A stretch of DNA of 64,000 nucleotides from Cloacibacterium caeni (GTDB lineage Bacteria; Bacteroidota; Bacteroidia; Flavobacteriales; Weeksellaceae). Every line of letters starts with the position of its first letter. Position 1 is the stretch's first letter. Below the pieces are notes generated by a model. It saw only the letters and a list, made by a program, of their open reading frames with translations, ran no database searches and was not told where the DNA came from. The translations under genes and the position numbers were made by a program. The DNA lies in NCBI RefSeq assembly GCF_907163125.1, contig NZ_OU015319.1, forward strand, positions 1,736,001 to 1,800,000, read 5' to 3'. Below are positions 1 through 64,000 of the stretch, one piece after another.

Positions 1-618
1 CCAAATAATGACAAAATAAATAGAATATATAAAATTGTAGGTAGTCTATTATTTTATCCATCTTTAATATTATCAATATTTACTTTATTTTTCTTTTATA
101 GAGAATTTAAACAAATTGATGAAAATCCTAACAAGATTATTAATGATTCAATTTCAATAAGTAGTAAATATCATCCGAATGAGATAAATAAAATAATTTA
201 TTCCAAAGGAATATTAATGGCTGAGCTAAAATCTGGAAATTTTGAACTTATTGATGATACTCTTATATATAAGTCTTACATCTCAATTCCCCAAAAAACC
301 GTATATGAAAATAGTATTAGAGAATTGTTTTTAACTATCACTAAATTAGAACTTGAAATCAATTCAAAAATTAAAAATGGAGAAAAACCAACAAAAAAAA
401 TCAATAAACATAATGAGTTATTAAAAAAATACAATCAAAATGTTAAAGAGCTTAATTTAATTAATGAAAAAATTAAGAACGATTACATAACTTATAAAAT
501 AGAAAATCCTTCTTGGTGGTATTTTAAAAGTAATCAAAGAATGGTATATATATTTTTAGTTTTAATCATTTTGACTTTAATTGGAAAGTTTTTACTATTT
601 GTAAGTAAAATAAAGTAA
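1..618 (+). CDS. Hypothetical membrane protein, 5' end outside window
   Basis: The reading frame is open from base 1 to the stop at 618, so at least 205 residues are encoded and the true start is probably left of the window; the ATG at 217 is internal to this open frame. Two hydrophobic segments are visible, at about residues 12-33 and 181-201 of the partial product. Between them lies a highly charged, Lys/Glu/Asn-rich stretch that could form a helical or coiled domain. The DNA is very A/T-rich, more so than the housekeeping genes to the right, which suggests an accessory gene. The next gene follows on the same strand after about 50 bp and is also a membrane protein, so they may be one transcription unit. 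I do not recognise the family. Confidence 0.55.
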   Translation, partial: PNNDKINRIYKIVGSLLFYPSLILSIFTLFFFYREFKQIDENPNKIINDSISISSKYHPNEINKIIYSKGILMAELKSGNFELIDDTLIYKSYISIPQKTVYENSIRELFLTITKLELEINSKIKNGEKPTKKINKHNELLKKYNQNVKELNLINEKIKNDYITYKIENPSWWYFKSNQRMVYIFLVLIILTLIGKFLLFVSKIK

Positions 619-670
619 TAATGAAAACAAAATGCTTTTTTAATGTTTTTTTCGCTATTAAAACTTATCT

Positions 671-1402
671 ATGAAAAATCCATTTGAATTAATAAGAGAA
701 ATTGAATATAATAATTTAGAAACTTCAAGAAAGAATTTCCAAACAAACATTTCAAATATTGAGAGTTTCATCATATGGATTGTTAGTTTTGCAATAACTG
801 GAATTGGATTAATGATCTCAAATTTAGAAAAACTAAAATTAGCAATTTCATATGAAAATGTTAAATGTGTATTAGTTTTTTTTGTTTGCACGTTAATTTT
901 TGGCATTTTTAATCGTTATTCTATTTTCCGTTTTTTAATACTTTCCCAAAGAATTGAAAACTACGTAAAACTATCATTATCTAATTCAGATTTCCCAGAA
1001 ATTAATCCTAACAAACTTCCTAATGATATAAATTTTTCAGAACTTATTGATAAATTTAAATTAGACTATGATTTAGATTATTCTAATCATTTTGAAGTAT
1101 ACGAAAAGCTTAACTCGACTGAAAAAATAAAAGCTATTAATGACTTAAAAGCTAGATATTATGAAGTTGGTGAGTTTTTACACAAAACCTATAACGAAGG
1201 TTTAGAAAATGTAAGAAATATTTACAAAGAAGCATATGGTATAAGCGAGAGTAAAAGCAGAAAAATATTTTATATGAAACAATCTAAAATTTCTAAAAAT
1301 TTTAACTTGTGGAAATGTTTTGTTGATTTATCATTTATTTTTTCTTGTCTTTCCTTCATAATAGCAATTTTAATTTTAGTTATAGGAACATTTTATAATT
1401 AG
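671..1402 (+). CDS. Hypothetical membrane protein (243 aa)
   Basis: The product begins MKNPFELIREIEY. It has two N-terminal hydrophobic segments (about residues 33-50 and 65-90), a charged cytosolic-looking middle of roughly 125 residues, and one C-terminal membrane segment (about 219-241). No enzymatic motif is visible. Base composition matches the A/T-rich gene upstream and differs from the serine hydrolase downstream. The two together look like a small accessory membrane module. The start is the first in-frame ATG after the preceding stop codon. No family is recognised, and the topology is inferred from hydrophobicity only. Confidence 0.6.
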   Translation: MKNPFELIREIEYNNLETSRKNFQTNISNIESFIIWIVSFAITGIGLMISNLEKLKLAISYENVKCVLVFFVCTLIFGIFNRYSIFRFLILSQRIENYVKLSLSNSDFPEINPNKLPNDINFSELIDKFKLDYDLDYSNHFEVYEKLNSTEKIKAINDLKARYYEVGEFLHKTYNEGLENVRNIYKEAYGISESKSRKIFYMKQSKISKNFNLWKCFVDLSFIFSCLSFIIAILILVIGTFYN

Positions 1403-1573
1403 AAAACAACTTTTCCGAATTCTCTGACTTCGGAGTATTAATTTTTTTCTATGTAAAGATTCCTACGGAAATCGAAGATTCGACGGAGTCAATGACAAAC
1501 TATGTGTAAAAAATTATATTTCTAAAAATTTAACCTTCCCGCCAAATCTCCATCAAAGAGCTAAAACCAGTTG

Positions 1574-2647
1574 ATGAAAACTTTGAGAATTTTACCGTTT
1601 TTAGTGTTACTCCCGTTTTTTGGTTGCAGCAGTAGTGAAGATGAACCTACGCCAACTCCCACAGAAACGATGTATTTCCCTAATAATACAGACAGCAATT
1701 GGGAAACCAAATCTATTGCCAGTCTCGGTTGGAACCAAAGTGCAGTGCAACCGCTTAAAGATTTCTTGGCAGAAAAACATTCTAAATCTTTTATGATTCT
1801 CGTAAACGGTAGAATTGTGATGGAAGAATATTTCAACGGACACAATGCTACTGCAACTTGGCAATGGAACAGCGCAGGAAAAACGCTGGTTTCTACCACC
1901 ACAGGAATTGCTCAACAAGAAGGTTTACTGAACATCAACAATAAAGTTTCTCAATATTTAGGAAACGGCTGGACAAGCGAACCTCTGGAAAAAGAAAACC
2001 TCATCACGCCGAGACATTTACTCACCATGACTTCTGGTCTTAATGACGAGAGCAACCTCGTGATAAAACCCAATCTTACATATTTAGCAGATGCAGGAAG
2101 CAGATGGTCTTACAGCAATGTTTTTCAGCTTTTGATAAATGTGATTGGTAAAGCGAGCAATCAAGATTTTGAAACGTATTTTAACGCCAAACTGAAAAAT
2201 AAAATCGGGATGGATGGTTTCTGGAATTTCGGGGCTATTTTCACCATTTATCATAGCAATACCAGAAGTATGGCGAGATTTGGACTGCTTTTCCTGAACA
2301 AAGGAAAATGGAAAAACGAACAAATCATCAATGAAACTTATCTGAACGAAGCCATTTCTACTTCTCAAAATATCAATCCTTCTTACGGTTATCTTTGGTG
2401 GCTCAATGGAAAATCTAAATACATGGTTCCGGGCTCGCAAACGGTTTATCCCACTGCTTTAGTTCCTAATGCTCCTGCAGATATGTATGCAGCGATGGGC
2501 GCCGAAGATCAAAGAATTTATGTAATTCCGAGTAAAAATATGGTGGTCATCAGAATGGGCGATGCTTCGGATCCGCAGAATCCTAATTTTGCATTGTCTG
2601 GTTTTGATGCTGCACTTTGGGATAAAATTAATGCGGTGGTTAGATAG
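1574..2647 (+). CDS. Serine hydrolase, beta-lactamase/class C family lipoprotein
   Basis: This is a predicted envelope lipoprotein: a hydrophobic leader ends in FFGC (lipobox Cys18), followed by a Ser/Glu/Pro-rich tether. The mature domain has the penicillin-binding/class C fold signature: the nucleophile motif S-A-G-K at residues 100-103 and the Y-S-N motif at 180-182. The late strand IYVIPSKNMVVIRMG is where the KTG-like box normally sits, but I see no clear KTG. Such proteins hydrolyse esters or peptidoglycan-type amides, and few are true beta-lactamases. The ATG at 1574 is preferred over the TTG at 1571. It stands alone, with repeat-bearing spacers on both sides. Confidence 0.85.
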   Translation: MKTLRILPFLVLLPFFGCSSSEDEPTPTPTETMYFPNNTDSNWETKSIASLGWNQSAVQPLKDFLAEKHSKSFMILVNGRIVMEEYFNGHNATATWQWNSAGKTLVSTTTGIAQQEGLLNINNKVSQYLGNGWTSEPLEKENLITPRHLLTMTSGLNDESNLVIKPNLTYLADAGSRWSYSNVFQLLINVIGKASNQDFETYFNAKLKNKIGMDGFWNFGAIFTIYHSNTRSMARFGLLFLNKGKWKNEQIINETYLNEAISTSQNINPSYGYLWWLNGKSKYMVPGSQTVYPTALVPNAPADMYAAMGAEDQRIYVIPSKNMVVIRMGDASDPQNPNFALSGFDAALWDKINAVVR

Positions 2648-2723
2648 ATTTTTTCACGCAATGTCGCAAAGGTTTTTCGCAATGAGCGCAAAGATTTTTA
2701 ACAAATTTTTCATGCTTTAAGCG

Positions 2724-2794
2724 AGCAAAGTTGACGAATAAATTCGTTTTTAAGCTTTCGCTTTTTCAATTCGCTTGCGAATTTTAGCTTTGCT
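2724..2794. repeat. MITE-like dispersed repeat, copy 1
   Basis: A 71-bp element begins AGCAAAG and ends CTTTGCT. It contains two internal palindromes, one around AATAAATTCG and one AATTCGCTTGCGAATT. Related copies lie at 27301-27369 and, inverted, at 42471-42544. The rest of the 364-bp gap between 2648 and 3011 has further GCAAAG-type words and a heptamer tract but no gene. Confidence 0.6.
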
Positions 2795-2969
2795 TTCTTA
2801 AATATTAGTTTTTATTATTCAGAATCTTTGCGTTTTAAAAACATTAAGCATTAACGATTTTTGCAAAATTACTTTACTCAAAATATTTGATAAAAAAATT
2901 CAAAATTTGCTTTCTTTGAATAGAGGAAAATAAATTTTGAATTTTTAGTTTATGCAATTTTTTGAGATG

Positions 2970-3011
2970 CTCACATCTCATGTCTTGTATCTAGTATCTC
3001 ACATCTAGAAT
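2970..3011. repeat. Degenerate heptamer tandem tract
   Basis: Six consecutive 7-bp units of the form CTnnnAT (CTCACAT, CTCATGT, CTTGTAT, CTAGTAT, CTCACAT, CTAGAAT) directly abut the stop codon of the minus-strand DUF1684 gene. The period is exactly 7 bp with no slippage. Similar tracts with other words are at 41023, 59178, 60771 and 61120. Confidence 0.7.
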
Positions 3012-3656
3012 CTAATGCTCAAACCAAATATTTTGGTATTTCACGCCTGCTTCGATAGGTAATTGCAACCAGTTATGCTGAGGAACAATTGGGCAACTGT
3101 AATCCGTAGCGTTATAAGCACATAACGGATGATACGCTTTATTGAAATCAATAATCAATTCATCATTTTGAGGAATTCTTAAATCCAAATATCTTCCACC
3201 ACCATACGTATCTTTTCCGTTGGTTTCATCTTTGAAAGGCAAAAATAAATAATCCTGATATTCTGGGTCATCTAACAAGGCTAAACTTTGATAAACCGTC
3301 AAAACCTGTTCTGCTCCATTCAGCGTGAAATATGCTTTCCCGAATTCTCTGTATTTTTTGGTTCTTCCAGACGAAGTAGGAATTTCAAAAGGAACCGCGT
3401 TTTCGGTTTTTACCAATTTCGCTTTTACACGATAAGTTAAATCAATAGGAAAAAACGGATGAGACTTGAATTTCTTGAAATTAGAACCACGCAAAGGTGT
3501 TTCTTCTTCTGTTTTGTATTCTTTATTAAGTTCTTTTTGAAAGGTTTCGATTTCTAGAATTTCGACAGGAAATTGTTTTTTATCGGTTTTATTTTTAAGA
3601 CCTTGACCAAAGGCAAAACTTGAAACTAAGAGTAAAAGTAGGTAAATCTTCTTCAT
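3012..3656 (-). CDS. DUF1684 domain protein, secreted
   Basis: The 214-residue product has a cleavable-looking signal peptide (about residues 1-18, ending FAFGQ). The DUF1684 pattern follows: a conserved YGGGRYLDL block and a later CAYN...CPIVPQHNWL block with two cysteines. The biochemical function of DUF1684 is not known to me. The start codon ATG (3654-3656 on the complement) immediately follows the stop codon of the upstream gene at 3657, so the two are almost certainly translationally coupled. Its 3' end touches a heptamer tandem tract. Confidence 0.8.
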   Translation of the reverse strand: MKKIYLLLLLVSSFAFGQGLKNKTDKKQFPVEILEIETFQKELNKEYKTEEETPLRGSNFKKFKSHPFFPIDLTYRVKAKLVKTENAVPFEIPTSSGRTKKYREFGKAYFTLNGAEQVLTVYQSLALLDDPEYQDYLFLPFKDETNGKDTYGGGRYLDLRIPQNDELIIDFNKAYHPLCAYNATDYSCPIVPQHNWLQLPIEAGVKYQNIWFEH

Positions 3657-4046
3657 TTAAATTAATTTTATAGTATAAACATCGCTTTCATTTCTATCAA
3701 TATCAGTCACCAAAAAACCTCCTTCTTGCGGAATTTCTTCTACGAAATCAAAGAGTTTGCAATCTTTAGGCAATCCAGAAAAAATAAGGGTAAACCAATA
3801 TTCTTTCACAGGCGGAACTTCCGTCCAGTAAGGAAACATCGAGATATTTTCCCAGAATAAAAGTTGGCTTCGGTGCCCCGTAAATTTATCCACCAAGAAC
3901 GTGGTGCGCCAAATTCTTACGAGATTTCCAATCAAATAATTATTCTGAAAACCACAATGCACGATAACTTGCTTCTCTTCCTCGAATTTCGTGTCGAGTT
4001 GTGAGAGCAATTCGGGAGCAATATTGGGTTTGATAATGGTAGCCAT
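3657..4046 (-). CDS. Conserved hypothetical protein (129 aa)
   Basis: This is a soluble 129-residue protein without signal peptide or membrane segment. It begins MATIIKPNIAPELL and is rich in aromatic residues (several Trp/Phe/Tyr) in its middle. No catalytic motif is evident. Its TAA stop abuts the ATG of the DUF1684 gene with no intervening base, indicating a coupled two-gene operon. The family is not recognised. Confidence 0.65.
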   Translation of the reverse strand: MATIIKPNIAPELLSQLDTKFEEEKQVIVHCGFQNNYLIGNLVRIWRTTFLVDKFTGHRSQLLFWENISMFPYWTEVPPVKEYWFTLIFSGLPKDCKLFDFVEEIPQEGGFLVTDIDRNESDVYTIKLI

Positions 4047-4117
4047 TGATAAAAATTCAACGGCACAAGTTAAGAATTTTTAGAAAATAAATGGAGGTTA
4101 TCTTCCTCAAAATTTCA

Positions 4118-5539
4118 TTAACATTCTGCCACGTTCACGGCAACTGCTAAACCACCTTCAGAAGTTTCCTTGTACTTAGAATTCATGTCTAGTGCAGTTT
4201 CCCACATGGATTTAATGACATCATCCAGAGAAACTCTGGCTTTAGAAGGATCGCTTTCTAGCGCGATATGACAAGCGGTAATCGCTTTCATAGCACCCAT
4301 AGAATTTCTCTCAATACACGGAATCTGCACCAATCCACCAATTGGGTCGCAAGTGAGACCAAGGTGATGTTCCATCGCAATTTCTGCTGCCATCATTACT
4401 TGAGCTGGAGTTCCGCCCGAAATTTCTGTCAAACCAGCTGCCGCCATCGCCGAAGAAACACCGATTTCTGCTTGGCAACCTCCCATCGCTGCAGAAATGG
4501 TTGCATTTTTCTTGAAAAGCGTACCGATTTCTCCCGCTACTAAAATAAATCTGATGATATCTTCTTCTGAGTTAAATTCTGTAAAGGTTTGAGAATACAT
4601 GAGCACCGCAGGAATTACACCACTCGCTCCATTCGTAGGTGCCGTGATAATTCTACCAAAACTGGCATTTTCTTCGTTTACAGCCAATGCAAAACATGAA
4701 ATCCAACGGGTAATTTGATTGAAATCTTTAGGAGAATTTTTTACCGCAGCAAACCATTCGTTTATATTTTTGTAAATAACGTCTTCGCCTAATAATTTTC
4801 GATTGAAATCAGCAGCTCTTCTCGTTACATTAAGTCCACCCGGTAAAACACCTTCTTTATTAACGCCTTTGTAAATGCATTCTTTAATTTGTTGCCAAAT
4901 GTAAAGTGCTTCACTTCTCGTTTCTTCTTTGGTTCTCCAAGCTTCTTCATTGATGTATACCAAATCAGAAAGTCTCTGTACTCCTAATTTTTCACAATAT
5001 TTAGAAATATCTTCGCCTTTATGACAAGGATAAGGTGTTCTGATACAATGACTTTCTATAGAATTATCTTCTTGAGTCGCCACAAAACCGCCACCAACAG
5101 AATAGTAGTCATTTTCTAAAATTTCGCCGTTGTTAAAAACCGCTTTGAAAATCATTCCATTTGGGTGAAAATCTAAAGATTTTTGCATATTCAGCACCAA
5201 ATGTTTTCCATAAATAAAAGGAATTTCTTTTTCAGCACCTAAAATCAATTTCCCAGAATTTTTGATTTCGGCTATTTTAGCATCTATTTTATCGGTATCT
5301 ATTTTTTTAAAATTTTCTCCGCTTAAACCCAGCATTCCGGCAATATCTGTTCCGTGACCAATTCCTGTTTTGGCAAGCGAGCCAAAAAACTCTACATACA
5401 CTTCTGCCACCTCTGAAATCTGATGATTTCTTCTGATTTCACACAGAAACATTTCCGCTGCATTCCAAGGTCCCATCGTATGAGACGAAGATGGCCCAAT
5501 TCCTACTTTTATGATTTCAAAAACCGAAATACTCTCCAT
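4118..5539 (-). CDS. sdaA: L-serine ammonia-lyase, single-chain iron-sulfur type
   Basis: It deaminates L-serine to pyruvate and ammonia using a [4Fe-4S] cluster. The single 473-residue chain combines the beta domain ([14 protein letters not shown] near residues 15-28) and the catalytic alpha domain. Cluster-ligand cysteines are visible at Cys355 (GGCQAEIG), Cys397 (LTCDPIGG) and Cys408 (IPCIERN). The protein ends in Cys473 as its last residue, as in the family's known tail-in-mouth arrangement in which the C-terminal Cys occupies the cluster site. A minus-strand TATCTTTG -7 element lies about 25 bp upstream. It appears monocistronic. Confidence 0.95.
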
Positions 5540-5564
5540 ATTGATTATTGATAAATGATTTTTA

Positions 5565-5572
5565 CAAAGATA
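5565..5572 (-). promoter_or_regulatory. -7 element upstream of sdaA
   Basis: The complement reads TATCTTTG, matching the Bacteroidetes TAnnTTTG -7 box, 25 bp before the sdaA ATG. No good TTG -33 element is seen at the expected distance. Confidence 0.5.
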
Positions 5573-5697
5573 AAATTATTAGGCAAACCATAAAAAATTA
5601 TTCATCCTTAAAATTTTGAAAATACCCCTTCAAATTTTGTAACAGATAAGCCACTTATTCTCAATTAATTTGCTCTTGAAAAAACAACTCATTTCCT

Positions 5698-7368
5698 ATG
5701 AAAATTATTCCCGAAAATCTAAAAAAATACCAGAAATTTATTTCTTTGGTACTCAAATATAGAAACAGCGATATTTTATCGGCTGCTTCAGACAAAGCAC
5801 TTGATGAATTGGCAGAAGATCAGGAACTTTCTGAAGAGTCTAATCGCTACACTTCGCCAGAAGAATTGGTAGAAGACCTCAAAAATATGGGGCCGACTTA
5901 TGTAAAAATCGGGCAAACTCTTTCTACAAGACCAGATTTATTGCCAGAACCTTATTTATTGGCATTGGCTTCTCTACAAGATGATGTAGAGGAAATTCCG
6001 TATTCAGAAATCCAAAAAATAGTGGAAGAGGAATTAGATACAAAAATTTCCAAAGCTTTTTTGAGTTTTGAAACCCAACCTTTGGCTTCAGCAAGTATTG
6101 GACAGGTTCACAAAGCGGTTTTGCGCTCTGGAAAAGAAGTAGCGGTGAAAATTCAAAGACCGGGAATTCGTAAAAATTTCATCGAAGATTTAGACACCTT
6201 GAAAGAATTATCAGACCTTGCTGTAAAACATTCTAAAACCGCCAAAAAATACGGAATAGACGATGTTCTAGACGAGATGAGACATATTCTCATTCACGAA
6301 CTAGATTACAACAGAGAAGCTCAAAATCTGATTGCTCTGGGCAAAAATCTAGAAAAATTTGAGCATATTGTGATTCCTCAACCTGTTTTAGACTACTCTA
6401 CTTCTAAAATTTTGACGATGGATTTCGTGGAAGGTCAAAAAATCACTTCTGTTCATGGAATTCAAAAAACGGAAATCGATTTTTCGGTGCTCATTGATGA
6501 ATTGGTAAAAGCTTATCTTCAACAAATTATTTTTGATGGTTTTGCGCATGCAGATCCGCATCCTGGAAATGTACACCTGACCAAAGACCGAAAAATTGCC
6601 TTAATGGATTTAGGAATGGTGGCGAAATTCAGCCCGAATTTGCAGGAACAAATCTTGAAATTGCTCATCGCTATTAGCAAATACAATGGTGAAGAAGTTT
6701 CTAAAGTGCTTCTAGAAATCAGTCAAGATGATAAAAACGCAGATATTATTGGTTTCAAAAAAGAAATTAACCGAATTGTACTGGATTCTCAGAACAGAAA
6801 TGCCGCAGAAATGCAAACGGGAAAAATGCTCATCAGAATGAATAAAATTGCCGCAGAAAAAGGAATCAGAATTGCGGTAGAACTGAATATTCTTGGAAAA
6901 ATTTTATTGAATTTAGACCAAATTGTAGCGGTTCTCGCTCCTCAATATGATTTGGCTGAAAACATGAAGCAGATTTTGGAGAAAATGATGGTTAAAAAAA
7001 TGGCTCACGAAGCCAAACCAGAAAATTTCTTTGCTCAATTGATAGAAACCAAAAAATTAGCCGAAAATCTTCCGGAAAGACTTAATAAAATCACCGAAAA
7101 TTTGGCTCAGAACCAGTTTCAGCTCAAAATAGATGCGATAGATGAAGAACGATTTACCGATGCCTTCCAAAAAGTAGCCAATAGAATTTCCATCGCACTT
7201 ATTATTGCTGCATTAATTATTGGCTCATCTCTATTGATGAGAGTTCCTAATTTTCAAATTTTTGGAATTTCTATAGCGATGTTTTTTTTCATCATTGCAT
7301 CGGTTTTCGGATTATGGCTCGCTTATAAAATGGTTATGAAAGACGAAGATTTTAAAAGAAAAAAATAA
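5698..7368 (+). CDS. ABC1/AarF/UbiB-family atypical kinase
   Basis: This membrane-associated protein-kinase-like protein belongs to the UbiB family, which supports quinone or isoprenoid-lipid metabolism. Family motifs are the KIGQ signature (residues 70-73), the Ala-rich nucleotide loop ASASIGQVH (about 130-138), the lysine motif VAVKIQRPG (148-156), the DGFAHADPHPGNV catalytic loop and the metal-binding LMDLG. Two C-terminal hydrophobic segments anchor it. At 556 residues it is of normal family length. A strong intrinsic terminator follows at 7404, so it is separate from the mla operon downstream. Its exact substrate cannot be told from sequence. Confidence 0.9.
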   Translation: MKIIPENLKKYQKFISLVLKYRNSDILSAASDKALDELAEDQELSEESNRYTSPEELVEDLKNMGPTYVKIGQTLSTRPDLLPEPYLLALASLQDDVEEIPYSEIQKIVEEELDTKISKAFLSFETQPLASASIGQVHKAVLRSGKEVAVKIQRPGIRKNFIEDLDTLKELSDLAVKHSKTAKKYGIDDVLDEMRHILIHELDYNREAQNLIALGKNLEKFEHIVIPQPVLDYSTSKILTMDFVEGQKITSVHGIQKTEIDFSVLIDELVKAYLQQIIFDGFAHADPHPGNVHLTKDRKIALMDLGMVAKFSPNLQEQILKLLIAISKYNGEEVSKVLLEISQDDKNADIIGFKKEINRIVLDSQNRNAAEMQTGKMLIRMNKIAAEKGIRIAVELNILGKILLNLDQIVAVLAPQYDLAENMKQILEKMMVKKMAHEAKPENFFAQLIETKKLAENLPERLNKITENLAQNQFQLKIDAIDEERFTDAFQKVANRISIALIIAALIIGSSLLMRVPNFQIFGISIAMFFFIIASVFGLWLAYKMVMKDEDFKRKK

Positions 7369-7403
7369 TCACCAAAAAAACAAGTCGCAAAATAAAAAGT
7401 TTT

Positions 7404-7438
7404 CCGCTGTCATAAAAAATGACTGCGGTTTTTTTTTT
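7404..7438 (+). terminator. Intrinsic terminator after UbiB-like gene
   Basis: Stem arms CCGCTGTCAT and ATGACTGCGG (one T-T mismatch) are followed by a run of ten T. Confidence 0.85.
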
Positions 7439-7487
7439 GTTATCAAATAATTAACAGGAATTTTAAGGATAAATCAAAAAATTTCAG

Positions 7488-7495
7488 TAAATTTG
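7488..7495 (+). promoter_or_regulatory. -7 element of the mlaEFD operon
   Basis: TAAATTTG (TAnnTTTG class) lies 12-13 bp before the first possible ATG at 7508 and 21 bp before the ATG at 7517. Placing the transcription start about 6 bp downstream favours the ATG at 7517, which leaves a short leader. The -33 element is weak. Confidence 0.5.
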
Positions 7496-7507
7496 ATAGA
7501 AGTTTAA

Positions 7508-8296
7508 ATGTTTATTATGAAAGTTTTTTATCAAATAGTACAATCTTTAAAAAACTTCATCGTAGAGATAGGCGAAATGAGCTATTTCAGCATAAGATTT
7601 TTAAAAGAATTTTATAAAAAACCTTATGATTTTCAAGAATTCCTGAAACAATGTTACAGCATTGGTAACCGCTCACTTTTTCTAGTTTCTGTTACGGGAT
7701 TTATCATCGGTTTGGTTTTTACTTTACAAACCCGCCCTACTTTAATGGAATTTGGTGCTGTTTCTTGGATGCCTTCCATGGTGAGTATTTCCATTATTAG
7801 AGAAATCGGGCCGATTATTACTGGGCTGATTTGTGCAGGAAAAATAGGCTCTGGAATAGGTGCAGAAATAGGTTCTATGCGCGTAACCGAACAAATAGAC
7901 GCTATGGAAGTTTCTGGAACCAATCCTTTTAAATATTTGGTGGTGACTAGAATTCTTGCGACGACTGCTATGCTACCGATTTTGGTTTTTTACAGTGATT
8001 TCATCGCAATTTTCGGGTCTTATTTGGTAGAAAATCTGAAAGGCGATGTTTCTTTTTTACAATATTTTAATCAAGTTTTTGACAATATAGAATTTAGTGA
8101 TTTGCTTCCTGCAACCATCAAGACTTTTTTCTTTGGTTTTGCCATAGGAATGGTAGGTTGTTTCAAAGGATACCAATGTAAATCAGGAACACGAGGTGTA
8201 GGAATTGCCGCCAATTCTGCGGTGGTTTACTCCTCCATGTTATTGTTTGTTATCGATTTTATCGCTGTATTAATTACCAATATTTTTATAGAATAA
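7508..8296 (+). CDS. mlaE: MlaE-type phospholipid ABC transporter permease
   Basis: This is the inner-membrane permease of a Mla-type phospholipid transporter. The 262-residue, strongly hydrophobic protein carries the MlaE core motif around IREIGPIITGLICAGKIGSG followed by GAEIGSMRVTEQIDAMEVSG. The C-terminal block GVGIAANSAVVYSSM is also typical. The next gene, the ATPase, starts 1 bp after this stop and the MCE-domain gene follows, giving the classic permease-ATPase-substrate-binding order. The start may instead be the in-frame ATG at 7517. Confidence 0.93.
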   Translation: MFIMKVFYQIVQSLKNFIVEIGEMSYFSIRFLKEFYKKPYDFQEFLKQCYSIGNRSLFLVSVTGFIIGLVFTLQTRPTLMEFGAVSWMPSMVSISIIREIGPIITGLICAGKIGSGIGAEIGSMRVTEQIDAMEVSGTNPFKYLVVTRILATTAMLPILVFYSDFIAIFGSYLVENLKGDVSFLQYFNQVFDNIEFSDLLPATIKTFFFGFAIGMVGCFKGYQCKSGTRGVGIAANSAVVYSSMLLFVIDFIAVLITNIFIE

Positions 8297-8297
8297 G

Positions 8298-9047
8298 ATG
8301 AATCCTAATGCTGCACATGAACCGATAATCAAAATTGAAAATCTCTATAAAAAATATGGAGACAATGTAGTTTTGGACGGATTTAACCTTAATCTTTATA
8401 AAGGAGAAAATCTGGTGATTATGGGAAAATCTGGTTCTGGAAAATCGGTGATGATAAAATGTTTGATTGGTTTAGAAATTCCAGACAGTGGAACGATAGA
8501 AATTATGAGCCAAAAATTAGAGCATCTTTCTCTGAAAGCTTTAGACGAAATAAGAGCAGACATTGGATTTTTATTTCAAGGAAGTGCGCTTTATGATTCT
8601 ATGACGGTGAGAGAAAATCTAGAGTTTCCGCTCAGAAGACATATTTCAAAGTTTGGAAATGTAAAAGACACTTTGCCTTTGGTAGAAGAAGCGCTGCAAA
8701 ATGTGGGACTCAAAAATGTAATTGATTTAATGCCGAATGAACTTTCAGGCGGTATGAAAAGAAGAGTTGCTCTTGCCAGAACACTTATTCTGAAACCAAA
8801 AATCATCATTTATGATGAACCAACCACCGGTTTAGACCCTATTACTTCTAAAGAAATTATCTTGCTCATGAAATCGGTGCAAGAAAAATATAAAACCTCG
8901 TCTATCATCATTACGCATGATGTAGACTGTGCTAGAGTTATTGCTAATAGAATGATTTTACTGATTGACGGAAAAAATTATGCAGAAGGAACATTTGCCG
9001 AACTTTCCACTTCACAAGACCCAAAAGTAAAAGCATTTTTTAAATAA
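8298..9047 (+). CDS. mlaF: MlaF-type ABC transporter ATPase
   Basis: This is the cytoplasmic ATPase of the Mla transporter. Motifs are Walker A GKSGSGKS (residues 43-50), ABC signature LSGGMKRR (149-156), Walker B IIIYDEP (169-175) with the following TTGLDP D-loop region, and the H-switch in IIITHDVD (His207). Its ATG lies one base after the mlaE stop, consistent with coupled translation and equal stoichiometry. At 249 residues it is of normal length. It energises lipid movement through MlaE. Confidence 0.95.
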   Translation: MNPNAAHEPIIKIENLYKKYGDNVVLDGFNLNLYKGENLVIMGKSGSGKSVMIKCLIGLEIPDSGTIEIMSQKLEHLSLKALDEIRADIGFLFQGSALYDSMTVRENLEFPLRRHISKFGNVKDTLPLVEEALQNVGLKNVIDLMPNELSGGMKRRVALARTLILKPKIIIYDEPTTGLDPITSKEIILLMKSVQEKYKTSSIIITHDVDCARVIANRMILLIDGKNYAEGTFAELSTSQDPKVKAFFK

Positions 9048-9060
9048 GTTTTTTAAAAAC

Positions 9061-10065
9061 ATGGAAAAATCAGTTGCTCAAAAATTAAGACTCGGAATAT
9101 TTGTTATCCTCGGAACCATTATTTTTATTATGGCTGTTTATTTTATCGGAAACAGACAGCAATTTTTTGGTGAAACCGAAACCTTAAAAGCACATTTCGA
9201 AAATGTAAATGGCTTACAAGAAGGGAATAATGTCCGTTTTTCTGGAATTAATGTGGGCTATGTTAAAAAGATAGAAATCATCAACGATACGCTCATCAAT
9301 GTAGAAATGAATATCGACAAAAGTGCGATGAAATTCATCAAAAAAAATGCAGTGGCAAGTATTGCTTCTGATGGTTTGGTAGGAAATATGATTGTCAATA
9401 TCACTCCAAATTCTGAAAAAGCGGCACTTGCTAAATCTGGTGACATTCTAAAAGCCGAAGAAAGGCTCACAACAGAAGATTTACTCAAAACCCTTAACAA
9501 AACCAATAACAATGCTGAACAAATTACGGCTAATATTCTAGAAGTTTCTGAAAAAATCAATAACGGAACAGGAACGCTAAGTATGTTACTGAATGACAAA
9601 ACCTTAAGTCAAGATGTGAAATATGGAATCTCTGACCTTAAAAATAGCATTGCCAACATTAAGAAAACCAGCTACGAAACCACGAGAACCATTAATGAAG
9701 TGAATAAAATTCTTGCAGGAATTAATGATAAAGAAAACATCGTTGCGGTGCTTAAAGATTCTGCTGTAGCCAATAAAATGCGAAGAGCACTTACTCATCT
9801 CGATGAATCTTCTCAAAACATCAATAAAACTGTAGAAAATCTAAACGAAACCATCAGCAATGCTAAAAACGGAAAAGGCGCCATCAATTACCTTTCTAAC
9901 GATGCCAATTTGGTGAAAAATATAGATTCTACAATGAATAATCTTAACCAGGCAAGTGTTTCACTGAACCAAAATCTGGAAGCGCTGAAGCATAATATTT
10001 TCTTCAGAGGTTATTTTAAAAAATTGGAAAAGGAAAAACAAAAAGCTCAGAAAAACCAAAAATAA
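9061..10065 (+). CDS. mlaD: MlaD-like MCE-domain protein
   Basis: This is the periplasmic lipid-binding component anchored by one N-terminal helix (about residues 12-31). The MCE domain follows, with FENVNGLQEGNNVRFSGINV near residues 47-66. Unlike the short E. coli MlaD, the 334-residue protein has a long C-terminal helical region (about 140-320) with repeated Asn/Ile/Leu heptads, typical of MCE proteins that form a tunnel or tether. It is third in the mlaEFD operon, 13 bp after mlaF. Its stop abuts, without a gap, the stop of the convergent gene on the other strand. Confidence 0.9.
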   Translation: MEKSVAQKLRLGIFVILGTIIFIMAVYFIGNRQQFFGETETLKAHFENVNGLQEGNNVRFSGINVGYVKKIEIINDTLINVEMNIDKSAMKFIKKNAVASIASDGLVGNMIVNITPNSEKAALAKSGDILKAEERLTTEDLLKTLNKTNNNAEQITANILEVSEKINNGTGTLSMLLNDKTLSQDVKYGISDLKNSIANIKKTSYETTRTINEVNKILAGINDKENIVAVLKDSAVANKMRRALTHLDESSQNINKTVENLNETISNAKNGKGAINYLSNDANLVKNIDSTMNNLNQASVSLNQNLEALKHNIFFRGYFKKLEKEKQKAQKNQK

Positions 10066-10713
10066 TCATTCGCTGAAAACTTCTTCTAAAATTTTAGAAA
10101 CTTCCTTGGCTTTAGTCACTGGAAAAAGGTGTGTTCCGCCTTTTATGACATAATTGGGTTTAGAATTTTTTACTGGAAAAACAATGTCTTTATCTGCTAA
10201 AATTTGGATTACGTTTGAATCTTCTTCATGTTTCCATTCTAAGATTTTATTGATACTCCATTTCAAATATGTAGGATTTTGCACCTTGAAATATTGCCAA
10301 AGTTTAGGATTATTTGGGTCAAATAATTTTCTGAAAAAGGCATAAGATTTTATGGTTTTTTCGGAGAAATAACTTTCGGGAAGTTTCGCAAAAATTCTAG
10401 AACTTTTTGCCAAATGAAAGGTGATAGACATTTCTTTATCAGACTTTATACTTCCCAGAATTACTACTTTTTCTGCGGGTTTCAGTTTGTGAATTTCTTG
10501 CACCATAATTCCTCCAAAAGAATAACCCAATAAACAGAATTTTTCGCTGACATCTACTTTTTCGGCCATTCTATTGACATAGTTTTCAAAACTTTCGTTG
10601 TAATTAGGAATTAACCAATCGATGTAGATAATTTCGGTAAACTTTTTAGGAAACTGAATGTATTCAAAAATACTTCCATCTGCTCCCAATCCACTGATGA
10701 CATATAATTTCAT
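10066..10713 (-). CDS. Alpha/beta hydrolase
   Basis: The 215-residue alpha/beta-fold hydrolase shows the nucleophile elbow GYSFGG, a later Asp in LADKDIVFP and a His in GGTHLFPV, giving a plausible Ser-Asp-His triad in the normal order. No signal peptide is present, so it is probably cytosolic. The substrate is unknown. It converges on mlaD with zero intergenic bases, so transcripts from the two strands must overlap. Confidence 0.8.
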   Translation of the reverse strand: MKLYVISGLGADGSIFEYIQFPKKFTEIIYIDWLIPNYNESFENYVNRMAEKVDVSEKFCLLGYSFGGIMVQEIHKLKPAEKVVILGSIKSDKEMSITFHLAKSSRIFAKLPESYFSEKTIKSYAFFRKLFDPNNPKLWQYFKVQNPTYLKWSINKILEWKHEEDSNVIQILADKDIVFPVKNSKPNYVIKGGTHLFPVTKAKEVSKILEEVFSE

Positions 10714-10763
10714 GCGATTATTAGCTTAGTAATTCTGTATAAATTTACAGATTAAAAACAAAA

Positions 10764-10790
10764 AATCCTAAAGAAATTTTCTTTAGGATT
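10764..10790 (-). terminator. Intrinsic terminator of the YceI gene
   Basis: Perfect 10-bp stem AATCCTAAAG/CTTTAGGATT, with a T-run on the minus strand just after the yceI stop. Confidence 0.85.
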
Positions 10791-10814
10791 CTCTAAAAAC
10801 ACAATTGAAAAAAA

Positions 10815-11378
10815 CTATTTCGCTGTTAGTTTAACAACCAAATCTATATCGTCTTTTACTACTACATCTTGCATAGTAGATTTATAAGCTATGTCCCATT
10901 TTTGTCTATCGATAGTAAATTTATCAGATTCTAAAGTTACTACACCGTTTTTAACTGAAATTTTAGCTGGGAAAGAAACTGCATTAGTTTTTCCTTTAGC
11001 AGTAAGATTTCCTGAAACTACGCTTTTACCATTAGCTCCTTTTTTCACAGAAGTGATTTTGAAAGTAGCAGTAGGATATTTATCAACTTCGAAGAAATCG
11101 CCATTTTTAAGGTGACCGTTTAATTTTTGTTGATATTCACCTTGTAAATCAGTAGCGTTAATAGAAGTCATATCTAATACAAAAGTACCACCAACTAGAG
11201 CGTTTTTCTTTAAAACTACAGTTCCGTTTTTCACGGTTACAGTTCCATCGTGAGAAGACGCTTCAGTTTTAGCTAACTTATAACCCCACCAATGAACGTC
11301 AGAAGAAACTACTTTTTTAGCTTGTCCAAAAGCTAGTCCTGATACTAGTACTAATGATAATGCAATTTTTTTAATCAT
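10815..11378 (-). CDS. YceI-family secreted lipid-binding protein
   Basis: The 187-residue protein has a signal peptide ending LAFGQ (about residue 19) and a YceI beta-barrel. Family cues are VHWWGYK near the N-terminus, the central GHLKNGDFFEVDKYPTATFK block and the closing FTIDRQKWDIAY. Members bind isoprenoid or polyprenyl lipids in the periplasm; the exact ligand here is unknown. A -7 element (complement TACTTTTG, 11403-11410) is placed 25 bp upstream and a clean terminator lies downstream, so it is monocistronic. Confidence 0.92.
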   Translation of the reverse strand: MIKKIALSLVLVSGLAFGQAKKVVSSDVHWWGYKLAKTEASSHDGTVTVKNGTVVLKKNALVGGTFVLDMTSINATDLQGEYQQKLNGHLKNGDFFEVDKYPTATFKITSVKKGANGKSVVSGNLTAKGKTNAVSFPAKISVKNGVVTLESDKFTIDRQKWDIAYKSTMQDVVVKDDIDLVVKLTAK

Positions 11379-11402
11379 AATCTTTTTATTTTTTTAATGA
11401 GA

Positions 11403-11410
11403 CAAAAGTA
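11403..11410 (-). promoter_or_regulatory. -7 element of the YceI gene
   Basis: The complement reads TACTTTTG (TAnnTTTG), 25 bp upstream of the ATG. Confidence 0.55.
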
Positions 11411-11484
11411 GTCTTATTTCTGATACGAAGTCATTGATGTATGTTAAGAAATTTCAATTTCTATATTTAATTTCTTCTATCAAT

Positions 11485-11605
11485 AAAAAACTTCGCTTGA
11501 ATGGCTCAAGCGAAGTCTAACATAAAAACTTAAAAATTATGAAAATAGTTATAAAATTGAGGCTTTAAAGAAAGCCACCTACATTTTATAAGTTATTATC
11601 TTTCA
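11485..11605 (-). ncRNA. Candidate small RNA with own promoter and terminator
   Basis: On the minus strand a promoter-like pair (TTTG at 11639-11642, 20-bp spacer, TAACTTTA at 11611-11618) precedes about 120 nt without a reading frame longer than about ten codons. The segment contains a small hairpin GGCTTTCTTTAAAGCC (11561-11576). It ends in an 11-bp stem, ACTTCGCTTGA/TCAAGCGAAGT, followed by six T on that strand. This is the layout of an independent small RNA gene. The boundaries are inferred; no family is recognised. Confidence 0.4.
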
Positions 11606-11667
11606 TTTCATAAAGTTACAGTTTTTATCTGAAATATTCAAATAATAAACATCTGAGTTTTATCACT

Positions 11668-11705
11668 AAAAAGCTCCCGAAAGTTAACTTAACATCTCGA
11701 GAGCT
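11668..11705 (-). terminator. Terminator of the 41-aa gene
   Basis: Arms AGCTCTCGA and TCGGGAGCT (one mismatch) are followed on the minus strand by a run of T. It lies about 50 bp after the small gene at 11753. Confidence 0.55.
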
Positions 11706-11752
11706 AAAAAATTAAATAATTGAGAAAACTGATTTATGTTGAAACTATAGTG

Positions 11753-11878
11753 TTATAGCGTAGATTTTACTTGCGGTTTAGATTTCTTGTTCAGAAATCT
11801 ATTCATCAAATAATTAATCGCAATCGGAGCTACATAAGCTAAAATCGCAGTGAATATTTTTGATCTTACATTTTTCAT
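11753..11878 (-). CDS. Small putative membrane peptide (41 aa)
   Basis: A 41-codon frame starts MKNVRSKIFTAILAYVAPIA and ends in a basic tail (RFLNKKSKPQVKSTL). One hydrophobic helix is predicted at about residues 8-25. It sits in an otherwise gene-free 660-bp gap and has a terminator-like hairpin downstream at 11668. A weak -7-like AATCTTTG is present upstream. No family is recognised; a real gene is plausible because of the membrane-helix-plus-basic-tail design and flanking signals. Confidence 0.45.
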   Translation of the reverse strand: MKNVRSKIFTAILAYVAPIAINYLMNRFLNKKSKPQVKSTL

Positions 11879-11991
11879 AATTTTGTTTTTATATTTTGTG
11901 ATTGGTGCTTTTTGTTGATACAAAGATTCTACAAATCCATGAAAAATATTTTATAGAATTTCCATAAATATTTACAGAATTTCAAAAAAAA

Positions 11992-12013
11992 GCCGACTTT
12001 ATAAAAAGTCGGT
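11992..12013 (-). terminator. Terminator of fhs
   Basis: Stem ACCGACTTT/AAAGTCGGC on the minus strand, followed by a run of T, just after the fhs stop. Confidence 0.8.
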
Positions 12014-12037
12014 TTGTTATTTTATATGGTCTAAAGA

Positions 12038-13714
12038 TTAACTTAATCCAGTAATGACACCATCTTTATCTATATTCATTCCTTCTGCTGCCGGAATACT
12101 TGGCAAACCAGGCATTCTCATCATATCTCCTAAAATTGGAATAATGAATCCTGCTCCTGCTGCAAATTCAAATTCACGAACAGTCACTTTGAAACCAATT
12201 GGCCTTCCAATTTTTTTCTCATCATCCGATAAAGATTTTTGAGTTTTTGCCATACAAATCGGTAGCTTATCCAGTCCAAGTTCATAAATGGACTTTAACT
12301 GATTTTTAGCTTTCTGAGAAAATACAGCGCTGTCAGCACCATAAACTTCTTTGGCAATTTTTTCGATTTTGTGCTCCACAGAATCTTCTACACTGTATAA
12401 AGGTTTAAAATTATTACCGCAGTTAAATGCACAGCTCGCTACTTCTTCTGCGAGTGCTTTCATGCCTTCTCCTCCCATCGTAAATTCATCTGCGAGAATG
12501 GCTTTCACCCCTAACTTTTCGCATTCTGCTTTTACAAAATTGATTTCTTCTTCTGAATCTGTGGCAAAATGATTAATCGCTACAATTGGTTTTAATTGCC
12601 ATTTAAAGCCGTTTTCGATATGTTTTTTAAGGTTTTCAATGCCTTTTTCTACTGCTGCAAGATTCGGTTTTTCGTATTCGCCCTTTTTAGCACCACCGTG
12701 ATATCTTAAAGCTCTGATGGTAGCCACCAAAACATAAGCATCTGGTTTTAAATTTCCATAATATCCTTTGATGTGCATGAATTTTTCTGCGCCTAAATCT
12801 GCTCCGAATCCGGCTTCTGTTACCACAAAATCTGCTAAAGAAAGTCCCATTTTAGTAGCGATAATCGTATTGGTTCCTTGCGCAATATTCGCGAAAGGGC
12901 CACCATGAAGAATCGCAGGATTTCCTTCTAAAGTTTGTACTAAATTCGGACGAATGGCGTCTTTTAATAAAATCGCCATTGCTCCTTGAGCATTTAAATC
13001 TCTGGCGTAAATTGGTTTTTTATCAAAAGTATAGCCTACGAAAATATTTCCTAATCTGTTTTTTAAATCTTCGAAATCTTTAGAAAGACAAAGAATTGCC
13101 ATCACTTCTGATGCGGGTGTAATATTGAAACCTTCTTCACGCGTAATTCCGTTATTAGAACCGCCCAAACCCACTACAATATGACGAAGACTTCTATCAT
13201 TCATATCCATTACACGCTTCCAAACGATGGTTCTAGGGTCTATATTGAGGCTTCTTTTTTTATCTTGAAGATTATTATCAATCAGCGCAGAAAGTAAATT
13301 ATTGGCTTTTTCTACCGCCGAAAAATCTCCTGTAAAATGCAGATTAATATCTACCATCGGAATAACTTGTGCGTAACCACCACCTGCTGCTCCACCTTTT
13401 ATCCCAAAAACTGGACCTAAACTTGGCTCACGCAAAACTGCGATGGCTTTTTTACCGATTTTGTTCAATCCGTCACACAAACCTACAGAAACAGTGGTTT
13501 TTCCTTCACCAGCTGGAGTAGGATTAATCGCTGAAACCAAAATCAATTTTGATTTCTTGATATTTTCTTCGTTGATGTATTTTAAAGGGATTTTCGCTTT
13601 GTATTTCCCGTAATACTCTAAATCTTCTCGGTCGATACCGATTTTTTCTGCAATTTCTCTAATATGTTTAATATCTGCCGATTGCGCTATTTCTATGTCT
13701 GTAGGAAAGCTCAT
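12038..13714 (-). CDS. fhs: Formate-tetrahydrofolate ligase
   Basis: It catalyses ATP-dependent formation of 10-formyl-THF from formate and THF, feeding one-carbon metabolism. The P-loop PTPAGEGKTT is at about residues 65-74, followed by the family blocks LREPSLGPVFGIKGGAAGGG and VTEAGFGADLGAEKF. At 558 residues it is of normal length. The ATG at 13714 (MSFPTDIEIAQ) is chosen over a TTG 24 bp upstream because that TTG falls inside a good -7 box (13736-13743). Monocistronic, with its own terminator. Confidence 0.96.
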   Translation of the reverse strand: MSFPTDIEIAQSADIKHIREIAEKIGIDREDLEYYGKYKAKIPLKYINEENIKKSKLILVSAINPTPAGEGKTTVSVGLCDGLNKIGKKAIAVLREPSLGPVFGIKGGAAGGGYAQVIPMVDINLHFTGDFSAVEKANNLLSALIDNNLQDKKRSLNIDPRTIVWKRVMDMNDRSLRHIVVGLGGSNNGITREEGFNITPASEVMAILCLSKDFEDLKNRLGNIFVGYTFDKKPIYARDLNAQGAMAILLKDAIRPNLVQTLEGNPAILHGGPFANIAQGTNTIIATKMGLSLADFVVTEAGFGADLGAEKFMHIKGYYGNLKPDAYVLVATIRALRYHGGAKKGEYEKPNLAAVEKGIENLKKHIENGFKWQLKPIVAINHFATDSEEEINFVKAECEKLGVKAILADEFTMGGEGMKALAEEVASCAFNCGNNFKPLYSVEDSVEHKIEKIAKEVYGADSAVFSQKAKNQLKSIYELGLDKLPICMAKTQKSLSDDEKKIGRPIGFKVTVREFEFAAGAGFIIPILGDMMRMPGLPSIPAAEGMNIDKDGVITGLS

Positions 13715-13735
13715 ATTTTTTAATTTGTTTATTCT

Positions 13736-13743
13736 CAAAAATA
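13736..13743 (-). promoter_or_regulatory. -7 element of fhs
   Basis: The complement reads TATTTTTG; transcription would start near 13730, leaving a leader of about 16 nt and supporting the ATG at 13714. Confidence 0.6.
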
Positions 13744-13943
13744 CAAGAAATTGACTAAACCATGAAAATTTTACGCTTGAGATTTATCAGCCACCAAAAA
13801 ATGAGAATATTTTTTATGTTTTGAGAGATTTAACTAAATAATATCAATACAATCTAAATAAAAATGACAATCTATGAATACACTCAGAAAAACATTTTTA
13901 GATTTTTCTAAAAAATTCCCCAAAAAATCACACAAAAGTGTAA

Positions 13944-13974
13944 TTGAATCACAAAAAGGATAGCCCTATTTTTG
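13944..13974 (+). promoter_or_regulatory. Near-consensus promoter for a 24-aa gene
   Basis: TTG (13944-13946), a 20-bp spacer and TATTTTTG (13967-13974) form a near-ideal Bacteroidetes promoter. The inferred start is near 13980, 15 nt before an ATG. Confidence 0.7.
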
Positions 13975-13994
13975 AACATCTAAAAAGTAAAAAT

Positions 13995-14069
13995 ATGAGA
14001 ACTATAAAACTACGATTTAAAAAATTTCTCCATAGACTTTTAGAATATTATAGTGTGAAGGAGACGTGA
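13995..14069 (+). CDS. Small basic peptide (24 aa)
   Basis: A 24-codon frame encodes MRTIKLRFKKFLHRLLEYYS plus VKET: strongly basic, with Leu/Phe/Tyr spaced as in an amphipathic helix. It has one of the best promoters in the window (13944-13974), a leader of about 15 nt, and an intrinsic terminator at 14075, so it is a self-contained transcription unit of roughly 120 nt. Its first 15 coding bases, with flanking bases, match 19 bp at the start of the CBS-domain gene at 42754. The function is unknown; it could also be a small RNA with incidental coding capacity. Confidence 0.5.
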   Translation: MRTIKLRFKKFLHRLLEYYSVKET

Positions 14070-14074
14070 GAAAA

Positions 14075-14100
14075 AAACTCCCGCAAAATTGCGAGAGTTT
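14075..14100. terminator. Bidirectional terminator between 24-aa gene and pnp
   Basis: Arms AAACTCCCGCAA and TTGCGAGAGTTT (one mismatch) have T-rich flanks on both strands. It serves the convergent small gene (+) and pnp (-). Confidence 0.75.
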
Positions 14101-14106
14101 CTATTT

Positions 14107-16293
14107 TTATGCTTGTTCTGTTGGTTGTTCTCCTTCTGGTTTTGGAGCGTCTCCTTCAGTTCTAGGCTTTTGTTCTGGTCTTGGTGGTCTTGGTAAAAGA
14201 ACTTTTCTCGAAAGTCTCATTTTCTTACGATCATCATAACCCATAAATTTCACTTCTACTTCATCACCTTCAGCATAAGGAACTTTATCTAATCTCTTCC
14301 ATTCGATTTCTGAGATGTGTAGTAAACCTTCGGTTCCTTTAGCAATCGCCACAAATGCACCGAAATCCATTACTTTTACTACTTTACCTTTGTAAACAGT
14401 ACCTACAACTGGCACGAAAGTAATTTCGTTTATTCTAGCAATTGCAGCATTGATTTTCTCACGGTCAGTTCCAGAGATTTCAATTCTACCAATTTCGCCC
14501 ATTTCTTCAATAGAGATTACAGTATCTGTATCTTTTTGAAGCTGTTGGATAATTTTACCACCAGGTCCAATTACCGCACCGATGAAATCTTTAGAAATTT
14601 CTAAAATTTCCATTTTCGGAGCGTGAGGTTTCACATCTGCTCTTGGTTTATCGATGGTTTTAAGGATTTCTCCTAAAATATGTAATCTACCTTCTCTTGC
14701 TTGGTTTAATGCGGTTTCCATGATATCCATGGTTAAACCTTGGATTTTGATATCCATTTGACAAGCGGTAATTCCGTCTGCAGAACCTGTTACTTTGAAG
14801 TCCATATCACCCAAGTGATCTTCGTCTCCTAAAATATCAGAAAGTACAGTGAATTTACCAGATTTAGGATCAGTAATTAATCCCATTGCAATACCAGAAA
14901 CTGGTTTTGTAATTTGTACACCAGCATCCATTAATGCAAGAGTTCCTGCACAAACAGTAGCCATAGAAGAAGAACCGTTAGATTCTAAAATATCTGAAAC
15001 TACTCTGATGGTATAAGGATTTTCGTGAGGAATCATTCCTGCTAAAGCTCTTTGAGCTAAGTTTCCGTGACCAACTTCTCTTCTTGAAGTTCCTCTTAGA
15101 GGTCTTGCTTCACCAGTTGAGAATGGTGGGAAATTATAATGTAAGAAGAATTTTTCGTCATAATTAATCGCAACAGAATCTACCATGTTGGCATCTTTTA
15201 CAGAACCTAAAGTTACGGCTGTAAGAGATTGCGTTTCACCTCTGGTAAAGATTGCAGAACCGTGAGCTCCTGGTAAATAATCGATTTCTGACCAAATCGG
15301 ACGAATCGTTTTAGGATCTCTACCATCTAATCTGATTCCTTCGTTTAGAATCATTTGACGCATTGCTTCTTTTTCTACATCGTGGTAGTAAATTTTAGCA
15401 AATGGTTCTACGTCTGCTCTTTCTTCTTCTGAATATTGAGAAAGGAATTCTTCTAAAACTGCAGCAAATTTTTCGTGTCTTTCTTCTTTTGCAGAAGGAG
15501 TTTTTGCTACGTTGTAAACTTTATCATAACATTCTGCCCAAACTTTCTCACGAATTTCTTCGTTGTGCGTTTCGTGGCTGTATTCTCTTTTGGTTTGAGA
15601 TGCAGGAATTCTCGCTGCTAATCTTTCTTGGGCTTCGATTTGAACTTTAATTTCTTCGTGAGCATATTTAATCGCTTCTAGCATTTCTGCTTCAGAAATT
15701 TCTTTCATTTCACCTTCTACCATTACGATAGAATCTTTGGTAGCACCCACCATAATATCTAAATCTGCTTTTTTAAGATTTTCGATACTTGGGTTGATAG
15801 AAAGTTCACCGTCTATTCTTATTACTCTTACTTCAGACATTGGCCCGTTGAAAGGAATATCTGTAATAGCAATTGCTGCTGAAGCGGCTAAACCAGCTAA
15901 AGCTTCTGGCATTGTTTGCTCATCGTAAGAAATTAGGGAAATCATTACTTGAACTTCTGCGTGGAAATCTTCTGGGAAAAGCGGACGAAGTACTCTGTCT
16001 ACTAATCTCATGGTAAGAACCTCATCATCAGAAGGTTTAGTTTCTCTTCTAAAGAAATTTCCTGGGATTTTACCACCCGCGTAGAATTTTTCTCTGTAAT
16101 CTACTGTAAGAGGCAAGAAATCTACCCCTGGATTTGCGTCTTTGTTAGCTACAACTGTTGCTAAAAGCATTGTTCCGCCACATTTTACTACTACAGAACC
16201 ATTAGCTTGTTTTGCTAATCTTCCTGTTTCAATGGAGACTTCTCTCCCGTCTTTCAATTGAAATTTTTCAATAATTGCTTCTGGAGCATTCAT
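14107..16293 (-). CDS. pnp: Polyribonucleotide nucleotidyltransferase
   Basis: This phosphorolytic 3'-5' exoribonuclease takes part in mRNA decay. It has two RNase PH cores ([20 protein letters not shown] in the first; the second around SGIAMGLI and [18 protein letters not shown]), a KH domain with [11 protein letters not shown], and an S1 domain with [16 protein letters not shown] Pro/Glu-rich tail of about 30 residues follows. The ATG at 16293 ([11 protein letters not shown]) is preferred to an upstream TTG. rpsO lies upstream on the same strand, as in many bacteria, but a toxin-antitoxin pair now separates them and pnp has its own promoter (16361-16392). Confidence 0.97.
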
Positions 16294-16310
16294 AAAATTT
16301 ACTGTCTTGT

Positions 16311-16328
16311 GCAATCCGTATTGATTGC
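16311..16328 (-). promoter_or_regulatory. Small hairpin in the pnp leader
   Basis: In the inferred ~60-nt 5' leader of pnp, GCAATC and GATTGC pair around a 6-nt loop. PNPase genes in other bacteria are autoregulated through leader hairpins. Here a role is only inferred. Confidence 0.3.
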
Positions 16329-16360
16329 GTTACTATTTAAACTTTTTAAATTTTCGATGG

Positions 16361-16392
16361 CAAAGATACGGAATTTAAAAAAGTTATAACAA
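16361..16392 (-). promoter_or_regulatory. Promoter of pnp
   Basis: On the complement, TTG (16390-16392), a 21-bp spacer and TATCTTTG (16361-16368). The -33 element overlaps the terminator copy of the toxin-antitoxin module. The inferred start near 16355 gives a ~60-nt leader. Confidence 0.65.
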
Positions 16393-16416
16393 AAAAGCAA
16401 CTCAAAATTGAATTGC
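16391..16416 (-). terminator. Terminator after the toxin gene (copy 1 of a duplicated 26-mer)
   Basis: Six A then GCAACTCAAAATTGAATTGC: a palindrome followed by a T-run on the minus strand. It differs at one base from the copy at 16969-16994 on the other side of the toxin-antitoxin pair. Confidence 0.75.
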
Positions 16417-16419
16417 ATG

Positions 16420-16707
16420 TTACATTTTCTCTTCTGGATTTCTACTGGTATGAAAAATGGAATAAATAATTATTTCCTCATGATGAATTTCAAATAAGAT
16501 TACAAAAGGAAATTTTACGATGTATGCTTCTCTTATTTCATTAAATCTACATGAAAAATGTTTTGGATTTTGCTCTATTTTATCAAAATATTTTTGCAGA
16601 ACAAGGAGAAATTTCTTTCCTAAATCTTTGGATTTAGATTCATAATATTCATAAGCATCTTCCATTTCAAAAACTGCTTTATCTCTGAATATTAATTTAT
16701 ATTTCAT
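16420..16707 (-). CDS. RelE/ParE-family toxin
   Basis: This 95-residue protein has the RelE/ParE-fold pattern: MKYKLIFRDKAVFEMEDAYEYYES at the N-terminus, then FLLVLQKYFDKIEQNPKHFSC, and C-terminal strands with FPFVILFEI and IYSIFHTSRNPE. Members act as ribosome-dependent mRNA endonucleases or gyrase poisons; the length and the SRNPE end look closer to ParE. Its gene follows the antitoxin gene by 4 bp. The pair sits between rpsO and pnp, flanked by duplicated terminators. Confidence 0.85.
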   Translation of the reverse strand: MKYKLIFRDKAVFEMEDAYEYYESKSKDLGKKFLLVLQKYFDKIEQNPKHFSCRFNEIREAYIVKFPFVILFEIHHEEIIIYSIFHTSRNPEEKM

Positions 16708-16711
16708 GAGA

Positions 16712-16939
16712 TTATTTGGTTTTCTCTTGGATTCTTTTTTTTACCTCATCAAAACTAAAGTATTTTCCTTCTCCGCTTAAATATTCTGCTCTTCTTTCTG
16801 CTACAATATCATATTGCTCCTGAGAAATATAACCCTGTTCCTCGTTTTTGAAAGCTTCTCTCACCTTTTTTAAAACAGATTCACTTTCTGTCTGTAAAAG
16901 CAATTTCATGAGCTCTAGTTTTTCTAAACGAATGTCCAT
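16712..16939 (-). CDS. Antitoxin of a RelE/ParE module
   Basis: This helical, charged 75-residue protein begins MDIRLEKLELMKLLLQTES and ends VKKRIQEKTK. It has the layout of the small antitoxins that precede ParE-like toxins: an N-terminal helical dimerisation region, then a toxin-wrapping tail with EGKYFSFDEVKKRI. The toxin start is 4 bp downstream, so translation is coupled. The ATG at 16939 is preferred over a non-ATG start 39 bp upstream, because a -7 box (TATATTTG, complement of 16958-16965) lies in that extension. Confidence 0.8.
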   Translation of the reverse strand: MDIRLEKLELMKLLLQTESESVLKKVREAFKNEEQGYISQEQYDIVAERRAEYLSGEGKYFSFDEVKKRIQEKTK

Positions 16940-16957
16940 TTTTTTTAATTTAGTATT

Positions 16958-16965
16958 CAAATATA
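16958..16965 (-). promoter_or_regulatory. -7 element of the toxin-antitoxin operon
   Basis: The complement reads TATATTTG, 18 bp upstream of the antitoxin ATG and immediately next to the rpsO terminator. Confidence 0.5.
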
Positions 16966-16968
16966 AAT

Positions 16969-16994
16969 AAAAAAGCAACTCAAAATTGAGTTGC
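16969..16994 (-). terminator. Terminator of rpsO (copy 2 of the duplicated 26-mer)
   Basis: Palindrome GCAACTCAAAATTGAGTTGC with a T-run on the minus strand, 23 bp after the rpsO stop. 25 of 26 bases match the copy at 16391-16416. Confidence 0.85.
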
Positions 16995-17017
16995 TTCTAA
17001 AATTTTCTTGTATCTGA

Positions 17018-17287
17018 TTATTTTCTGATTCCTAGTTCAGCAATAATTGCTCTATAACGAGAAATTTCAGTTTTCTTAAGATAATCTAACAATCTTTTTC
17101 TTTTACCTACTAATTTAACTAGAGATTTCTCAGTAGCATAATCTTTGTGGTTTTTCTTTAAGTGACCAGACAAATGGTTAATTCTGAATGTGAATAAAGC
17201 GATTTGCCCTTCTGCAGAACCTGTGTTTGCAGCGTTTCCTCCGTGTTTAGCGAAGATTTCTGATTTTTTTTCTGATGTTAAGTACAT
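17018..17287 (-). CDS. rpsO: 30S ribosomal protein S15
   Basis: This primary 16S rRNA-binding protein of the small subunit is 89 residues long, the usual length. Signature blocks are NTGSAEGQIALFTFRINHLS, LKKNHKDYATEKSLVKLVGK and the C-terminal LLDYLKKTEISRYRAIIAEL. A -7 box (complement of 17324-17331, TACTTTTG) lies upstream. It is transcribed toward pnp but ends at its own terminator. Confidence 0.97.
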   Translation of the reverse strand: MYLTSEKKSEIFAKHGGNAANTGSAEGQIALFTFRINHLSGHLKKNHKDYATEKSLVKLVGKRKRLLDYLKKTEISRYRAIIAELGIRK

Positions 17288-17323
17288 GCCAATATTATTT
17301 AATGATTATTATGTAACGAGGTG

Positions 17324-17331
17324 CAAAAGTA
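17324..17331 (-). promoter_or_regulatory. -7 element of rpsO
   Basis: The complement reads TACTTTTG, 37 bp upstream of the ATG. Confidence 0.5.
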
Positions 17332-17460
17332 CAACTTTATTTTTAAACCGAAAAATTTATTCTTAGATTCTAAAGACATTCCCGTAATAATGTTAACAAA
17401 TTCTTAAATTTTATAAATAACTTACTGAAATTCTGCGTAAATTTGCATCATCTTTTTGAT

Positions 17461-18036
17461 ATGAAAAAAATTCTATTCTGTGGTTTAGCGGCAAGCCTTA
17501 TCATCATAAGTTGCAAAAATTTAGGAAGCACCTTGGTGAAGCTTAACCATTCTATTAAGCTAAAACACGTAGATAGAATTGTCTATTTCGACCCAGAAGT
17601 TTATCCTAATTTCGAAGAAATAAAAGAACCCACCAATAATGTTATTTACAGTGCTGTTTCTGACGAATTGAAAAATTACGGCAATTACAAAATCATGCAC
17701 ATCAATAATGCTAATATTAAATATGACAGCGTAGATGTGAATATGATTAAAGAATCTTGCCTAAATAACGGTGCTGAAATCGCCATCGTTCCGAAGGTAA
17801 AATATTTTAAAGTGGGTCTTGGGAAATATGTTTTTTCTAATCAAGTCATTGTGAGTATGAAAATGTACAATAATGACGGCGAACTGGTGATAGAAAATTC
17901 TTATGATACTTACAAAGGAAGTGGCAGATTATTGGGCAGTGCAGAAAATTCTATAAAAATAGGCACCGCAAATGTCATCAAAAACATGATTACTGAACTA
18001 AGAAGCAGGAATATGACTACTCCTGCTTCTGAATAA
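17461..18036 (+). CDS. Hypothetical lipoprotein (191 aa)
   Basis: The product begins MKKILFCGLAASLIIISCKN, a lipoprotein signal with an IISC lipobox. The mature part is soluble, mixed alpha/beta, with no recognised motif. A -7 box TAAATTTG (about 17437-17444) precedes it, which supports the ATG at 17461 rather than a TTG 18 bp earlier. It converges with the GAF-domain gene. The family is unknown; an outer- or inner-membrane periplasmic lipoprotein is inferred. Confidence 0.75.
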   Translation: MKKILFCGLAASLIIISCKNLGSTLVKLNHSIKLKHVDRIVYFDPEVYPNFEEIKEPTNNVIYSAVSDELKNYGNYKIMHINNANIKYDSVDVNMIKESCLNNGAEIAIVPKVKYFKVGLGKYVFSNQVIVSMKMYNNDGELVIENSYDTYKGSGRLLGSAENSIKIGTANVIKNMITELRSRNMTTPASE

Positions 18037-18054
18037 TTTTCTATTGATAGAATT

Positions 18055-18501
18055 TTATAAAATCTTTGCCAATTCCGCACACAACCATTCTAGCAATGCT
18101 CTATCCTCATCTGTAAAAGGGTCTTTTTTGTGAGAATCTATATCTATTTGACCAATATTCACACCATCTTTAATGATAGGAACTACAATTTCTGCTTTGG
18201 TTTCTAGCGAACAAGCCAAATAATTATCTTGTTCCCAAACATCTGGCACTACAAAAGTTTCGTTTGATACGGCAACTTGTCCACAAATTCCCTTTCCAAA
18301 AGGAATCACAGTATGATCTGTAGCTGCACCAACATAAGGCCCTAAAACCAATTCTTCTTTATCGCCATTTTTAAAATAAAAACCAGTCCAATTAAAATAA
18401 TCAAACTCCTGGTCTAGAAGATGACAGATTTTTTCTAATTTTTCGGTAGTATTGTGACTTGGGCTTTCAATAATAGATGAAAGTCTTTTTTTAATTTCCA
18501 T
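18055..18501 (-). CDS. GAF-domain protein, free methionine-(R)-sulfoxide reductase-like
   Basis: The single GAF domain of 148 residues matches the fRMsr family: DYFNWTGFYF, then IPFGKGICGQVA with Cys73, and NYLACSLETKAEIVVPI with Cys97, the two positions that bear catalytic/resolving cysteines in fRMsr. It would reduce free Met-(R)-sulfoxide with thioredoxin. It sits 13 bp downstream of the 477-residue gene at 18515 on the same strand, so they are probably cotranscribed. Confidence 0.8.
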   Translation of the reverse strand: MEIKKRLSSIIESPSHNTTEKLEKICHLLDQEFDYFNWTGFYFKNGDKEELVLGPYVGAATDHTVIPFGKGICGQVAVSNETFVVPDVWEQDNYLACSLETKAEIVVPIIKDGVNIGQIDIDSHKKDPFTDEDRALLEWLCAELAKIL

Positions 18502-18514
18502 AATTTTTAAATTT

Positions 18515-19948
18515 TTAATATTCTTCGAATGTAATATCTTCTTTGTAACCGAACATTCCTCTTTCTTTAATCATTGCCGCCACTCCATCTGGTAATTGCT
18601 CTTCCCAGCCTAATTCACTATTCGAAATTTTCTGCAAAATTTCTCTAGAATAAATTTCAGAATGCTCTGGATTATAATCCTTAATATCTACAATTCTTCT
18701 GTTATGTTTAAAATATTTATACAATTCTTTAAGATTGTCATTCACTTTTAAGTTTTCTGATGTGAGCAATTCATGCGTTTTAGGATCTTTATAAGGATAC
18801 AGATATACTCTCATATCTTTTTTGAAGAACTTACCGAACGCTTCTAAAATTCCACCAGAAAGATGTTTGTAATAATCTTCATCAAAAACCATCAATAAAT
18901 TATTTACACCCATCGCAATTCCGGTATATCTTACATTATAAGAAGTGAAATAGTCTACTAATCTATAATATTCTGAGAAATTAGAAATCATCACGGTATA
19001 ACCCAATTTCGCCAAAACATCTACTCTATCTAAGAAATCTCTTTCGTCTAGATTTCCGGAAGCTTTAAGATTAGAAACGGTAATTTCGAAAAGAATAACG
19101 GTGTCTTCTGGTTTTCCTTCTGTTTCATTGAGGAACATTTTAAGACCGTTTTCGAACATATCTACATTCACCAAAGTTACCGGTCTGAAACTTCCTCTTA
19201 CCGCAAAAACATCTTTTCTATACAATAAATCCGCTGGAAGCATGTTTTTCCCTTCAGAATTGAAGATTACCGCTTCAGTCATTGAATTTTTAATCAACTG
19301 AAGACTCATCAATCGATTATCCACATAAGGAAAAGCAGGTCCCTGAAAATCAATCATGTCTATTTCAATTTTATCCACCGAAATATCATCATACAAACTT
19401 TTGATTAATCTTCTAGGATTGTCATATAGATGAAATGCTCCATAAACCAAGTTTACCCCAAGATTTCCCAGCGTTTCTTGCTGAAGCGTAGCATCATTTT
19501 CTTTAAATTTTACATGCAATACAATTTCGCTGTACTCTTGACCAGGTTGCGCCTGAAACATGATTCCTACCCAACCGTGACCCAAAAAGGTTTTTTGATA
19601 ATTAATGGTAGTTACTGTATTTGCAAAAGAGAAAAATTTACGATGTGCATTTTCTTCTTTATCTAAACGCTCTTGGATAAGACCTACTTCATGACGAAGC
19701 ATTTTTTTTAGTCTATTTTGGGTTACATATCTATTTTTTTCTTCTTTACCATAAATAGCATCACTGTAATCCTTATCATAAGCAGACATTGCTTTTGCAA
19801 TCGTTTGAGAAGCAGCTCCTGCTCTAAAGAAATGACGAACCGTCTCTTGTCCCGCACCAATTTCCGCAAAAGTTCCATATATATTAGGATCTAAATTGAT
19901 GGCTAAAGCCTTTTGCTTGGGAGTAAGATATTGCTTAATTACAGACAT
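18515..19948 (-). CDS. Conserved Bacteroidetes protein of unknown function (477 aa)
   Basis: The cytosolic protein begins MSVIKQYLTPKQKALAINLD. Its pattern (GTFAEIGAGQETVRHFFRAG, then GHGWVGIMFQ, then DERDFLDRVDVLAKLGYTV) is widely conserved in Flavobacteriia. As I recall, database labels for this family vary (for example nicotinate-nucleotide adenylyltransferase), but I see no nucleotidyltransferase HxGH motif, so I leave the function open. The ATG at 19948 is chosen because a start at 20029 would run into the divergent gene at 19996. A TTTG-N19-TAAATTTA promoter on the minus strand fits this start. Confidence 0.8.
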   Translation of the reverse strand: MSVIKQYLTPKQKALAINLDPNIYGTFAEIGAGQETVRHFFRAGAASQTIAKAMSAYDKDYSDAIYGKEEKNRYVTQNRLKKMLRHEVGLIQERLDKEENAHRKFFSFANTVTTINYQKTFLGHGWVGIMFQAQPGQEYSEIVLHVKFKENDATLQQETLGNLGVNLVYGAFHLYDNPRRLIKSLYDDISVDKIEIDMIDFQGPAFPYVDNRLMSLQLIKNSMTEAVIFNSEGKNMLPADLLYRKDVFAVRGSFRPVTLVNVDMFENGLKMFLNETEGKPEDTVILFEITVSNLKASGNLDERDFLDRVDVLAKLGYTVMISNFSEYYRLVDYFTSYNVRYTGIAMGVNNLLMVFDEDYYKHLSGGILEAFGKFFKKDMRVYLYPYKDPKTHELLTSENLKVNDNLKELYKYFKHNRRIVDIKDYNPEHSEIYSREILQKISNSELGWEEQLPDGVAAMIKERGMFGYKEDITFEEY

Positions 19949-19995
19949 GAATAAAATTTTGCGTAAATTTACCAAAATCTCACAAAAACCCAAAA

Positions 19996-20763
19996 ATGAA
20001 GTTGAAATTTCTAGGAACTGGTACTTCACAAGGCATTCCCGTGATTGGATCTACTCATCCTGTTTGTTTATCTACTAATCCTAAAGACAAAAGACTAAGG
20101 TCATCTGTTATGATTACGGATGATGAAGGGAAAAAGATTCTCATTGATTGTGGTCCAGATTTTCGTCAACAAATGCTCACCAACCAAGAAAGCAATGTAG
20201 ACGCCTTATTAATTACACATGAACATAATGACCATATTATAGGATTGGATGATTTACGCCCAATTATTTTCCAAAAAAGAAAAGATATTTCTATTTATTG
20301 CTTACCAAGAGTAGGAAAAGAGATTCAAAATAGATTTAAGTATGCTTTTACAGAAGATAAATATCCAGGCGCTCCGAGTTTTGAAATCAAAGAAATAGGA
20401 AACGAACCATTTATTATAGAAAACACAGAGATTACTCCAATTCAAGTAATACATTATAAGTTACCAATTCTAGGTTATAAGTTCAAAAACCTTGCTTATA
20501 TTACAGATGCCAGTTTCATTTCGGAAGAAGAACAAGAAAAATTGAAAAATTTAGATGTTCTTATTATTAACTGCTTAAGAAAAGATGAACCACATGTTGC
20601 TCATTATATATTACCAGAAATTCTAGAATTGGTAGAAAAACTACAACCCAAAACTACATATCTCACTCATATCAGTAATAGATTTGGCTTCCATGACGAG
20701 ATAGAAGCGATGACACCTATAAACATTCATCCTGCACATGATGGGCTAGAAATAGAATTTTAA
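19996..20763 (+). CDS. MBL-fold metallo-hydrolase, PhnP-like
   Basis: This 255-residue metallo-beta-lactamase-fold phosphodiesterase-like enzyme has FLGTGTSQGIPVIG at the N-terminus, the metal motif HEHNDH (residues 75-80), and later ITDASF and YLTHIS blocks. Members close to PhnP cleave cyclic phosphodiesters; others process RNA or lipid signals. The substrate is unknown. It is divergent from the 477-residue gene with a 47-bp shared upstream region containing a palindromic TAAATTTA. It ends in a terminator at 20757. Confidence 0.88.
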   Translation: MKLKFLGTGTSQGIPVIGSTHPVCLSTNPKDKRLRSSVMITDDEGKKILIDCGPDFRQQMLTNQESNVDALLITHEHNDHIIGLDDLRPIIFQKRKDISIYCLPRVGKEIQNRFKYAFTEDKYPGAPSFEIKEIGNEPFIIENTEITPIQVIHYKLPILGYKFKNLAYITDASFISEEEQEKLKNLDVLIINCLRKDEPHVAHYILPEILELVEKLQPKTTYLTHISNRFGFHDEIEAMTPINIHPAHDGLEIEF

Positions 20764-20793
20764 GAAAATATTTTCTTAAAATTTTCTTTTTTT
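20757..20793 (+). terminator. Terminator of MBL gene
   Basis: A perfect 26-bp A/T palindrome centred on AAAATATTTT overlaps the stop codon and is followed by a T-rich run. Confidence 0.7.
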
Positions 20794-20808
20794 ACATTAA
20801 AATTATTT

Positions 20809-20816
20809 TATATTTG
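20809..20816 (+). promoter_or_regulatory. -7 element of tRNA-Leu
   Basis: TATATTTG lies 17 bp before the first tRNA base; transcription would start around 20822. Confidence 0.6.
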
Positions 20817-20833
20817 CACCACCAATTTTTAAT

Positions 20834-20915
20834 GCCCAGTTGGCGGAATTGGTAGACGCGCTAGACTCAAACTCTAGTATCGAAAGATGTGCCGGTTCGA
20901 TTCCGGCACTGGGTA
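20834..20915 (+). tRNA. tRNA-Leu (anticodon CAA)
   Basis: The acceptor stem GCCCAGT pairs with ACTGGGT, with one G-U pair. The D-arm region is GGCGGAATTGGTAGACGC, the anticodon arm CTAGA-CTCAAAC-TCTAG reads CAA (UUG codon), a long variable arm contains TATCGAAAGATG, and the T arm is GCCGGTTCGATTCCGGC. CCA is not encoded. The class II shape and length of 82 nt fit tRNA-Leu. Confidence 0.95.
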
Positions 20916-20919
20916 CAAA

Positions 20920-20952
20920 AAGAGAACTCTTCAACAGAGTTCTCTTTTTTTT
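20920..20952 (+). terminator. Terminator after tRNA-Leu
   Basis: AGAGAACTC / GAGTTCTCT stem followed by a run of T. Confidence 0.85.
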
Positions 20953-21139
20953 GGCAATAATTCAGTATTTATTGGTAATTTTCAAATAATCCTTAAAGGT
21001 CTTTTAGTTTCTTTATTAATTTAATATATATCAATATCATATTTTATGATAATAATCAGATATAAAGCTAATTTTATTATGAAATTCATAAAAATTATAA
21101 GAATTGATTTTTTGACTGAGAAACGCTCTCTTCAAAAAA

Positions 21140-22060
21140 TCAATTTTCTTTTGGCAGAAAGGAAATATTACGCATCAATCCAGAAAACTTAGTTCTTTTG
21201 ACCGCAGATTTTTTAAAAATTTCAGAAAAGAGTTCTTGAGTAAGTTCCTTCCATTCGTTTTTTCTAAAATTTAGTTTTTGGAAATTAGGCGCAAATTTCT
21301 CTTGTAAAGTAGGTGCAGAAAATCGGTTCCACGGACAAACGTCTTGGCAAACATCACAGCCAAACATCCAATCATCCATTTTTCCGTTAAAATAATCTGG
21401 AATTTGGTTTTTCAACTCAATTGTAGCATAAGAAATACACTTGCTGCCATCTACAATTCTATCCGAAACAATAGCTTGAGTAGGACAAGCATCTATACAC
21501 GCTCTACAACTCCCACAATGATCTGTAACCGCCAAATCATACTCTAGCTCTAAATCACAAATAATTTCGGCTAAAAAATAGAAAGAACCATGCTTTTTGG
21601 TAATCAGATTCGCATTTTTTCCTACCCAACCTAAACCAGATTTTCTAGCCCAAGCTTTTTCTAAAACAGGAGCAGAATCTACAAAAACCCTGAAACCAAA
21701 CTCACCAATCTCTTCCTGAAGTTCCGCCACCATATTTTTTAAAATATCTTTAATCACTTCATGGTAATCTTCTCCGTAAGCATATTTAGAAATTTTAAAA
21801 TTATTGATTTCATCTATTTTTACTTTAGGAAAATAATTATATGAGAGCGAAATGACTGATTTTGCACCATCTACCAAAAGTGCAGGATTCAACCTTTTGT
21901 CAAAATGATTTTCCATGTATTTCATTTCGCCGTGATAGCCTTTATTAAGCCAAGTTTCAAGACGTGGTGCTTCCTCTTCCAGAAATTCTGCTTTAGAAAT
22001 TCCACAAGATTGAAACCCGAATTTTTCGGCTTTTTGCTTAATCAGTTGAGAATAATTCAT
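21140..22060 (-). CDS. queG: Epoxyqueuosine reductase
   Basis: This cobalamin- and iron-sulfur-dependent enzyme performs the last step of queuosine biosynthesis on tRNA. The two ferredoxin-like cluster motifs are [12 protein letters not shown] (Cys182-192) and [11 protein letters not shown] (Cys235-242), with an extra Cys208. The catalytic-site Asp in [11 protein letters not shown] is at about residue 128. At 306 residues it lacks the C-terminal HEAT repeats of longer homologues, as is common in Bacteroidetes. It is monocistronic; the tRNA-Leu lies 3' of it on the other strand. Confidence 0.95.
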
Positions 22061-22335
22061 TAATTTTTAACGCAAAGGCGCAAATATATTTTTTTTATTT
22101 TTACGTTTTAAGACGCAAAGTTTTAACAAACTTCGTTTGTTTTATTTGGGAAAATCAATGATTTTCTAGTGACTTAAAAAGATTTTATTTTTATAAATTC
22201 TTCTATCGACTTTGCGATTTTATTCAACTATTTTGGTATGATTTTTAGTCTGTAACATAAATTACAGTGCGAAGTTAAGTTTTTTTCTATTTTTGCCCTG
22301 TAAAAATGAATGAATAATAATTAAAAAAATAAAAA

Positions 22336-22629
22336 ATGACTTTTGAAGAAATTTTAAATTCAGGTGAATATCACTTAATAGACGTAAGACAACCAGAAGA
22401 ATTACAGATGGACGGCGCAATAGAAGGCGCTGTAAATATACCTTTAGCAACTGTTCCTTTAAGATTAGACGAAATCAAGGAAATGAAAGGCCCAAAAATC
22501 ATTTTCTGCAGAAGTGGAGGAAGAAGCGGACAAGCTTGCCAATTTCTAGCTCAGAATGGCTTAGAGAACATCTATAACGGTGGTGGTTTTATGCAATTAC
22601 ATGCTGCATTAGAGCATTATAAAAAATAA
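22336..22629 (+). CDS. Rhodanese-like domain protein
   Basis: A single rhodanese domain of 97 residues: the N-terminal YHLIDVRQPEE, GAVNIPL, and the active-site loop IIFCRSGGRSG with Cys58. It could carry persulfide sulfur in thiol or tRNA sulfur transfer. A -7 box TATTTTTG (22288-22295) precedes it, and two strong hairpins follow, so it is a single-gene unit. Confidence 0.9.
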   Translation: MTFEEILNSGEYHLIDVRQPEELQMDGAIEGAVNIPLATVPLRLDEIKEMKGPKIIFCRSGGRSGQACQFLAQNGLENIYNGGGFMQLHAALEHYKK

Positions 22630-22660
22630 TAAATCAGAGTTTTCATATTTTTTTGTACAA

Positions 22661-22736
22661 CCAGCGCTCCCAAATTGGGAGCGCTGGCTTTGTTTTGACG
22701 AACGCTTTTAGGGTTTAAAACCCTGAAAGCGTTTTT
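22661..22736 (+). terminator. Two tandem hairpin terminators
   Basis: The first is a perfect 12-bp stem CCAGCGCTCCCA/TGGGAGCGCTGG. The second is AACGCTTT...AAAGCGTT with an inner AGGGTTT/AAACCCT stem and a T-run at 22732. They separate the rhodanese gene from the convergent oxidoreductase gene. Confidence 0.8.
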
Positions 22737-22753
22737 TGTTTCTATCAAAATTT

Positions 22754-23686
22754 TTAAAATTTAGAAAAATCCGCCCGCTTAAACTCTTTCAATAATTTCT
22801 GAAAAACTTGTTCTACCGTTAGAATTTCATCGATTAAAGCAGAAGACTGCCCAATTTCTAACTCACCTTCTTCTAAATCTCCTTCGAACATTCCTCGTTT
22901 CGCTCTTCGCTTCCCAAGTTTTTCCTGCAAAGCTTTAATATCCTTTCCTTCTTTATAAATTTCTTCTAATTCATAGAAAAATTTATTTTTCACCAAACGA
23001 ACTGGCGCCAATTCTTTTAAAGTCAATTGCGTATCTCCTTCCTGAGTTTCTACAATTTTTTGTTTCCATTTTTCATGAGCACTTGCTTCTACGGTTGCGG
23101 CAAATCTAGAACCGATTTGAACACCATCAGCTCCGAGAATCATCGCTGCTTTCATTTGGCTTCCTACTGCAATTCCTCCTGCTGCAATGAGCGGAATTTC
23201 TATATTTCTACGAACATTAGGAATCAGAGAAAGTGTAGTAGTTTCTTCTCTTCCGTTATGTCCACCCGCTTCAAAACCTTCTGCTACAACTGCATCTACT
23301 CCTGCGTCTTGACATTTTTTTGCAAATTTCACAGAAGATACTACATGCGCAACTTTTCTTCCTTCTTTTTTTAGAATTTCAGTATACGTTTTCGGATTTC
23401 CCGCCGATGTAAAAACGATAGGTACTTTTTCTTCTAAAATTATCTGGATAATCTCTTCAATATTAGGGTACAACATCGGAACATTAACGCCAAAAGGTTT
23501 ATCCGTAGCGAGTTTACATTTCTGAATATGCTCTCTCAAAACATCTGGATACATGCTTCCTGCGCCGATTAAACCCAATCCACCAGCATTAGAAACCGCA
23601 GCAGCCAATTTATAGCCAGAATGCCAAATCATTCCTCCTTGAATGATGGGATATTTAATATTAAAAAGTTGAGTAACTCTGTTCAT
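22754..23686 (-). CDS. Nitronate monooxygenase / FabK-like FMN oxidoreductase
   Basis: This 310-residue TIM-barrel flavoprotein has FNIKYPIIQGGMIWHSG, GGLGLIGAG, GVNVPML, and the FMN-phosphate segments AAGGIAVGSQMKAAMILGAD and GVQIGSRF. FEAGGHNG contains the His typical of nitronate monooxygenases. FabK enoyl reductases share the fold, so the substrate is not settled. It is a single gene between terminator hairpins and the parvulin genes. Confidence 0.85.
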   Translation of the reverse strand: MNRVTQLFNIKYPIIQGGMIWHSGYKLAAAVSNAGGLGLIGAGSMYPDVLREHIQKCKLATDKPFGVNVPMLYPNIEEIIQIILEEKVPIVFTSAGNPKTYTEILKKEGRKVAHVVSSVKFAKKCQDAGVDAVVAEGFEAGGHNGREETTTLSLIPNVRRNIEIPLIAAGGIAVGSQMKAAMILGADGVQIGSRFAATVEASAHEKWKQKIVETQEGDTQLTLKELAPVRLVKNKFFYELEEIYKEGKDIKALQEKLGKRRAKRGMFEGDLEEGELEIGQSSALIDEILTVEQVFQKLLKEFKRADFSKF

Positions 23687-23807
23687 GAATTTTTTTGTTT
23701 AAAGATAAGATTTTTAAAAATTAATTATGTTCTTTTCCTTGATGAAAAGAACCCAAAATCAAGACTTCTATTTTTATTCTTAAAATCTAAATCCATTTAA
23801 AATAAAA

Positions 23808-23829
23808 AATCCCGAAAAGTTTCGGGATT
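23808..23829 (-). terminator. Terminator of the SurA-like gene
   Basis: Stem ATCCCGA/TCGGGAT with a T-run on the minus strand. Confidence 0.85.
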
Positions 23830-23852
23830 GATATAGTGGGAAATTTTTAAAA

Positions 23853-25217
23853 TTATTTTACGATTGCTGCTTTGTTCCAATCGGTTTTAAACTGGCAATC
23901 TTTGTAACGATTGTCTAATGAGATAAAAGTATCTGCTAGATTTTCTTTTACCCATTTTTCTAAAACTTCATTTTTCTTTTTGTTTAGGGCAAAACTTTTA
24001 ATTCTTTCGAAATCTGTAGCAATATCTAGAGAATGTTCAGGAATTATGTCATTCACTTTCATTAATACTACGGCTTTTTTTTGATTGAGTTCATCCATGA
24101 AAACTTCTGTTAAATCTCCTTTATTTACCCCTGCAATTTGATAAGCAACAGTTGCTGGAAGATTAATTTTTTCTTGTCTGTCTGAACCGTCTTCTGCTGG
24201 AATTACCCCTGCATTAAACTTGGTGTTTTTATCATCAGAATGTTTGTAAGCAGCATCTTTGAAAGTAGTTTTTCCTTCAAGGATATCTTTTCTAATTTGT
24301 TCCATTTCTGCTTTTGCAGTGGCAATTTCTTCAGCATTTGGCTCTGCTTTTAAAAGAATATGTCTTGCATCGTACAATTTACCAGACTTTTTCACCAATT
24401 GAATGATATGGAAACCAAATTCAGATTCTACAGGATCAGAAATTTCTCCTTCTTGAAGATTAAGCGCAGTAGCTTCGAAAATTTTCACCATTTTCCCTCT
24501 TCCGATGTTGGTATACAAACCACCATTTGCAGCTGAACCTGGGTCATCAGAATAGATTCTCGCTTTATTTTCGAAAGTTTCTCCGTTTAAGATATCTTGT
24601 TTTATTTTTTTAAGTTTATCAATGATTTCTTGTTTGTGCGCATCTGTAAGTTTAGGAAACATTACAATTTTAGAAAGAACTACCTCATCTTTTACTTGTG
24701 GCAATTGGTATTTGAAAGCGTTATAAAAATCGGTTACTTCATTAGGCGTGATGTTTACTTTATCTGTGATTAGCGCATATTTAGCTTGACCATAATAGTT
24801 ATCAACATCCATTTTCTCAATCACGTTTTTCATTTCGTAAGAAGAACGGAATTTATAAGCATCTAACATGGCTCTTTCTGAAGGGAACTGAGATAAAATC
24901 TGATTGTATTTATCCCCAGCTTGTGCTCTAATCGCAGCAGTTCTGTCTTGAATAAGAGTATCTTTTTTCGCTTTATAAATCAAAAGTTTATTGCTCAAAA
25001 TCTGCTCCATAAATTCGCATTTATTGGTTTGTGCAGCCCCTTGTTGAATAGCGTAATTTTGTTGTTCTAAAATATCAGATTCTAATACGATTTCGTCTCC
25101 TACCACTGCAGAAATTCCATCTACCAAATCTCCTTTTTTCACTTGTGCATTTGCATTAAAAGAAATGAGGGTTACCAAAAAACTCAATGCAAATAAATAT
25201 TTCATGTTTTTAATCAT
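23853..25217 (-). CDS. SurA-like periplasmic peptidyl-prolyl isomerase
   Basis: This 454-residue exported chaperone/PPIase has a signal peptide ending NANAQ and an N-terminal SurA-type region (GDLVDGISAVVGDEIVLES). Two parvulin-type domains follow: the first with YSDDPGSAANGGLYTNIGRG and EFGFHIIQL, the second beginning YDARHILLK. It would assist outer-membrane protein folding. A second, larger parvulin gene lies upstream on the same strand. A -7 box (complement TAATTTTG, 25240-25247) suggests its own promoter. Confidence 0.9.
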   Translation of the reverse strand: MIKNMKYLFALSFLVTLISFNANAQVKKGDLVDGISAVVGDEIVLESDILEQQNYAIQQGAAQTNKCEFMEQILSNKLLIYKAKKDTLIQDRTAAIRAQAGDKYNQILSQFPSERAMLDAYKFRSSYEMKNVIEKMDVDNYYGQAKYALITDKVNITPNEVTDFYNAFKYQLPQVKDEVVLSKIVMFPKLTDAHKQEIIDKLKKIKQDILNGETFENKARIYSDDPGSAANGGLYTNIGRGKMVKIFEATALNLQEGEISDPVESEFGFHIIQLVKKSGKLYDARHILLKAEPNAEEIATAKAEMEQIRKDILEGKTTFKDAAYKHSDDKNTKFNAGVIPAEDGSDRQEKINLPATVAYQIAGVNKGDLTEVFMDELNQKKAVVLMKVNDIIPEHSLDIATDFERIKSFALNKKKNEVLEKWVKENLADTFISLDNRYKDCQFKTDWNKAAIVK

Positions 25218-25284
25218 TGTTAAATTTTTAACTGATTTGCAAAATTATGATTCTCTGCGAGATTTCCTATAATTTTTATTATAA

Positions 25285-27111
25285 TTATTTCTTAAAATTC
25301 TTCTCAAGTTCAGCATTAAAACTTGGTTCTATTACAATTTTTGTTTTCTGGCGTTGTTCTGCAATCGTTTTTGCTAAAATATCCTCTCTTACATCTGCTC
25401 TTAATTCCTCGATGGCTTCTTCTTTGGTCATCGGTGAACTCGGTAAAATTCCATCAATAGCGATGATGAGTAATCTCTCTCCCAGTTTCACTTTTTGAAT
25501 CCCTTTTTCGAATGGAACTTTATTCACTTGGAAAACTTCTGCATTTTCAGACATTTCACCTTTTTCGAAATGCACCATGAGTTGCTGTTTATCATTCAGC
25601 TTTCCGTAATATTTTTTATTAAGAGCGTCCCAATTTTTAGCATCTTTAATTTCTTTGGTGATGTCTTTTTCTATGCTTAAATCGGTTAAAATCGCCACTC
25701 TTGCATCAGCTCTTTTTTCCCAAATATACTTTTGTTGATTTTTTTTGAAATAATCATCCAATAATTCTGGCTTGTTGGTAAGTTCCTTTTCAATCCACTC
25801 ACTGAAAAGAAAATCTGCCAATAAGTTTTGTTGAGTTTTTAACAATTGCTCTTTAATTTCTGGCTTTTTGACAAAATCTCTAGAATAAACGGCAAAAACA
25901 TCATTTCCTCTTTTAGAATCAAGGAAAGCAGACCATTGTTCTTTCGTTAATTTATCTGCATTTTTAAAATTTTCAGACAACAGCGTTTTCAAATCACCAA
26001 AAGTGAAAACATCTTTATTGAATTGATACAAAACCGCTTTATCATTTTTAAAAGCCAAATAATCTTGATATGATTTCTTAATTTTTTTGAAATCTGGAAA
26101 CTCCTTGTAATCTGTAGATTTAACCAAAGATTCTATCAATTTATTATAAGCTACATCAGCAAAAGGCGAATCCATCATGTCTCTAATGAACATAGGATTG
26201 TATTTTTCTGAACTTTGATAAGGAACCACCGAATAAAGATTGAAAACAAAATATTTTTCTCCAATTAAAATAGGTTCGGTGTATTCTCCTTGCTTTTTAT
26301 TTTTGAAAGCTTCATAAACTACATCTGGCAAAACAGGAGAACCCATTACTACGCCTGCATTTTTCTTTTCGGTTTCGGTAGAACCGTACAATTGTGCTAC
26401 TTCCTCGAATTTTTTTCCAGATTTCAGCGCTTCAAAAATTTGAGATTTCATTTTTTCTGATTCCTCATTTTTAGGATAAGAAATCATTCCAAAAATAATA
26501 TAACCTAATGAAGGTCTTCTGTCTACCAACTTCGCAAAAGCCGCAACTGTAGCGCTATTCACCAATTGCGTAAACTGACCAGGCTGCAAAAGTTCTAGTT
26601 GCCTATTTAGTTCTACATCTACATTGCCAGATTTTACAAAAAATGGCTCTGGTTTCTTCTTGGTGTAATCTATAATCGCTTTTTCTAAGGTAATTTTACC
26701 CGATTTTACGTCATTGTAAATTTGATTATAATCATTTTTATCGTCAGCTATTTTTTCTACATAGAAAACCTGAATTTTCTTTTCAATTAAGTTGGATGAA
26801 AAATATTGCTGAAGCGAAGATTGCATGATTTCTTTAGGATAAAAGCGCTCTTCTCTAAGTTCTTGCTCTTTTTCGGCCATTGTTTTCTTGAAATAACCCA
26901 AAGTATCTGCTCTTTTTTCTAAAGCAAAATTCTGGAGCAACTTAAAATCTACATACGTTTTCACGGTATTTTCTATGCCAGAATTTTCTAAACCATATTT
27001 ATTTTCTGTTTTAAATTTTTCTGCAGAAATACTGTCTTTTCCTATAATAAGATACTGTGATTGATAGCTTAAAAAAGCTAAAAAGAGGACTAAACTTAAC
27101 GTTTTTTTCAT
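25285..27111 (-). CDS. PpiD/SurA-like peptidyl-prolyl isomerase
   Basis: This large exported parvulin family protein (608 residues from the ATG at 27111) has a signal sequence MKKTLSLVLFLAFLSYQSQ and long helical N- and C-terminal parts. One recognisable rotamase region runs YIIFGMISYP, VAQLYGSTETEKKNAG, then LIGEKYFVFNLYSV. The catalytic His pattern of parvulins is degenerate, so it may work mainly as a chaperone. An alternative ATG lies 18 bp upstream. It is tandem with the SurA-like gene at 23853. Confidence 0.82.
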   Translation of the reverse strand: MKKTLSLVLFLAFLSYQSQYLIIGKDSISAEKFKTENKYGLENSGIENTVKTYVDFKLLQNFALEKRADTLGYFKKTMAEKEQELREERFYPKEIMQSSLQQYFSSNLIEKKIQVFYVEKIADDKNDYNQIYNDVKSGKITLEKAIIDYTKKKPEPFFVKSGNVDVELNRQLELLQPGQFTQLVNSATVAAFAKLVDRRPSLGYIIFGMISYPKNEESEKMKSQIFEALKSGKKFEEVAQLYGSTETEKKNAGVVMGSPVLPDVVYEAFKNKKQGEYTEPILIGEKYFVFNLYSVVPYQSSEKYNPMFIRDMMDSPFADVAYNKLIESLVKSTDYKEFPDFKKIKKSYQDYLAFKNDKAVLYQFNKDVFTFGDLKTLLSENFKNADKLTKEQWSAFLDSKRGNDVFAVYSRDFVKKPEIKEQLLKTQQNLLADFLFSEWIEKELTNKPELLDDYFKKNQQKYIWEKRADARVAILTDLSIEKDITKEIKDAKNWDALNKKYYGKLNDKQQLMVHFEKGEMSENAEVFQVNKVPFEKGIQKVKLGERLLIIAIDGILPSSPMTKEEAIEELRADVREDILAKTIAEQRQKTKIVIEPSFNAELEKNFKK

Positions 27112-27300
27112 GTTTTCTTCAATTTTCATTTGCTTTTGGAAATCCTAACATTCATCTTTCCAAAAATTTACAGCCTCAAAGCTAAAAAAAATCCCTTTCA
27201 AATAAAATTTAAAAGGGAGTTAATTATTTCTTAAAATTATTTTGCAATCTAAATTTTATGCAACGCAAAGATTCTATTAATCCTATGAACAATATTAGTG

Positions 27301-27369
27301 AGCAAAGAATACGAATAAATTCGTTTTAAGTGTTCGCTTTATCAATTCGCTAGCGAATCTAACTTTGCT
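27301..27369. repeat. MITE-like dispersed repeat, copy 2
   Basis: Begins AGCAAAG and ends CTTTGCT, with a palindrome AATTCGCTAGCGAAT. It is related to 2724-2794 and to 42471-42544. The surrounding 340-bp gap (27112-27453) otherwise holds only GCAAAG-type words and no gene. Confidence 0.6.
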
Positions 27370-27453
27370 CTCTTCGTACTTTATTTCAATTTTATAAACT
27401 TTGAGTTTAATAAAAGTTGAAAATTCATGGTAATCTGCGTTCTCAAAACGTTT

Positions 27454-28374
27454 TTAAAGTTTCACTTCGAAAGTTGTGAGTTCTTTAAATTGTTTTATTC
27501 TGCCAATCATTTCGGCTTCGGTAACTTCTTCTAAACGCTGAGTTCCGAATTTTTCTACCGTGAAACTTGCCATTGCAGAACCTACAATTAATGCAGATTT
27601 CATTTCTTCGAAAGTAAATTCTTGGTTTTTTGTTAAATACGCTGCAAAACCTCCTGCGAAAGTATCTCCCGCTCCAGTTGGATCAAAAACTTCTTCTAAT
27701 GGTAATGCTGGAATTGCAAAGATTTTACCATCATTAAATAACAATGCTCCGTGTTCTCCTTTTTTGATAATCACGAATTCTGGTCCCATATCGTGGATTT
27801 TTTGCGCTGCTTTTACCAGAGAATATTCTCCAGAAAGTTGACGCGCTTCTTCATCATTAATCGTAATAACGTCTGTTTTAGCAATTACTTCCAATAATAA
27901 ATCCCAAGTAAGATCCATCCAGAAATTCATGGTATCTAAAATCACCAATTGTGGACGTTTTTCCATTCTATCTAACACAGCTAATTGTACAGCAGGATGC
28001 AGATTTCCTAAAAGTAAAACTTCAGCATCTTTTGCAGATTCTGGAATTTTCGGGTCGAAATTTTCTAGAACATTCAGTTCTGTAGCCAAAGTATCTCTAG
28101 AATTAAGGTCGTTATGGTATTTCCCACTCCAGAAAAACGTCTTCCCATCCTTAATCATTTCCACTCCATCGATATTGATTCCTTTAGAAGTCATCATATC
28201 CAAGTAATGCTGTGGAAAATCTCCACCAATTACAGAAACCAAACTCACGTCTGTTTTCATTACAGAAGCGGCTAAACCTATGTAAGTCGCTGCTCCTCCT
28301 AAAATTTTATCAGTTTTACCAAAAGGCGTTTCTATGGCATCAAATGCTACAGTTCCTACTGCTAATAATTTCAT
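27454..28374 (-). CDS. PfkB-family carbohydrate/nucleoside kinase
   Basis: This 306-residue ribokinase-fold kinase has GGAATYIGLAAS and VIGGDFP near the N-terminus and the C-terminal signature DPTGAGDTFAGGFAAYL with the catalytic Asp. The substrate cannot be assigned; family members phosphorylate ribose, adenosine or other sugars. It is downstream of gldD on the same strand (61 bp) and may be cotranscribed. Confidence 0.88.
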   Translation of the reverse strand: MKLLAVGTVAFDAIETPFGKTDKILGGAATYIGLAASVMKTDVSLVSVIGGDFPQHYLDMMTSKGINIDGVEMIKDGKTFFWSGKYHNDLNSRDTLATELNVLENFDPKIPESAKDAEVLLLGNLHPAVQLAVLDRMEKRPQLVILDTMNFWMDLTWDLLLEVIAKTDVITINDEEARQLSGEYSLVKAAQKIHDMGPEFVIIKKGEHGALLFNDGKIFAIPALPLEEVFDPTGAGDTFAGGFAAYLTKNQEFTFEEMKSALIVGSAMASFTVEKFGTQRLEEVTEAEMIGRIKQFKELTTFEVKL

Positions 28375-28435
28375 ATGTAGATATTATTTATTGTTTTTTA
28401 TATATTATTTTTTCTCTCCAACTCTCCAACTCAAA

Positions 28436-28990
28436 CTACTTCCACTGGAAAGTATCAATCATGTGTAGCAAATCTTTTTTAATATAATCTACTGCTGGTG
28501 CGAGTGAATCTGGTTTTGGTCTTGTATTGAAATATAAATTCGCGGTTACAAAATGTCTGGTGCTATCTGTAATAAAAATCTGAATATTAGAAGCACTTTC
28601 TCCTTTTAATTCATACACATTTCCATACACTTTTTTCTCTGGATAAGAAAAAGACTTGGTTTCGATAGCTGAAGCTTTAATGGTATGTCCATAAACCATT
28701 TTTTCTACTTCTTTTACATGCGCATCAAAATCATTTTTCACCGGAAAATACGTAATGAAAACATTGGCTTTCATTTTGGGATAACGCAAATTATACCAAC
28801 ATGCTTGTTTAGCATCTGCTATTGCAGCAAAATCTGAATATTCAAAAGTATAAGCACATGGATTAGTAAATGCTTGATAATGAGGCTGTGGATATTCTAG
28901 ACGCAATTCTCCTTTGGGTTTAGGTTTTGCTTCTTCACTACAAGCCAATGCAGAAAACGCTAACAAAATGACTGCTAATTTTTTAAACAT
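28436..28990 (-). CDS. gldD: Gliding motility lipoprotein GldD
   Basis: The 184-residue lipoprotein (lipobox ending LAC) matches GldD throughout: LRLEYPQPHYQAF, NPCAYTFEYSDFA, CWYNLRYPKMKANVFITYFP, and near the C-terminus FITDSTRHFV and the SLAPAVDYIKKD block. GldD is required for the gliding/type IX secretion machinery in Flavobacteriia. In other flavobacteria it typically lies near mutY, ssb and gldE; here a secreted protease gene lies between mutY and gldD. The -7 box (complement TACTTTTG, 28995-29002) is only 5 bp from the ATG, suggesting a leaderless mRNA. Confidence 0.95.
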   Translation of the reverse strand: MFKKLAVILLAFSALACSEEAKPKPKGELRLEYPQPHYQAFTNPCAYTFEYSDFAAIADAKQACWYNLRYPKMKANVFITYFPVKNDFDAHVKEVEKMVYGHTIKASAIETKSFSYPEKKVYGNVYELKGESASNIQIFITDSTRHFVTANLYFNTRPKPDSLAPAVDYIKKDLLHMIDTFQWK

Positions 28991-28994
28991 TCTG

Positions 28995-29002
28995 CAAAAG
29001 TA
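28995..29002 (-). promoter_or_regulatory. -7 element of gldD, almost at the start codon
   Basis: The complement reads TACTTTTG and ends 5 bp before the gldD ATG, so transcription would begin at or next to the start codon. Confidence 0.5.
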
Positions 29003-29022
29003 AGAATTTTAAGAGAATTTAC

Positions 29023-31938
29023 TTATTCTTTAATAAACTTATGCGTTTGAGAAATATTATTTTTAAAATATACTTTTAAAATATAGACACCTTTAGATAA
29101 ATTTGAAACATCTAATTTATTATAATCTATTATTTTAATTTTTTTCATTGCTCCTGCTATATCATAAATTTCCAACTTCTCAATTGATTTTCCACTATCA
29201 TATATTAAAATATCCTTAACGGGATTAGGATATAATTTAAAACTTTTATTATCATTTTCTGAAACAGAAAGATTTTCATTTACTTTTAAATCAAAACTGT
29301 TAAAACTTTTTTGAATACATGGACTAATATTATATAATTCATCTAAATTTAGATTTATAAAATTATCAGGATTATATGTTGTTAAAAATGATAAACAACA
29401 AACAGTGTACTCTCCTATTGGTAAATTTTTAAAATTAGCGGTATTACTGTAACTTACGATTTTATTACTTAGTTTATCAATAGCAATATAAGTATATGTA
29501 TAATTGTAGTTACCATAATTATGTGGATATCCAAAATTTATTTGCAGCAAATTTTTATTAGGAGAATATTGAGGTTGATAATACGTAAAATCTTTGTTGG
29601 CTATTCTAAAATAGTATGTAACATCTTTATCTAAATACACACTTAATGTGCCTACATTAGCAAGAGAATTCCCACTTAGATAAGAATTTGAACCCACAAA
29701 ATTCCCTGCACTCATTGGATAACCAGAGTGTATAGTTAATCCTGTACTAAATAGATTATTTATAGTATAGATGCCAGAATTTAATGGTCTTATTTTATAA
29801 TATCCTTTCATTTCACTTGCTTTATAAAGATAAGGAGTTTTATCGGTAAGAGATTTATTAATATAATAAGAAGAATTTTCAAACGAAGTATAATTTTCTT
29901 TTAAAAATGTGGTATTATCTAGTAGTTTACTAATATAATCTGGGTTACTTGGTAATTTAAAATCTAATTTTTCATCATTCTTATCTAATGAAACACTATA
30001 ATTATTTTTAACATCTAAAAAAACTGAAGGATTATTACAACTATCTTTTATTTGGAACCCAAAATATGTTACTGTAAAAAAACTAGCATTATCATTAATC
30101 TTTGCTAATATTTTAACATTTGCAAAAGCAAATGAAGGAAAATTAGGAATAAAAACCACCTCATTACCATCATTAGGAGTATCTTTTGCTAGTAAAATAG
30201 GAAATGATAATCCATCATCAAAACTCAACAAAATATCTACTTTGTCTACCAAAAGATTTGTATTGTTTACTGCCCAAGTTATATTTACTTTAGAATAATC
30301 ATTTAGCTGTGTAATCATATAACTAATACTCAATGGCCCATAATCAGACACCTTTACTTTAATATCATCATAATTAAATCCTTTTAAATCTTTTACTAAA
30401 AATCTAAAATTCAAATCTCTAGGTACTAAAGGCAGTGCTTCTCCACTCAAACGATCATCACTTTTAACCAAAAGAGATGTTGAAGGAAAATTTCTTTCAG
30501 ATTCTGTAGAGCTTCTTTTAGGCACAAATAGAGGAGCTGTAAAACTATTTACGGCTTTTACCCCATAATTACTTGCATATAAATCGGCAAACGCACCTTT
30601 ATCTCTTATTGTAGCTACATCTATTTGTTCCCATGTATAAGATTGAATATCATTGTCTACATCTACAGCAGTTCCATTTAATGTGAACGGCGTATTTTTA
30701 GGAATAACTATATCTTCACCCGCAAAAACAGTTGGTAGATTATTCACAATAGGAGATTTCACATCACATTTGCTTATATTTTCTAAAAAATTAAAGATTA
30801 GTTCTAAATTTTTAGAATGAAAATACAATTTCATACCTGTTTTTATATCTTGATTAGGACTAGAACATGTTCCATTATAAGACATTATTGTAATGCCACT
30901 ACCTGGTTCTACAGCCGTTTCTAAACGCCATGCATTAGAACAAGAATTTGAGTCATATGAATTCCCTCCAGAAGCATTGAAACTGTGTGTAGCAGAGAAC
31001 ATATGTCCTATCTCATGAGCTAAAACAACAAGCCCAAAGTAAGTACTTGTCCCTAGAGACCAATTACTCCATGAAGATCCTTTAACACTATCATTACAGA
31101 CAGAGGATAAAGCTGCAGTTCCACTTTCTATTCCGACTGTATTTATAGTATTTAAAACATGACCTAAATCATATTGATTATATTTAAAATAACCGTTATC
31201 ATTCATTATTCTAAAACCATTCTGAGCACAATTAGCATCTAGGCTACAGTTAGAATTAAAAGGATTATTTGCTACGTCTGTAAAAAGTAATTTTTTATTT
31301 AGCGTTTCATCACTCAAAACAAAACTTATGTTAAGTTCACTTTCATATATAGCATTTAGACCATTTACTAATAATATTATTCTATTAAGTGCAGTATCAA
31401 CACTATCAAAATTATTGGTAAAAGAAGGAGTAGAAGCAATAGCTAATCTGTATGTTCTTCTAAATTGTGTACTTGGAAAACTACTATTTTTTGATAATTT
31501 ATCTATTTTTACTGTTGATAATTTATCTGACACAGCCCCATCAACAGAACAATTAAAAAAATTTTCTTCTAATTCTTTAGAATTGATATAACTATAGTAG
31601 TTACTATTTTCATTAGTAGGTTCAAAAACTTGTAACTCACCATTTTTTAAAATTAAACCATAAAGTTTATCATTTATAGAAGTCAATTTCAATATCGCAC
31701 CACTTTTAGAAACTCCATCAAAAGTAAAAACATTATCAACTCTATTTCTAATTAAGTCATTCTCTGTAATGCTAAAAATTTCAACAGAATTATCTTTAAC
31801 AGGAATTATCAATTGTGGTTTTGATTTTAAATTGTTAGATTTTAAATGATCTCTAAAACTATTCACATCAATGTAAAAATTTTGAGATTTCACAAAAGGA
31901 AAACTTAAAATAAAAACTAAAAAATATAAATTTTTCAT
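29023..31938 (-). CDS. Secreted zinc metalloprotease with type IX sorting domain
   Basis: This 971-residue exported protein has a signal sequence MKNLYFLVFILSFPFVKSQ, a propeptide-like region to about residue 160, and a metzincin domain with HEIGHMFSATH (His308, Glu309, His312, His318) and a Met-turn TIMSYNGT. Ig/PKD-like beta domains follow (NTPFTLNGTAVDVDND). The C-terminal ~75 residues (KLYPNPVKDILIY ... KGVYILKVY) are a type A sorting domain for type IX secretion. The ATG at 31938 replaces a TTG 15 bp upstream. The gene is A/T-richer than mutY and gldD around it. Confidence 0.9.
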   Translation of the reverse strand: MKNLYFLVFILSFPFVKSQNFYIDVNSFRDHLKSNNLKSKPQLIIPVKDNSVEIFSITENDLIRNRVDNVFTFDGVSKSGAILKLTSINDKLYGLILKNGELQVFEPTNENSNYYSYINSKELEENFFNCSVDGAVSDKLSTVKIDKLSKNSSFPSTQFRRTYRLAIASTPSFTNNFDSVDTALNRIILLVNGLNAIYESELNISFVLSDETLNKKLLFTDVANNPFNSNCSLDANCAQNGFRIMNDNGYFKYNQYDLGHVLNTINTVGIESGTAALSSVCNDSVKGSSWSNWSLGTSTYFGLVVLAHEIGHMFSATHSFNASGGNSYDSNSCSNAWRLETAVEPGSGITIMSYNGTCSSPNQDIKTGMKLYFHSKNLELIFNFLENISKCDVKSPIVNNLPTVFAGEDIVIPKNTPFTLNGTAVDVDNDIQSYTWEQIDVATIRDKGAFADLYASNYGVKAVNSFTAPLFVPKRSSTESERNFPSTSLLVKSDDRLSGEALPLVPRDLNFRFLVKDLKGFNYDDIKVKVSDYGPLSISYMITQLNDYSKVNITWAVNNTNLLVDKVDILLSFDDGLSFPILLAKDTPNDGNEVVFIPNFPSFAFANVKILAKINDNASFFTVTYFGFQIKDSCNNPSVFLDVKNNYSVSLDKNDEKLDFKLPSNPDYISKLLDNTTFLKENYTSFENSSYYINKSLTDKTPYLYKASEMKGYYKIRPLNSGIYTINNLFSTGLTIHSGYPMSAGNFVGSNSYLSGNSLANVGTLSVYLDKDVTYYFRIANKDFTYYQPQYSPNKNLLQINFGYPHNYGNYNYTYTYIAIDKLSNKIVSYSNTANFKNLPIGEYTVCCLSFLTTYNPDNFINLNLDELYNISPCIQKSFNSFDLKVNENLSVSENDNKSFKLYPNPVKDILIYDSGKSIEKLEIYDIAGAMKKIKIIDYNKLDVSNLSKGVYILKVYFKNNISQTHKFIKE

Positions 31939-31978
31939 GATTTTTTTAAACAAAGATATGTAATTTTAATGCAGAAAT

Positions 31979-33016
31979 TTAATCTTCAAACGTTTTCTTC
32001 AAATAATTTTCTAAAGGTTTAGGAAAAGACTTCTGATGAGAACTTTCGTAATCTGTAATTTGCAATTGATGCTTCTGAGCGTAGTTTTCAAAAACTTTTT
32101 TATCCTGCAAAATCACTTTAGAAATACTGATTTCCAGATTCTTATGCGTAAGTTTATGATGCACTGTTTTTTCCTCTACTACAAAATCTTCCAATTCCTG
32201 AGAAATGCTTTCGGGAAAATCATATAATTTCTTCCAAATAAAGGAATCATCTCGCTGTTTGATGAGGAATTTATCCTCATACATTATATAATAATAGTGT
32301 AGTTTTAAATCTACCGCTTTTACTTTTTTAGATTTCACAGGAAATTCCAGCACTTTTCCTGTTTCGTAGGCCAAACAATTTTCCTGAATCGGACAAACTT
32401 GACATTGTGGATTTTTAGGCTTACAAATTTCTGAACCCAAATCCATAATGGCTTGATTAAAGTTCCCTGGATTTTCTTCAGGCATGATGAGTAAAGCCAA
32501 TTCATAGAAATAAGCATACGCTTTCGGTGAGGAAACATCAAAATCATCCGCAAAAACTCTGCTCAACACTCGGTAGAAATTCCCATCAATGGCAGGAACT
32601 TTTTCATCAAAACAAATGCTGGAAACCGCAGCTGCAGTATATTTCCCCACACCTTTTAGTTTTAAAATTTCAGAAAATGATTCTGGAAACGCTCCTCCGA
32701 AATCTTCCATTACTTGTTGTGCTGCTTTATGCAGATTAATCGCTCGTGAATAATAGCCTAAACCTTTCCAATAGAGTAAAACTTCGTCTATTTCTGCACT
32801 GGATAATGATTCTACCGTAGGAAATCTTTCTACAAAATTCAGGTAATGATTCTTGCCTTGCTCTACTCTAGTCTGCTGTAAAACGATTTCGCAGACCCAA
32901 ATGTGATAAGGATTCTTCGTTTTTCGCCAAGGTAAATCTCTCGCATTCAAATCATACCATTTCAAGAGTTTTAAACCAATGTTTAGAAAATCAGCATATT
33001 TGTTCTTCTTTTTCAA
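31979..33016 (-). CDS. mutY: A/G-specific adenine DNA glycosylase
   Basis: It removes A mispaired with 8-oxoG. Motifs are RDLPWRKTKNPYHIWVCEI with the catalytic Glu, LQQTRVEQG, the HhH LKGVGKYTAAAV, the catalytic Asp in PAIDGNFYRVLSRV, and the [4Fe-4S] loop C-x6-C-x2-C-x5-C. A C-terminal Nudix-like 8-oxoG recognition domain follows. No ATG is available; a TTG at 33016 (LKKKNKYADFLNIG) fits the family N-terminus. It lies 18 nt after a start predicted by a near-ideal promoter (TTTG-N19-TATTTTTG). Longer frames would overlap hup. It is divergent from hup. Confidence 0.92.
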   Translation of the reverse strand: MKKKNKYADFLNIGLKLLKWYDLNARDLPWRKTKNPYHIWVCEIVLQQTRVEQGKNHYLNFVERFPTVESLSSAEIDEVLLYWKGLGYYSRAINLHKAAQQVMEDFGGAFPESFSEILKLKGVGKYTAAAVSSICFDEKVPAIDGNFYRVLSRVFADDFDVSSPKAYAYFYELALLIMPEENPGNFNQAIMDLGSEICKPKNPQCQVCPIQENCLAYETGKVLEFPVKSKKVKAVDLKLHYYYIMYEDKFLIKQRDDSFIWKKLYDFPESISQELEDFVVEEKTVHHKLTHKNLEISISKVILQDKKVFENYAQKHQLQITDYESSHQKSFPKPLENYLKKTFED

Positions 33017-33027
33017 AAAATATTTTT

Positions 33028-33035
33028 TATATTTG
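33028..33035 (+). promoter_or_regulatory. -7 element of hup
   Basis: TATATTTG, 28 bp before the hup ATG and 5 bp from the oppositely oriented mutY -7 box. The -33 region has only a weak TTC. Confidence 0.55.
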
Positions 33036-33040
33036 CACAC

Positions 33041-33071
33041 CAAAAATAAAAACAAAAAAGGAAATGACAAA
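33041..33071 (-). promoter_or_regulatory. Promoter of mutY
   Basis: On the complement, TTTG (33068-33071, inside the hup start region), a 19-bp spacer and TATTTTTG (33041-33048). The inferred start is near 33034. Confidence 0.65.
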
Positions 33072-33354
33072 GGCAGAATTGGTAAACACCATCTCAAGCA
33101 AATTAGGAATAGAAAAAAATGATACACAAAAAGTTATCGAAGCTTTTATGCAAGAAATCAGAACTTCTATGTATAATGGAGATAACGTATATTTAAGAGG
33201 TTTCGGTTCTTTTGTAATCAAAACCAGAGCAGCAAAAACAGGTAGAAATATTTCTAAAAATACAGCTATCAACATTCCTGCTCACAACATCCCAGCTTTT
33301 AAACCTTCTAAAACTTTCGTAGAAAAAGTTAAAACTAAGGTTGCTGTAAAATAA
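33064..33354 (+). CDS. hup: HU-family DNA-binding protein
   Basis: This 96-residue nucleoid protein begins MTKAELVNTISSKLGIEKND. The central strand VYLRGFGSFVIKTRAAKTGRN and the DNA-binding arm INIPAHNIPAFKPSKTF are diagnostic for HU/IHF. It bends and compacts DNA as a dimer. It is divergent from mutY with overlapping promoter elements and is followed by the COX24-like peptide gene and rng on the same strand. Confidence 0.95.
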   Translation: MTKAELVNTISSKLGIEKNDTQKVIEAFMQEIRTSMYNGDNVYLRGFGSFVIKTRAAKTGRNISKNTAINIPAHNIPAFKPSKTFVEKVKTKVAVK

Positions 33355-33410
33355 TTTATAAATTAGGTTCAAAAAAAAATTCAAATATTAACTTTTAAAA
33401 ATTTCTAACT

Positions 33411-33500
33411 ATGCCAAGCGGAAAGAAAAGAAAAAGACACAAGGTGGCTACCCACAAAAGAAAGAAAAGAAGAAGAGCAAACAGACATAAGAAAAAATAA
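33411..33500 (+). CDS. COX24/AURKAIP1-like small basic protein (29 aa)
   Basis: The 29-residue product begins MPSGKKRKRHKVATHKRKKR and ends RANRHKKK; over half of the residues are Lys or Arg. This pattern matches the AURKAIP1/COX24 family, whose members include tiny small-subunit ribosomal proteins (bS22/mS38 type). A ribosomal role is therefore inferred, not shown. It lies 56 bp after hup and 107 bp before rng. Confidence 0.75.
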   Translation: MPSGKKRKRHKVATHKRKKRRRANRHKKK

Positions 33501-33607
33501 TCTTTTCTGTTTAGATACAATATAATATAGTTGGTGTTTTTATCTTTATAATGAGCACTAACTATATTTTTGTTTTAATTAAAAACTTTAAAAAGAAATT
33601 TTAGAAA

Positions 33608-35164
33608 ATGAAGAAAGAATTAATAATCTCTTATGAAGATGATGCTTCTAAAATTGCCCTTATTGAAGACGGTAGATTATTCGAGCTCCACGAGATACAG
33701 CAGAATACAGATTTTGTAGTAGGCGATATCTTTGTGGGAAAAATTAAAAAATTAGCTCCTAATCTCAATGCTGCTTTCGTAAATATAGGTTACGAGAAAG
33801 ATGCTTTTTTGCATTATCAGGATCTCGGTCCGCAGTATCTTACCTATCGCAAGTTTTTACAGGATACGGTATCCAAAAGACAACAAACTTCTTCGCTCAA
33901 AAACTTCCAAATTCAGCCAGAAATAGACAAGCACGGCACTGTAGACAAAGTGATGGCTCCTCAAGACGAAGTTTTATTGCAAATTACCAAGGAACCTATT
34001 TCTACAAAAGGCCCCAGAATTTCTACCCAGATTTCATTAACGGGTAGATTTCTAGTACTCATCCCTTTTGATAATAAGGTTTCTATCTCTAAAAAAGTTA
34101 AAAGCGCCGAAGAAAAAGCAAGGCTCAAAACGCTTATCGAAAGCATAAAGCCTGAAGGTTTCGGTGTAATCATCAGAACTGTAGCAGAAGGAAAAAAAGT
34201 TGCAGAACTCCATAATGACATGAACCAATTGGTTGATAAATGGAACGTTTGCTTCAAAAATATCCAAAAAAATAAAACTCCTGCCAAAGTTCTTAGTGAA
34301 GAAGACAAAGCTTCGGCTATTTTGAGAGACAATTTCAATCAAGATTTCGTTTCTATCATTTGTGACGATGAACAAATGGTAAACGATATGAAAAATTATC
34401 TTGAAGTCATTGCTCCAGAACGAAAAAACATTGTACAATTTTATGATTCTCACATTCCACTTCTGGAATATTACAATGTAGAAAAACAGCTGAAACAATC
34501 TTTTGGAAAACACGTAAACATCCCAAGTTCTAAAGGTGCTTACCTCGTGATAGAACACACAGAAGCACTGCACGTAGTAGACGTGAACTCGGGGAACAAC
34601 ATTTCTTCTGGCACTGCCAATAAAGAACACGCCCTAAACGTGAACAAAATGGCGGCTACAGAAATTGCAAGACAACTCAGACTGCGAGACATGGGTGGAA
34701 TTATTGTGGTAGATTTTATAGACATGCCAAATCCTGACCACAGAAAAGAACTGTACGAACACTTGCGCGAAGAAATGAAACGCGACAAAGCAAAGCACAA
34801 AATCCTACCGCCGAGTAAATTTGGTTTAATACAAATCACCAGACAACGTGTAAGACCAGAAAAACAAATAGACACCAAAGAAGAAAACCCGAACAAAGAC
34901 GGCGAAATCTTGGCTCCTATTTTTGTGGTAGAACGCATGGAAGAAACCATCAAAGATTTCTTTACCAAAAACAAGGGCAAATTATATCTACACACGCATC
35001 CGTTTGTAGAAGCATATCTTACAAAAGGATTGATGAGCCAACAAATGAAATGGTTTATCAAGTACAAAAAATGGGTTACCATTATCCCAAGAGATTCTTT
35101 TAAATATCTGGAGTACAGACTCTATGATGCAGACAAAAAAGAACTCGTAAGCTACTCGAATTAA
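33608..35164 (+). CDS. rng: Ribonuclease E/G family protein
   Basis: This 518-residue endoribonuclease acts in rRNA maturation and mRNA decay. An N-terminal S1-like domain (VGDIFVGKIKKLAPNLNAAF) is followed by the catalytic core with LHVVDVNSG and GGIIVVDFIDMPNPDHRKE, which hold the metal-binding Asp residues, and QITRQRVRP. There is no long C-terminal scaffold as in RNase E, so it is RNase G-like. It is downstream of hup and the COX24-like gene. A terminator lies at 35242. Confidence 0.94.
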   Translation: MKKELIISYEDDASKIALIEDGRLFELHEIQQNTDFVVGDIFVGKIKKLAPNLNAAFVNIGYEKDAFLHYQDLGPQYLTYRKFLQDTVSKRQQTSSLKNFQIQPEIDKHGTVDKVMAPQDEVLLQITKEPISTKGPRISTQISLTGRFLVLIPFDNKVSISKKVKSAEEKARLKTLIESIKPEGFGVIIRTVAEGKKVAELHNDMNQLVDKWNVCFKNIQKNKTPAKVLSEEDKASAILRDNFNQDFVSIICDDEQMVNDMKNYLEVIAPERKNIVQFYDSHIPLLEYYNVEKQLKQSFGKHVNIPSSKGAYLVIEHTEALHVVDVNSGNNISSGTANKEHALNVNKMAATEIARQLRLRDMGGIIVVDFIDMPNPDHRKELYEHLREEMKRDKAKHKILPPSKFGLIQITRQRVRPEKQIDTKEENPNKDGEILAPIFVVERMEETIKDFFTKNKGKLYLHTHPFVEAYLTKGLMSQQMKWFIKYKKWVTIIPRDSFKYLEYRLYDADKKELVSYSN

Positions 35165-35184
35165 TGAGTAATAACAAATGAAAT

Positions 35185-35218
35185 TTTCGGTGCTCTCCTT
35201 TAGGAGAGTTAGAGAGTA
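35185..35218. repeat. Dispersed hairpin repeat, copy 1
   Basis: TTTTCGGTGCTCTCCTTTAG continues into GAGAGTTAGAGAG. A near copy is embedded in the structured element at 61012-61044. The 373-bp gap (35165-35537) holds this repeat, a terminator and the repeat at 35305, and no gene. Confidence 0.6.
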
Positions 35219-35241
35219 AGAAAATTTCTAAAAAATTATAA

Positions 35242-35270
35242 AATCGTTGCAGTAATGCAGCGATTTTTTT
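35242..35270 (+). terminator. Terminator downstream of rng
   Basis: AATCGTTGC / GCAGCGATT stem (one G-T pair) followed by seven T. Confidence 0.8.
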
Positions 35271-35304
35271 GTTAATAAACTGCTCACCATTAAAACATAC
35301 GCAG

Positions 35305-35352
35305 GTTGCCCTCTTTTAGAGGGGTGTCTTTAACTTGTTAAAGACGGGGTGT
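35305..35352. repeat. GGGGTG-type dispersed repeat, copy 1
   Basis: CCCTCTTTTAGAGGGGTG, a short inverted repeat (TCTTTAACTTGTTAAAGA), then CGGGGTG. The same order is found inverted at 52451-52500, with a different inner inverted repeat. Confidence 0.6.
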
Positions 35353-35537
35353 TTTAAATGATTTACATGATTTTTAGCAAATTACGGTTTTCCGTAATTG
35401 CTGTGTTGAAATATTTTTTAAATTATTGGAAATACCTATCTTTGATAATTGTGTAATGTTTACTGCACAAAATTCTAAAACCAATGGATTTTTAAGTAAC
35501 AGATAACCGAAAAAAACAATAACTAACAGAAAATAGA

Positions 35538-38282
35538 ATGGCATTAAGTTGGAATGAAATAAAAGACAGAGCATTAAGATTCTCTAAAGAATGGAAAAAC
35601 ACAACCAATGAAGAAGCAGATGCTAAACCATTTTTAGACGCTTTTTTCGATGTTTTCGGGATTACTAGAAAAAAAATAGGAACTTTTGAGCACAAAGTAA
35701 AAAAACTTTCTGATACAGACGGTTATATTGACTTGCTCTGGAAAGGAACTATTCTAATAGAAATGAAAAGTCGTGGAAAAAACCTAGACAAAGCTTTTCA
35801 ACAAGCCATTGATTACACCCATGGTCTAAAACAAAATGAACTCCCAAAATACGTTTTAGTTTGTGATTTTTACATTTTTAGGTTATACGATACCGAAGAA
35901 CAAACTACTCTAGAATTTACACTAGACGAATTGGTAAACCATGTACAAAGTTTTGGTTATTTATTAGGCTACCAAAAGAAAACCTATAAAGAACAAGACC
36001 CTGCCAACATAAAAGCGGCAGAATTAATGGGAAAACTTCATGACAGATTAGAAGAAATAGGTTATGAAGGACATCCTCTTGAAGTATATCTGGTAAGGAT
36101 TTTATTTTGTCTTTTTGCAGAAGACACTACTATTTTCAATAAACAACAGTTTCAAGATTATATCGAACAAAGAACCGCCGAAGATGGCAGTGATTTAGCT
36201 TCTAAATTACAAGAACTATTTCAGGTTCTCAATACACCTCTAGACAAAAGATTTAAAAATCTAGACGAACAACTTAATGAATTCCCTTACGTAAACGGAA
36301 AATTATTTGAAGAAATTCTACCTATGGCTAGTTTTGATACCAAAATGAGGCTGGCCTTACTAGATTGTTGTTACATAGATTGGAGTAAAATTTCACCTGC
36401 AATTTTTGGTTCTATGTTCCAAAGTGTAATGAACCCTAAAGAACGAAGAAACTTAGGAGCGCATTATACCAGCGAAACCAATATTCTAAAACTCATAAAA
36501 CCGCTCTTTTTAGATGAACTTTGGGCAGAATTTGAAAATATTAAAAACAATAAAAATAAACTCCCAGAATTTCACAAAAAAATTAGCCAATTAAAATTTC
36601 TAGATCCAGCTTGTGGTTGTGGTAATTTCTTGGTAATTACTTACAGAGAACTGCGTTTGCTGGAATTAGAAATTCTACGTGCTACTTATAAAAACGGACA
36701 AGGCGTTTTAGATGTAAGTGATATTATTTGGCTAGATGTAGATATGATGTGCGGAATAGAATACGAAGAATTCCCTGCTAGAATAGCTGAAGTAGCAATG
36801 TGGCTCATAGACCATCAAATGAACATGCTCATTAGCAATGAATTCGGACAATACTTTGCGCGTTTACCACTTAAAAAATCTGCAAAAATTGTTCACGCAG
36901 ACGCATTAGAAACCGATTGGGAAAATGTAGTTTCTAAAAATGAACTTTCTTACATCATTGGAAATCCTCCGTTTATTGGTTCGAGAATAATGAATAAAAT
37001 CCAAAAAGAAAGTTTAATCAGGGTTTTTGAAAATTCAAAAAATATAGGCGAGTTAGATTATGTGACTGGTTGGTATCTGAAAGCTGCAAAATATATTCAA
37101 AACACCCAAATTAAAGCCGCTTTTGTTTCTACTAATTCCATAGTACAGGGTTTACAAACAGCTATTCTTTGGAATATAATGTTAAATAAGTATGATATTA
37201 AAATTCATTTTGCACATCGTACTTTTAGATGGAGCAATGAAGCCAAAGGAAATGCAGCAGTATACTGTGTAATTATTGGTTTTGCCAATTTTGATACTCC
37301 TGTGAAAAGAATATTTGAATACGAAGATATAAAAGGTGAACCGCACGAAATAAAAGCCAAAAATATCAATCCTTATTTAGTAGATGCAAAAGATATATTT
37401 ATAGATAAAAAATCTAATCCTATATGTAATGTTCCTGAAATGAATTTTGGAAATATGCCAGCAGATGGTGGACAATTACTTTTTTCTAATGAAGAAAAAA
37501 ATGAATTTATTTTTAAAGAACCAAACTCAATAAAATATTTTAAAGAGTTGATTTCTGCTCATGAATTTTTAAATAGCAAGAAAAGATGGTGCCTTTGGCT
37601 GGAAAATATTGAACCTAGTGAACTTAAAAACTTAAAATTTGTTTTAGAAAGAGTAAATAATGTAAGAAAAATTAGAGAAATTTCTTCAAGACCTCAATTA
37701 GCTCAAATTCCACATCTTTTTGCTCAAATTACTCAACCTAAAAATTTAGATTTTATTCTAATTCCTGCACATTCTTCAGAAAATAGAAAATATATACCTA
37801 TTGGTTTTTTTTCGAAAGAAAATATTGCACATAATAGTTGTCTAATTATTCCAAACAGTAATCTTTTCCATTTCGGAGTTTTAATGTCTACAATGCACAT
37901 GTCTTGGGTTAAAACGACTTGTGGTAGATTAGAAAGTCGTTACAGATATTCCAAAGATATTGTGTACAACAATTATCCATGGCCAGAAAATCCAACTGAA
38001 AAACAAGTTCAGCTCATAGAAGAAAAAGCACAAAATGTTTTAGACGTAAGAGCGTCTTTTCCCAATAGTTCATTAGCAGATTTATATCATCCTCTTACTA
38101 TGCCACCTGCTTTAGTAAAAGCGCACAATGAACTAGATAAAGCAGTAGATGCAGCTTACAGCAAACAAAACTTCTCTACAGAAGCTAAACGCATGGAGTT
38201 TCTATTCGAACTCTACGAAAAATATACCGCAGATTTATTCGCCAAAGAAAAACCAAAAAAAAATAAAAAAACAGATATATAA
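35538..38282 (+). CDS. MmeI-like type IIG restriction-modification enzyme
   Basis: This is a single 914-residue chain combining DNA cleavage and adenine methylation. The N-terminal nuclease motif has Asp65 and Glu75-Met-Lys77 within IDLLWKGTILIEMKSRGK (PD-(D/E)xK). A helical linker leads to the N6-adenine methyltransferase, with SAM motif DPACGCGNF (residues 356-364) and catalytic NPPF (476-479). The C-terminal third is the target-recognition region with RLESRYRYS and NNYPWPENP. No partner R, M or S genes lie nearby, as expected for type IIG enzymes. The recognition site cannot be read from sequence. Confidence 0.9.
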   Translation: MALSWNEIKDRALRFSKEWKNTTNEEADAKPFLDAFFDVFGITRKKIGTFEHKVKKLSDTDGYIDLLWKGTILIEMKSRGKNLDKAFQQAIDYTHGLKQNELPKYVLVCDFYIFRLYDTEEQTTLEFTLDELVNHVQSFGYLLGYQKKTYKEQDPANIKAAELMGKLHDRLEEIGYEGHPLEVYLVRILFCLFAEDTTIFNKQQFQDYIEQRTAEDGSDLASKLQELFQVLNTPLDKRFKNLDEQLNEFPYVNGKLFEEILPMASFDTKMRLALLDCCYIDWSKISPAIFGSMFQSVMNPKERRNLGAHYTSETNILKLIKPLFLDELWAEFENIKNNKNKLPEFHKKISQLKFLDPACGCGNFLVITYRELRLLELEILRATYKNGQGVLDVSDIIWLDVDMMCGIEYEEFPARIAEVAMWLIDHQMNMLISNEFGQYFARLPLKKSAKIVHADALETDWENVVSKNELSYIIGNPPFIGSRIMNKIQKESLIRVFENSKNIGELDYVTGWYLKAAKYIQNTQIKAAFVSTNSIVQGLQTAILWNIMLNKYDIKIHFAHRTFRWSNEAKGNAAVYCVIIGFANFDTPVKRIFEYEDIKGEPHEIKAKNINPYLVDAKDIFIDKKSNPICNVPEMNFGNMPADGGQLLFSNEEKNEFIFKEPNSIKYFKELISAHEFLNSKKRWCLWLENIEPSELKNLKFVLERVNNVRKIREISSRPQLAQIPHLFAQITQPKNLDFILIPAHSSENRKYIPIGFFSKENIAHNSCLIIPNSNLFHFGVLMSTMHMSWVKTTCGRLESRYRYSKDIVYNNYPWPENPTEKQVQLIEEKAQNVLDVRASFPNSSLADLYHPLTMPPALVKAHNELDKAVDAAYSKQNFSTEAKRMEFLFELYEKYTADLFAKEKPKKNKKTDI

Positions 38283-38495
38283 AATTTTACATATATTTGC
38301 AAAAGAAACAACACCTCCTGCAAGAACAGGAGATGTTTATGATAATAAATTCTAAGAGAATCCGTTATCACTGTAAACAAGCCAAATGAATTTAACTACT
38401 TTTAATAGAAGTTCAATAACTTGAATTTTGTTAATTTTTTTTCTTTTATTTACCATGACTTGGTTTTAAGAAATTACAGTTAAACTTTATACTAA

Positions 38496-38524
38496 AATCC
38501 TGAGCTCGAACCTCGGGATTTTTT
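38496..38524 (+). terminator. Terminator downstream of the type IIG gene
   Basis: AATCCTGAG / CTCGGGATT stem followed by a T-run, about 215 bp after the stop. Confidence 0.75.
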
Positions 38525-38592
38525 ATTGCCAATCCTGAATGCTTTTTAGCATCCCTACGAATATTTCTATTCGTTTAAATTTCCTTACATAT

Positions 38593-39020
38593 AATAAACG
38601 AGTTTTTCCTAAAATTTTCCCTTTTTTTTAAAAAAAAATTATAATCACAAAAATTTTGTCTTCAAATTTAATATCATATTTATCTATAAATCCATTTGCT
38701 AAATCTCTCATAAATAATAAACGATTTTCCCATAAAATTTTCCCTTTTTCTTAAAAAAAAATTTTATAATCATAAAAATTTAGCCCTCAAATTTAATATC
38801 ATGGTTATCTATAAATCCATTTGCTAAATCTCTCATAACTAATAAACGATTTTCCCATAAAATTTTCCTTTTTTCTAAAAAAAAATTTATAATCATAAAA
38901 ATTTTACCTTCAAATTTAATATCATGCTTATCTTTAAATCCATTTGCTAAATCTTTCATAACTAATAAACGATTTTCCCCTAAAATTTTCCTTTTTTTTT
39001 AAAAGAAACTTATAATATAA
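38593..39020. repeat. ~124-bp imperfect tandem repeat, about 3.5 copies
   Basis: Units start with AATAAACG at 38593, 38716, 38841 and 38964 (spacings 123, 125, 123 bp); the fourth unit is partial. Units share TCAAATTTAATATCAT, ATCCATTTGCTAAATC and an ATTTTCCC/AAAATTTTCC block, and differ by point changes and small A/T-run indels. On the minus strand part of the array (38780-38959) is a 59-codon frame containing the phrase DLANGF twice. The 1,054-bp gap 38283-39336 has no recognisable gene. Confidence 0.8.
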
Positions 39021-39073
39021 AATATCACCAATCTCCCAGATTTATAATCCGTGACTTTCAATAAAAAACCCAA

Positions 39074-39099
39074 AAACCTCTGCTTTCGCAGAGGTTTTT
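39074..39099 (+). terminator. Hairpin with T-run
   Basis: CCTCTGC / GCAGAGG stem followed by TTTTT, downstream of the tandem repeat. The gene it serves is unclear. Confidence 0.55.
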
Positions 39100-39151
39100 C
39101 TATAAAAGAACTTCTACTCTAATTCGGGTAAAAGAGCAGTCAAGTTTGGGG

Positions 39152-39229
39152 TTTGTTCGTGGTTTCTTCGTGTTTCCTTCGAATCAGCCTCGGAAAAGTA
39201 CCCAAAATCACGAACAAACCACGAACAAA
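39152..39229. repeat. Inverted repeat with 21-bp arms
   Basis: The left arm TTTGTTCGTGGTTTCTTCGT(G) at 39152-39172 pairs with 39209-39229 with one mismatch, around a 36-nt loop. The arms themselves consist of repeated TTCGTG/CACGAA words. Confidence 0.65.
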
Positions 39230-39336
39230 TGTAAAAGGAAACTCAACTCAGACCCTAACTTGATTCGAGGAAAATCTTATCAATATTTAACAATCCTTTA
39301 AAACAAGCTCTGCTAAAAATTCCCTATTTTTGAGCA

Positions 39337-39966
39337 ATGCAAAATTCTTTAGAAATACTATTACAGCAGTTGCAAGACGCAGAGTTGGGCGGTTTTGATG
39401 CGCAAAAAGATTATGCGCCACCTTATCGTTCTCTGCTCACGCAAGAAGAAATTTTGGCCAAAAATCCTAAATACGCCGCCGTTAATATTTTACTCTATCC
39501 CAAAAACGGAGAATGGCACTTTCCGCTCATCCACAGAACCCACAATGAGAATGACAGACATTCTGGGCAAATTTCGCTTCCTGGTGGTAAAAAAGATGAC
39601 ACCGATGCAGATTTTGCAGAAACCGCCATCCGTGAAACTTGGGAAGAAATAGGCGTTACCACTTCACAAATCAAAATCGTGAGAGAACTCTCTCCTATTT
39701 ATATTCCGCCAAGTAATTTTTTCGTGTATGCTTTTCTGTCTTACTCCGAATCTTGGCCAGATTTTAATCACCAACAAACCGAAGTTCAAGAAATTCTAGA
39801 AGTTCCACTTTCTGTGATTCGAGATTTGCCAAAACCACCTTTAACCATGGAATTGCCACGAACCAATGGATATAAAGTTCCTTATTTTGATTTCCAAAAC
39901 CATAAAATTTGGGGTGCCACTTCTATGATTTTGAGTGAATTGAACGAGTTGCTAAAAAATGTTTAA
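39337..39966 (+). CDS. NUDIX hydrolase, CoA pyrophosphatase-like
   Basis: The 209-residue Nudix protein has a box ending RETWEEIGV (residues 99-107) preceded by the CoA-pyrophosphatase-type motif around HRTHNENDRHSGQISLPGG. It would hydrolyse CoA or related dinucleotides to 4'-phosphopantetheine and 3',5'-ADP. It stands alone between the repeat-rich region and the acyltransferase gene. Confidence 0.88.
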   Translation: MQNSLEILLQQLQDAELGGFDAQKDYAPPYRSLLTQEEILAKNPKYAAVNILLYPKNGEWHFPLIHRTHNENDRHSGQISLPGGKKDDTDADFAETAIRETWEEIGVTTSQIKIVRELSPIYIPPSNFFVYAFLSYSESWPDFNHQQTEVQEILEVPLSVIRDLPKPPLTMELPRTNGYKVPYFDFQNHKIWGATSMILSELNELLKNV

Positions 39967-40201
39967 ATTTGCAATCTGCATTTTGATGTTTAATTCATTA
40001 TCAAAAAATTTTTAAACCACAAAAGCCACAAAAGAAAAGCTTGAAAATAAGTCTTTCAAAAGAAGAAAAAGTATTGTTTAATCTTTTTCATTTTAGGAAA
40101 CTTTAAAACAAATATAGCTTTTGTCACTTTTTCGGTTAAAAATTAATAGCGCAGAAAAATCATTTGTGTTTAATAAAATTTGGCTTCAAGCTGCTTGAAA
40201 A

Positions 40202-41005
40202 ATGGCGAAGAAAAGCATTTTTACAGATTCTTTCGGGAATATTTACTTTTTAAAGAGATTTATCATCTTCATCTTGGGAATGATTTCCTACAGAAGATTT
40301 AATGGGTTCAACAAACTGAAAATTACAGGAACCGAGCATTTGGTAAACCTCCCGAAAAACAATGTATTGTTCGTATCTAATCACCAAACGTATTTTGCTG
40401 ATGTAGCAGCAATGTACCACGTTTTCTGTGCCGTGAATAATGGATACATGAACACCATCAAAAATCCTGTCTACCTGCTGAATCCAAAAGTAGATTTTTA
40501 CTACGTAGCCGCAGAAGAAACCATGAATAAAGGGATTTTGGCAAGAATTTTTAAATTGGCTGGAGCAATTACCGTAAAAAGAACTTGGCGCGCCGAAGGA
40601 AAAAATGTGAACAGAATGGTAGATTTAAGAGAAGTAGAAAATATTCTGAAAGCGCTAGATAATGGTTGGGTAATTTCTTTTCCGCAAGGTACTACTTCTG
40701 CTTTTGCACAAGGTAGAAAAGGAACAGCTAAACTCGTTCAGCAGCAGCGTTGTATCGTTATTCCTATCAAAATCAATGGATTCCGAAGAGCATTTGACAA
40801 AAAAGGATTGAGAGTAAAAGTGACAGGTGTAGAACCTACTATGCAGTTCAAAGCGCCACTAGATATAGATTACGACAACGAAAAAGCGGAAGATATTCTT
40901 AACAAAATTATGCACGCCATCGAGCAAACTCCTGAGCATAACGTGTTACACGATTACGACAAAGAATATCAGGAGCGCAAAAAACAAGAGAAAAAAGACG
41001 AGTAA
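40202..41005 (+). CDS. PlsC-like 1-acyl-glycerol-phosphate acyltransferase
   Basis: This 267-residue membrane-associated acyltransferase has the N-terminal hydrophobic segment RFIIFILGMISY, the catalytic block FVSNHQTYFADV (His61, Asp67), and the substrate block FPQGTTSAF. The His-Asp spacing is HX5D rather than the usual HX4D, and FPQGTT replaces FPEGTR, so it is an atypical family member. It probably acylates lysophospholipids or other lipids. A 28-bp heptamer tract lies between it and the next gene. Confidence 0.8.
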   Translation: MAKKSIFTDSFGNIYFLKRFIIFILGMISYRRFNGFNKLKITGTEHLVNLPKNNVLFVSNHQTYFADVAAMYHVFCAVNNGYMNTIKNPVYLLNPKVDFYYVAAEETMNKGILARIFKLAGAITVKRTWRAEGKNVNRMVDLREVENILKALDNGWVISFPQGTTSAFAQGRKGTAKLVQQQRCIVIPIKINGFRRAFDKKGLRVKVTGVEPTMQFKAPLDIDYDNEKAEDILNKIMHAIEQTPEHNVLHDYDKEYQERKKQEKKDE

Positions 41006-41022
41006 ACTTATTTTATTAAATT

Positions 41023-41050
41023 TTACTTGGCTCTTTTTACTTGGCTCTTT
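41023..41050. repeat. Heptamer tandem tract
   Basis: TTACTTG-GCTCTTT occurs twice in a row (four 7-bp units), 17 bp before the Mpl-like gene. The same 14-mer, inverted and with one change, is at 60771-60798. Confidence 0.7.
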
Positions 41051-41067
41051 TTAATTTTAATTGAAAT

Positions 41068-42402
41068 ATGAACATTCATTTCATTGCGATTGGCGGTGCT
41101 GCGATGCACAATCTTGCCATAGCTCTCAAAAATAAAGGTTACCAAATCACAGGTTCAGATGATGCTATTTTTGAACCTTCTCTTTCTCAATTGCAAAAAA
41201 ACGGACTTCTTCCTGAAGGTTTAGGTTGGTTTCCTGAGAAAATTTCTGAAAATCTAGACGCAGTTATTCTAGGAATGCACGCCAAAAAAGAGAATCCTGA
41301 ACTCTTGAAAGCTCAAGAATTGGGCATTAAAATTTACTCTTATCCAGAATTTCTATACGAACAGAGCAAAGAAAAAACCAGAGTGGTGATTGCAGGTTCT
41401 CACGGTAAAACCACCATTACTTCGATGGTTCTTCATACGTTGCAATACCATCATTTCGACACAGATTTTATGGTTGGAGCACCGTTAGATGGTTTTGACT
41501 GCATGGTTAAAATTTCTTCAGAAAATGATTTTATCATCTTGGAAGGAGACGAATATCTTTCTTCGCCGATAGATTCTCGTCCGAAATTCTTGCATTATCA
41601 TCCGAATATCGCTTTGATTTCAGGAATTTCTTGGGATCATATCAATGTTTTTAAAACGGAAGAAGAATATGTAGACGCTTTTAGAAATTTCATTAAAAAT
41701 ATTACTTCTGGTGGAATTTTAGTGTACAATGAAGAAGATGAAAACTTAGTAAAACTGGTAGACGAAGCGGAGAATTATTTCAGAAAAATGCCTTACAAAA
41801 CGCCCAACTACGAAACCAAAAACGGTAAAACTTCAGTAGAGACAGAAATGGGGCAAATTCCGCTTAAAATTTTCGGAAAGCACAATTTACTGAATTTAGA
41901 AGGAGCAAGGCTTATTTGCAATCAATTGGGCATTTTAGACGAAGATTTCTACGAAGCTATGATGAGTTTCTCTGGCGCATCAAAACGTTTAGAAAAGGTA
42001 AAAAGAAATGATGATGTGATTTTGTACAGAGATTTTGCACACGCACCAAGCAAAGTGAAAGCATCGGTAGACGCTTTTGCAGAACAATTTCCCAATATGA
42101 ACAAAGTAGGTTTTCTAGAACTTCACACCTACTCTTCTCTGAATCCCGCGTTTTTGCCTCAATACAAAAATACTTTAGCCCAACTTGATAAAGCGGTGGT
42201 TTTTTATGATTTGGAAGCTTTGAAAATTAAAAATATGACTCCTATTTCGCCTGAATTGATTAAAGAATCTTTCGGGAAGGAAAATTTACAGGTTTTTACC
42301 AATGCGGATGATTTGAAAAATTTTTGGCAAAATCTAGAAAAATCAAATGCTGCTTTCCTGATGATGAGCAGCGGAAATCTTGGCGGAATTTCTTTGACTT
42401 AA
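41068..42402 (+). CDS. mpl: Mpl-like UDP-MurNAc-tripeptide ligase
   Basis: This Mur-ligase-family enzyme of peptidoglycan recycling joins the tripeptide L-Ala-gamma-D-Glu-meso-Dap to UDP-MurNAc. The 444-residue chain has the MurC-like N-terminus FIAIGGAAMHNLAIAL, the ATP loop AGSHGKTT (about 109-116), ILEGDEY, and ISWDHINVF. The first motif GGAAMHN and the later YRDFAHAPSKVKA favour Mpl over MurC. It is probably a single gene; GCAAAG repeats follow. Confidence 0.88.
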   Translation: MNIHFIAIGGAAMHNLAIALKNKGYQITGSDDAIFEPSLSQLQKNGLLPEGLGWFPEKISENLDAVILGMHAKKENPELLKAQELGIKIYSYPEFLYEQSKEKTRVVIAGSHGKTTITSMVLHTLQYHHFDTDFMVGAPLDGFDCMVKISSENDFIILEGDEYLSSPIDSRPKFLHYHPNIALISGISWDHINVFKTEEEYVDAFRNFIKNITSGGILVYNEEDENLVKLVDEAENYFRKMPYKTPNYETKNGKTSVETEMGQIPLKIFGKHNLLNLEGARLICNQLGILDEDFYEAMMSFSGASKRLEKVKRNDDVILYRDFAHAPSKVKASVDAFAEQFPNMNKVGFLELHTYSSLNPAFLPQYKNTLAQLDKAVVFYDLEALKIKNMTPISPELIKESFGKENLQVFTNADDLKNFWQNLEKSNAAFLMMSSGNLGGISLT

Positions 42403-42470
42403 ATAAAAATCAATCCTTCATCCTTTTAAAACGCAAAGTTTTTAAAACTTTAAAGTAAAAAAATTAAGCA

Positions 42471-42544
42471 AGCAAAGATAAAATTCGCTAGCGAATTGGA
42501 TTAAGTCTACACTTAAAAAACGAATTGATTTGTATACTTTCCTC
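42471..42544. repeat. MITE-like dispersed repeat, copy 3 (inverted)
   Basis: Begins AGCAAAG, contains AATTCGCTAGCGAATT, and ends CTTTCCTC, a degenerate CTTTGCTC. Its reverse complement aligns with 27301-27369. The rest of the 345-bp gap 42403-42747 shows no gene. Confidence 0.55.
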
Positions 42545-42753
42545 ACTTAAAATTGCAAATAAATCATTAAAACATCTTTGCGTTTTACAAAAAGTTAAAA
42601 TAAGCTATGTACATCGCAATAGCAGATAATTTTCCATCATTTTAAGTACATTGTAGCGAAATATTTTCTCAAAAATTTTAGATTTTTTTTCTCTAACTAT
42701 TTCATATTCAAAATATTTTATTAATTTTAGAAACACACTAAAACCACATGAAT

Positions 42754-43182
42754 ATGAGAACTATAAAACACATTCTTGATAGAAAATCAAGAGAACTCGC
42801 CATCATCGAACCTGAAAAAACCGTTTTCGAAGCTTTAAAATTAATGGCAGACAAAAACATAGGCTCTGTTATTGTAATGGATGGAACACGATATCTCGGC
42901 ATTCTTTCGGAGAGAAATTACGCACGCCAAGTTGTTCTCCTCAACAAAAGTTCTAAGCAACTTCCGGTAAAAGAAATTATGAGAACAGACCTCCCAAAAC
43001 TTTCTAAAAATGACCCCATCGAAAAATGTATGGAAATCATGACTCAACTCAATGTGAGATATTTGCCTGTGGTAGAAAATGAAACACTCATCGGTCTAAT
43101 TTCTGTAAAAGACCTTCTAGACGAAGTTTTATTGCACCAAAAAGACGTCATCGAAAATCTTACCCACTATATCAACACTTAA
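42754..43182 (+). CDS. CBS-domain pair protein
   Basis: The 142-residue protein consists of two CBS motifs: VFEALKLMADKNIGSVIVMD...GILSERNYARQ and KCMEIMTQLNVRYLPVVEN...GLISVKDLLDE. Such stand-alone pairs bind adenine nucleotides as energy sensors. An ATG 6 bp upstream (42748) is equally possible. Its first five codons (MRTIK) share a 19-bp exact match with the start of the small gene at 13995. A terminator lies at 43212. Confidence 0.88.
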   Translation: MRTIKHILDRKSRELAIIEPEKTVFEALKLMADKNIGSVIVMDGTRYLGILSERNYARQVVLLNKSSKQLPVKEIMRTDLPKLSKNDPIEKCMEIMTQLNVRYLPVVENETLIGLISVKDLLDEVLLHQKDVIENLTHYINT

Positions 43183-43211
43183 ATTTTTCGACTGAACTAA
43201 TACCATTTCTC

Positions 43212-43237
43212 CTCCCGAAATCTATCGGGAGTTTTTT
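43212..43237 (+). terminator. Terminator of CBS gene
   Basis: CTCCCGA / TCGGGAG stem followed by six T. Confidence 0.85.
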
Positions 43238-43262
43238 ATGGAGTGAGATTTCTAAATTTTAT

Positions 43263-43270
43263 TATATTTG
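43263..43270 (+). promoter_or_regulatory. -7 element of hmgA
   Basis: TATATTTG, 23 bp before the ATG at 43294; supports that start over a GTG at 43243. Confidence 0.55.
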
Positions 43271-43293
43271 GAAAAATCAGAACACCAGTAGAA

Positions 43294-44481
43294 ATGAGAT
43301 ACACCACATTAGGAAAAATTCCGCAAAAAAGACATACCATTTTTAAATCCGAGGAAGGGAATTTCTATTACGAACAGCTTTTTGGGACTGAAGGTTTTCA
43401 CGGAATCTCTTCGTTACTGTATCATATTTACAGACCTACACAGATTAAATCTATTGGAACACCAAAAGATGTTACTCCAAAAATTGCAGTAGACCGAAAC
43501 ATCACGCCGCGAATGTTTAAAGGTGTACAAATCACTCCAGAAAATGATTATTTAGAAAGTAGAAAAGTTTTGTTGTTAAACAACGATTTAAAAATGGGCT
43601 TGGCAAAGCCTAAAAAATCTACTGATTATTTTTATAAAAATGCAGAATGTGACGAACTGCTTTTCGTACATGAAGGAAAAGGCACACTGAAAACCTTTGT
43701 AGGGAATTTAGACTTCGAAAAAGGAGATTATCTTATCATTCCAAGAGGAACGATTTATCAAGTAGAGTTAGAAACTAAAGAAAATGTCTTTTTCTTTTTA
43801 GAAGCACACTCCCCGATTTATACGCCAAAAAGATACAGAAATGAGTTCGGGCAATTGCTGGAACATTCCCCTTTTTGCGAAAGAGATATTATCGCACCCA
43901 CTTTTGTAGAACCCAAAGACGAAAAAGGAGAATTTCTCATTAAAGTAAAAAAAGAAAACCTGATTTGGGATTTTATTTACGCTACGCATCCTTTTGATGT
44001 GGTAGGTTGGGACGGTTATTTCTACCCTTATAAATTCAATATCAAAAATTTTGAACCGATTACGGGAAGAGTACATTTACCACCACCCATTCATCAGAAT
44101 TTTGAAGCGCATAATTTTGTAATTTGTTCTTTTGTGGCGAGAATGTACGATTATCATCCTCAAGCGATTCCTGCACCATATAACCACTCCAATATAGATT
44201 CAGACGAGGTTCTTTTCTACACTGAAGGAGATTTTATGAGCCGAAATCACATTGACTTAATGGATTTTACGCTTCATCCTGGCGGAATTGTTCACGGACC
44301 TCATCCTGGTGCGATGGAAAGAAGCATTGGCAAAAAATTTACCGAAGAATATGCGGTAATGATAGATCCTTTCAGACCACTGAAAATTACAGAAGAAGCG
44401 ATGAAAGTGGAAGATAAATCTTACGCTACCAGTTGGTTAGATACTGAAGAAAATTATTTACACGACAGAAGTCAAGAGTAA
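43294..44481 (+). CDS. hmgA: Homogentisate 1,2-dioxygenase
   Basis: This cupin-fold Fe(II) enzyme opens the ring of homogentisate to 4-maleylacetoacetate. The 395-residue protein has ECDELLFVHEGKG in the N-terminal half and the C-terminal active-site region VGWDGYFYPYKFNI, VHLPPPIHQ, then FTLHPGGIVHGPHPGAMERS, which carries Fe-ligand histidines. It begins a run of tyrosine-catabolism genes on the same strand. hppD and fahA follow within 5 kb. Confidence 0.94.
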   Translation: MRYTTLGKIPQKRHTIFKSEEGNFYYEQLFGTEGFHGISSLLYHIYRPTQIKSIGTPKDVTPKIAVDRNITPRMFKGVQITPENDYLESRKVLLLNNDLKMGLAKPKKSTDYFYKNAECDELLFVHEGKGTLKTFVGNLDFEKGDYLIIPRGTIYQVELETKENVFFFLEAHSPIYTPKRYRNEFGQLLEHSPFCERDIIAPTFVEPKDEKGEFLIKVKKENLIWDFIYATHPFDVVGWDGYFYPYKFNIKNFEPITGRVHLPPPIHQNFEAHNFVICSFVARMYDYHPQAIPAPYNHSNIDSDEVLFYTEGDFMSRNHIDLMDFTLHPGGIVHGPHPGAMERSIGKKFTEEYAVMIDPFRPLKITEEAMKVEDKSYATSWLDTEENYLHDRSQE

Positions 44482-44598
44482 AAACCCGAATAAACATTTA
44501 AAAATTTTATGGGTTAAAAATTCCTATTTTTATGCACTTTAGCACAAAAACAGGTCAATATTATCAAAAAATCAGAACTTTATTTGATAAATCTCATC

Positions 44599-44628
44599 TT
44601 GTACATTCTTCATAAAAATGTAACTTTG
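44599..44628 (+). promoter_or_regulatory. Promoter of the CoA-transferase gene
   Basis: TTG (44599-44601), 19-bp spacer, TAACTTTG (44621-44628): a full-match Bacteroidetes promoter 48 bp before the ATG. Confidence 0.7.
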
Positions 44629-44676
44629 GGAAACAGAGAAAATTGAAAAGTTTAGAAACATAAAAACGATTATATT

Positions 44677-45960
44677 ATGTATAATTACGTCACGGCAGAA
44701 GAAGCCTTATCACTTGTCCAGAGCAACCAAAGAATATTTTTTCACGGGAGTGCTTGCACACCTAATTATTTGATTTCGGAATTAGCAAAACAAGCCCATA
44801 GATTAAGAGATGTAGAGGTGGTTTCTATTACCGTTCAAGGTGAAGTAGAAATCGCAAAACCAGAATATAGAGACAGTTTTTACATCAACTCACTTTTTGT
44901 TTCGGCACCAGTAAGAGAAGCGGTAAATAGTGACAGAGGAGATTTTGTTCCCGTTTTTTTGAGTGAAATCCCTATTTTATTTAAAAATAATATTCTTCCG
45001 TTAGATGTAGCCATTATTCAGGTTTCACCACCAGATCAGCACGGTTATTGTTCCCTGGGAACTTCTGTAGACGTAGCGAGAAGTGCCGTAGATTCTGCAA
45101 AATATGTAATTGCACAGGTAAATCCTAAAATGCCAAGAACACTAGGAGATTCTATGCTTCATGTAAAAAGAATTGATAAAATGGTTTGGCATGAAACCGA
45201 TTTATTAACAGTAGATTACGCTGCGAAAGTTTCTGATGATGAAAGAACCATCGGAAAATACATTGCCGAAATGGTAGAAGATAAATCTACGCTTCAAATG
45301 GGAATTGGCACGATTCCAGATGCGGTTCTAAGTTCACTACACAATCACAAAGATTTAGGTGTACACACGGAAATGATTAGTGACGGAATCATAGATTTAG
45401 TTGCGAATGACGTAGTAAACAATAAATATAAAGGAACACATCTCAACAAAACCATTACTGCATTTTGTTTTGGGACAAAAAAATTATACGATTTCATAGA
45501 CAACAATCCTTCATTCCAGTTTATGGATGTGACTCATGTAAACAATCCTTCTATCATTAGAAGAAACAAAAAATTAGTAGCCATCAATTCTGCTATAGAA
45601 GTAGATTTAACAGGTCAAGTTTGTGCAGATTCTATTGGCACTTATCAATATTCAGGAATTGGCGGACAAATGGATTTTATTCGTGGAGCTGCACTTTCTG
45701 AAGGTGGAAAACCTATTATTGCCCTTACTTCTAGAACCAAAAAAGGAATTCCTAGAATTGTTCCTTACCTAAAAGAAGGAGCTGGTGTAGTAACAACCAG
45801 AGGTCATATTCACTATGTAGTAACAGAATATGGAGTAGCTTATCTCTACGGAAAAAACATGAGACAGCGTGCAAAACTACTCATAGACATTGCCCATCCT
45901 GATGACAGAGAAATGCTTGATAAATTCTGCTTCGAACGATTTAAATCACACGCATTGTAA
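44677..45960 (+). CDS. Acetyl-CoA hydrolase/transferase family CoA-transferase
   Basis: The 427-residue CoA-transferase belongs to the AcH/4-hydroxybutyrate CoA-transferase family: FFHGSACTPNYLI near the start, LQMGIGTIPDAVLSSL, LGVHTEMISDGIIDL with the candidate catalytic Glu, and YSGIGGQMDFIRGA. It has its own strong promoter and a terminator after it. It lies between hmgA and hppD; since fumarylacetoacetase releases acetoacetate, it might activate a C2-C4 acid from the pathway, but the substrate is an inference. Confidence 0.88.
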   Translation: MYNYVTAEEALSLVQSNQRIFFHGSACTPNYLISELAKQAHRLRDVEVVSITVQGEVEIAKPEYRDSFYINSLFVSAPVREAVNSDRGDFVPVFLSEIPILFKNNILPLDVAIIQVSPPDQHGYCSLGTSVDVARSAVDSAKYVIAQVNPKMPRTLGDSMLHVKRIDKMVWHETDLLTVDYAAKVSDDERTIGKYIAEMVEDKSTLQMGIGTIPDAVLSSLHNHKDLGVHTEMISDGIIDLVANDVVNNKYKGTHLNKTITAFCFGTKKLYDFIDNNPSFQFMDVTHVNNPSIIRRNKKLVAINSAIEVDLTGQVCADSIGTYQYSGIGGQMDFIRGAALSEGGKPIIALTSRTKKGIPRIVPYLKEGAGVVTTRGHIHYVVTEYGVAYLYGKNMRQRAKLLIDIAHPDDREMLDKFCFERFKSHAL

Positions 45961-45968
45961 ACTTTTAG

Positions 45969-45992
45969 AACCTATCTTTTTGATAGGTTTAT
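45969..45992 (+). terminator. Terminator of CoA-transferase gene
   Basis: AACCTATC / GATAGGTT stem followed by a T-rich tail. Confidence 0.75.
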
Positions 45993-46038
45993 TTATGAGT
46001 CATAAAAATTTTATAAATTTAAATACTCAAAAAACACC

Positions 46039-46623
46039 ATGAATAACTCCATTGATTCTTTACTAAAATTTATTAATTCTTCGGTTACACTCTGTTTGGA
46101 AGAAGAAAGTTTAATCTCTAAATATTTTGAAATTAAAGAATATCAAAAAAATGAAATTATTTTAAATGCTGGAGAAATCTGCAATTATCTATATTTTATT
46201 GACAAAGGATTGCTCAGAACTTTTCATGTGAATGCTAATGGAAGCGAATTTACTCGACTGATTGTTTCCGAAAATAAATTCTGTACTATTCTGCTCAGTT
46301 TTCAAGAAAGAATTGCTTCACCAGCAACCATTCAAGCATTAGAGAACACTATCGTTTTTGCTATTTCTAAAGAAAATTTTGAAAAAATAACTTCTATTTC
46401 TGCCAATGCACAATCTTTATATGTAAAAATTTTAGAAGAATTTCAGAATTTTCAAATCAAAAGAATAGAATTCCTTACCTCTTTTTCACCCAAAGAAAAA
46501 ACTGAAATCTTTTTAAAAGAAAATTCAGAATTAGAAACTAGATTAACAGACAAGGTAATTGCTTCTTATTTGCAGATTACTCCAGAAACATATTGCAGAT
46601 GTAAGAAAAATTTGGAATCTTGA
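46039..46623 (+). CDS. Crp/Fnr-family transcription regulator
   Basis: The 194-residue regulator has an N-terminal cyclic-nucleotide-binding-type domain (IILNAGEICNYLYFIDKGLLRTFHV) and a C-terminal helix-turn-helix region (LTDKVIASYLQITPETYCRC). No Fnr-type Cys cluster is seen. The effector is unknown. Its position among the tyrosine-catabolism genes suggests, but does not prove, control of them; a TTGTG-N7-CACAA dyad lies upstream of hppD. Confidence 0.85.
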   Translation: MNNSIDSLLKFINSSVTLCLEEESLISKYFEIKEYQKNEIILNAGEICNYLYFIDKGLLRTFHVNANGSEFTRLIVSENKFCTILLSFQERIASPATIQALENTIVFAISKENFEKITSISANAQSLYVKILEEFQNFQIKRIEFLTSFSPKEKTEIFLKENSELETRLTDKVIASYLQITPETYCRCKKNLES

Positions 46624-46679
46624 TTTGAATCAATTTTTTTGAGTTTATAACAGCATAACTTTGATGAAAATTTAATGCT

Positions 46680-47084
46680 ATGAAAAACTTATTTCTTTTA
46701 ATTTTTTTGGTTTGTTCCATAAAATTTTATTCCCAACAAAAAGAAAATGAAAAGATAGTTTCTGATATTTATTTTAACAAGTATAAAAAGCAAAAAAGGA
46801 ATGCAACCATACTTTCTGTAACGGGAGGTGTTTTACTTTTTACAGGTTTCATCATTTCAAAACAAGAATCAGAAGCTGCAAATCTAGTATTTTCTAAAAA
46901 CGAAGTTACTGGTTACTCCATTGCTTCTTTAGGTATTATTTCTATTATTGGCTCCATTCCTCTATATATTTCTGCCGAAAAAAATTATAAAAAATCAGTT
47001 TCTATTTCACCTAGTGTTCAAACTTATCATTTCTACAACACAAAAAACACAAGTTTAGGATTAAACATTACCTACAGCTTCTAA
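46680..47084 (+). CDS. Hypothetical membrane protein (134 aa)
   Basis: The product begins MKNLFLLIFLVCSIKFYSQQ, a signal peptide with a cleavage site near YSQ. Two further hydrophobic segments follow (TILSVTGGVLLFTGFII and YSIASLGIISIIGSIPLYI). The C-terminus ends SLGLNITYSF, which resembles an outer-membrane closing strand. No family is recognised. It lies between the Crp/Fnr gene and hppD. Confidence 0.65.
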   Translation: MKNLFLLIFLVCSIKFYSQQKENEKIVSDIYFNKYKKQKRNATILSVTGGVLLFTGFIISKQESEAANLVFSKNEVTGYSIASLGIISIIGSIPLYISAEKNYKKSVSISPSVQTYHFYNTKNTSLGLNITYSF

Positions 47085-47110
47085 TTTATTATCGAATGTT
47101 GACAATTTTT

Positions 47111-47127
47111 TTGTGCGCATCACACAA
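47111..47127. promoter_or_regulatory. Dyad TTGTG-N7-CACAA upstream of hppD
   Basis: A perfect 5-bp dyad 46 bp before the hppD ATG. It resembles a short Crp/Fnr-type operator and may be a target of the neighbouring regulator (inference). Confidence 0.35.
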
Positions 47128-47172
47128 TATTTGTAATTTGGCACATAACAAACTCCAAATAAAAAGAGAAAA

Positions 47173-48303
47173 ATGAGCACACTTACTTTTGCCGAAAAAA
47201 TAGCGCAGGCAGAGAATTTTCTTCCAATAAATGGAACAGATTATATAGAATTTTATGTAGGAAATGCTAAGCAAGCAGCCCATTATTACAAAACTGCTTT
47301 CGGTTTTCAGAGCGTAGCTTATGCAGGGCCAGAAACTGGCGTAAGAGATAGAGCTTCTTATGTAGTGCAACAAGGAAAAATAAGATTGGTTCTTACCTCT
47401 GGTTTATCTTCGGATTCACCAATTTGTGAACACCAAAAAAAACATGGTGATGGAGTAAAAATTCTTGCACTTTGGGTAGATGATGCCTATAAAGCATTTG
47501 AAGAAACCACAAATCGTGGTGCAAAACCTTACTTGGAGCCCAAAACGCTAAAAGATGAATTCGGGGAAGTAAAAATGGCAGGAATTTATACCTACGGCGA
47601 AACCGTTCACATGTTCATCGAAAGAAAAAATTACGACGGGCCATTTATGCCAGGATACGAAAAATGGGAATCTGATTATAACCCTTCGGATTGTGGATTG
47701 CTTTATGTAGACCATTGCGTAGGAAATGTAGGTTGGGACAGAATGATTCCTGTGGTAAAATGGTATGAAGAAGTAATGGGATTTGTGAATATTTTAAGTT
47801 TTGACGATAAGCAAATTAACACCGAATATTCTGCACTCATGTCAAAAGTAATGAGCAACGGAAACGGATTTGCTAAATTCCCTATTAATGAACCAGCAGA
47901 AGGAAAGAAAAAATCTCAGGTAGAAGAATATCTAGATTTCTACGAAGGAGAAGGAGTTCAGCACATTGCAGTAGCGACTAAAGACATCATAAAAACGGTA
48001 ACAGAATTGAAAGCGAGAGGAGTAGAATTCCTTTCAGCACCACCAGAAGCTTACTACGAAATGGTTCCAGAAAGAGTGGGAACAATACACGAAGACATTA
48101 AAAAACTTCAAGATTTAGGAATTCTAATCGACTGTGACGAAGAAGGTTATCTTTTACAAATTTTTACAAAACCTGTAGAAGACCGCCCTACTCTTTTCTA
48201 CGAAATTATAGAAAGACATGGTGCGCAAAGCTTCGGAGCTGGTAATTTCAAAGCATTATTTGAAGCCTTAGAAAGAGAACAAGCCAGAAGAGGCAACCTA
48301 TAA
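47173..48303 (+). CDS. hppD: 4-hydroxyphenylpyruvate dioxygenase
   Basis: This Fe(II) enzyme converts 4-hydroxyphenylpyruvate to homogentisate. The 376-residue protein has two vicinal-oxygen-chelate halves. Metal ligands fit His181 (YVDHCVGNV), His264 (GVQHIAVAT) and Glu344 (LFYEIIERHG), followed by the C-terminal FGAGNFKALFEALE block. It supplies the substrate of hmgA. A terminator at 48353 separates it from fahA. Confidence 0.97.
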   Translation: MSTLTFAEKIAQAENFLPINGTDYIEFYVGNAKQAAHYYKTAFGFQSVAYAGPETGVRDRASYVVQQGKIRLVLTSGLSSDSPICEHQKKHGDGVKILALWVDDAYKAFEETTNRGAKPYLEPKTLKDEFGEVKMAGIYTYGETVHMFIERKNYDGPFMPGYEKWESDYNPSDCGLLYVDHCVGNVGWDRMIPVVKWYEEVMGFVNILSFDDKQINTEYSALMSKVMSNGNGFAKFPINEPAEGKKKSQVEEYLDFYEGEGVQHIAVATKDIIKTVTELKARGVEFLSAPPEAYYEMVPERVGTIHEDIKKLQDLGILIDCDEEGYLLQIFTKPVEDRPTLFYEIIERHGAQSFGAGNFKALFEALEREQARRGNL

Positions 48304-48352
48304 AAAAATATACTTTTAAAACTTTTTGAATTTATTTCAAATCATAAATATT

Positions 48353-48383
48353 GCCCGAAATTCTTTTGTTTTCGGGCTTTTTT
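48353..48383 (+). terminator. Terminator of hppD
   Basis: GCCCGAAA / TTTCGGGC stem with a T-rich loop, followed by seven T. Confidence 0.85.
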
Positions 48384-48408
48384 ATATCTTTAAAACAAAT
48401 TTTAAGAC

Positions 48409-49656
48409 ATGAAATCTTTTATAAATTATCCTCAAAATTCAGATTTTTCTATTCATAATATTCCTTTTGGTGTAGCGGTTTTTAACAGAGAATACATCGC
48501 TTGTTGTACCAGAATTGGCGATTTGGTGATAGACCTTGCTACTTTATACGATTACGGATTTTTTGACGAAATAGAAGGGTTAAATGAAAACGTTTTCGAA
48601 GCATACACGCTCAATGAATTTATAGAACTCGGAAAACCGGTAACCAATGCTGTTCGTTTAAAAATTCAGGAACTTTTATTAGAAGGTTCATCGCTGTCTC
48701 ATGACGAAAAAACCATAGAAGAATGTTTCTATGATTTAGATAAAGTACAAATGATGATGCCACTTCACGTACAGAATTATACTGATTTTTACAGCAGTAT
48801 AGAACACGCTACCAATGTGGGAAAAATGTTTCGTGACCCTGCAAATGCATTGCTCCCGAATTGGAAACATTTACCGGTAGGTTATCACGGTCGTGCTTCT
48901 TCTATCGTGGTTTCGGGAATTAATTTTCACAGACCAAAAGGTCAAATGAAACCTGCAGATGCAGAAAAACCAATTTTTGGTGCTTCAAAACAATTAGATT
49001 TTGAGCTAGAAATGGCTTTTGTATTGAATAAAAATACAGAAATTGGCGAAAGTATCTCTACTCAAGAAGCCGAAGATGCAATATTTGGAATGGTGATTTT
49101 TAACGATTGGAGTGCTAGAGACATTCAGAGTTGGGAATATGTTCCTCTTGGTCCATTTTTAGGGAAAAATTTCTGTTCGTCTATTTCACCTTGGGTGGTA
49201 ACCTTAGAAGCTTTAGAACCCTTTAGAACTGCATCACCAAAACAAGAACCTGAAGTTTTAGATTATCTGAAATTTGAAGGAGATAAAAATTTCGATATCA
49301 ACTTAGAAGTGTATTTACAACCAGAAAACGGCGAAGAAAACCTCATCTGCAAAAGCAATTACAAATACATGTACTGGAATATGACGCAACAATTGGCACA
49401 TCACACCATCAATGGTTGTAATGTGGAAGTTGGCGATTTATATGCTTCAGGAACGATTTCTGGAAGTGAACCGAATAGTTTTGGTTCAATGCTAGAATTG
49501 ACTTGGCGCGGACAAAACCCGCTAAAACTTTCAGATGGAACTGAAAGAAAATTTATAGAAGACCACGACACCATCATTATGAGAGGTTTCTCTGAAAAAA
49601 ACGGAATAAGAGTAGGTTTTGGAGAAGTAAGAGGAAAAGTTTTGCCAGCTAAGTAA
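48409..49656 (+). CDS. fahA: Fumarylacetoacetase
   Basis: It hydrolyses fumarylacetoacetate to fumarate and acetoacetate, the last step of tyrosine degradation. The 415-residue product has YTDFYSSIEHATNVGKMFRD (containing catalytic His and metal ligands), LPVGYHGRASSIV, LDFELEMAFV with metal-ligand Glu residues, FNDWSARDIQSWEYVPLGPF, and GTISGSEPNSFGSMLELTW. Maleylacetoacetate isomerase, needed between HmgA and FahA, is not in the window. Confidence 0.97.
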   Translation: MKSFINYPQNSDFSIHNIPFGVAVFNREYIACCTRIGDLVIDLATLYDYGFFDEIEGLNENVFEAYTLNEFIELGKPVTNAVRLKIQELLLEGSSLSHDEKTIEECFYDLDKVQMMMPLHVQNYTDFYSSIEHATNVGKMFRDPANALLPNWKHLPVGYHGRASSIVVSGINFHRPKGQMKPADAEKPIFGASKQLDFELEMAFVLNKNTEIGESISTQEAEDAIFGMVIFNDWSARDIQSWEYVPLGPFLGKNFCSSISPWVVTLEALEPFRTASPKQEPEVLDYLKFEGDKNFDINLEVYLQPENGEENLICKSNYKYMYWNMTQQLAHHTINGCNVEVGDLYASGTISGSEPNSFGSMLELTWRGQNPLKLSDGTERKFIEDHDTIIMRGFSEKNGIRVGFGEVRGKVLPAK

Positions 49657-49690
49657 GTTATGAAAGTGATATGGTTATAAAAGTTAAAAA
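49656..49690. repeat. Left inverted arm flanking the four-helix-bundle gene
   Basis: This contains GTTATGAAAGTGATATGGTT followed by ATAAAAGTTA. It aligns, with a few changes and small gaps, to the reverse complement of 50080-50118. It begins at the fahA stop codon. Confidence 0.55.
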
Positions 49691-49711
49691 GTAGAGATTT
49701 TAGAATAATAT

Positions 49712-50074
49712 ATGTCAAAAATAAATTCACATAAAGACTTAAAAGTTTGGCAAGAATCCATGGATTTTGTTGTAGAAATCTATAAACTTTTAGAACAATT
49801 TCCAGATGAAGAAAAATTTATACTTACTAATCAAATAAAAAGAGCAGCCATTTCTATTCCTTCTAATATTGCAGAAGGAGCTGGTAGAGAATCAAATCAA
49901 GAATTCTTTAGATTTCTTAGTATTTCTCAAGGCTCACTTTCAGAGCTTGAAACTCAATTAGAAATTGCTGAAAAATTAAAATATATCACTTTAAATGATG
50001 AAATAAAAAAACAAATAATTTTCATTAGAATAATGCTGACTAATCTCAAAAAATCATTAATCAATAAAAAGTAA
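49712..50074 (+). CDS. Four-helix-bundle protein, 23S rRNA intervening-sequence type
   Basis: This 120-residue helical protein carries the S23/IVP family signature: KDLKVWQESMDFVVEIYKL, the central IKRAAISIPSNIAEGAGR, and FFRFLSISQGSLSELETQLE. Homologues are encoded inside intervening sequences of 23S rRNA genes and as dispersed single genes; the molecular function is not established. Here it sits between fahA and a flavin reductase gene that would otherwise be neighbours, bracketed by imperfect inverted repeats, which suggests insertion as a small mobile cassette. Confidence 0.9.
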   Translation: MSKINSHKDLKVWQESMDFVVEIYKLLEQFPDEEKFILTNQIKRAAISIPSNIAEGAGRESNQEFFRFLSISQGSLSELETQLEIAEKLKYITLNDEIKKQIIFIRIMLTNLKKSLINKK

Positions 50075-50079
50075 AAACT

Positions 50080-50118
50080 TTCATAACTTGTATAACATTT
50101 ATAACTTTCATCGCTTTA
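50080..50118. repeat. Right inverted arm flanking the four-helix-bundle gene
   Basis: This contains three ATAAC words at 9-bp spacing within ACTTTCATAACTTGTATAAC and the following bases. Its complement repeats ATGAAAGT, GTTATA and AAGTTA in the order of the left arm. Confidence 0.55.
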
Positions 50119-50125
50119 ATATAAA

Positions 50126-50947
50126 ATGAAAACAATCAATCCATCAGAATTATCACCAATGCAAGTGCAAATGATTTTGCAAACGGCTGTTTCTCCGCGA
50201 CCTATCGCACTGGCTTCTACCATAGACAAAAACGGAAATGTGAATCTTTCGCCGTTTAGTTTTTTTAATTTATTCAGTTCTAATCCACCAATTTTAATTT
50301 TTTCTCCAGCAAGAAGAGTTCGAGATAATTCTACAAAAGACACACTTCATAATGTGCTAGAAGTTCCAGAAGTGGTGATTGGAAACGTGAATTTTGATAT
50401 GGTTCAGCAAGTTTCCCTTTCGTCTACAGAATATGAAACGAGTGTAGATGAATTTATTAAATCTGGATTAACTAAAAAACCAGCAGAATTAGTAAAACCA
50501 CCACTCATTACAGAATCACCCGTGAATTTTGAATGCAAAGTCATCGAGGTAAAACCTCTTGGAAACGAAGGTGGCGCTGGAAATTTAGTCATCTGCGAAG
50601 TTTTAAAAATTCATATCAGAGAAGAGTTTTTAAATGAAGAAGGAAACCTAGATCAGAAAAAACTAGATTTGGTTTCTAGACTAGGCGGAAACTGGTACGG
50701 AAGAACAACTCCAGAAACTTTATTCGAAGTTCCAAAACCATTGGTTACCAAAGGAATTGGCTTTGATCAATTGCCTTCAGAAATTAAACATTCCAAAGTT
50801 TTTACAGGAAATGATTTAGGAATGTTGGCGAATGTAGAACAACTCCCAGAAGGAAATTTCTTCGCAGATGAAAATTTACATCTAGAAGCTCAAAACCTGC
50901 TTTTAGAAGGCGAAATAGAGGAAGCTTGGAAAGTTTTAACTCAATAA
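50126..50947 (+). CDS. Flavin reductase-family protein (FMN-binding split barrel)
   Basis: The 273-residue protein has the flavin-reductase pattern: VSPRPIALASTIDKNGNVNL, SPFSFFNLFSSNPPILIFSP, RDNSTKDTLHNV, and VIGNVNFDMVQQVSLSS. Such proteins bind FMN and supply reduced flavin, or act as oxidoreductases. It lies directly after the tyrosine-pathway genes apart from the inserted four-helix-bundle gene. The next gene starts 5 bp downstream, suggesting cotranscription. Confidence 0.85.
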   Translation: MKTINPSELSPMQVQMILQTAVSPRPIALASTIDKNGNVNLSPFSFFNLFSSNPPILIFSPARRVRDNSTKDTLHNVLEVPEVVIGNVNFDMVQQVSLSSTEYETSVDEFIKSGLTKKPAELVKPPLITESPVNFECKVIEVKPLGNEGGAGNLVICEVLKIHIREEFLNEEGNLDQKKLDLVSRLGGNWYGRTTPETLFEVPKPLVTKGIGFDQLPSEIKHSKVFTGNDLGMLANVEQLPEGNFFADENLHLEAQNLLLEGEIEEAWKVLTQ

Positions 50948-50952
50948 AAATT

Positions 50953-51552
50953 ATGAAAAAAATAGTAGCATTACTTACGATTTTATTATTACAAAGTTGT
51001 ATTGTAAATATTAAACAAGATTATAATGGATATAGCAGAAATTTAGTTTTTGAACAAAATAAAAAATGGCTCATCAATAATATCTATACAGATTTAAATT
51101 CTTATGATAGAGATGAACTGAATAAGAAAATTTTTGAAAAATTCAATGAATTATCAAAAGGAAACGCATACACTTTAGAAAAGGCAAGAAGCGAAAATTT
51201 AATAGCTGGTAAAATATCTTTTTCCCCTGAAATAGAAGAAATTGAACAACTCAAAAACGCTACAGATTTTGATTATTTAGTAAACATTTATACTAAAAAA
51301 GTGAGGAATAATCTTTCATTAATAGAGCCTACTGAACAAACAAGATATGCAAGTAATGAAGCTTTTGCAATCATAGAAGTTTATGACATCAAAAAAATGA
51401 AAAAGATTTATTTGCAAAAAGCAAGTTCTTTACAAACTCGCGAAGAAAAAACAAAAGGGCCAAGTTTTCATTATACTTCAGAGACTTTATCTAAAAAGAA
51501 TTTGAAGAAAATAATTAAAGACATTGAAAAAAATGCCATTTTAAAAAATTAA
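50953..51552 (+). CDS. Hypothetical lipoprotein (199 aa)
   Basis: The product begins MKKIVALLTILLLQSCIVNI, a lipoprotein signal with lipobox LQSC. The mature region is Lys/Glu-rich, mixed secondary structure, no recognised domain. The ATG at 50953 follows the flavin reductase stop by 5 bp. A strong bidirectional terminator follows at 51556. Confidence 0.75.
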   Translation: MKKIVALLTILLLQSCIVNIKQDYNGYSRNLVFEQNKKWLINNIYTDLNSYDRDELNKKIFEKFNELSKGNAYTLEKARSENLIAGKISFSPEIEEIEQLKNATDFDYLVNIYTKKVRNNLSLIEPTEQTRYASNEAFAIIEVYDIKKMKKIYLQKASSLQTREEKTKGPSFHYTSETLSKKNLKKIIKDIEKNAILKN

Positions 51553-51555
51553 TCT

Positions 51556-51588
51556 AACTTCGCCAAAGTTTAAAACTTTGGCGAAGTT
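51556..51588. terminator. Bidirectional terminator
   Basis: Nearly perfect 15-bp stem AACTTCGCCAAAGTT/AACTTTGGCGAAGTT with T-runs on the plus side, between convergent genes. Confidence 0.85.
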
Positions 51589-51590
51589 TT

Positions 51591-52421
51591 TTATTTCAAA
51601 AATTTGATACAATCATTCACCACAGCATTTAGCAAAGTGGGTAATTTAAAATCTAACCAAGGTTCTTTGGCTCCAAAAGTATGGTTGCCTTTTTCCACCA
51701 GAATTAATTCTGACTTTCCTGCCCAAGAATGTAAATTTTCGGCAGCTGAAAACGGAACTGCTTCATCTTCTGAACCGTGAATAATTAAGAAATTTCCTTT
51801 AAAATTTTTAACAGCTTTTTCTACAGAAAATCTATCTTCATTTGCTAAGTAATCTTCTAAAAACTGAATATGATGAGGCATTTGTTGCTTGGTTCGGCTG
51901 TTGTAATTGTAGTAAACACCTTGATTTTTCCATTCTTCTAATTTTTCGCCAACAGGAAATCTATTCAATGTGTCTACACTTGCCAAAGTGATGAGGTTTT
52001 TGATTTTAGAATTTTCAGAGGCAGCAATGATAGAGATTCCACCACCTCTAGAATGTCCGATTAAAGTAATATGTTCTGCTTCTACTCGATTATCTTTGCT
52101 AAAATGCTCTATTACGAAATTTAAATCGCTCAATTCCTTAGAATAATTATTCTGTGCGAAACTTTCTAAATCTGCAAAATCATTTGGATTCTCAGGCGAA
52201 GTTCCGTTATGAGAAAAGTTAAATTTCACGAAATAAAATCCGTTTTTAGCAAACTTTTCCGCCATCAAATTCCAAGCGCCCCAATCTTTATAACCTTTGT
52301 AACCATGAGCAAAAATTACGAGTGGTAATTTCTCTTCTTTTTTTGGAACAAAAGCATCTACCAAAAAAGATTTGGTTGCAAGATTTTCTAAAACGATATT
52401 TTTTTCTACAGTAAATTTCAT
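51591..52421 (-). CDS. Alpha/beta hydrolase, esterase/DLH-like
   Basis: The 276-residue cytosolic hydrolase has VIFAHGYKGYKDWGAW at the oxyanion region, the nucleophile elbow GHSRGG, a catalytic-Asp candidate in IHGSEDEAVPF and a His in EKGNHTFGAKEP. The order Ser-Asp-His is complete. The substrate is unknown. It converges on the lipoprotein gene and is separated from the M13 gene by a repeat-rich spacer. Confidence 0.82.
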   Translation of the reverse strand: MKFTVEKNIVLENLATKSFLVDAFVPKKEEKLPLVIFAHGYKGYKDWGAWNLMAEKFAKNGFYFVKFNFSHNGTSPENPNDFADLESFAQNNYSKELSDLNFVIEHFSKDNRVEAEHITLIGHSRGGGISIIAASENSKIKNLITLASVDTLNRFPVGEKLEEWKNQGVYYNYNSRTKQQMPHHIQFLEDYLANEDRFSVEKAVKNFKGNFLIIHGSEDEAVPFSAAENLHSWAGKSELILVEKGNHTFGAKEPWLDFKLPTLLNAVVNDCIKFLK

Positions 52422-52450
52422 AGTTGTAAATTTATAAAAATATGAAGCAA

Positions 52451-52500
52451 CACCCCGTCAAAATTTTGTCAAATTTTGCCACCCCTCTAAAAGAGGGGAA
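52451..52500. repeat. GGGGTG-type dispersed repeat, copy 2 (inverted)
   Basis: Starts CACCCCGTC, contains the inner repeat AAAATTTTGTCAAATTTT, and ends CACCCCTCTAAAAGAGGGG. Its reverse complement matches the outer parts of 35305-35352. Confidence 0.6.
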
Positions 52501-52504
52501 CAAA

Positions 52505-52528
52505 AAACCACCGAAATTTCGGTGGTTT
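52505..52528 (-). terminator. Terminator downstream of the first M13 gene
   Basis: AACCACCGAAA/TTTCGGTGGTT perfect stem with a T-run on the minus strand. Confidence 0.8.
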
Positions 52529-52530
52529 TA

Positions 52531-52624
52531 TAGCCCTGATTGAGCGGTATGTTTGAGCTCTTTTTCTGCGGCGGCTTCGCCGCCGCAGAAAAAAGCGAGT
52601 AGCGAAAGCAGGATGAAGCTACTC
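52531..52624 (+). ncRNA. Candidate structured RNA element, copy A
   Basis: It begins TAGCCCTGATTGAGCGG, has the constant part TGTTTGAGCTCTTTT, then an almost perfect G/C-rich hairpin (CTGCGGCGGC/GCCGCCGCAG), then AAAAAGCGAGT and GAAAGCAGGATGAAGC. The same constant parts in the same order flank a different hairpin at 60974-61090. The layout recalls the Flavo-1 RNA type of flavobacterial intergenic element, but I could not test that. A strand choice is tentative. Confidence 0.45.
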
Positions 52625-52642
52625 AATCCCTACTTTATACTT

Positions 52643-54667
52643 TTACCAGATTTTAATTCTGTCTTCTGGTTTTTTGTAATGTTTGTCGCCTTCTTTTACG
52701 CCAAATGCTTTATACCAAGCTTCTGTGTTTACTAGTGGACCAAATGCTCTGTACATTCCTGGAGAATGCGAATCTGTTTTCACTTGGTTGATGTAGAATT
52801 TCTCCGTTCCTTTGGTTCTCCAAACTGTTGCCCAACTTAAGAAAAATCTTTGATTTTGGTCAAATCCACTTATTTTGCCTGGGTTTCCTTTGTCTTTAAG
52901 GTACATTTGAAGTGCATCAAAAGCGATATTTACACCACCTAAATCTGCAATATTTTCGCCCATGGTAAATTTACCGTTTACGAAACTTCCTTTTACCGGT
53001 TCGTAAGCAGAATATTGAGCATCTAACTTAGCGGTAGCGGCCTCAAATTTCTTTCTGTCTTCGTCTGTCCACCAATTGTTAAGATTTCCATCTCCGTCAA
53101 ATCTAGAACCACCATCGTCAAATCCGTGAGAAATTTCGTGACCGATTACCGCTCCAATTCCTCCGAAATTTACTGCAGGATCTGCTTTGAAGTTAAAGAA
53201 TGGCGCTTGTAAAATTCCAGCAGGGAAAACAATTTCGTTATTAGAAGCACTGTAATATGCGTTTACGGTTTGAGGAGTCATTCCCCATTTTGTTTTATCT
53301 ACTTTTTTACCAATTTTTTCTAAATTTTTCTCATAATTCCAAGTCGTGATGTTTTGTCTGTTTTGGAAATAAGAATCTGGACTTACCGTTAATTTAGAAT
53401 AATCTTCCCACTGATCCGGATAAGCGATTTTCACTTTGAATTTTGATAATTTATCCAATGCTTTCACTTTAGTCTCATCACTCATCCAATCAAGGTTTGA
53501 GATGTGGTCATGGTAAGCTTTTTTAAGATAATCTACCATAGTTACCATTTCTTCTTTTGCTTCTGCAGGGAAATATTTTTCTACATATAATTTGCCGAAA
53601 GCTTCACCCAAAATACCATTGACTACTTCCAGTCCACGCTTGTTCATAGCACGTTGTTCTTTTTGACCTTGAAGGAATTTTCCGTAAAAATCAAAACGCA
53701 TATCGTCTAATTTTTTGTCTAAAACGCCAGCGTTTCCAGAAAGCATGTGGTATTTCATGTAATCTTTTAACAATGGAAGATTCGCTTCGTTTACGAAAGC
53801 ATCAAAGTTTTTAAAATATCCTAGTTCACCAAGAATTACTCTATCGGTTTTTACGCCAACTTGATTTAAATATCCTGCTAAATCTACATTTTTAACCAAA
53901 CCAGAAAGTTCTGAAACAGTTTTAGGATTGTAACGCTTATTGGCATCTCTTCCTTCTTCGTTGGTTAATAAAGTTTTAGCCAATCTCTTTTCTAAATCTA
54001 CAATTTTAGCTGCAGTTTCATTTGCATTTTGATACCCCAAAACTGTCAACATGCTCGAAACATATTTGGTGTATTCTGCAAGAGTTTTGGTATTGGCTTC
54101 GTTTTCTTTTTGATAGTAATCTTTTCCTAAACCTAAAGCTGGACCGCCAAGATAAATTGCATTATCATTAGACGCTTTAAGGTCTGCTCCTACTCTCCAC
54201 ATGTAGAAAATATTATCTCCATTTGGTGTAGCTTCTACTAAATATTTTTGTAAATCTGCTACCGTTTTTATCGCGTCAATTTTTGCTAAATCTGCTTTAA
54301 TTGGGTTAATTCCGTCTGCATTTCTCTTGTCCCAATTCATGAAAGAAGAGTACAAATCTTGAATTTTTTTGCCTTCTGTTCCTTCTGCATATTTCTCTGT
54401 CAAAATATTATTCAAAATGGCTAAAGAGTTTTCGTCTGTTTTCTCACGAAGTTCATTAAAACTTCCCCAACTTGCTTTATCCGAAGGAATTTCTACCGTT
54501 TTTACCCAGTTTCCGTTTACATAAGTGAAGAAATCATCTTGTGGACGAACTGAAGTATCCATAAATTGAAGAGCAATTCCGTTTTCTGGTAATTGTTTTT
54601 GTGATGCACATGAACTTACTGTAAGCACAGCAGCTGCAGCCATCACTAGAAAAGGTACCTTTTTCAT
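52643..54667 (-). CDS. M13-family metallopeptidase lipoprotein (copy 1)
   Basis: This 674-residue neprilysin/PepO-type zinc peptidase is anchored as a lipoprotein (lipobox VSSC, then ASQKQLPENG). The zinc site is VIGHEISHGFDDGG with the third ligand in GENIADLGG; the substrate strand is NAYYSASNNEIVFPAG and the protein ends KKPEDRIKIW. It degrades small peptides in the periplasm or at the surface. The neighbouring gene at 54915 is a full-length paralogue. Its upstream leader is shared with the GIN gene at 57104. Confidence 0.94.
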   Translation of the reverse strand: MKKVPFLVMAAAAVLTVSSCASQKQLPENGIALQFMDTSVRPQDDFFTYVNGNWVKTVEIPSDKASWGSFNELREKTDENSLAILNNILTEKYAEGTEGKKIQDLYSSFMNWDKRNADGINPIKADLAKIDAIKTVADLQKYLVEATPNGDNIFYMWRVGADLKASNDNAIYLGGPALGLGKDYYQKENEANTKTLAEYTKYVSSMLTVLGYQNANETAAKIVDLEKRLAKTLLTNEEGRDANKRYNPKTVSELSGLVKNVDLAGYLNQVGVKTDRVILGELGYFKNFDAFVNEANLPLLKDYMKYHMLSGNAGVLDKKLDDMRFDFYGKFLQGQKEQRAMNKRGLEVVNGILGEAFGKLYVEKYFPAEAKEEMVTMVDYLKKAYHDHISNLDWMSDETKVKALDKLSKFKVKIAYPDQWEDYSKLTVSPDSYFQNRQNITTWNYEKNLEKIGKKVDKTKWGMTPQTVNAYYSASNNEIVFPAGILQAPFFNFKADPAVNFGGIGAVIGHEISHGFDDGGSRFDGDGNLNNWWTDEDRKKFEAATAKLDAQYSAYEPVKGSFVNGKFTMGENIADLGGVNIAFDALQMYLKDKGNPGKISGFDQNQRFFLSWATVWRTKGTEKFYINQVKTDSHSPGMYRAFGPLVNTEAWYKAFGVKEGDKHYKKPEDRIKIW

Positions 54668-54674
54668 ATGAAGT

Positions 54675-54754
54675 TATTTATTATTTTTTAAAGGTCATAT
54701 GCAATCGCTGAACATTCTTTGATGTTTTTATTTTTTTCAGTACGGCAATTTCAT
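54675..54754 (-). promoter_or_regulatory. Shared ~80-bp leader, M13 copy
   Basis: It immediately precedes the first M13 gene and matches 57774-57852 with roughly eight mismatches and one indel. The conserved core on the minus strand is GAATGTTCAGCGATTGCATA. It includes a tiny frame MFSDCI-stop. A TAAATTTG -7 box lies a little further upstream. Confidence 0.6.
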
Positions 54755-54859
54755 ATATAGTTCATTATTAATTGTTCAAATTTAATAAAATCATCAGTTT
54801 TATTATGATTAGTTGATAAAAATTTGAATTTGTTTCAATAGACTTCATAAATAATAAAA

Positions 54860-54884
54860 AACCACAGAAAATTCTGTGGTTTTG
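54860..54884 (-). terminator. Terminator of the second M13 gene
   Basis: AACCACAGAA/TTCTGTGGTT stem with a T-run on the minus strand. Confidence 0.85.
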
Positions 54885-54914
54885 AGGTTTTTATGTTGAG
54901 AAAAATTTGGTTTC

Positions 54915-57002
54915 TTACCAGATTTTGATTCTTTCTTCTGGTTTTTTATAATGTTGGTCGCCTTCTTTCACTTCGAAAGCGTTGTAGAATGCTTCTACAT
55001 TTACCAACGGACCAAAAGCTCTGTATAAACCTGGTGAATGCGGATCTGTTTTCACCTGATTAATCATGTATTTTTCTGTAGATTTAGTTCTCCAGATGGT
55101 TCCCCAACTTAAGAAAAATCTTTGGTCTTGGTTGTAACCACTGATTAATCCTGGATTTCCTTTGTCTTTAAGATACATTTGTAATGCGTCATAAGCAATG
55201 GCAACTCCACCTAAATCTGCAATATTTTCGCCATTGGTAAATAAACCGTTTACGAAAGTTCCTTTTACAGGTTCATATTTGCTGTATTGTTCTGCTAATT
55301 TTTTAGTCGCTTCTTCAAAGTTCTTTTTATCAGCATCAGTCCACCAATTTTTAAGGTTTCCATCTCCATCGAACATTGCTCCTGAATCATCAAATCCGTG
55401 AGAAATTTCGTGACCAATTACTGCTCCGATTCCTCCAAAATTCACGGCAGGATCAGCTTTGAAATCAAAGAAAGGCGCTTGTAAAATAGCAGCTGGAAAA
55501 ACGATTTCGTTATTTACTGGGTTGTAGTAAGCATTTACCGTTTGAGGAGTCATTCCCCACTCTTTTTTGTCAACTTTCTTGCCTACTTTATCTAATTCTT
55601 TTTGATAAGCCCAATCTGCTACGTTTTTAAGATTTCCGTATAATGTTCCTCCTTCATTTTTAGAAAGTACTTGTAATTTAGAATAGTCTTTCCACTCATC
55701 TGGATAACCTACTTTTACGGTGAATTTTGATAATTTATCTAATGCTTTTGTTTTGGTTTCATCACTCATCCAAGAAAGATTAGAAATATGCTGAACGTAA
55801 GATTTTTTAAGATAATCAATTAAAGTTACCATTTCTGCTTTTGCTTCGGCAGAGAAATATTTATCTACATATAATTTCCCGAAAGCTTCACCAAGAACAC
55901 CATTTATCGTAGAAAGTGCACGTTTGTTCATAGCACGTTGTTCTTTTTGTCCGCTCAAAGTTCTTCCGTAGAAATCAAACTGTAAATCGTCCAATTTTTG
56001 ATCTAAAACAGAAGCGCTTCCGTTCAATAATTTCACTTTTAAGAAATCTTTGATGAAAGGTAAATTTTTAGCATTCAAAAATTTATCTAAATTTTTATAA
56101 TACTCTAATTCACCGATGATTACTCTGTCTGTATTTACACCAGCGTTTTTAAGATAAGATGGTAAATCTACATTTTTCACTAAAGATTTTAACTCTGACA
56201 ACGTCTTCGGATTGTATTGAAGATTAGCATCTCTAATTTTTTCATTAGGGATTAAAGTTTGAGCGGCAGTTTTTTCAAAGTCAACTACTTTTTGAGCTGC
56301 AACTTCTGGATTTTTATAACCTAAAACCGTGTATAATTTGGTTAAATAATCTTTGTATTGACCGATGGTTTTGGTGTTTTCTTCATTATCTTTTTGATAA
56401 TAATCTCTTCCTAAACCAAGGTTTACATCTCCCATGTAAACTGCATTATCCGTAGAATTTTTAAGGTCTGCGTAAACTCCCCATCCATAAAATGGATTAT
56501 CTCCAGTTTTGGTAGCTTCTACTAAATATTTTTGTAAATCTGCCATGGTTTTAATGGCGTCAATTTTCGCTAAATCACCTTTAATAGGAGCAATTCCGTC
56601 TGCATTACGCTTATCCATATCCATGTAAGTAGCATAAATATCCTGAATTTTTTGACCTTCAGTTCCTTTAGCGTAAGTTTCTTTCAATAAATTGTCTAAA
56701 ATTTTAAGAGAATTAAGGTCAGTTTTCTCTCTTAATTCATTGAAACTTCCCCAGCTTGCTTTATCCGCAGGAATCTGAGCAGTCTTCATCCAAGTTCCGT
56801 TTACATAGTTGTAAAAATCGTCTTGCGGACGAACAGATTTGTCCATCAGTTCAATGGCAATTCCGTTTTCTGGAAGTTCTGCTGGTTTTAATTCTTCAAT
56901 TGGAGCAGGTGTAGGTTCTGTAGTTGCTTGTTTCTGAGTGCCACAAGATTCTAAAATGAGCATTCCTGAAAAAGCCAACACAGCGATTGATATTTTTTTC
57001 AT
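54915..57002 (-). CDS. M13-family metallopeptidase lipoprotein (copy 2)
   Basis: This 695-residue paralogue of the downstream M13 gene has the same motifs: lipobox LESC, NAYYNPVNNEIVFPAA, VIGHEISHGFDDSG, ENIADLGG and the end KKPEERIKIW. It has an extra Pro/Thr/Glu-rich linker after the lipid anchor and a few small insertions. The two genes are separated by 247 bp with a terminator, so they are independent units from an old tandem duplication. Confidence 0.94.
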   Translation of the reverse strand: MKKISIAVLAFSGMLILESCGTQKQATTEPTPAPIEELKPAELPENGIAIELMDKSVRPQDDFYNYVNGTWMKTAQIPADKASWGSFNELREKTDLNSLKILDNLLKETYAKGTEGQKIQDIYATYMDMDKRNADGIAPIKGDLAKIDAIKTMADLQKYLVEATKTGDNPFYGWGVYADLKNSTDNAVYMGDVNLGLGRDYYQKDNEENTKTIGQYKDYLTKLYTVLGYKNPEVAAQKVVDFEKTAAQTLIPNEKIRDANLQYNPKTLSELKSLVKNVDLPSYLKNAGVNTDRVIIGELEYYKNLDKFLNAKNLPFIKDFLKVKLLNGSASVLDQKLDDLQFDFYGRTLSGQKEQRAMNKRALSTINGVLGEAFGKLYVDKYFSAEAKAEMVTLIDYLKKSYVQHISNLSWMSDETKTKALDKLSKFTVKVGYPDEWKDYSKLQVLSKNEGGTLYGNLKNVADWAYQKELDKVGKKVDKKEWGMTPQTVNAYYNPVNNEIVFPAAILQAPFFDFKADPAVNFGGIGAVIGHEISHGFDDSGAMFDGDGNLKNWWTDADKKNFEEATKKLAEQYSKYEPVKGTFVNGLFTNGENIADLGGVAIAYDALQMYLKDKGNPGLISGYNQDQRFFLSWGTIWRTKSTEKYMINQVKTDPHSPGLYRAFGPLVNVEAFYNAFEVKEGDQHYKKPEERIKIW

Positions 57003-57071
57003 TTCTGTATGATTAATTAATGATGAATAAGTACAAATTTATAAGAAATTGTTACGTTTTAAAATCAAAAA

Positions 57072-57093
57072 AGCCAAAGTTTAAAACTCTGGC
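57072..57093 (-). terminator. Terminator of the GIN-domain gene
   Basis: AGCCAGAGTTT/AAACTTTGGCT (one mismatch) with a T-run on the minus strand. Confidence 0.8.
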
Positions 57094-57103
57094 TTCGATT
57101 TAT

Positions 57104-57766
57104 TTATTTGAAAGTGATCTTTCCGCCTAAAACATTTTTGGTATTTCTGTCTTTGGGAGAACCATAGACGTCTATATTTCCTCCTGCTCTAGTAGTGGCA
57201 TTAAGGATTTTAGAGGCATTTACTTCTGCAAACCCACCTGCATTTGCAGTGATGGTAACGGTTTCTGAATCTAAATCTCTTCCGTAAAATTGTGCACCAG
57301 AATTCACCAAAATATCTTGAATTTCGGCAGTTCCAGACACATTAATGACACCACCAGAATTGGCTTTAGAATTTAATAAATTCACATCTACTTGTAAATT
57401 TAGCGTAGAACCTTCATTTGAAGTAATGCTGAGCATTTTGGTGTCTATAGTTCCATCAGAAGTGATTTTAGAACCTTGACTCGCTTGAATTTCGTTTATA
57501 TCTTCATAAAAAACAGTCACTTCAGATTTGTCGCCTTGCATAAGCTTAGTAGGAATCATTCTGATTTTGAGTTCCCCATTTTTATTGACAATTTCCACAT
57601 CTGGATCATCACCTTTTACCTGAATTTTATTTTCATTGGATTTTACAAGGGTTACATTAATTCTATCATAAACCTTTACTGCGCTGAAATCTCCAAAATT
57701 TTTGGAAGTTTGCGAATAAGCTACCTGAACCAAAAGAACTAGGAAACTAAAAATTATTTTTTTCAT
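57104..57766 (-). CDS. Head GIN-domain (DUF2807) protein
   Basis: The 220-residue exported protein has a signal peptide MKKIIFSFLVLLVQVAYSQ and a DUF2807/GIN beta-helix: FSAVKVYDRINVTLV, IQASQGSKITSDGT, NSGGVINVSGTAE, NAGGFAEVNAS and AGGNIDVYGSP show the short turn-and-strand repeats with Gly/Asn/Ser at corners. The family's function is not known. The ATG at 57766 is preferred; a longer frame would translate the shared leader at 57774. Monocistronic. Confidence 0.85.
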   Translation of the reverse strand: MKKIIFSFLVLLVQVAYSQTSKNFGDFSAVKVYDRINVTLVKSNENKIQVKGDDPDVEIVNKNGELKIRMIPTKLMQGDKSEVTVFYEDINEIQASQGSKITSDGTIDTKMLSITSNEGSTLNLQVDVNLLNSKANSGGVINVSGTAEIQDILVNSGAQFYGRDLDSETVTITANAGGFAEVNASKILNATTRAGGNIDVYGSPKDRNTKNVLGGKITFK

Positions 57767-57773
57767 AAGTAGA

Positions 57774-57852
57774 TATTTATTGTTTTTTAAAGGTCTTATG
57801 CAATCGCTGAACATTCATTGATGTTTGATTTTTTTCATTATGGCGATTTCAT
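57774..57852 (-). promoter_or_regulatory. Shared ~80-bp leader, GIN copy
   Basis: Homologous to 54675-54754 in front of the M13 gene. In this copy the MFSDCI codons read through in frame to the GIN start. A TATCTTTA -7-like box lies just upstream. Confidence 0.6.
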
Positions 57853-57915
57853 TCTACATTATTTTAAAGATATAACAACTGTTTGCGCCATTTTATTACA
57901 TGAGAAAGGTGATTT

Positions 57916-59172
57916 TTAAAGATTTTCTTGAATTAAAATCTGAATTAAATCCTGCAAAACTTTCTGCGAAACAAAATTCATGAAATCTTTGCGCTCTAAA
58001 TGAGGAAGATACAATCTGAACGTTTTTTCAAAATCTTTTACTCTAATCGAATAAAAAACAGTCCCAATTTCTGAATTGAAGTCATCTGAATTTGGTCCTG
58101 CAACTCCAGTGGTAGAAAGTGCAATATCTGTTTTAAATAATTGCTGACAACCCAAACTCATCGCTTGCGCAACTTCTGCTGAAACTACCGTTTTCTCTTT
58201 GATTAAATCTTCTGAAACACCTAAAATCTCCGTTTTTTTCTGTGTCTGATAGGTGCAAATTCCCCCTAAAAAGTAATTAGAACTTCCAGAAACACTTGTA
58301 ATTAAGTGTGATAATTCTCCACCAGTACAACTTTCGGCGGTAGAAATCGTCAAGTTTCTAGAAATTAAAAAATCATGTAAAATTTCTTCTATTTTGTCGC
58401 CATTTTCAGAAATAATATGTGCTTTCAGCAATGGTCTAATTTTAGAAATTTCTTCTTCTAATTGATTTTCTAAAACTTCTAAATCCTTTCCTGAAGCCGT
58501 TAATTTCAACTTCACTCTATTGGCGATTGGCAAATAAGAAAGTGAAAAATTTTCAGGTAAATTCAGTTCCCATTCTTCCAAAGCATCAGACAATAAACTT
58601 TCTGGGTAATTCACCACAGAAACGGTTCTAATTTTTAAAAAATTAGATTCAAATTCTTTTTGTAAGTAAGGAATAATTTGGTCTTTCACCAAAGGTTTCA
58701 CTTCATAAGGAACACCAGGAAGACAAATCGCTATTTTGCCGTTATCTTCTACCATCAAACTCGGTGCAGTTCCGTTGTGATTTTGGAAAACTTTAGCTTT
58801 TGAAAGAATCATGGCTTGTTCTCTGTTTCTTTCGATGATTTCTAACCTTCCAATGCGTTCTAATCTGGTTTTCAGATGCTGAAAAGTTTCTTCATCATAA
58901 ACGATTTCATCATTGAAAAATTCACAAAAAGCTTTCTTGGTTTTATCATCTTTAGTCGGGCCAAGTCCGCCTGTTGTAATCACCAAATCAGTCAATTGAA
59001 AGGCAGATTGTAATGTATTTTTAATAATTTCTATTTCATCTGAAATGGTAAAAATCTGCGAAACAGAAATCCCAATTTTTGATAATTCTTTTGCAATAAA
59101 ATTAGAGTTAGTATCTACTGTAGTTCCAGACAGAACCTCGTTTCCTATCGTAATAAGGACAGCGTTTTTCAT
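57916..59172 (-). CDS. cinA: CinA family nicotinamide-nucleotide amidase
   Basis: The 418-residue protein has an N-terminal MoaB/MogA-like domain (ITIGNEVLSGTTVDTNSNFI, TTGGLGPTKDD) and a C-terminal PncC amidase domain (TAESCTGGELSHLITSVSGS, STTGVAGP). It recycles pyridine nucleotide by-products. The heptamer tract at 59178 fills the whole spacer between it and lipA on the same strand. Confidence 0.95.
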   Translation of the reverse strand: MKNAVLITIGNEVLSGTTVDTNSNFIAKELSKIGISVSQIFTISDEIEIIKNTLQSAFQLTDLVITTGGLGPTKDDKTKKAFCEFFNDEIVYDEETFQHLKTRLERIGRLEIIERNREQAMILSKAKVFQNHNGTAPSLMVEDNGKIAICLPGVPYEVKPLVKDQIIPYLQKEFESNFLKIRTVSVVNYPESLLSDALEEWELNLPENFSLSYLPIANRVKLKLTASGKDLEVLENQLEEEISKIRPLLKAHIISENGDKIEEILHDFLISRNLTISTAESCTGGELSHLITSVSGSSNYFLGGICTYQTQKKTEILGVSEDLIKEKTVVSAEVAQAMSLGCQQLFKTDIALSTTGVAGPNSDDFNSEIGTVFYSIRVKDFEKTFRLYLPHLERKDFMNFVSQKVLQDLIQILIQENL

Positions 59173-59177
59173 AAAAA

Positions 59178-59247
59178 TTTCGAGTTTCGAGTTCCGAGTT
59201 CCGAGTTACCAAATGCGAATCTCATAACTCGAATCCCGTAACTCAAT
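59178..59247. repeat. Heptamer tandem tract with inverted arms
   Basis: Ten uninterrupted 7-bp units: TTTCGAG twice, TTCCGAG twice, then TTACCAA, ATGCGAA, TCTCATA, ACTCGAA, TCCCGTA, ACTCAAT. The left words (TTnCGAG) are the reverse complement of the right words (CTCGAAn), so the tract is also an inverted repeat. It fills the cinA-lipA gap. Confidence 0.75.
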
Positions 59248-60113
59248 TAATGAATATGTTTTTCTGCATGATAAGAACTTCTCACCAAAGGCGAACTTTC
59301 CACATGACGGAAACCTAACTGTTCTGCAAAAATTCTGTATTCTTCGAATTCTTCTAGCTCTACAAAACGTTTTACTGGCAAATGTTTTTTGGTTGGCTGA
59401 AGATATTGCCCAATCGTAATCACATCTACATTCGCATTTCTCACATCTTGAATGGTTTCAAAAACTTCTTCTTTGGTTTCACCCAAACCGAGCATAATTC
59501 CTGTTTTGGTACGGTTTTGTCCAGCTTCTTTTAAATATCTTAATACTTCTAAAGAACGCTCGTACTTCGCCTGAATTCTCACTTCTCTGGTTAATCTTTT
59601 TACAGTCTCCATGTTGTGAGAAATCACTTCTGGCGCTACTTCTACCAATCTATCGATGTGTTTATGAATCCCTTGAAAATCTGGAATTAAGGTTTCCATA
59701 GTAGTTCCCGGAGAAATTCTGCGCACTGCATTTACTGTTTCTGCCCAAATTATAGAACCCATATCTTTCAAATCATCTCGGTCTACAGAAGTTAAAACCG
59801 CATGTTTAATTTTCATTAATTTGATTGAACGTGCTACTTTTTCGGGTTCATCCCAGTTTACATCAAGAGGTTTTCCTGTTTTTACACCACAAAATCCACA
59901 ACTTCTGGTACATATATTTCCCAAAATCATAAAAGTGGCGGTTCCTTCTCCCCAACATTCGCCCATGTTAGGACAAGAACCACTTTGACAAATGGTGTTC
60001 AGTTTATATTTATCAACCAAAGTTCTGAGTTCTCTGTAATTTTTTCCTGTAGGAAGTTTTACACGAATCCATTTTGGTTTATTGGTAGTGGTATCTTGAA
60101 TTTGATTTTCCAT
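59247..60113 (-). CDS. lipA: Lipoyl synthase
   Basis: This radical-SAM enzyme inserts sulfur into octanoyl groups on lipoyl domains. The auxiliary-cluster motif is CQSGSCPNMGEC and the radical-SAM motif is CTRSCGFC. ETVKRLTREVRIQAKYERSL and the C-terminal PLVRSSYHAEKH complete the pattern. At 288 residues it is of normal length. The sigma-factor gene lies 81 bp upstream on the same strand. Confidence 0.97.
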   Translation of the reverse strand: MENQIQDTTTNKPKWIRVKLPTGKNYRELRTLVDKYKLNTICQSGSCPNMGECWGEGTATFMILGNICTRSCGFCGVKTGKPLDVNWDEPEKVARSIKLMKIKHAVLTSVDRDDLKDMGSIIWAETVNAVRRISPGTTMETLIPDFQGIHKHIDRLVEVAPEVISHNMETVKRLTREVRIQAKYERSLEVLRYLKEAGQNRTKTGIMLGLGETKEEVFETIQDVRNANVDVITIGQYLQPTKKHLPVKRFVELEEFEEYRIFAEQLGFRHVESSPLVRSSYHAEKHIH

Positions 60114-60194
60114 AAATATCTAAAATTTTTCTCACAGATTTAGATGATTCGGCTGATTTTCATCTGCTCAATCTGGTATAATCAGCGAGAGATT

Positions 60195-60743
60195 TTACTC
60201 ATTTTCGTTTAACAATTCTGCCAAAACTTTTTTGGCTCTCATAATTCTTACTTTAGTATTGGCAACAGAAAGATTGAGTTCTTCTGCAATTTCTTTGATG
60301 CTTTTTTCTTCAAAAAATCTTAAATGGATAATTTTTTGATAATTGTGATCCATTTTGGCAACCGTATCAAAAATCTTTTTTTCTTCTTGTTCAGAAATCA
60401 TAATTTCTTCTGGTGACTTCTCAAACTGATTTTTTACTTCGTCAAGATTTTCGGTTTCGTCTTCTACATCTCTACTTTTCTTGCGCCAATAATCGATAAT
60501 TGAGTTTTGTGCAATGGTGAGAACCCACGTTTTAAACTGGAAATTCTCATCATACAAATCTAATTTCGCCAATACTTTAGAAAAAACAGAAACGGTGAGT
60601 TCATCTGCTGCATTTTCGTCATGCACTTTTTTCATGATAAATGAAAAAACGTCTGTCCAAAATAGATTAATCAGTTTAGTCTGAGCTTTCTGATTTTTTT
60701 CTTTGGCCAAAAAGATGAGTTGTAAAAGTTCTGGTTTTTCCAT
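60195..60743 (-). CDS. RNA polymerase sigma factor, ECF-like
   Basis: This 182-residue sigma-70 family factor has region 2 (KLINLFWTDVFSFIMKKVHD, ELTVSVFSKVLAKL, FKTWVLTIAQNSIIDYWRKK) and region 4 (MDHNYQKIIHLRFFEEKSIKEIAEELNLSVANTKVRIMRAKK). Between them is an acidic linker. No anti-sigma gene is adjacent. Targets are unknown. It is next to lipA, with remnant repeat words between. Confidence 0.92.
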   Translation of the reverse strand: MEKPELLQLIFLAKEKNQKAQTKLINLFWTDVFSFIMKKVHDENAADELTVSVFSKVLAKLDLYDENFQFKTWVLTIAQNSIIDYWRKKSRDVEDETENLDEVKNQFEKSPEEIMISEQEEKKIFDTVAKMDHNYQKIIHLRFFEEKSIKEIAEELNLSVANTKVRIMRAKKVLAELLNENE

Positions 60744-60770
60744 TGCAAATGCAAAGATAAGGATTTTGTA

Positions 60771-60798
60771 AGAGCCAAATAAAAAGAGCCAAGTAAAA
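60771..60798. repeat. Heptamer tandem tract
   Basis: AGAGCCA-AATAAAA-AGAGCCA-AGTAAAA: four 7-bp units whose reverse complement is nearly the tract at 41023-41050. Confidence 0.7.
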
Positions 60799-60891
60799 AA
60801 TGATTAGATTTTGTCTATAAGATTTATGGCGCGAGCATTTCGACAAGCTCAATATAAACTTCACGAGCGTCGATTGTTTCCAAAGTAAATA

Positions 60892-60922
60892 AACCTTCAA
60901 GGATTTTAAATCCTTGAAGGTT
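60892..60922. terminator. Strong hairpin
   Basis: Perfect stem AACCTTCAAGGA/TCCTTGAAGGTT in the 442-bp gene-free gap 60744-61185. No clear T-run; its role is unclear. Confidence 0.4.
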
Positions 60923-60973
60923 TGAATAAACAAACTTTAAGAAAAGTGAAAAGAAAAACCGCCCATGAATTTT

Positions 60974-61090
60974 AGCCACGATTGAAGCATTGTTTGAGCT
61001 CTTTTAAAAATTTTCGGTTTTCTCCTTTAGGAGAGTTAGAGAGGTAAAAATTTTTAAAAAGCGAGTGCGGAAAGCGTGCCTGAAAGTGAA
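60974..61090 (+). ncRNA. Candidate structured RNA element, copy B
   Basis: TAGCCACGATTGAAGC, TGTTTGAGCTCTTTT, a variable A/T-rich hairpin containing the dispersed repeat TCTCCTTTAGGAGAGTTAG, then AAAAAGCGAGTGCGGAAAGC. It is the partner of 52531-52624 with an exchanged central hairpin. It ends about 95 bp before tyrS. Confidence 0.45.
61012..61044. repeat. Dispersed hairpin repeat, copy 2
   Basis: TTTTCGGTTTTCTCCTTTAG then GAGAGTTAGAGAGG; near copy of 35185-35218, here inside the structured element. Confidence 0.55.
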
Positions 61091-61119
61091 AAAACACAGA
61101 AACGTATGCTCCTCAAAAA

Positions 61120-61147
61120 CTTGCAGCTTCCTGCTTCCTACTTCCTA
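61120..61147. repeat. Heptamer tandem tract
   Basis: CTTGCAG, CTTCCTG, CTTCCTA, CTTCCTA: four 7-bp units ending 10 bp before the -7 box of tyrS, so it occupies the -33 region. Confidence 0.7.
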
Positions 61148-61156
61148 CAAATTTCC

Positions 61157-61164
61157 TATCTTTG
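61157..61164 (+). promoter_or_regulatory. -7 element of tyrS
   Basis: TATCTTTG, 21 bp before the ATG at 61186. Confidence 0.6.
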
Positions 61165-61185
61165 CCATTCAAAATTTTTAAGAAA

Positions 61186-62481
61186 ATGAACGCTTTTATT
61201 GAAGAACTAAAATGGCGCGGTTTATACGCTGATATGATGCCAGGAACTGATGAACAACTGAATAAGGAAATGACGACTGCTTATATTGGTTTTGATCCTA
61301 CCGCAGATTCACTTCACATTGGAAGTTTAATTCCGATAAAAGTTTTGGCGCATTTTCAGCAACACGGTCACAAACCGATTGCTCTAGTTGGTGGTGCAAC
61401 AGGTATGATTGGCGACCCTTCTGGTAAATCTTCAGAGAGAAATTTGTTAGACGAAGCTACGCTTAATCATTATGTAGATTGCATAAAAGGTCAACTTTCT
61501 AGATTTTTAAATTTTGAAGGAAATGAACCGAACAAAGCGGAATTGGTAAACAATTACGATTGGATGAAAACCTTTACGTTTCTGGATTTCGTGCGTGATA
61601 TCGGCAAACATCTTACCGTAAATTATATGATGGCGAAAGATTCTGTGAAAAAACGTTTCTCTGGCGAAGCTGGAGTTGACGGAATGAGTTTTACAGAATT
61701 TACCTACCAATTATTACAAGGTTACGACTTCTTACATTTATACAAAAATAATGGTGTAAAACTACAAATGGGTGGTTCTGACCAATGGGGAAACATCACC
61801 ACAGGTACAGAATTAATCCGTAGAAAAGCACAAGGTGAAGCCTTTGCATTAACCGTTCCGTTGATTACAAAAGCTGATGGTTCTAAATTCGGAAAATCTG
61901 AAGCGGGAGAAAATTATTGGTTAGACGCCAAAAGAACTTCTCCGTATAAATTTTACCAATTTTGGTTGAATTCTTCTGATGTTGATGCTGAAAGATTCAT
62001 TAAATACTATACTTTTTTACCAAAAGAAGAAATAGAATCTTTGGTTGAAGAGCACCAAACTGCTCCACACGAAAGAAAATTGCAGAAAAAATTAGCCGAA
62101 GAAGTTACGATTTGGGTTCATGGAAAAGCAGAATACGAAAAAGCATTAAAAGCTTCTGAAATCCTTTTCGGCAGAAGCACTGCAGAAGATTTGGTAAGCT
62201 TAGATGAAGAATTATTCTTACAGATTTTTGATGGAGTTCCTCAAGCTGAAGTAGCTAAATCAGACGTTTTAGGAAGTAACATTATCGATTTATTATCAGA
62301 AAAATCTGGTTTCCTAAAGTCTAAAGGCGAAGCAAAACGCGAATTACAAGGAAATGCTATTTCTGTAAACAAAGAAAAAGTAAAAGACGATTTCGTAGCT
62401 GCCGAAAAAGATTTAATTGACGGCAAATTTTTACTCCTTCAAAAAGGGAAAAAACAATATTTTATTGTAAAAGCAGTCTAA
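61186..62481 (+). CDS. tyrS: Tyrosyl-tRNA synthetase
   Basis: This class I aminoacyl-tRNA synthetase charges tRNA-Tyr. The 431-residue protein has [18 protein letters not shown] (HIGH-type motif), the tyrosine-binding [13 protein letters not shown] and [14 protein letters not shown], the KMSKS-type loop SKFGKSEAG, and a C-terminal S4 RNA-binding domain. The ATG at 61186 fits the promoter; an in-frame ATG-less extension to 61162 overlaps the -7 box. Confidence 0.97.
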
Positions 62482-62526
62482 AATAAAATTTACAACGCTA
62501 TACATAGTTAAATAAATTATAAAAAC

Positions 62527-62548
62527 ACGCTCTAGAGCGTTTTTTTTC
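62527..62548 (+). terminator. Terminator of tyrS
   Basis: Palindrome ACGCTCTAGAGCGT followed by eight T. Confidence 0.85.
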
Positions 62549-62571
62549 TTATCATTCATTTTTCAAATGTC

Positions 62572-62579
62572 TACATTTG
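62572..62579 (+). promoter_or_regulatory. -7 element of desaturase gene
   Basis: TACATTTG, 21 bp before the ATG at 62601. Confidence 0.5.
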
Positions 62580-62600
62580 TGCCTTTATAAATTCTTATTA

Positions 62601-63356
62601 ATGGTTATTATTATTTTCATCATCGTCCTATGGTATTCAGGACTATTTTTTCAAACTTTTTTCCTCCATCGTTACGCAGCACATCAAACCTACACTATGT
62701 CTAAGTTTGGTGAAAAATTGTGTTTTATTCTTACTTGGATTACCCAAGGTTCTAATTATCTTTCAGCGTATGGTTACGGTGTAATGCACAGAATGCACCA
62801 TGCTTTTGCCGATACAGAAAAAGACCCGCATTCTCCAAAATACGACCCTAATCCACTGGCTATGATGTGGAGAACGAAAAATGTTTATCAACAAATCAAC
62901 AAACAAAAAATTGCCATCGAAGAAAAATTTACGAAAAACGTTCCTCAGTGGAAATCATTCGATAAGTTTGCTAGTTCATGGTACTCAAGAATTGGTTGGG
63001 GAGCTTTCTACACCGTTTTCTTTATTATTTTTTCTGAATATTGGTGGCATTGGTTATTATTACCTGTGGCTATTTTAATGGCTCCAATTCACGGAATGAT
63101 TATCAATTGGTTTGGTCACATTTACGGTTATGTAAATTTCAAAGTGAACGACACTTCTAAAAATTTATTCCGTTTTGATTGGTTAATGCTTGGCGAAGGT
63201 TATCACAACAATCATCATAAATTCGGCGGAAGAGCTAATTTCGGTGGTGTAAGATGGCACGAAATAGATGTTACGTACATGATTATGTTGCTCTTAGAAA
63301 AATTAGGTTGGATTAAAATGAACCGAGTGATGGCCACTCCAAAAAGAGAAATCTAA
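62601..63356 (+). CDS. Acyl-CoA/fatty-acid desaturase
   Basis: This 251-residue membrane di-iron desaturase has the three histidine boxes HRYAAH, HRMHH and HNNHH in the correct order, with hydrophobic segments before and between them. It would introduce a double bond into an acyl chain, probably for membrane fluidity. The ATG at 62601 is chosen over a TTG 24 bp upstream because that TTG overlaps a -7 box (TACATTTG, 62572-62579). An IS element begins 35 bp after its stop. Confidence 0.92.
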   Translation: MVIIIFIIVLWYSGLFFQTFFLHRYAAHQTYTMSKFGEKLCFILTWITQGSNYLSAYGYGVMHRMHHAFADTEKDPHSPKYDPNPLAMMWRTKNVYQQINKQKIAIEEKFTKNVPQWKSFDKFASSWYSRIGWGAFYTVFFIIFSEYWWHWLLLPVAILMAPIHGMIINWFGHIYGYVNFKVNDTSKNLFRFDWLMLGEGYHNNHHKFGGRANFGGVRWHEIDVTYMIMLLLEKLGWIKMNRVMATPKREI

Positions 63357-63413
63357 AATTTACAAAATAGAAAACACGCAGATTTTAGACTGCACCCAAA
63401 AGTTTAGACAAAA

Positions 63414-64000
63414 TTAAACAATATTTTCAAAGGAAAGAGTTCGGTACTGTACCGGACTCTTTCCTTTGAGATTGAGTCTTATTCTATCATTGTTGTAATA
63501 GTGAATGTACTTCACTATTTCCATCTTAAGTTCTTGAATGGAACCAAACTTTCTGGTATAAAACATTTCTGATTTTATCGTTCCAAAAAAGTTTTCTATC
63601 ACCGCATTGTCCAAACAGTTTCCTTTTCGGGACATACTTTGAATAATACCTTTTTCTTTTAACAAGTTTTGGTAATGTTTCATTTGATATTGCCAACCTT
63701 GATCAGAATGTAGAATGATGTTTTGTGTAGATTTTACTTTTCTGAATGATTTCTTTAGCATTCTGATGATTTGGCTAAACACAGGTCTTTCAGATAAGTC
63801 AAAACTGACAATTTCACCATTAAATAAATCGATGATTGGAGATAGGTAAAGTTTATTACCCGATACATTAAACTCTGTAACATCGGTTGCCCATTTCTGA
63901 TTAGGAGTGTCCGATTTGAAATTCCTCTGTAGAACATTGGGCGCAATTTTCCCTTGCTCTCCCTTGTAAGATTTATATTTCTTCACTCGGATAATACTCT
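63414..64000 (-). CDS. IS3-family transposase OrfB, integrase core, 5' part outside window
   Basis: The frame is open to the right edge, so the N-terminus is missing; 195 residues are visible. DDE residues fit Asp in WATDVTEF, Asp in LHSDQGWQY and Glu in NAVIENFFGTIK. YYNNDRIRLNLKGKSPVQYR is the usual C-terminal block of IS150-type enzymes. The visible part is intact with no frameshift. Confidence 0.92.
   Translation of the reverse strand, partial: SIIRVKKYKSYKGEQGKIAPNVLQRNFKSDTPNQKWATDVTEFNVSGNKLYLSPIIDLFNGEIVSFDLSERPVFSQIIRMLKKSFRKVKSTQNIILHSDQGWQYQMKHYQNLLKEKGIIQSMSRKGNCLDNAVIENFFGTIKSEMFYTRKFGSIQELKMEIVKYIHYYNNDRIRLNLKGKSPVQYRTLSFENIV
63428..63468 (-). terminator. Palindrome at the 3' end of the transposase gene
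   Basis: CAAAGGAAAGAGT...ACTCTTTCCTTTG with inner TCGGTAC/GTACCGG forms a ~19-bp stem overlapping the last codons. It may terminate or protect the transposase transcript, or block read-in. Confidence 0.55.

Follow-up and report, generated by a model that had tools for sequence, protein, structure and literature searches.

The S23 protein family, rRNA intervening sequences (IVSs) with terminal stems, RAYT/REP systems and intergenic heptamer repeats are all known. In RAYT/REP systems a single small gene is flanked by inverted repeats and accompanied by dispersed palindromes that lack it, and the REPs are held to be non-autonomous offspring of RAYT genes; cyanobacterial STRRs are intergenic heptamer repeats. 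The 23S rRNA IVSs of Coxiella and Leptospira hold one ORF of the S23 family between terminal pairing arms within ~430–460 nt, and the accessible part of one report gives the Coxiella stem as 28 bp and records that mobile origins have been proposed for rRNA IVSs (PMC4990558). In 2024, ORFs of the same family (23S_rRNA_IVP) were described in inserts of both the 16S and 23S genes of CPR bacteria, according to the available portion of that study (PMC11270868). Among intergenic heptamers, GGGAATC of Xanthomonas and GGGGA(T/C)T of Nostoc have, in the accessible text of their authors, no general association with mobile elements (PMC4692102). TAACTGA, found in Beggiatoaceae, cyanobacteria and five Bacteroidetes, is presented in the excerpted account of its author as having no evident transmission mechanism, and polymerase slippage is proposed there for heptamer repeats (PMC4679880). 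Two classes of 7-nt motifs also make up the paired P6b stem of the Nostoc tRNA-Leu intron, which is a group I intron for which the available text reports no S23 ORF (PMC4476775).

The window analysed here is the whole 64,000-nt stretch of Cloacibacterium caeni DNA (contig NZ_OU015319.1, positions 1,736,001 to 1,800,000), within which an S23 gene lies between two protein genes. The features relevant to the argument are as follows.

48409..49656, + strand: fahA (fumarylacetoacetase; TIGR01266, 4.1e-167), the upstream co-directional host gene.
49655..49693, no strand assigned: left (5') arm, which starts on the stop codon of fahA and consists of degenerate tandem units GTTATGAAA/GTGATATG/GTTATAAAA/GTTAAAAAG.
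49712..50074, + strand: gene of the S23 / 23S_rRNA_IVP four-helix-bundle protein, 120 aa (PF05635, 5.7e-39; TIGR02436, 1.4e-37; PDB 2gsc, 2.2e-29).
50077..50116, no strand assigned: right (3') arm, inverted, reading GCGATGAAA/GTTATAAAT/GTTATACAA/GTTATGAAA on the complement with a period of 9.
50126..50947, + strand: gene of a flavin-reductase-domain (Flavin_Reduct) protein (PF01613, 1.5e-14), the downstream co-directional host gene.
59179..59246, no strand assigned: palindrome built of CGAGTTN heptamers, without a gene, located between two genes of the minus strand and belonging to the unit family of the S23 arms of L035 (genome G001) and L044 (genome G005).

The two genes flanking the last of these are presumably cinA-like and lipA-like. 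Profile matches bear out the initial annotation, which had placed an S23/IVP-type gene between fahA and a flavin reductase gene: the ORF scores 133 bits against PF05635 (cut-off 33.8) and 128.3 against TIGR02436 (cut-off 24), its neighbours match TIGR01266 and Flavin_Reduct, and all three genes lie on the + strand. The imperfect inverted repeats said to bracket the gene were also recovered; the left 150 nt align with the complement of the right 150 nt with a score of 20 (match +1, mismatch −1, gap −2/−1), a value reached by 6 of 2000 dinucleotide shuffles of the two flanks (shuffle mean 11.9). With its left arm starting on the stop codon of fahA, the cassette extends over ~49655–50116, a small correction of the earlier bounds. 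Its units measure 8–9 nt, with autocorrelation of 0.69 at lag 9 in the right arm and of 0.49 and 0.47 at lags 8 and 9 in the left, so that this copy is not itself a heptamer array. RNA folding predicts that the two arms pair with each other and enclose the complete ORF (z −2.18); 2 of 100 shuffles did equally well. When the AT-rich window was scanned for inverted repeats without guidance, the arm pair was not singled out (165 tile pairs with a score of at least 19 vs 128 in one shuffled window); the pair is therefore distinctive solely by its geometry around the gene.

Set against the described systems, the window copy has the terminal complementary arms of an IVS around its ORF and lies outside any 23S rRNA gene, being flanked by fahA and the flavin reductase gene. 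The annotation's analogy with 23S rRNA IVSs stands for the layout and is confined to it. S23 cassettes differ in lying between protein genes, in carrying copy-specific tandem arms and in occurring in many copies per genome. With RAYT/REP/BIME/REPIN elements they share one small gene between inverted repeats and, at the level of the S23 family, dispersed gene-less relatives; however, they lack an HUH transposase and carry degenerate tandem arrays rather than short GC-rich hairpins. Pfam at a threshold of 0.001 matched the window ORF to 23S_rRNA_IVP and bAvd alone, with no Y1 transposase or other catalytic domain. Bacterial Avd of diversity-generating retroelements (DGRs) is a related four-helix bundle by profile match, below curated cut-offs (NF033474, 28 bits vs 80), and the two neighbours of the window gene are metabolic genes. 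The literature heptamers are likewise degenerate 7-nt arrays at gene junctions, some of them inverted, but the accessible descriptions associate them with no gene, whereas GGGAATC and CGAGTTN are here found as S23 arms. Across the 64-kb window, Rfam at gathering score returned only tRNA and the S15 leader.

Thirteen PF05635 genes are present in the window's genome and 49 in seven genomes of the genus (13, 5, 8, 3, 9, 7 and 4), forming 24 groups by flanking DNA; one group comprises two adjacent sites, which we take to be hisH–hisA and hisA–hisF, and one copy (L041) is cut by a contig end next to an L011-type flank. When each copy's left 150 nt were aligned with the complement of its right 150 nt, the 48 testable copies gave a within-copy median of 22, against 12 between different copies (99th percentile 26, orthologues included). 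For 37 of the 48 left arms, no more than three other right arms equalled the copy's own, while for ten (L001, L003, L008, L009, L015, L022, L023, L026, L034 and L040) at least five foreign right arms matched at least as well; only the arm of its orthologue L018 scored as high against the window arm.

A score of at least 18 was reached by 40 of the 48 genus copies but by only 7 of 471 slid controls, in which the pair of 150-nt windows was moved 700–1300 nt along the same locus with unchanged geometry. The wider sample, consisting of the best 80 loci of one scan of named genomes, spans about ten phyla by record title (Bacteroidota, Acidobacteriota, Nitrospirota, Chloroflexi, Cyanobacteria, several proteobacterial classes, Planctomycetes, Ignavibacteria, Endomicrobiales and others) and gave 50 of 76 copies vs 12 of 731 controls. 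Thirty further loci from 11 of its genomes, including 11 repeats of known copies with identical arms and one cut locus, yielded 15 of 18 new testable copies at this score. The family sample was weaker (12 of 26 vs 2 of 259), so arms fell below 18 in 8/48 genus copies, 26/76 copies from other genomes and 14/26 of the family sample; the positive control, a set of 20 chosen Y1_Tnp (RAYT-like) loci, reached it in 19 cases. The observation of an S23 gene inside inverted arms is confirmed for the window and for many other copies.

The arms are tandem arrays whose unit tends to be private to each genus site, the alignments showing for example GGTATTT, GTTGTTG, AGCAATC, GTGAAATC, AGAGTTGT and TTACGAG. 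Over 95 arm pairs scoring at least 18 (repeated loci removed, orthologues kept), mean autocorrelation was 0.59 at lag 7, 0.53 at lag 14, 0.35 at lag 8 and 0.25–0.30 at the other lags from 4 to 15, compared with 0.32 at lag 7 in shuffled arms. The best lag was 7 or 14 in 56 pairs, 8 in 13, 9 in two and 12 in one, with none clear in 23, and a clear heptamer in both arms was present in 69 of 149 copies. With the phase fitted, the mean unit opens with A-G-T-A and continues with variable positions; without such fitting, AGTA occurs in 14 of 65 distinct units (maximum 9 in 2000 shuffles) and AGT in 21 of 65 (18 in shuffles). The 5' arm contains more G than C in 82 of 90 copies, less in seven and equal amounts in one (orthologues included). 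As a class, S23 arms are degenerate heptamer arrays, the window copy having units of 8–9 nt.

Arms were alike for the closest proteins only: 38% of the 21 pairs in the top bin scored at least 14, falling to 5.7% in the next bin and to 0–1.2% in the five lowest. Comparison shows that most copies carry private arm sequences, alike just between close relatives. Left and right arms of orthologues gave no sign of changing together, within-copy and cross-orthologue scores being about equal in 12 of 13 groups; orthologue arms are thus interchangeable in these groups and base-pair compensation is unsupported. The exception, L014/L028, has unrelated arms (cross scores of 8 and 10 vs 21 and 21 within) and probably represents two insertions at one site. 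A code linking arm and protein sequence was considered and rejected (Spearman 0.014 over 3878 non-orthologous pairs, a value reached by 185 of 500 Mantel permutations), and this lack of co-variation at depth counts against sequence-specific recognition.

Both neighbours lie on the S23 strand in 124 of the 133 copies for which both could be called, counting ORFs of 100 aa or longer no more than 400 nt away (150 copies in all, some of them orthologues), compared with 30 of 49 window genes having both neighbours on their own strand. The genus copies occupy stop/start junctions, and many belong to series of ordinary metabolic genes arranged as in operons. No 23S gene turned up at any of 129 S23 loci in a crude motif scan, in agreement with the earlier suggestion that the arrangement is not restricted to rRNA.

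Occupancy was compared by querying the 24 genus sites with chimeric flank pieces, reading the loci and checking S23 absence against PF05635 positions. At 22 of the 24, the two flanks occur without an S23 gene between them in at least one congener; among the matches listed, one site (L002) gave occupied sites alone and another (L008) no other site. Six (L003, L013, L031, L035, L043 and L047_1501) are almost empty in a congener, where the flanks stand no more than 25 nt apart; other S23-less sites hold different sequence, frequently a short palindrome or array. The initial annotation had named two outcomes that together would count against it, occupation of the locus in all related genomes and an absence of inverted arms elsewhere, and neither was found.

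Evidence on movement comes from L009 (G000) and L034 (G002), whose proteins are 84% identical and which sit at two different sites ~2.5–3 kb apart in the same neighbourhood. Their DNA homology extends over the left arm, gene and right arm, beginning at −55 and ending 36 nt after the stop; since it ends at the arm ends, the unit moves together with its arms, as had been suggested, and the G000 site matching L034 keeps a gene-less array resembling the right arm. This comparison of sequences shows that arms and gene are a single unit, which a site may have or lack and which can also occupy another site. When the ends of filled and S23-less sites were compared by eye, no clear target-site duplication emerged, the arms diverging too rapidly for the ends to be placed; nor was any transposition event observed.

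At the window's own junction, an S23 gene is present between fahA and the flavin reductase gene in G000 and G006 (orthologue L018) among the matches listed, from which G003 and G004 are absent. The S23-less state that the annotation had proposed looking for here was found in G001, G002 and G005, in which a 137-aa PF13366 gene with long inverted arms replaces S23. PF13366, presumably the 'GxxExxY' family, belongs to the PD-(D/E)XK superfamily; in the genus its genes show an arm score of at least 18 in 15 of 27 cases vs 11 of 265 slid controls, and 25 of the 27 lie between two co-directional neighbours. This alternative occupant of the window's site, the copy-specific tandem arms, the operon-sense bias and the gene-less forms lie beyond what the initial annotation had described.

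Gene-less forms were followed with CGAGTTN, the arm unit of the S23 copies L035 and L044. The array pattern CGAGTTNCGAGTTNCGAG, allowing at most one mismatch, occurs in all seven genus genomes with 4 to 27 matches each (overlapping matches in one array counted separately), and the reversed-pattern control gave none. Of 20 such loci read, 18 lie away from any S23 gene and many are palindromes with a short loop; 16 lie between ORFs, all 20 have neighbours on one strand, and several are mutual orthologues. Gene-less palindromes with S23-type arms are dispersed.

If S23 cassettes are a source of heptamers, a genome rich in GGGAATC should hold an S23 gene with GGGAATC arms. Three tandem copies of GGGAATC, with at most one mismatch, were found in one of 369 genomes of one class (G497, 19 matches), while the reversed control gave 8 matches in one other genome. 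G497 has a single PF05635 match, an apparently frameshifted gene lying between genes that we read as accB and accC, with a left flank of GGGAATC GGCAATG GGGAATC GGGAATC and a right flank of GATTCCC TACTCCC CATTCCC GATTCCC. The prediction held, in one genome. A weaker test than either CGAGTTN or GGGAATC was GGGAGTN, the arm of the cyanobacterial copy L311, which gave 523 matches in its genome (G120) and no more than 10 in any of 12 others, against 231 in G120 and up to 17 elsewhere for the reversed control.

We consider it somewhat more probable than the reverse that the S23 gene is the core of a short mobile cassette with inverted arms of tandem 7–9-nt units, inserted in sense between a stop codon and the next start codon. 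The protein matters where it is present, given its purifying selection at fixed sites: the Nei–Gojobori dN/dS of orthologous genes is at most 0.18 in 27 of 36 pairs (0.23 and 0.26 in two, above 0.3 in three with very few changes, undefined in four), ranges from 0.02 to 0.10 in pairs with dS of 0.6–0.9 and is 0.05 between the window gene and its G006 orthologue. Such selection is odd for a purely selfish element. In addition, the solved relatives 2gsc and 2rld contain five chains each (PDB), which fits the pentamers that S23-type proteins reportedly form. In the mechanism that we envisage, the S23 gene would be expressed from the host operon and the arms would pair into a stem around the ORF, either within the transcript or, as single-stranded DNA, at the replication fork. 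An S23 oligomer might then bind the tandem units on RNA or single-stranded DNA, perhaps with one subunit per unit, and the bound stem could shield the host transcript or help the hairpin to be copied elsewhere. S23 would accordingly be an accessory nucleic-acid binder, not a catalyst, with the copying chemistry performed by enzymes in trans, and the gene-less hairpins may be non-autonomous offspring of S23 cassettes, by analogy with REPs and RAYT genes.

Among the alternatives, the best surviving one, though unlikely, is that S23 has been domesticated as an operon gene of use to its host, with its arms forming only an RNA stem that isolates or stabilises part of the mRNA through RNase III, as in the 23S IVS, and its rare movement reflecting ordinary recombination. 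Purifying selection, operon-sense placement and the predicted pairing of the arms all agree with it, as does the cleavage of the Coxiella IVS by RNase III in vitro described in the available text of PMC4990558. A domesticated gene is nevertheless hard to reconcile with S23-less congeners at 22 of 24 sites, with the 1 to 17 copies carried by each of the 103 family genomes, out of 120, that gave a match, or with gene-less palindromes drawn from the same arm families.

Rather less likely is that a trans-acting HUH (Y1/RAYT-like) or other host transposase mobilises the palindromes, S23 being a passenger. Across 120 family genomes the copy numbers of S23 and Y1_Tnp are correlated (Spearman 0.59; 0.46 given genome size), and the chosen Y1 loci have a similar gene-between-inverted-repeats layout, 19 of 20 scoring at least 18; however, 6 of the 63 genomes with at least five S23 genes have no Y1 match, and the observed Y1 flanks are short GC-rich hairpins, not heptamer arrays. 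In the same 120 genomes, S23 number correlates with that of PF13366 (0.60; 0.40 given genome size) and with genome size itself (0.57), and three of the 63 S23-rich genomes have neither Y1_Tnp nor PF13366.

We give still less credence to the view that heptamer arrays arise everywhere by polymerase slippage and that S23 genes land in, or recombine at, pre-existing palindromic arrays. Slippage has already been proposed for heptamer repeats in the part of PMC4679880 accessible to us, and gene-less heptamer palindromes at the same type of junction, together with the other short arrays at several S23-less sites, are in line with it. Six sites are nearly clean in a congener, though, the arms travel with the gene in L009/L034, and S23 flanks score far above slid controls. 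Least probable is a reverse transcriptase (RT) route, in which S23, as a relative of the DGR accessory protein Avd, assists copying of the hairpin RNA by an RT supplied in trans. In its favour, the profiles of bAvd (1.3e-4) and DGR Avd (2e-6) match the window protein, though neither match reaches its curated cut-off, and sense placement in operons would suit an RNA intermediate; against it, no RT is found among the two neighbouring genes of the window S23.

Beyond the mobile cassette itself, we advance more tentatively, at slightly less than even confidence, that S23 cassettes are a separate class of mobile element without its own recombinase, defined by a small four-helix-bundle protein and by copy-private heptamer termini that follow a common grammar (G-rich 5' arm, AG(T)(A) core and fixed polarity towards the centre). 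Such a class might be the source of the heptamers of Xanthomonas, cyanobacteria, Bacteroidetes and others, with GxxExxY nuclease-like genes as a second core type. A link between S23 genes and heptamer arms was not found in open-licence PMC papers, and subscription papers may contain it. Two questions meet in these elements, the role and spread of S23/IVP proteins and the origin of intergenic heptamer repeats; if S23 cassettes are the gene-bearing form of the heptamers, both would become testable with one protein and one array.

The junction between fahA and the flavin-reductase gene is one site that is used by two kinds of cassette, S23 and PF13366. A PF13366 (GxxExxY) gene replaces the four-helix-bundle gene S23 there (loci L083, L084 and L085, in the congeners G001, G002 and G005; also L130, L146 and L148) and is flanked by long inverted arms, the left side being partly tandem-repeated.

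Repeated use of a site is also probable among S23 copies of congeners. L014 (G001) and L028 (G004) lie between the same two genes, yet their arms are unrelated, with left-to-right arm alignment scores of 8 and 10 between copies versus 21 within a copy, and their proteins are absent from the list of pairs exceeding 60% identity; the two copies therefore probably represent independent insertions at one site. At a further site (L035), where two congeners carry S23, G000, the genome of the window, encodes a different ORF of 79 aa (L113), which has no Pfam match at 0.001 and is adjoined by a AAGAGCCAAGTAAAAAGT-type repeat.

Elsewhere, very long arms (score 60) with AGTGTATAG-like units enclose the S23 gene L331 of G128. 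The reversed control pattern for the GGGAATC heptamer gave eight matches in G285, perhaps another heptamer family of that genome. Y1_Tnp (RAYT-like) genes, present in 76 of 120 family genomes, have inverted short hairpins on either side (L255–L274; for example, GCTCCGTAGGAGC).

Inverted repeats without a gene also occur within the window:

39113–39268, inverted repeat GGTTTGTTCGTG...CACGAACAAACC, 5' of the + strand ORF at 39337
40007–40144, inverted pair AACCACAAAAGCCACAAAAG / AACCGAAAAAGTGACAAAAG, similar to the arms that flank the PF13366 genes L142 and L143

The pair at 40007–40144 may be a relic.
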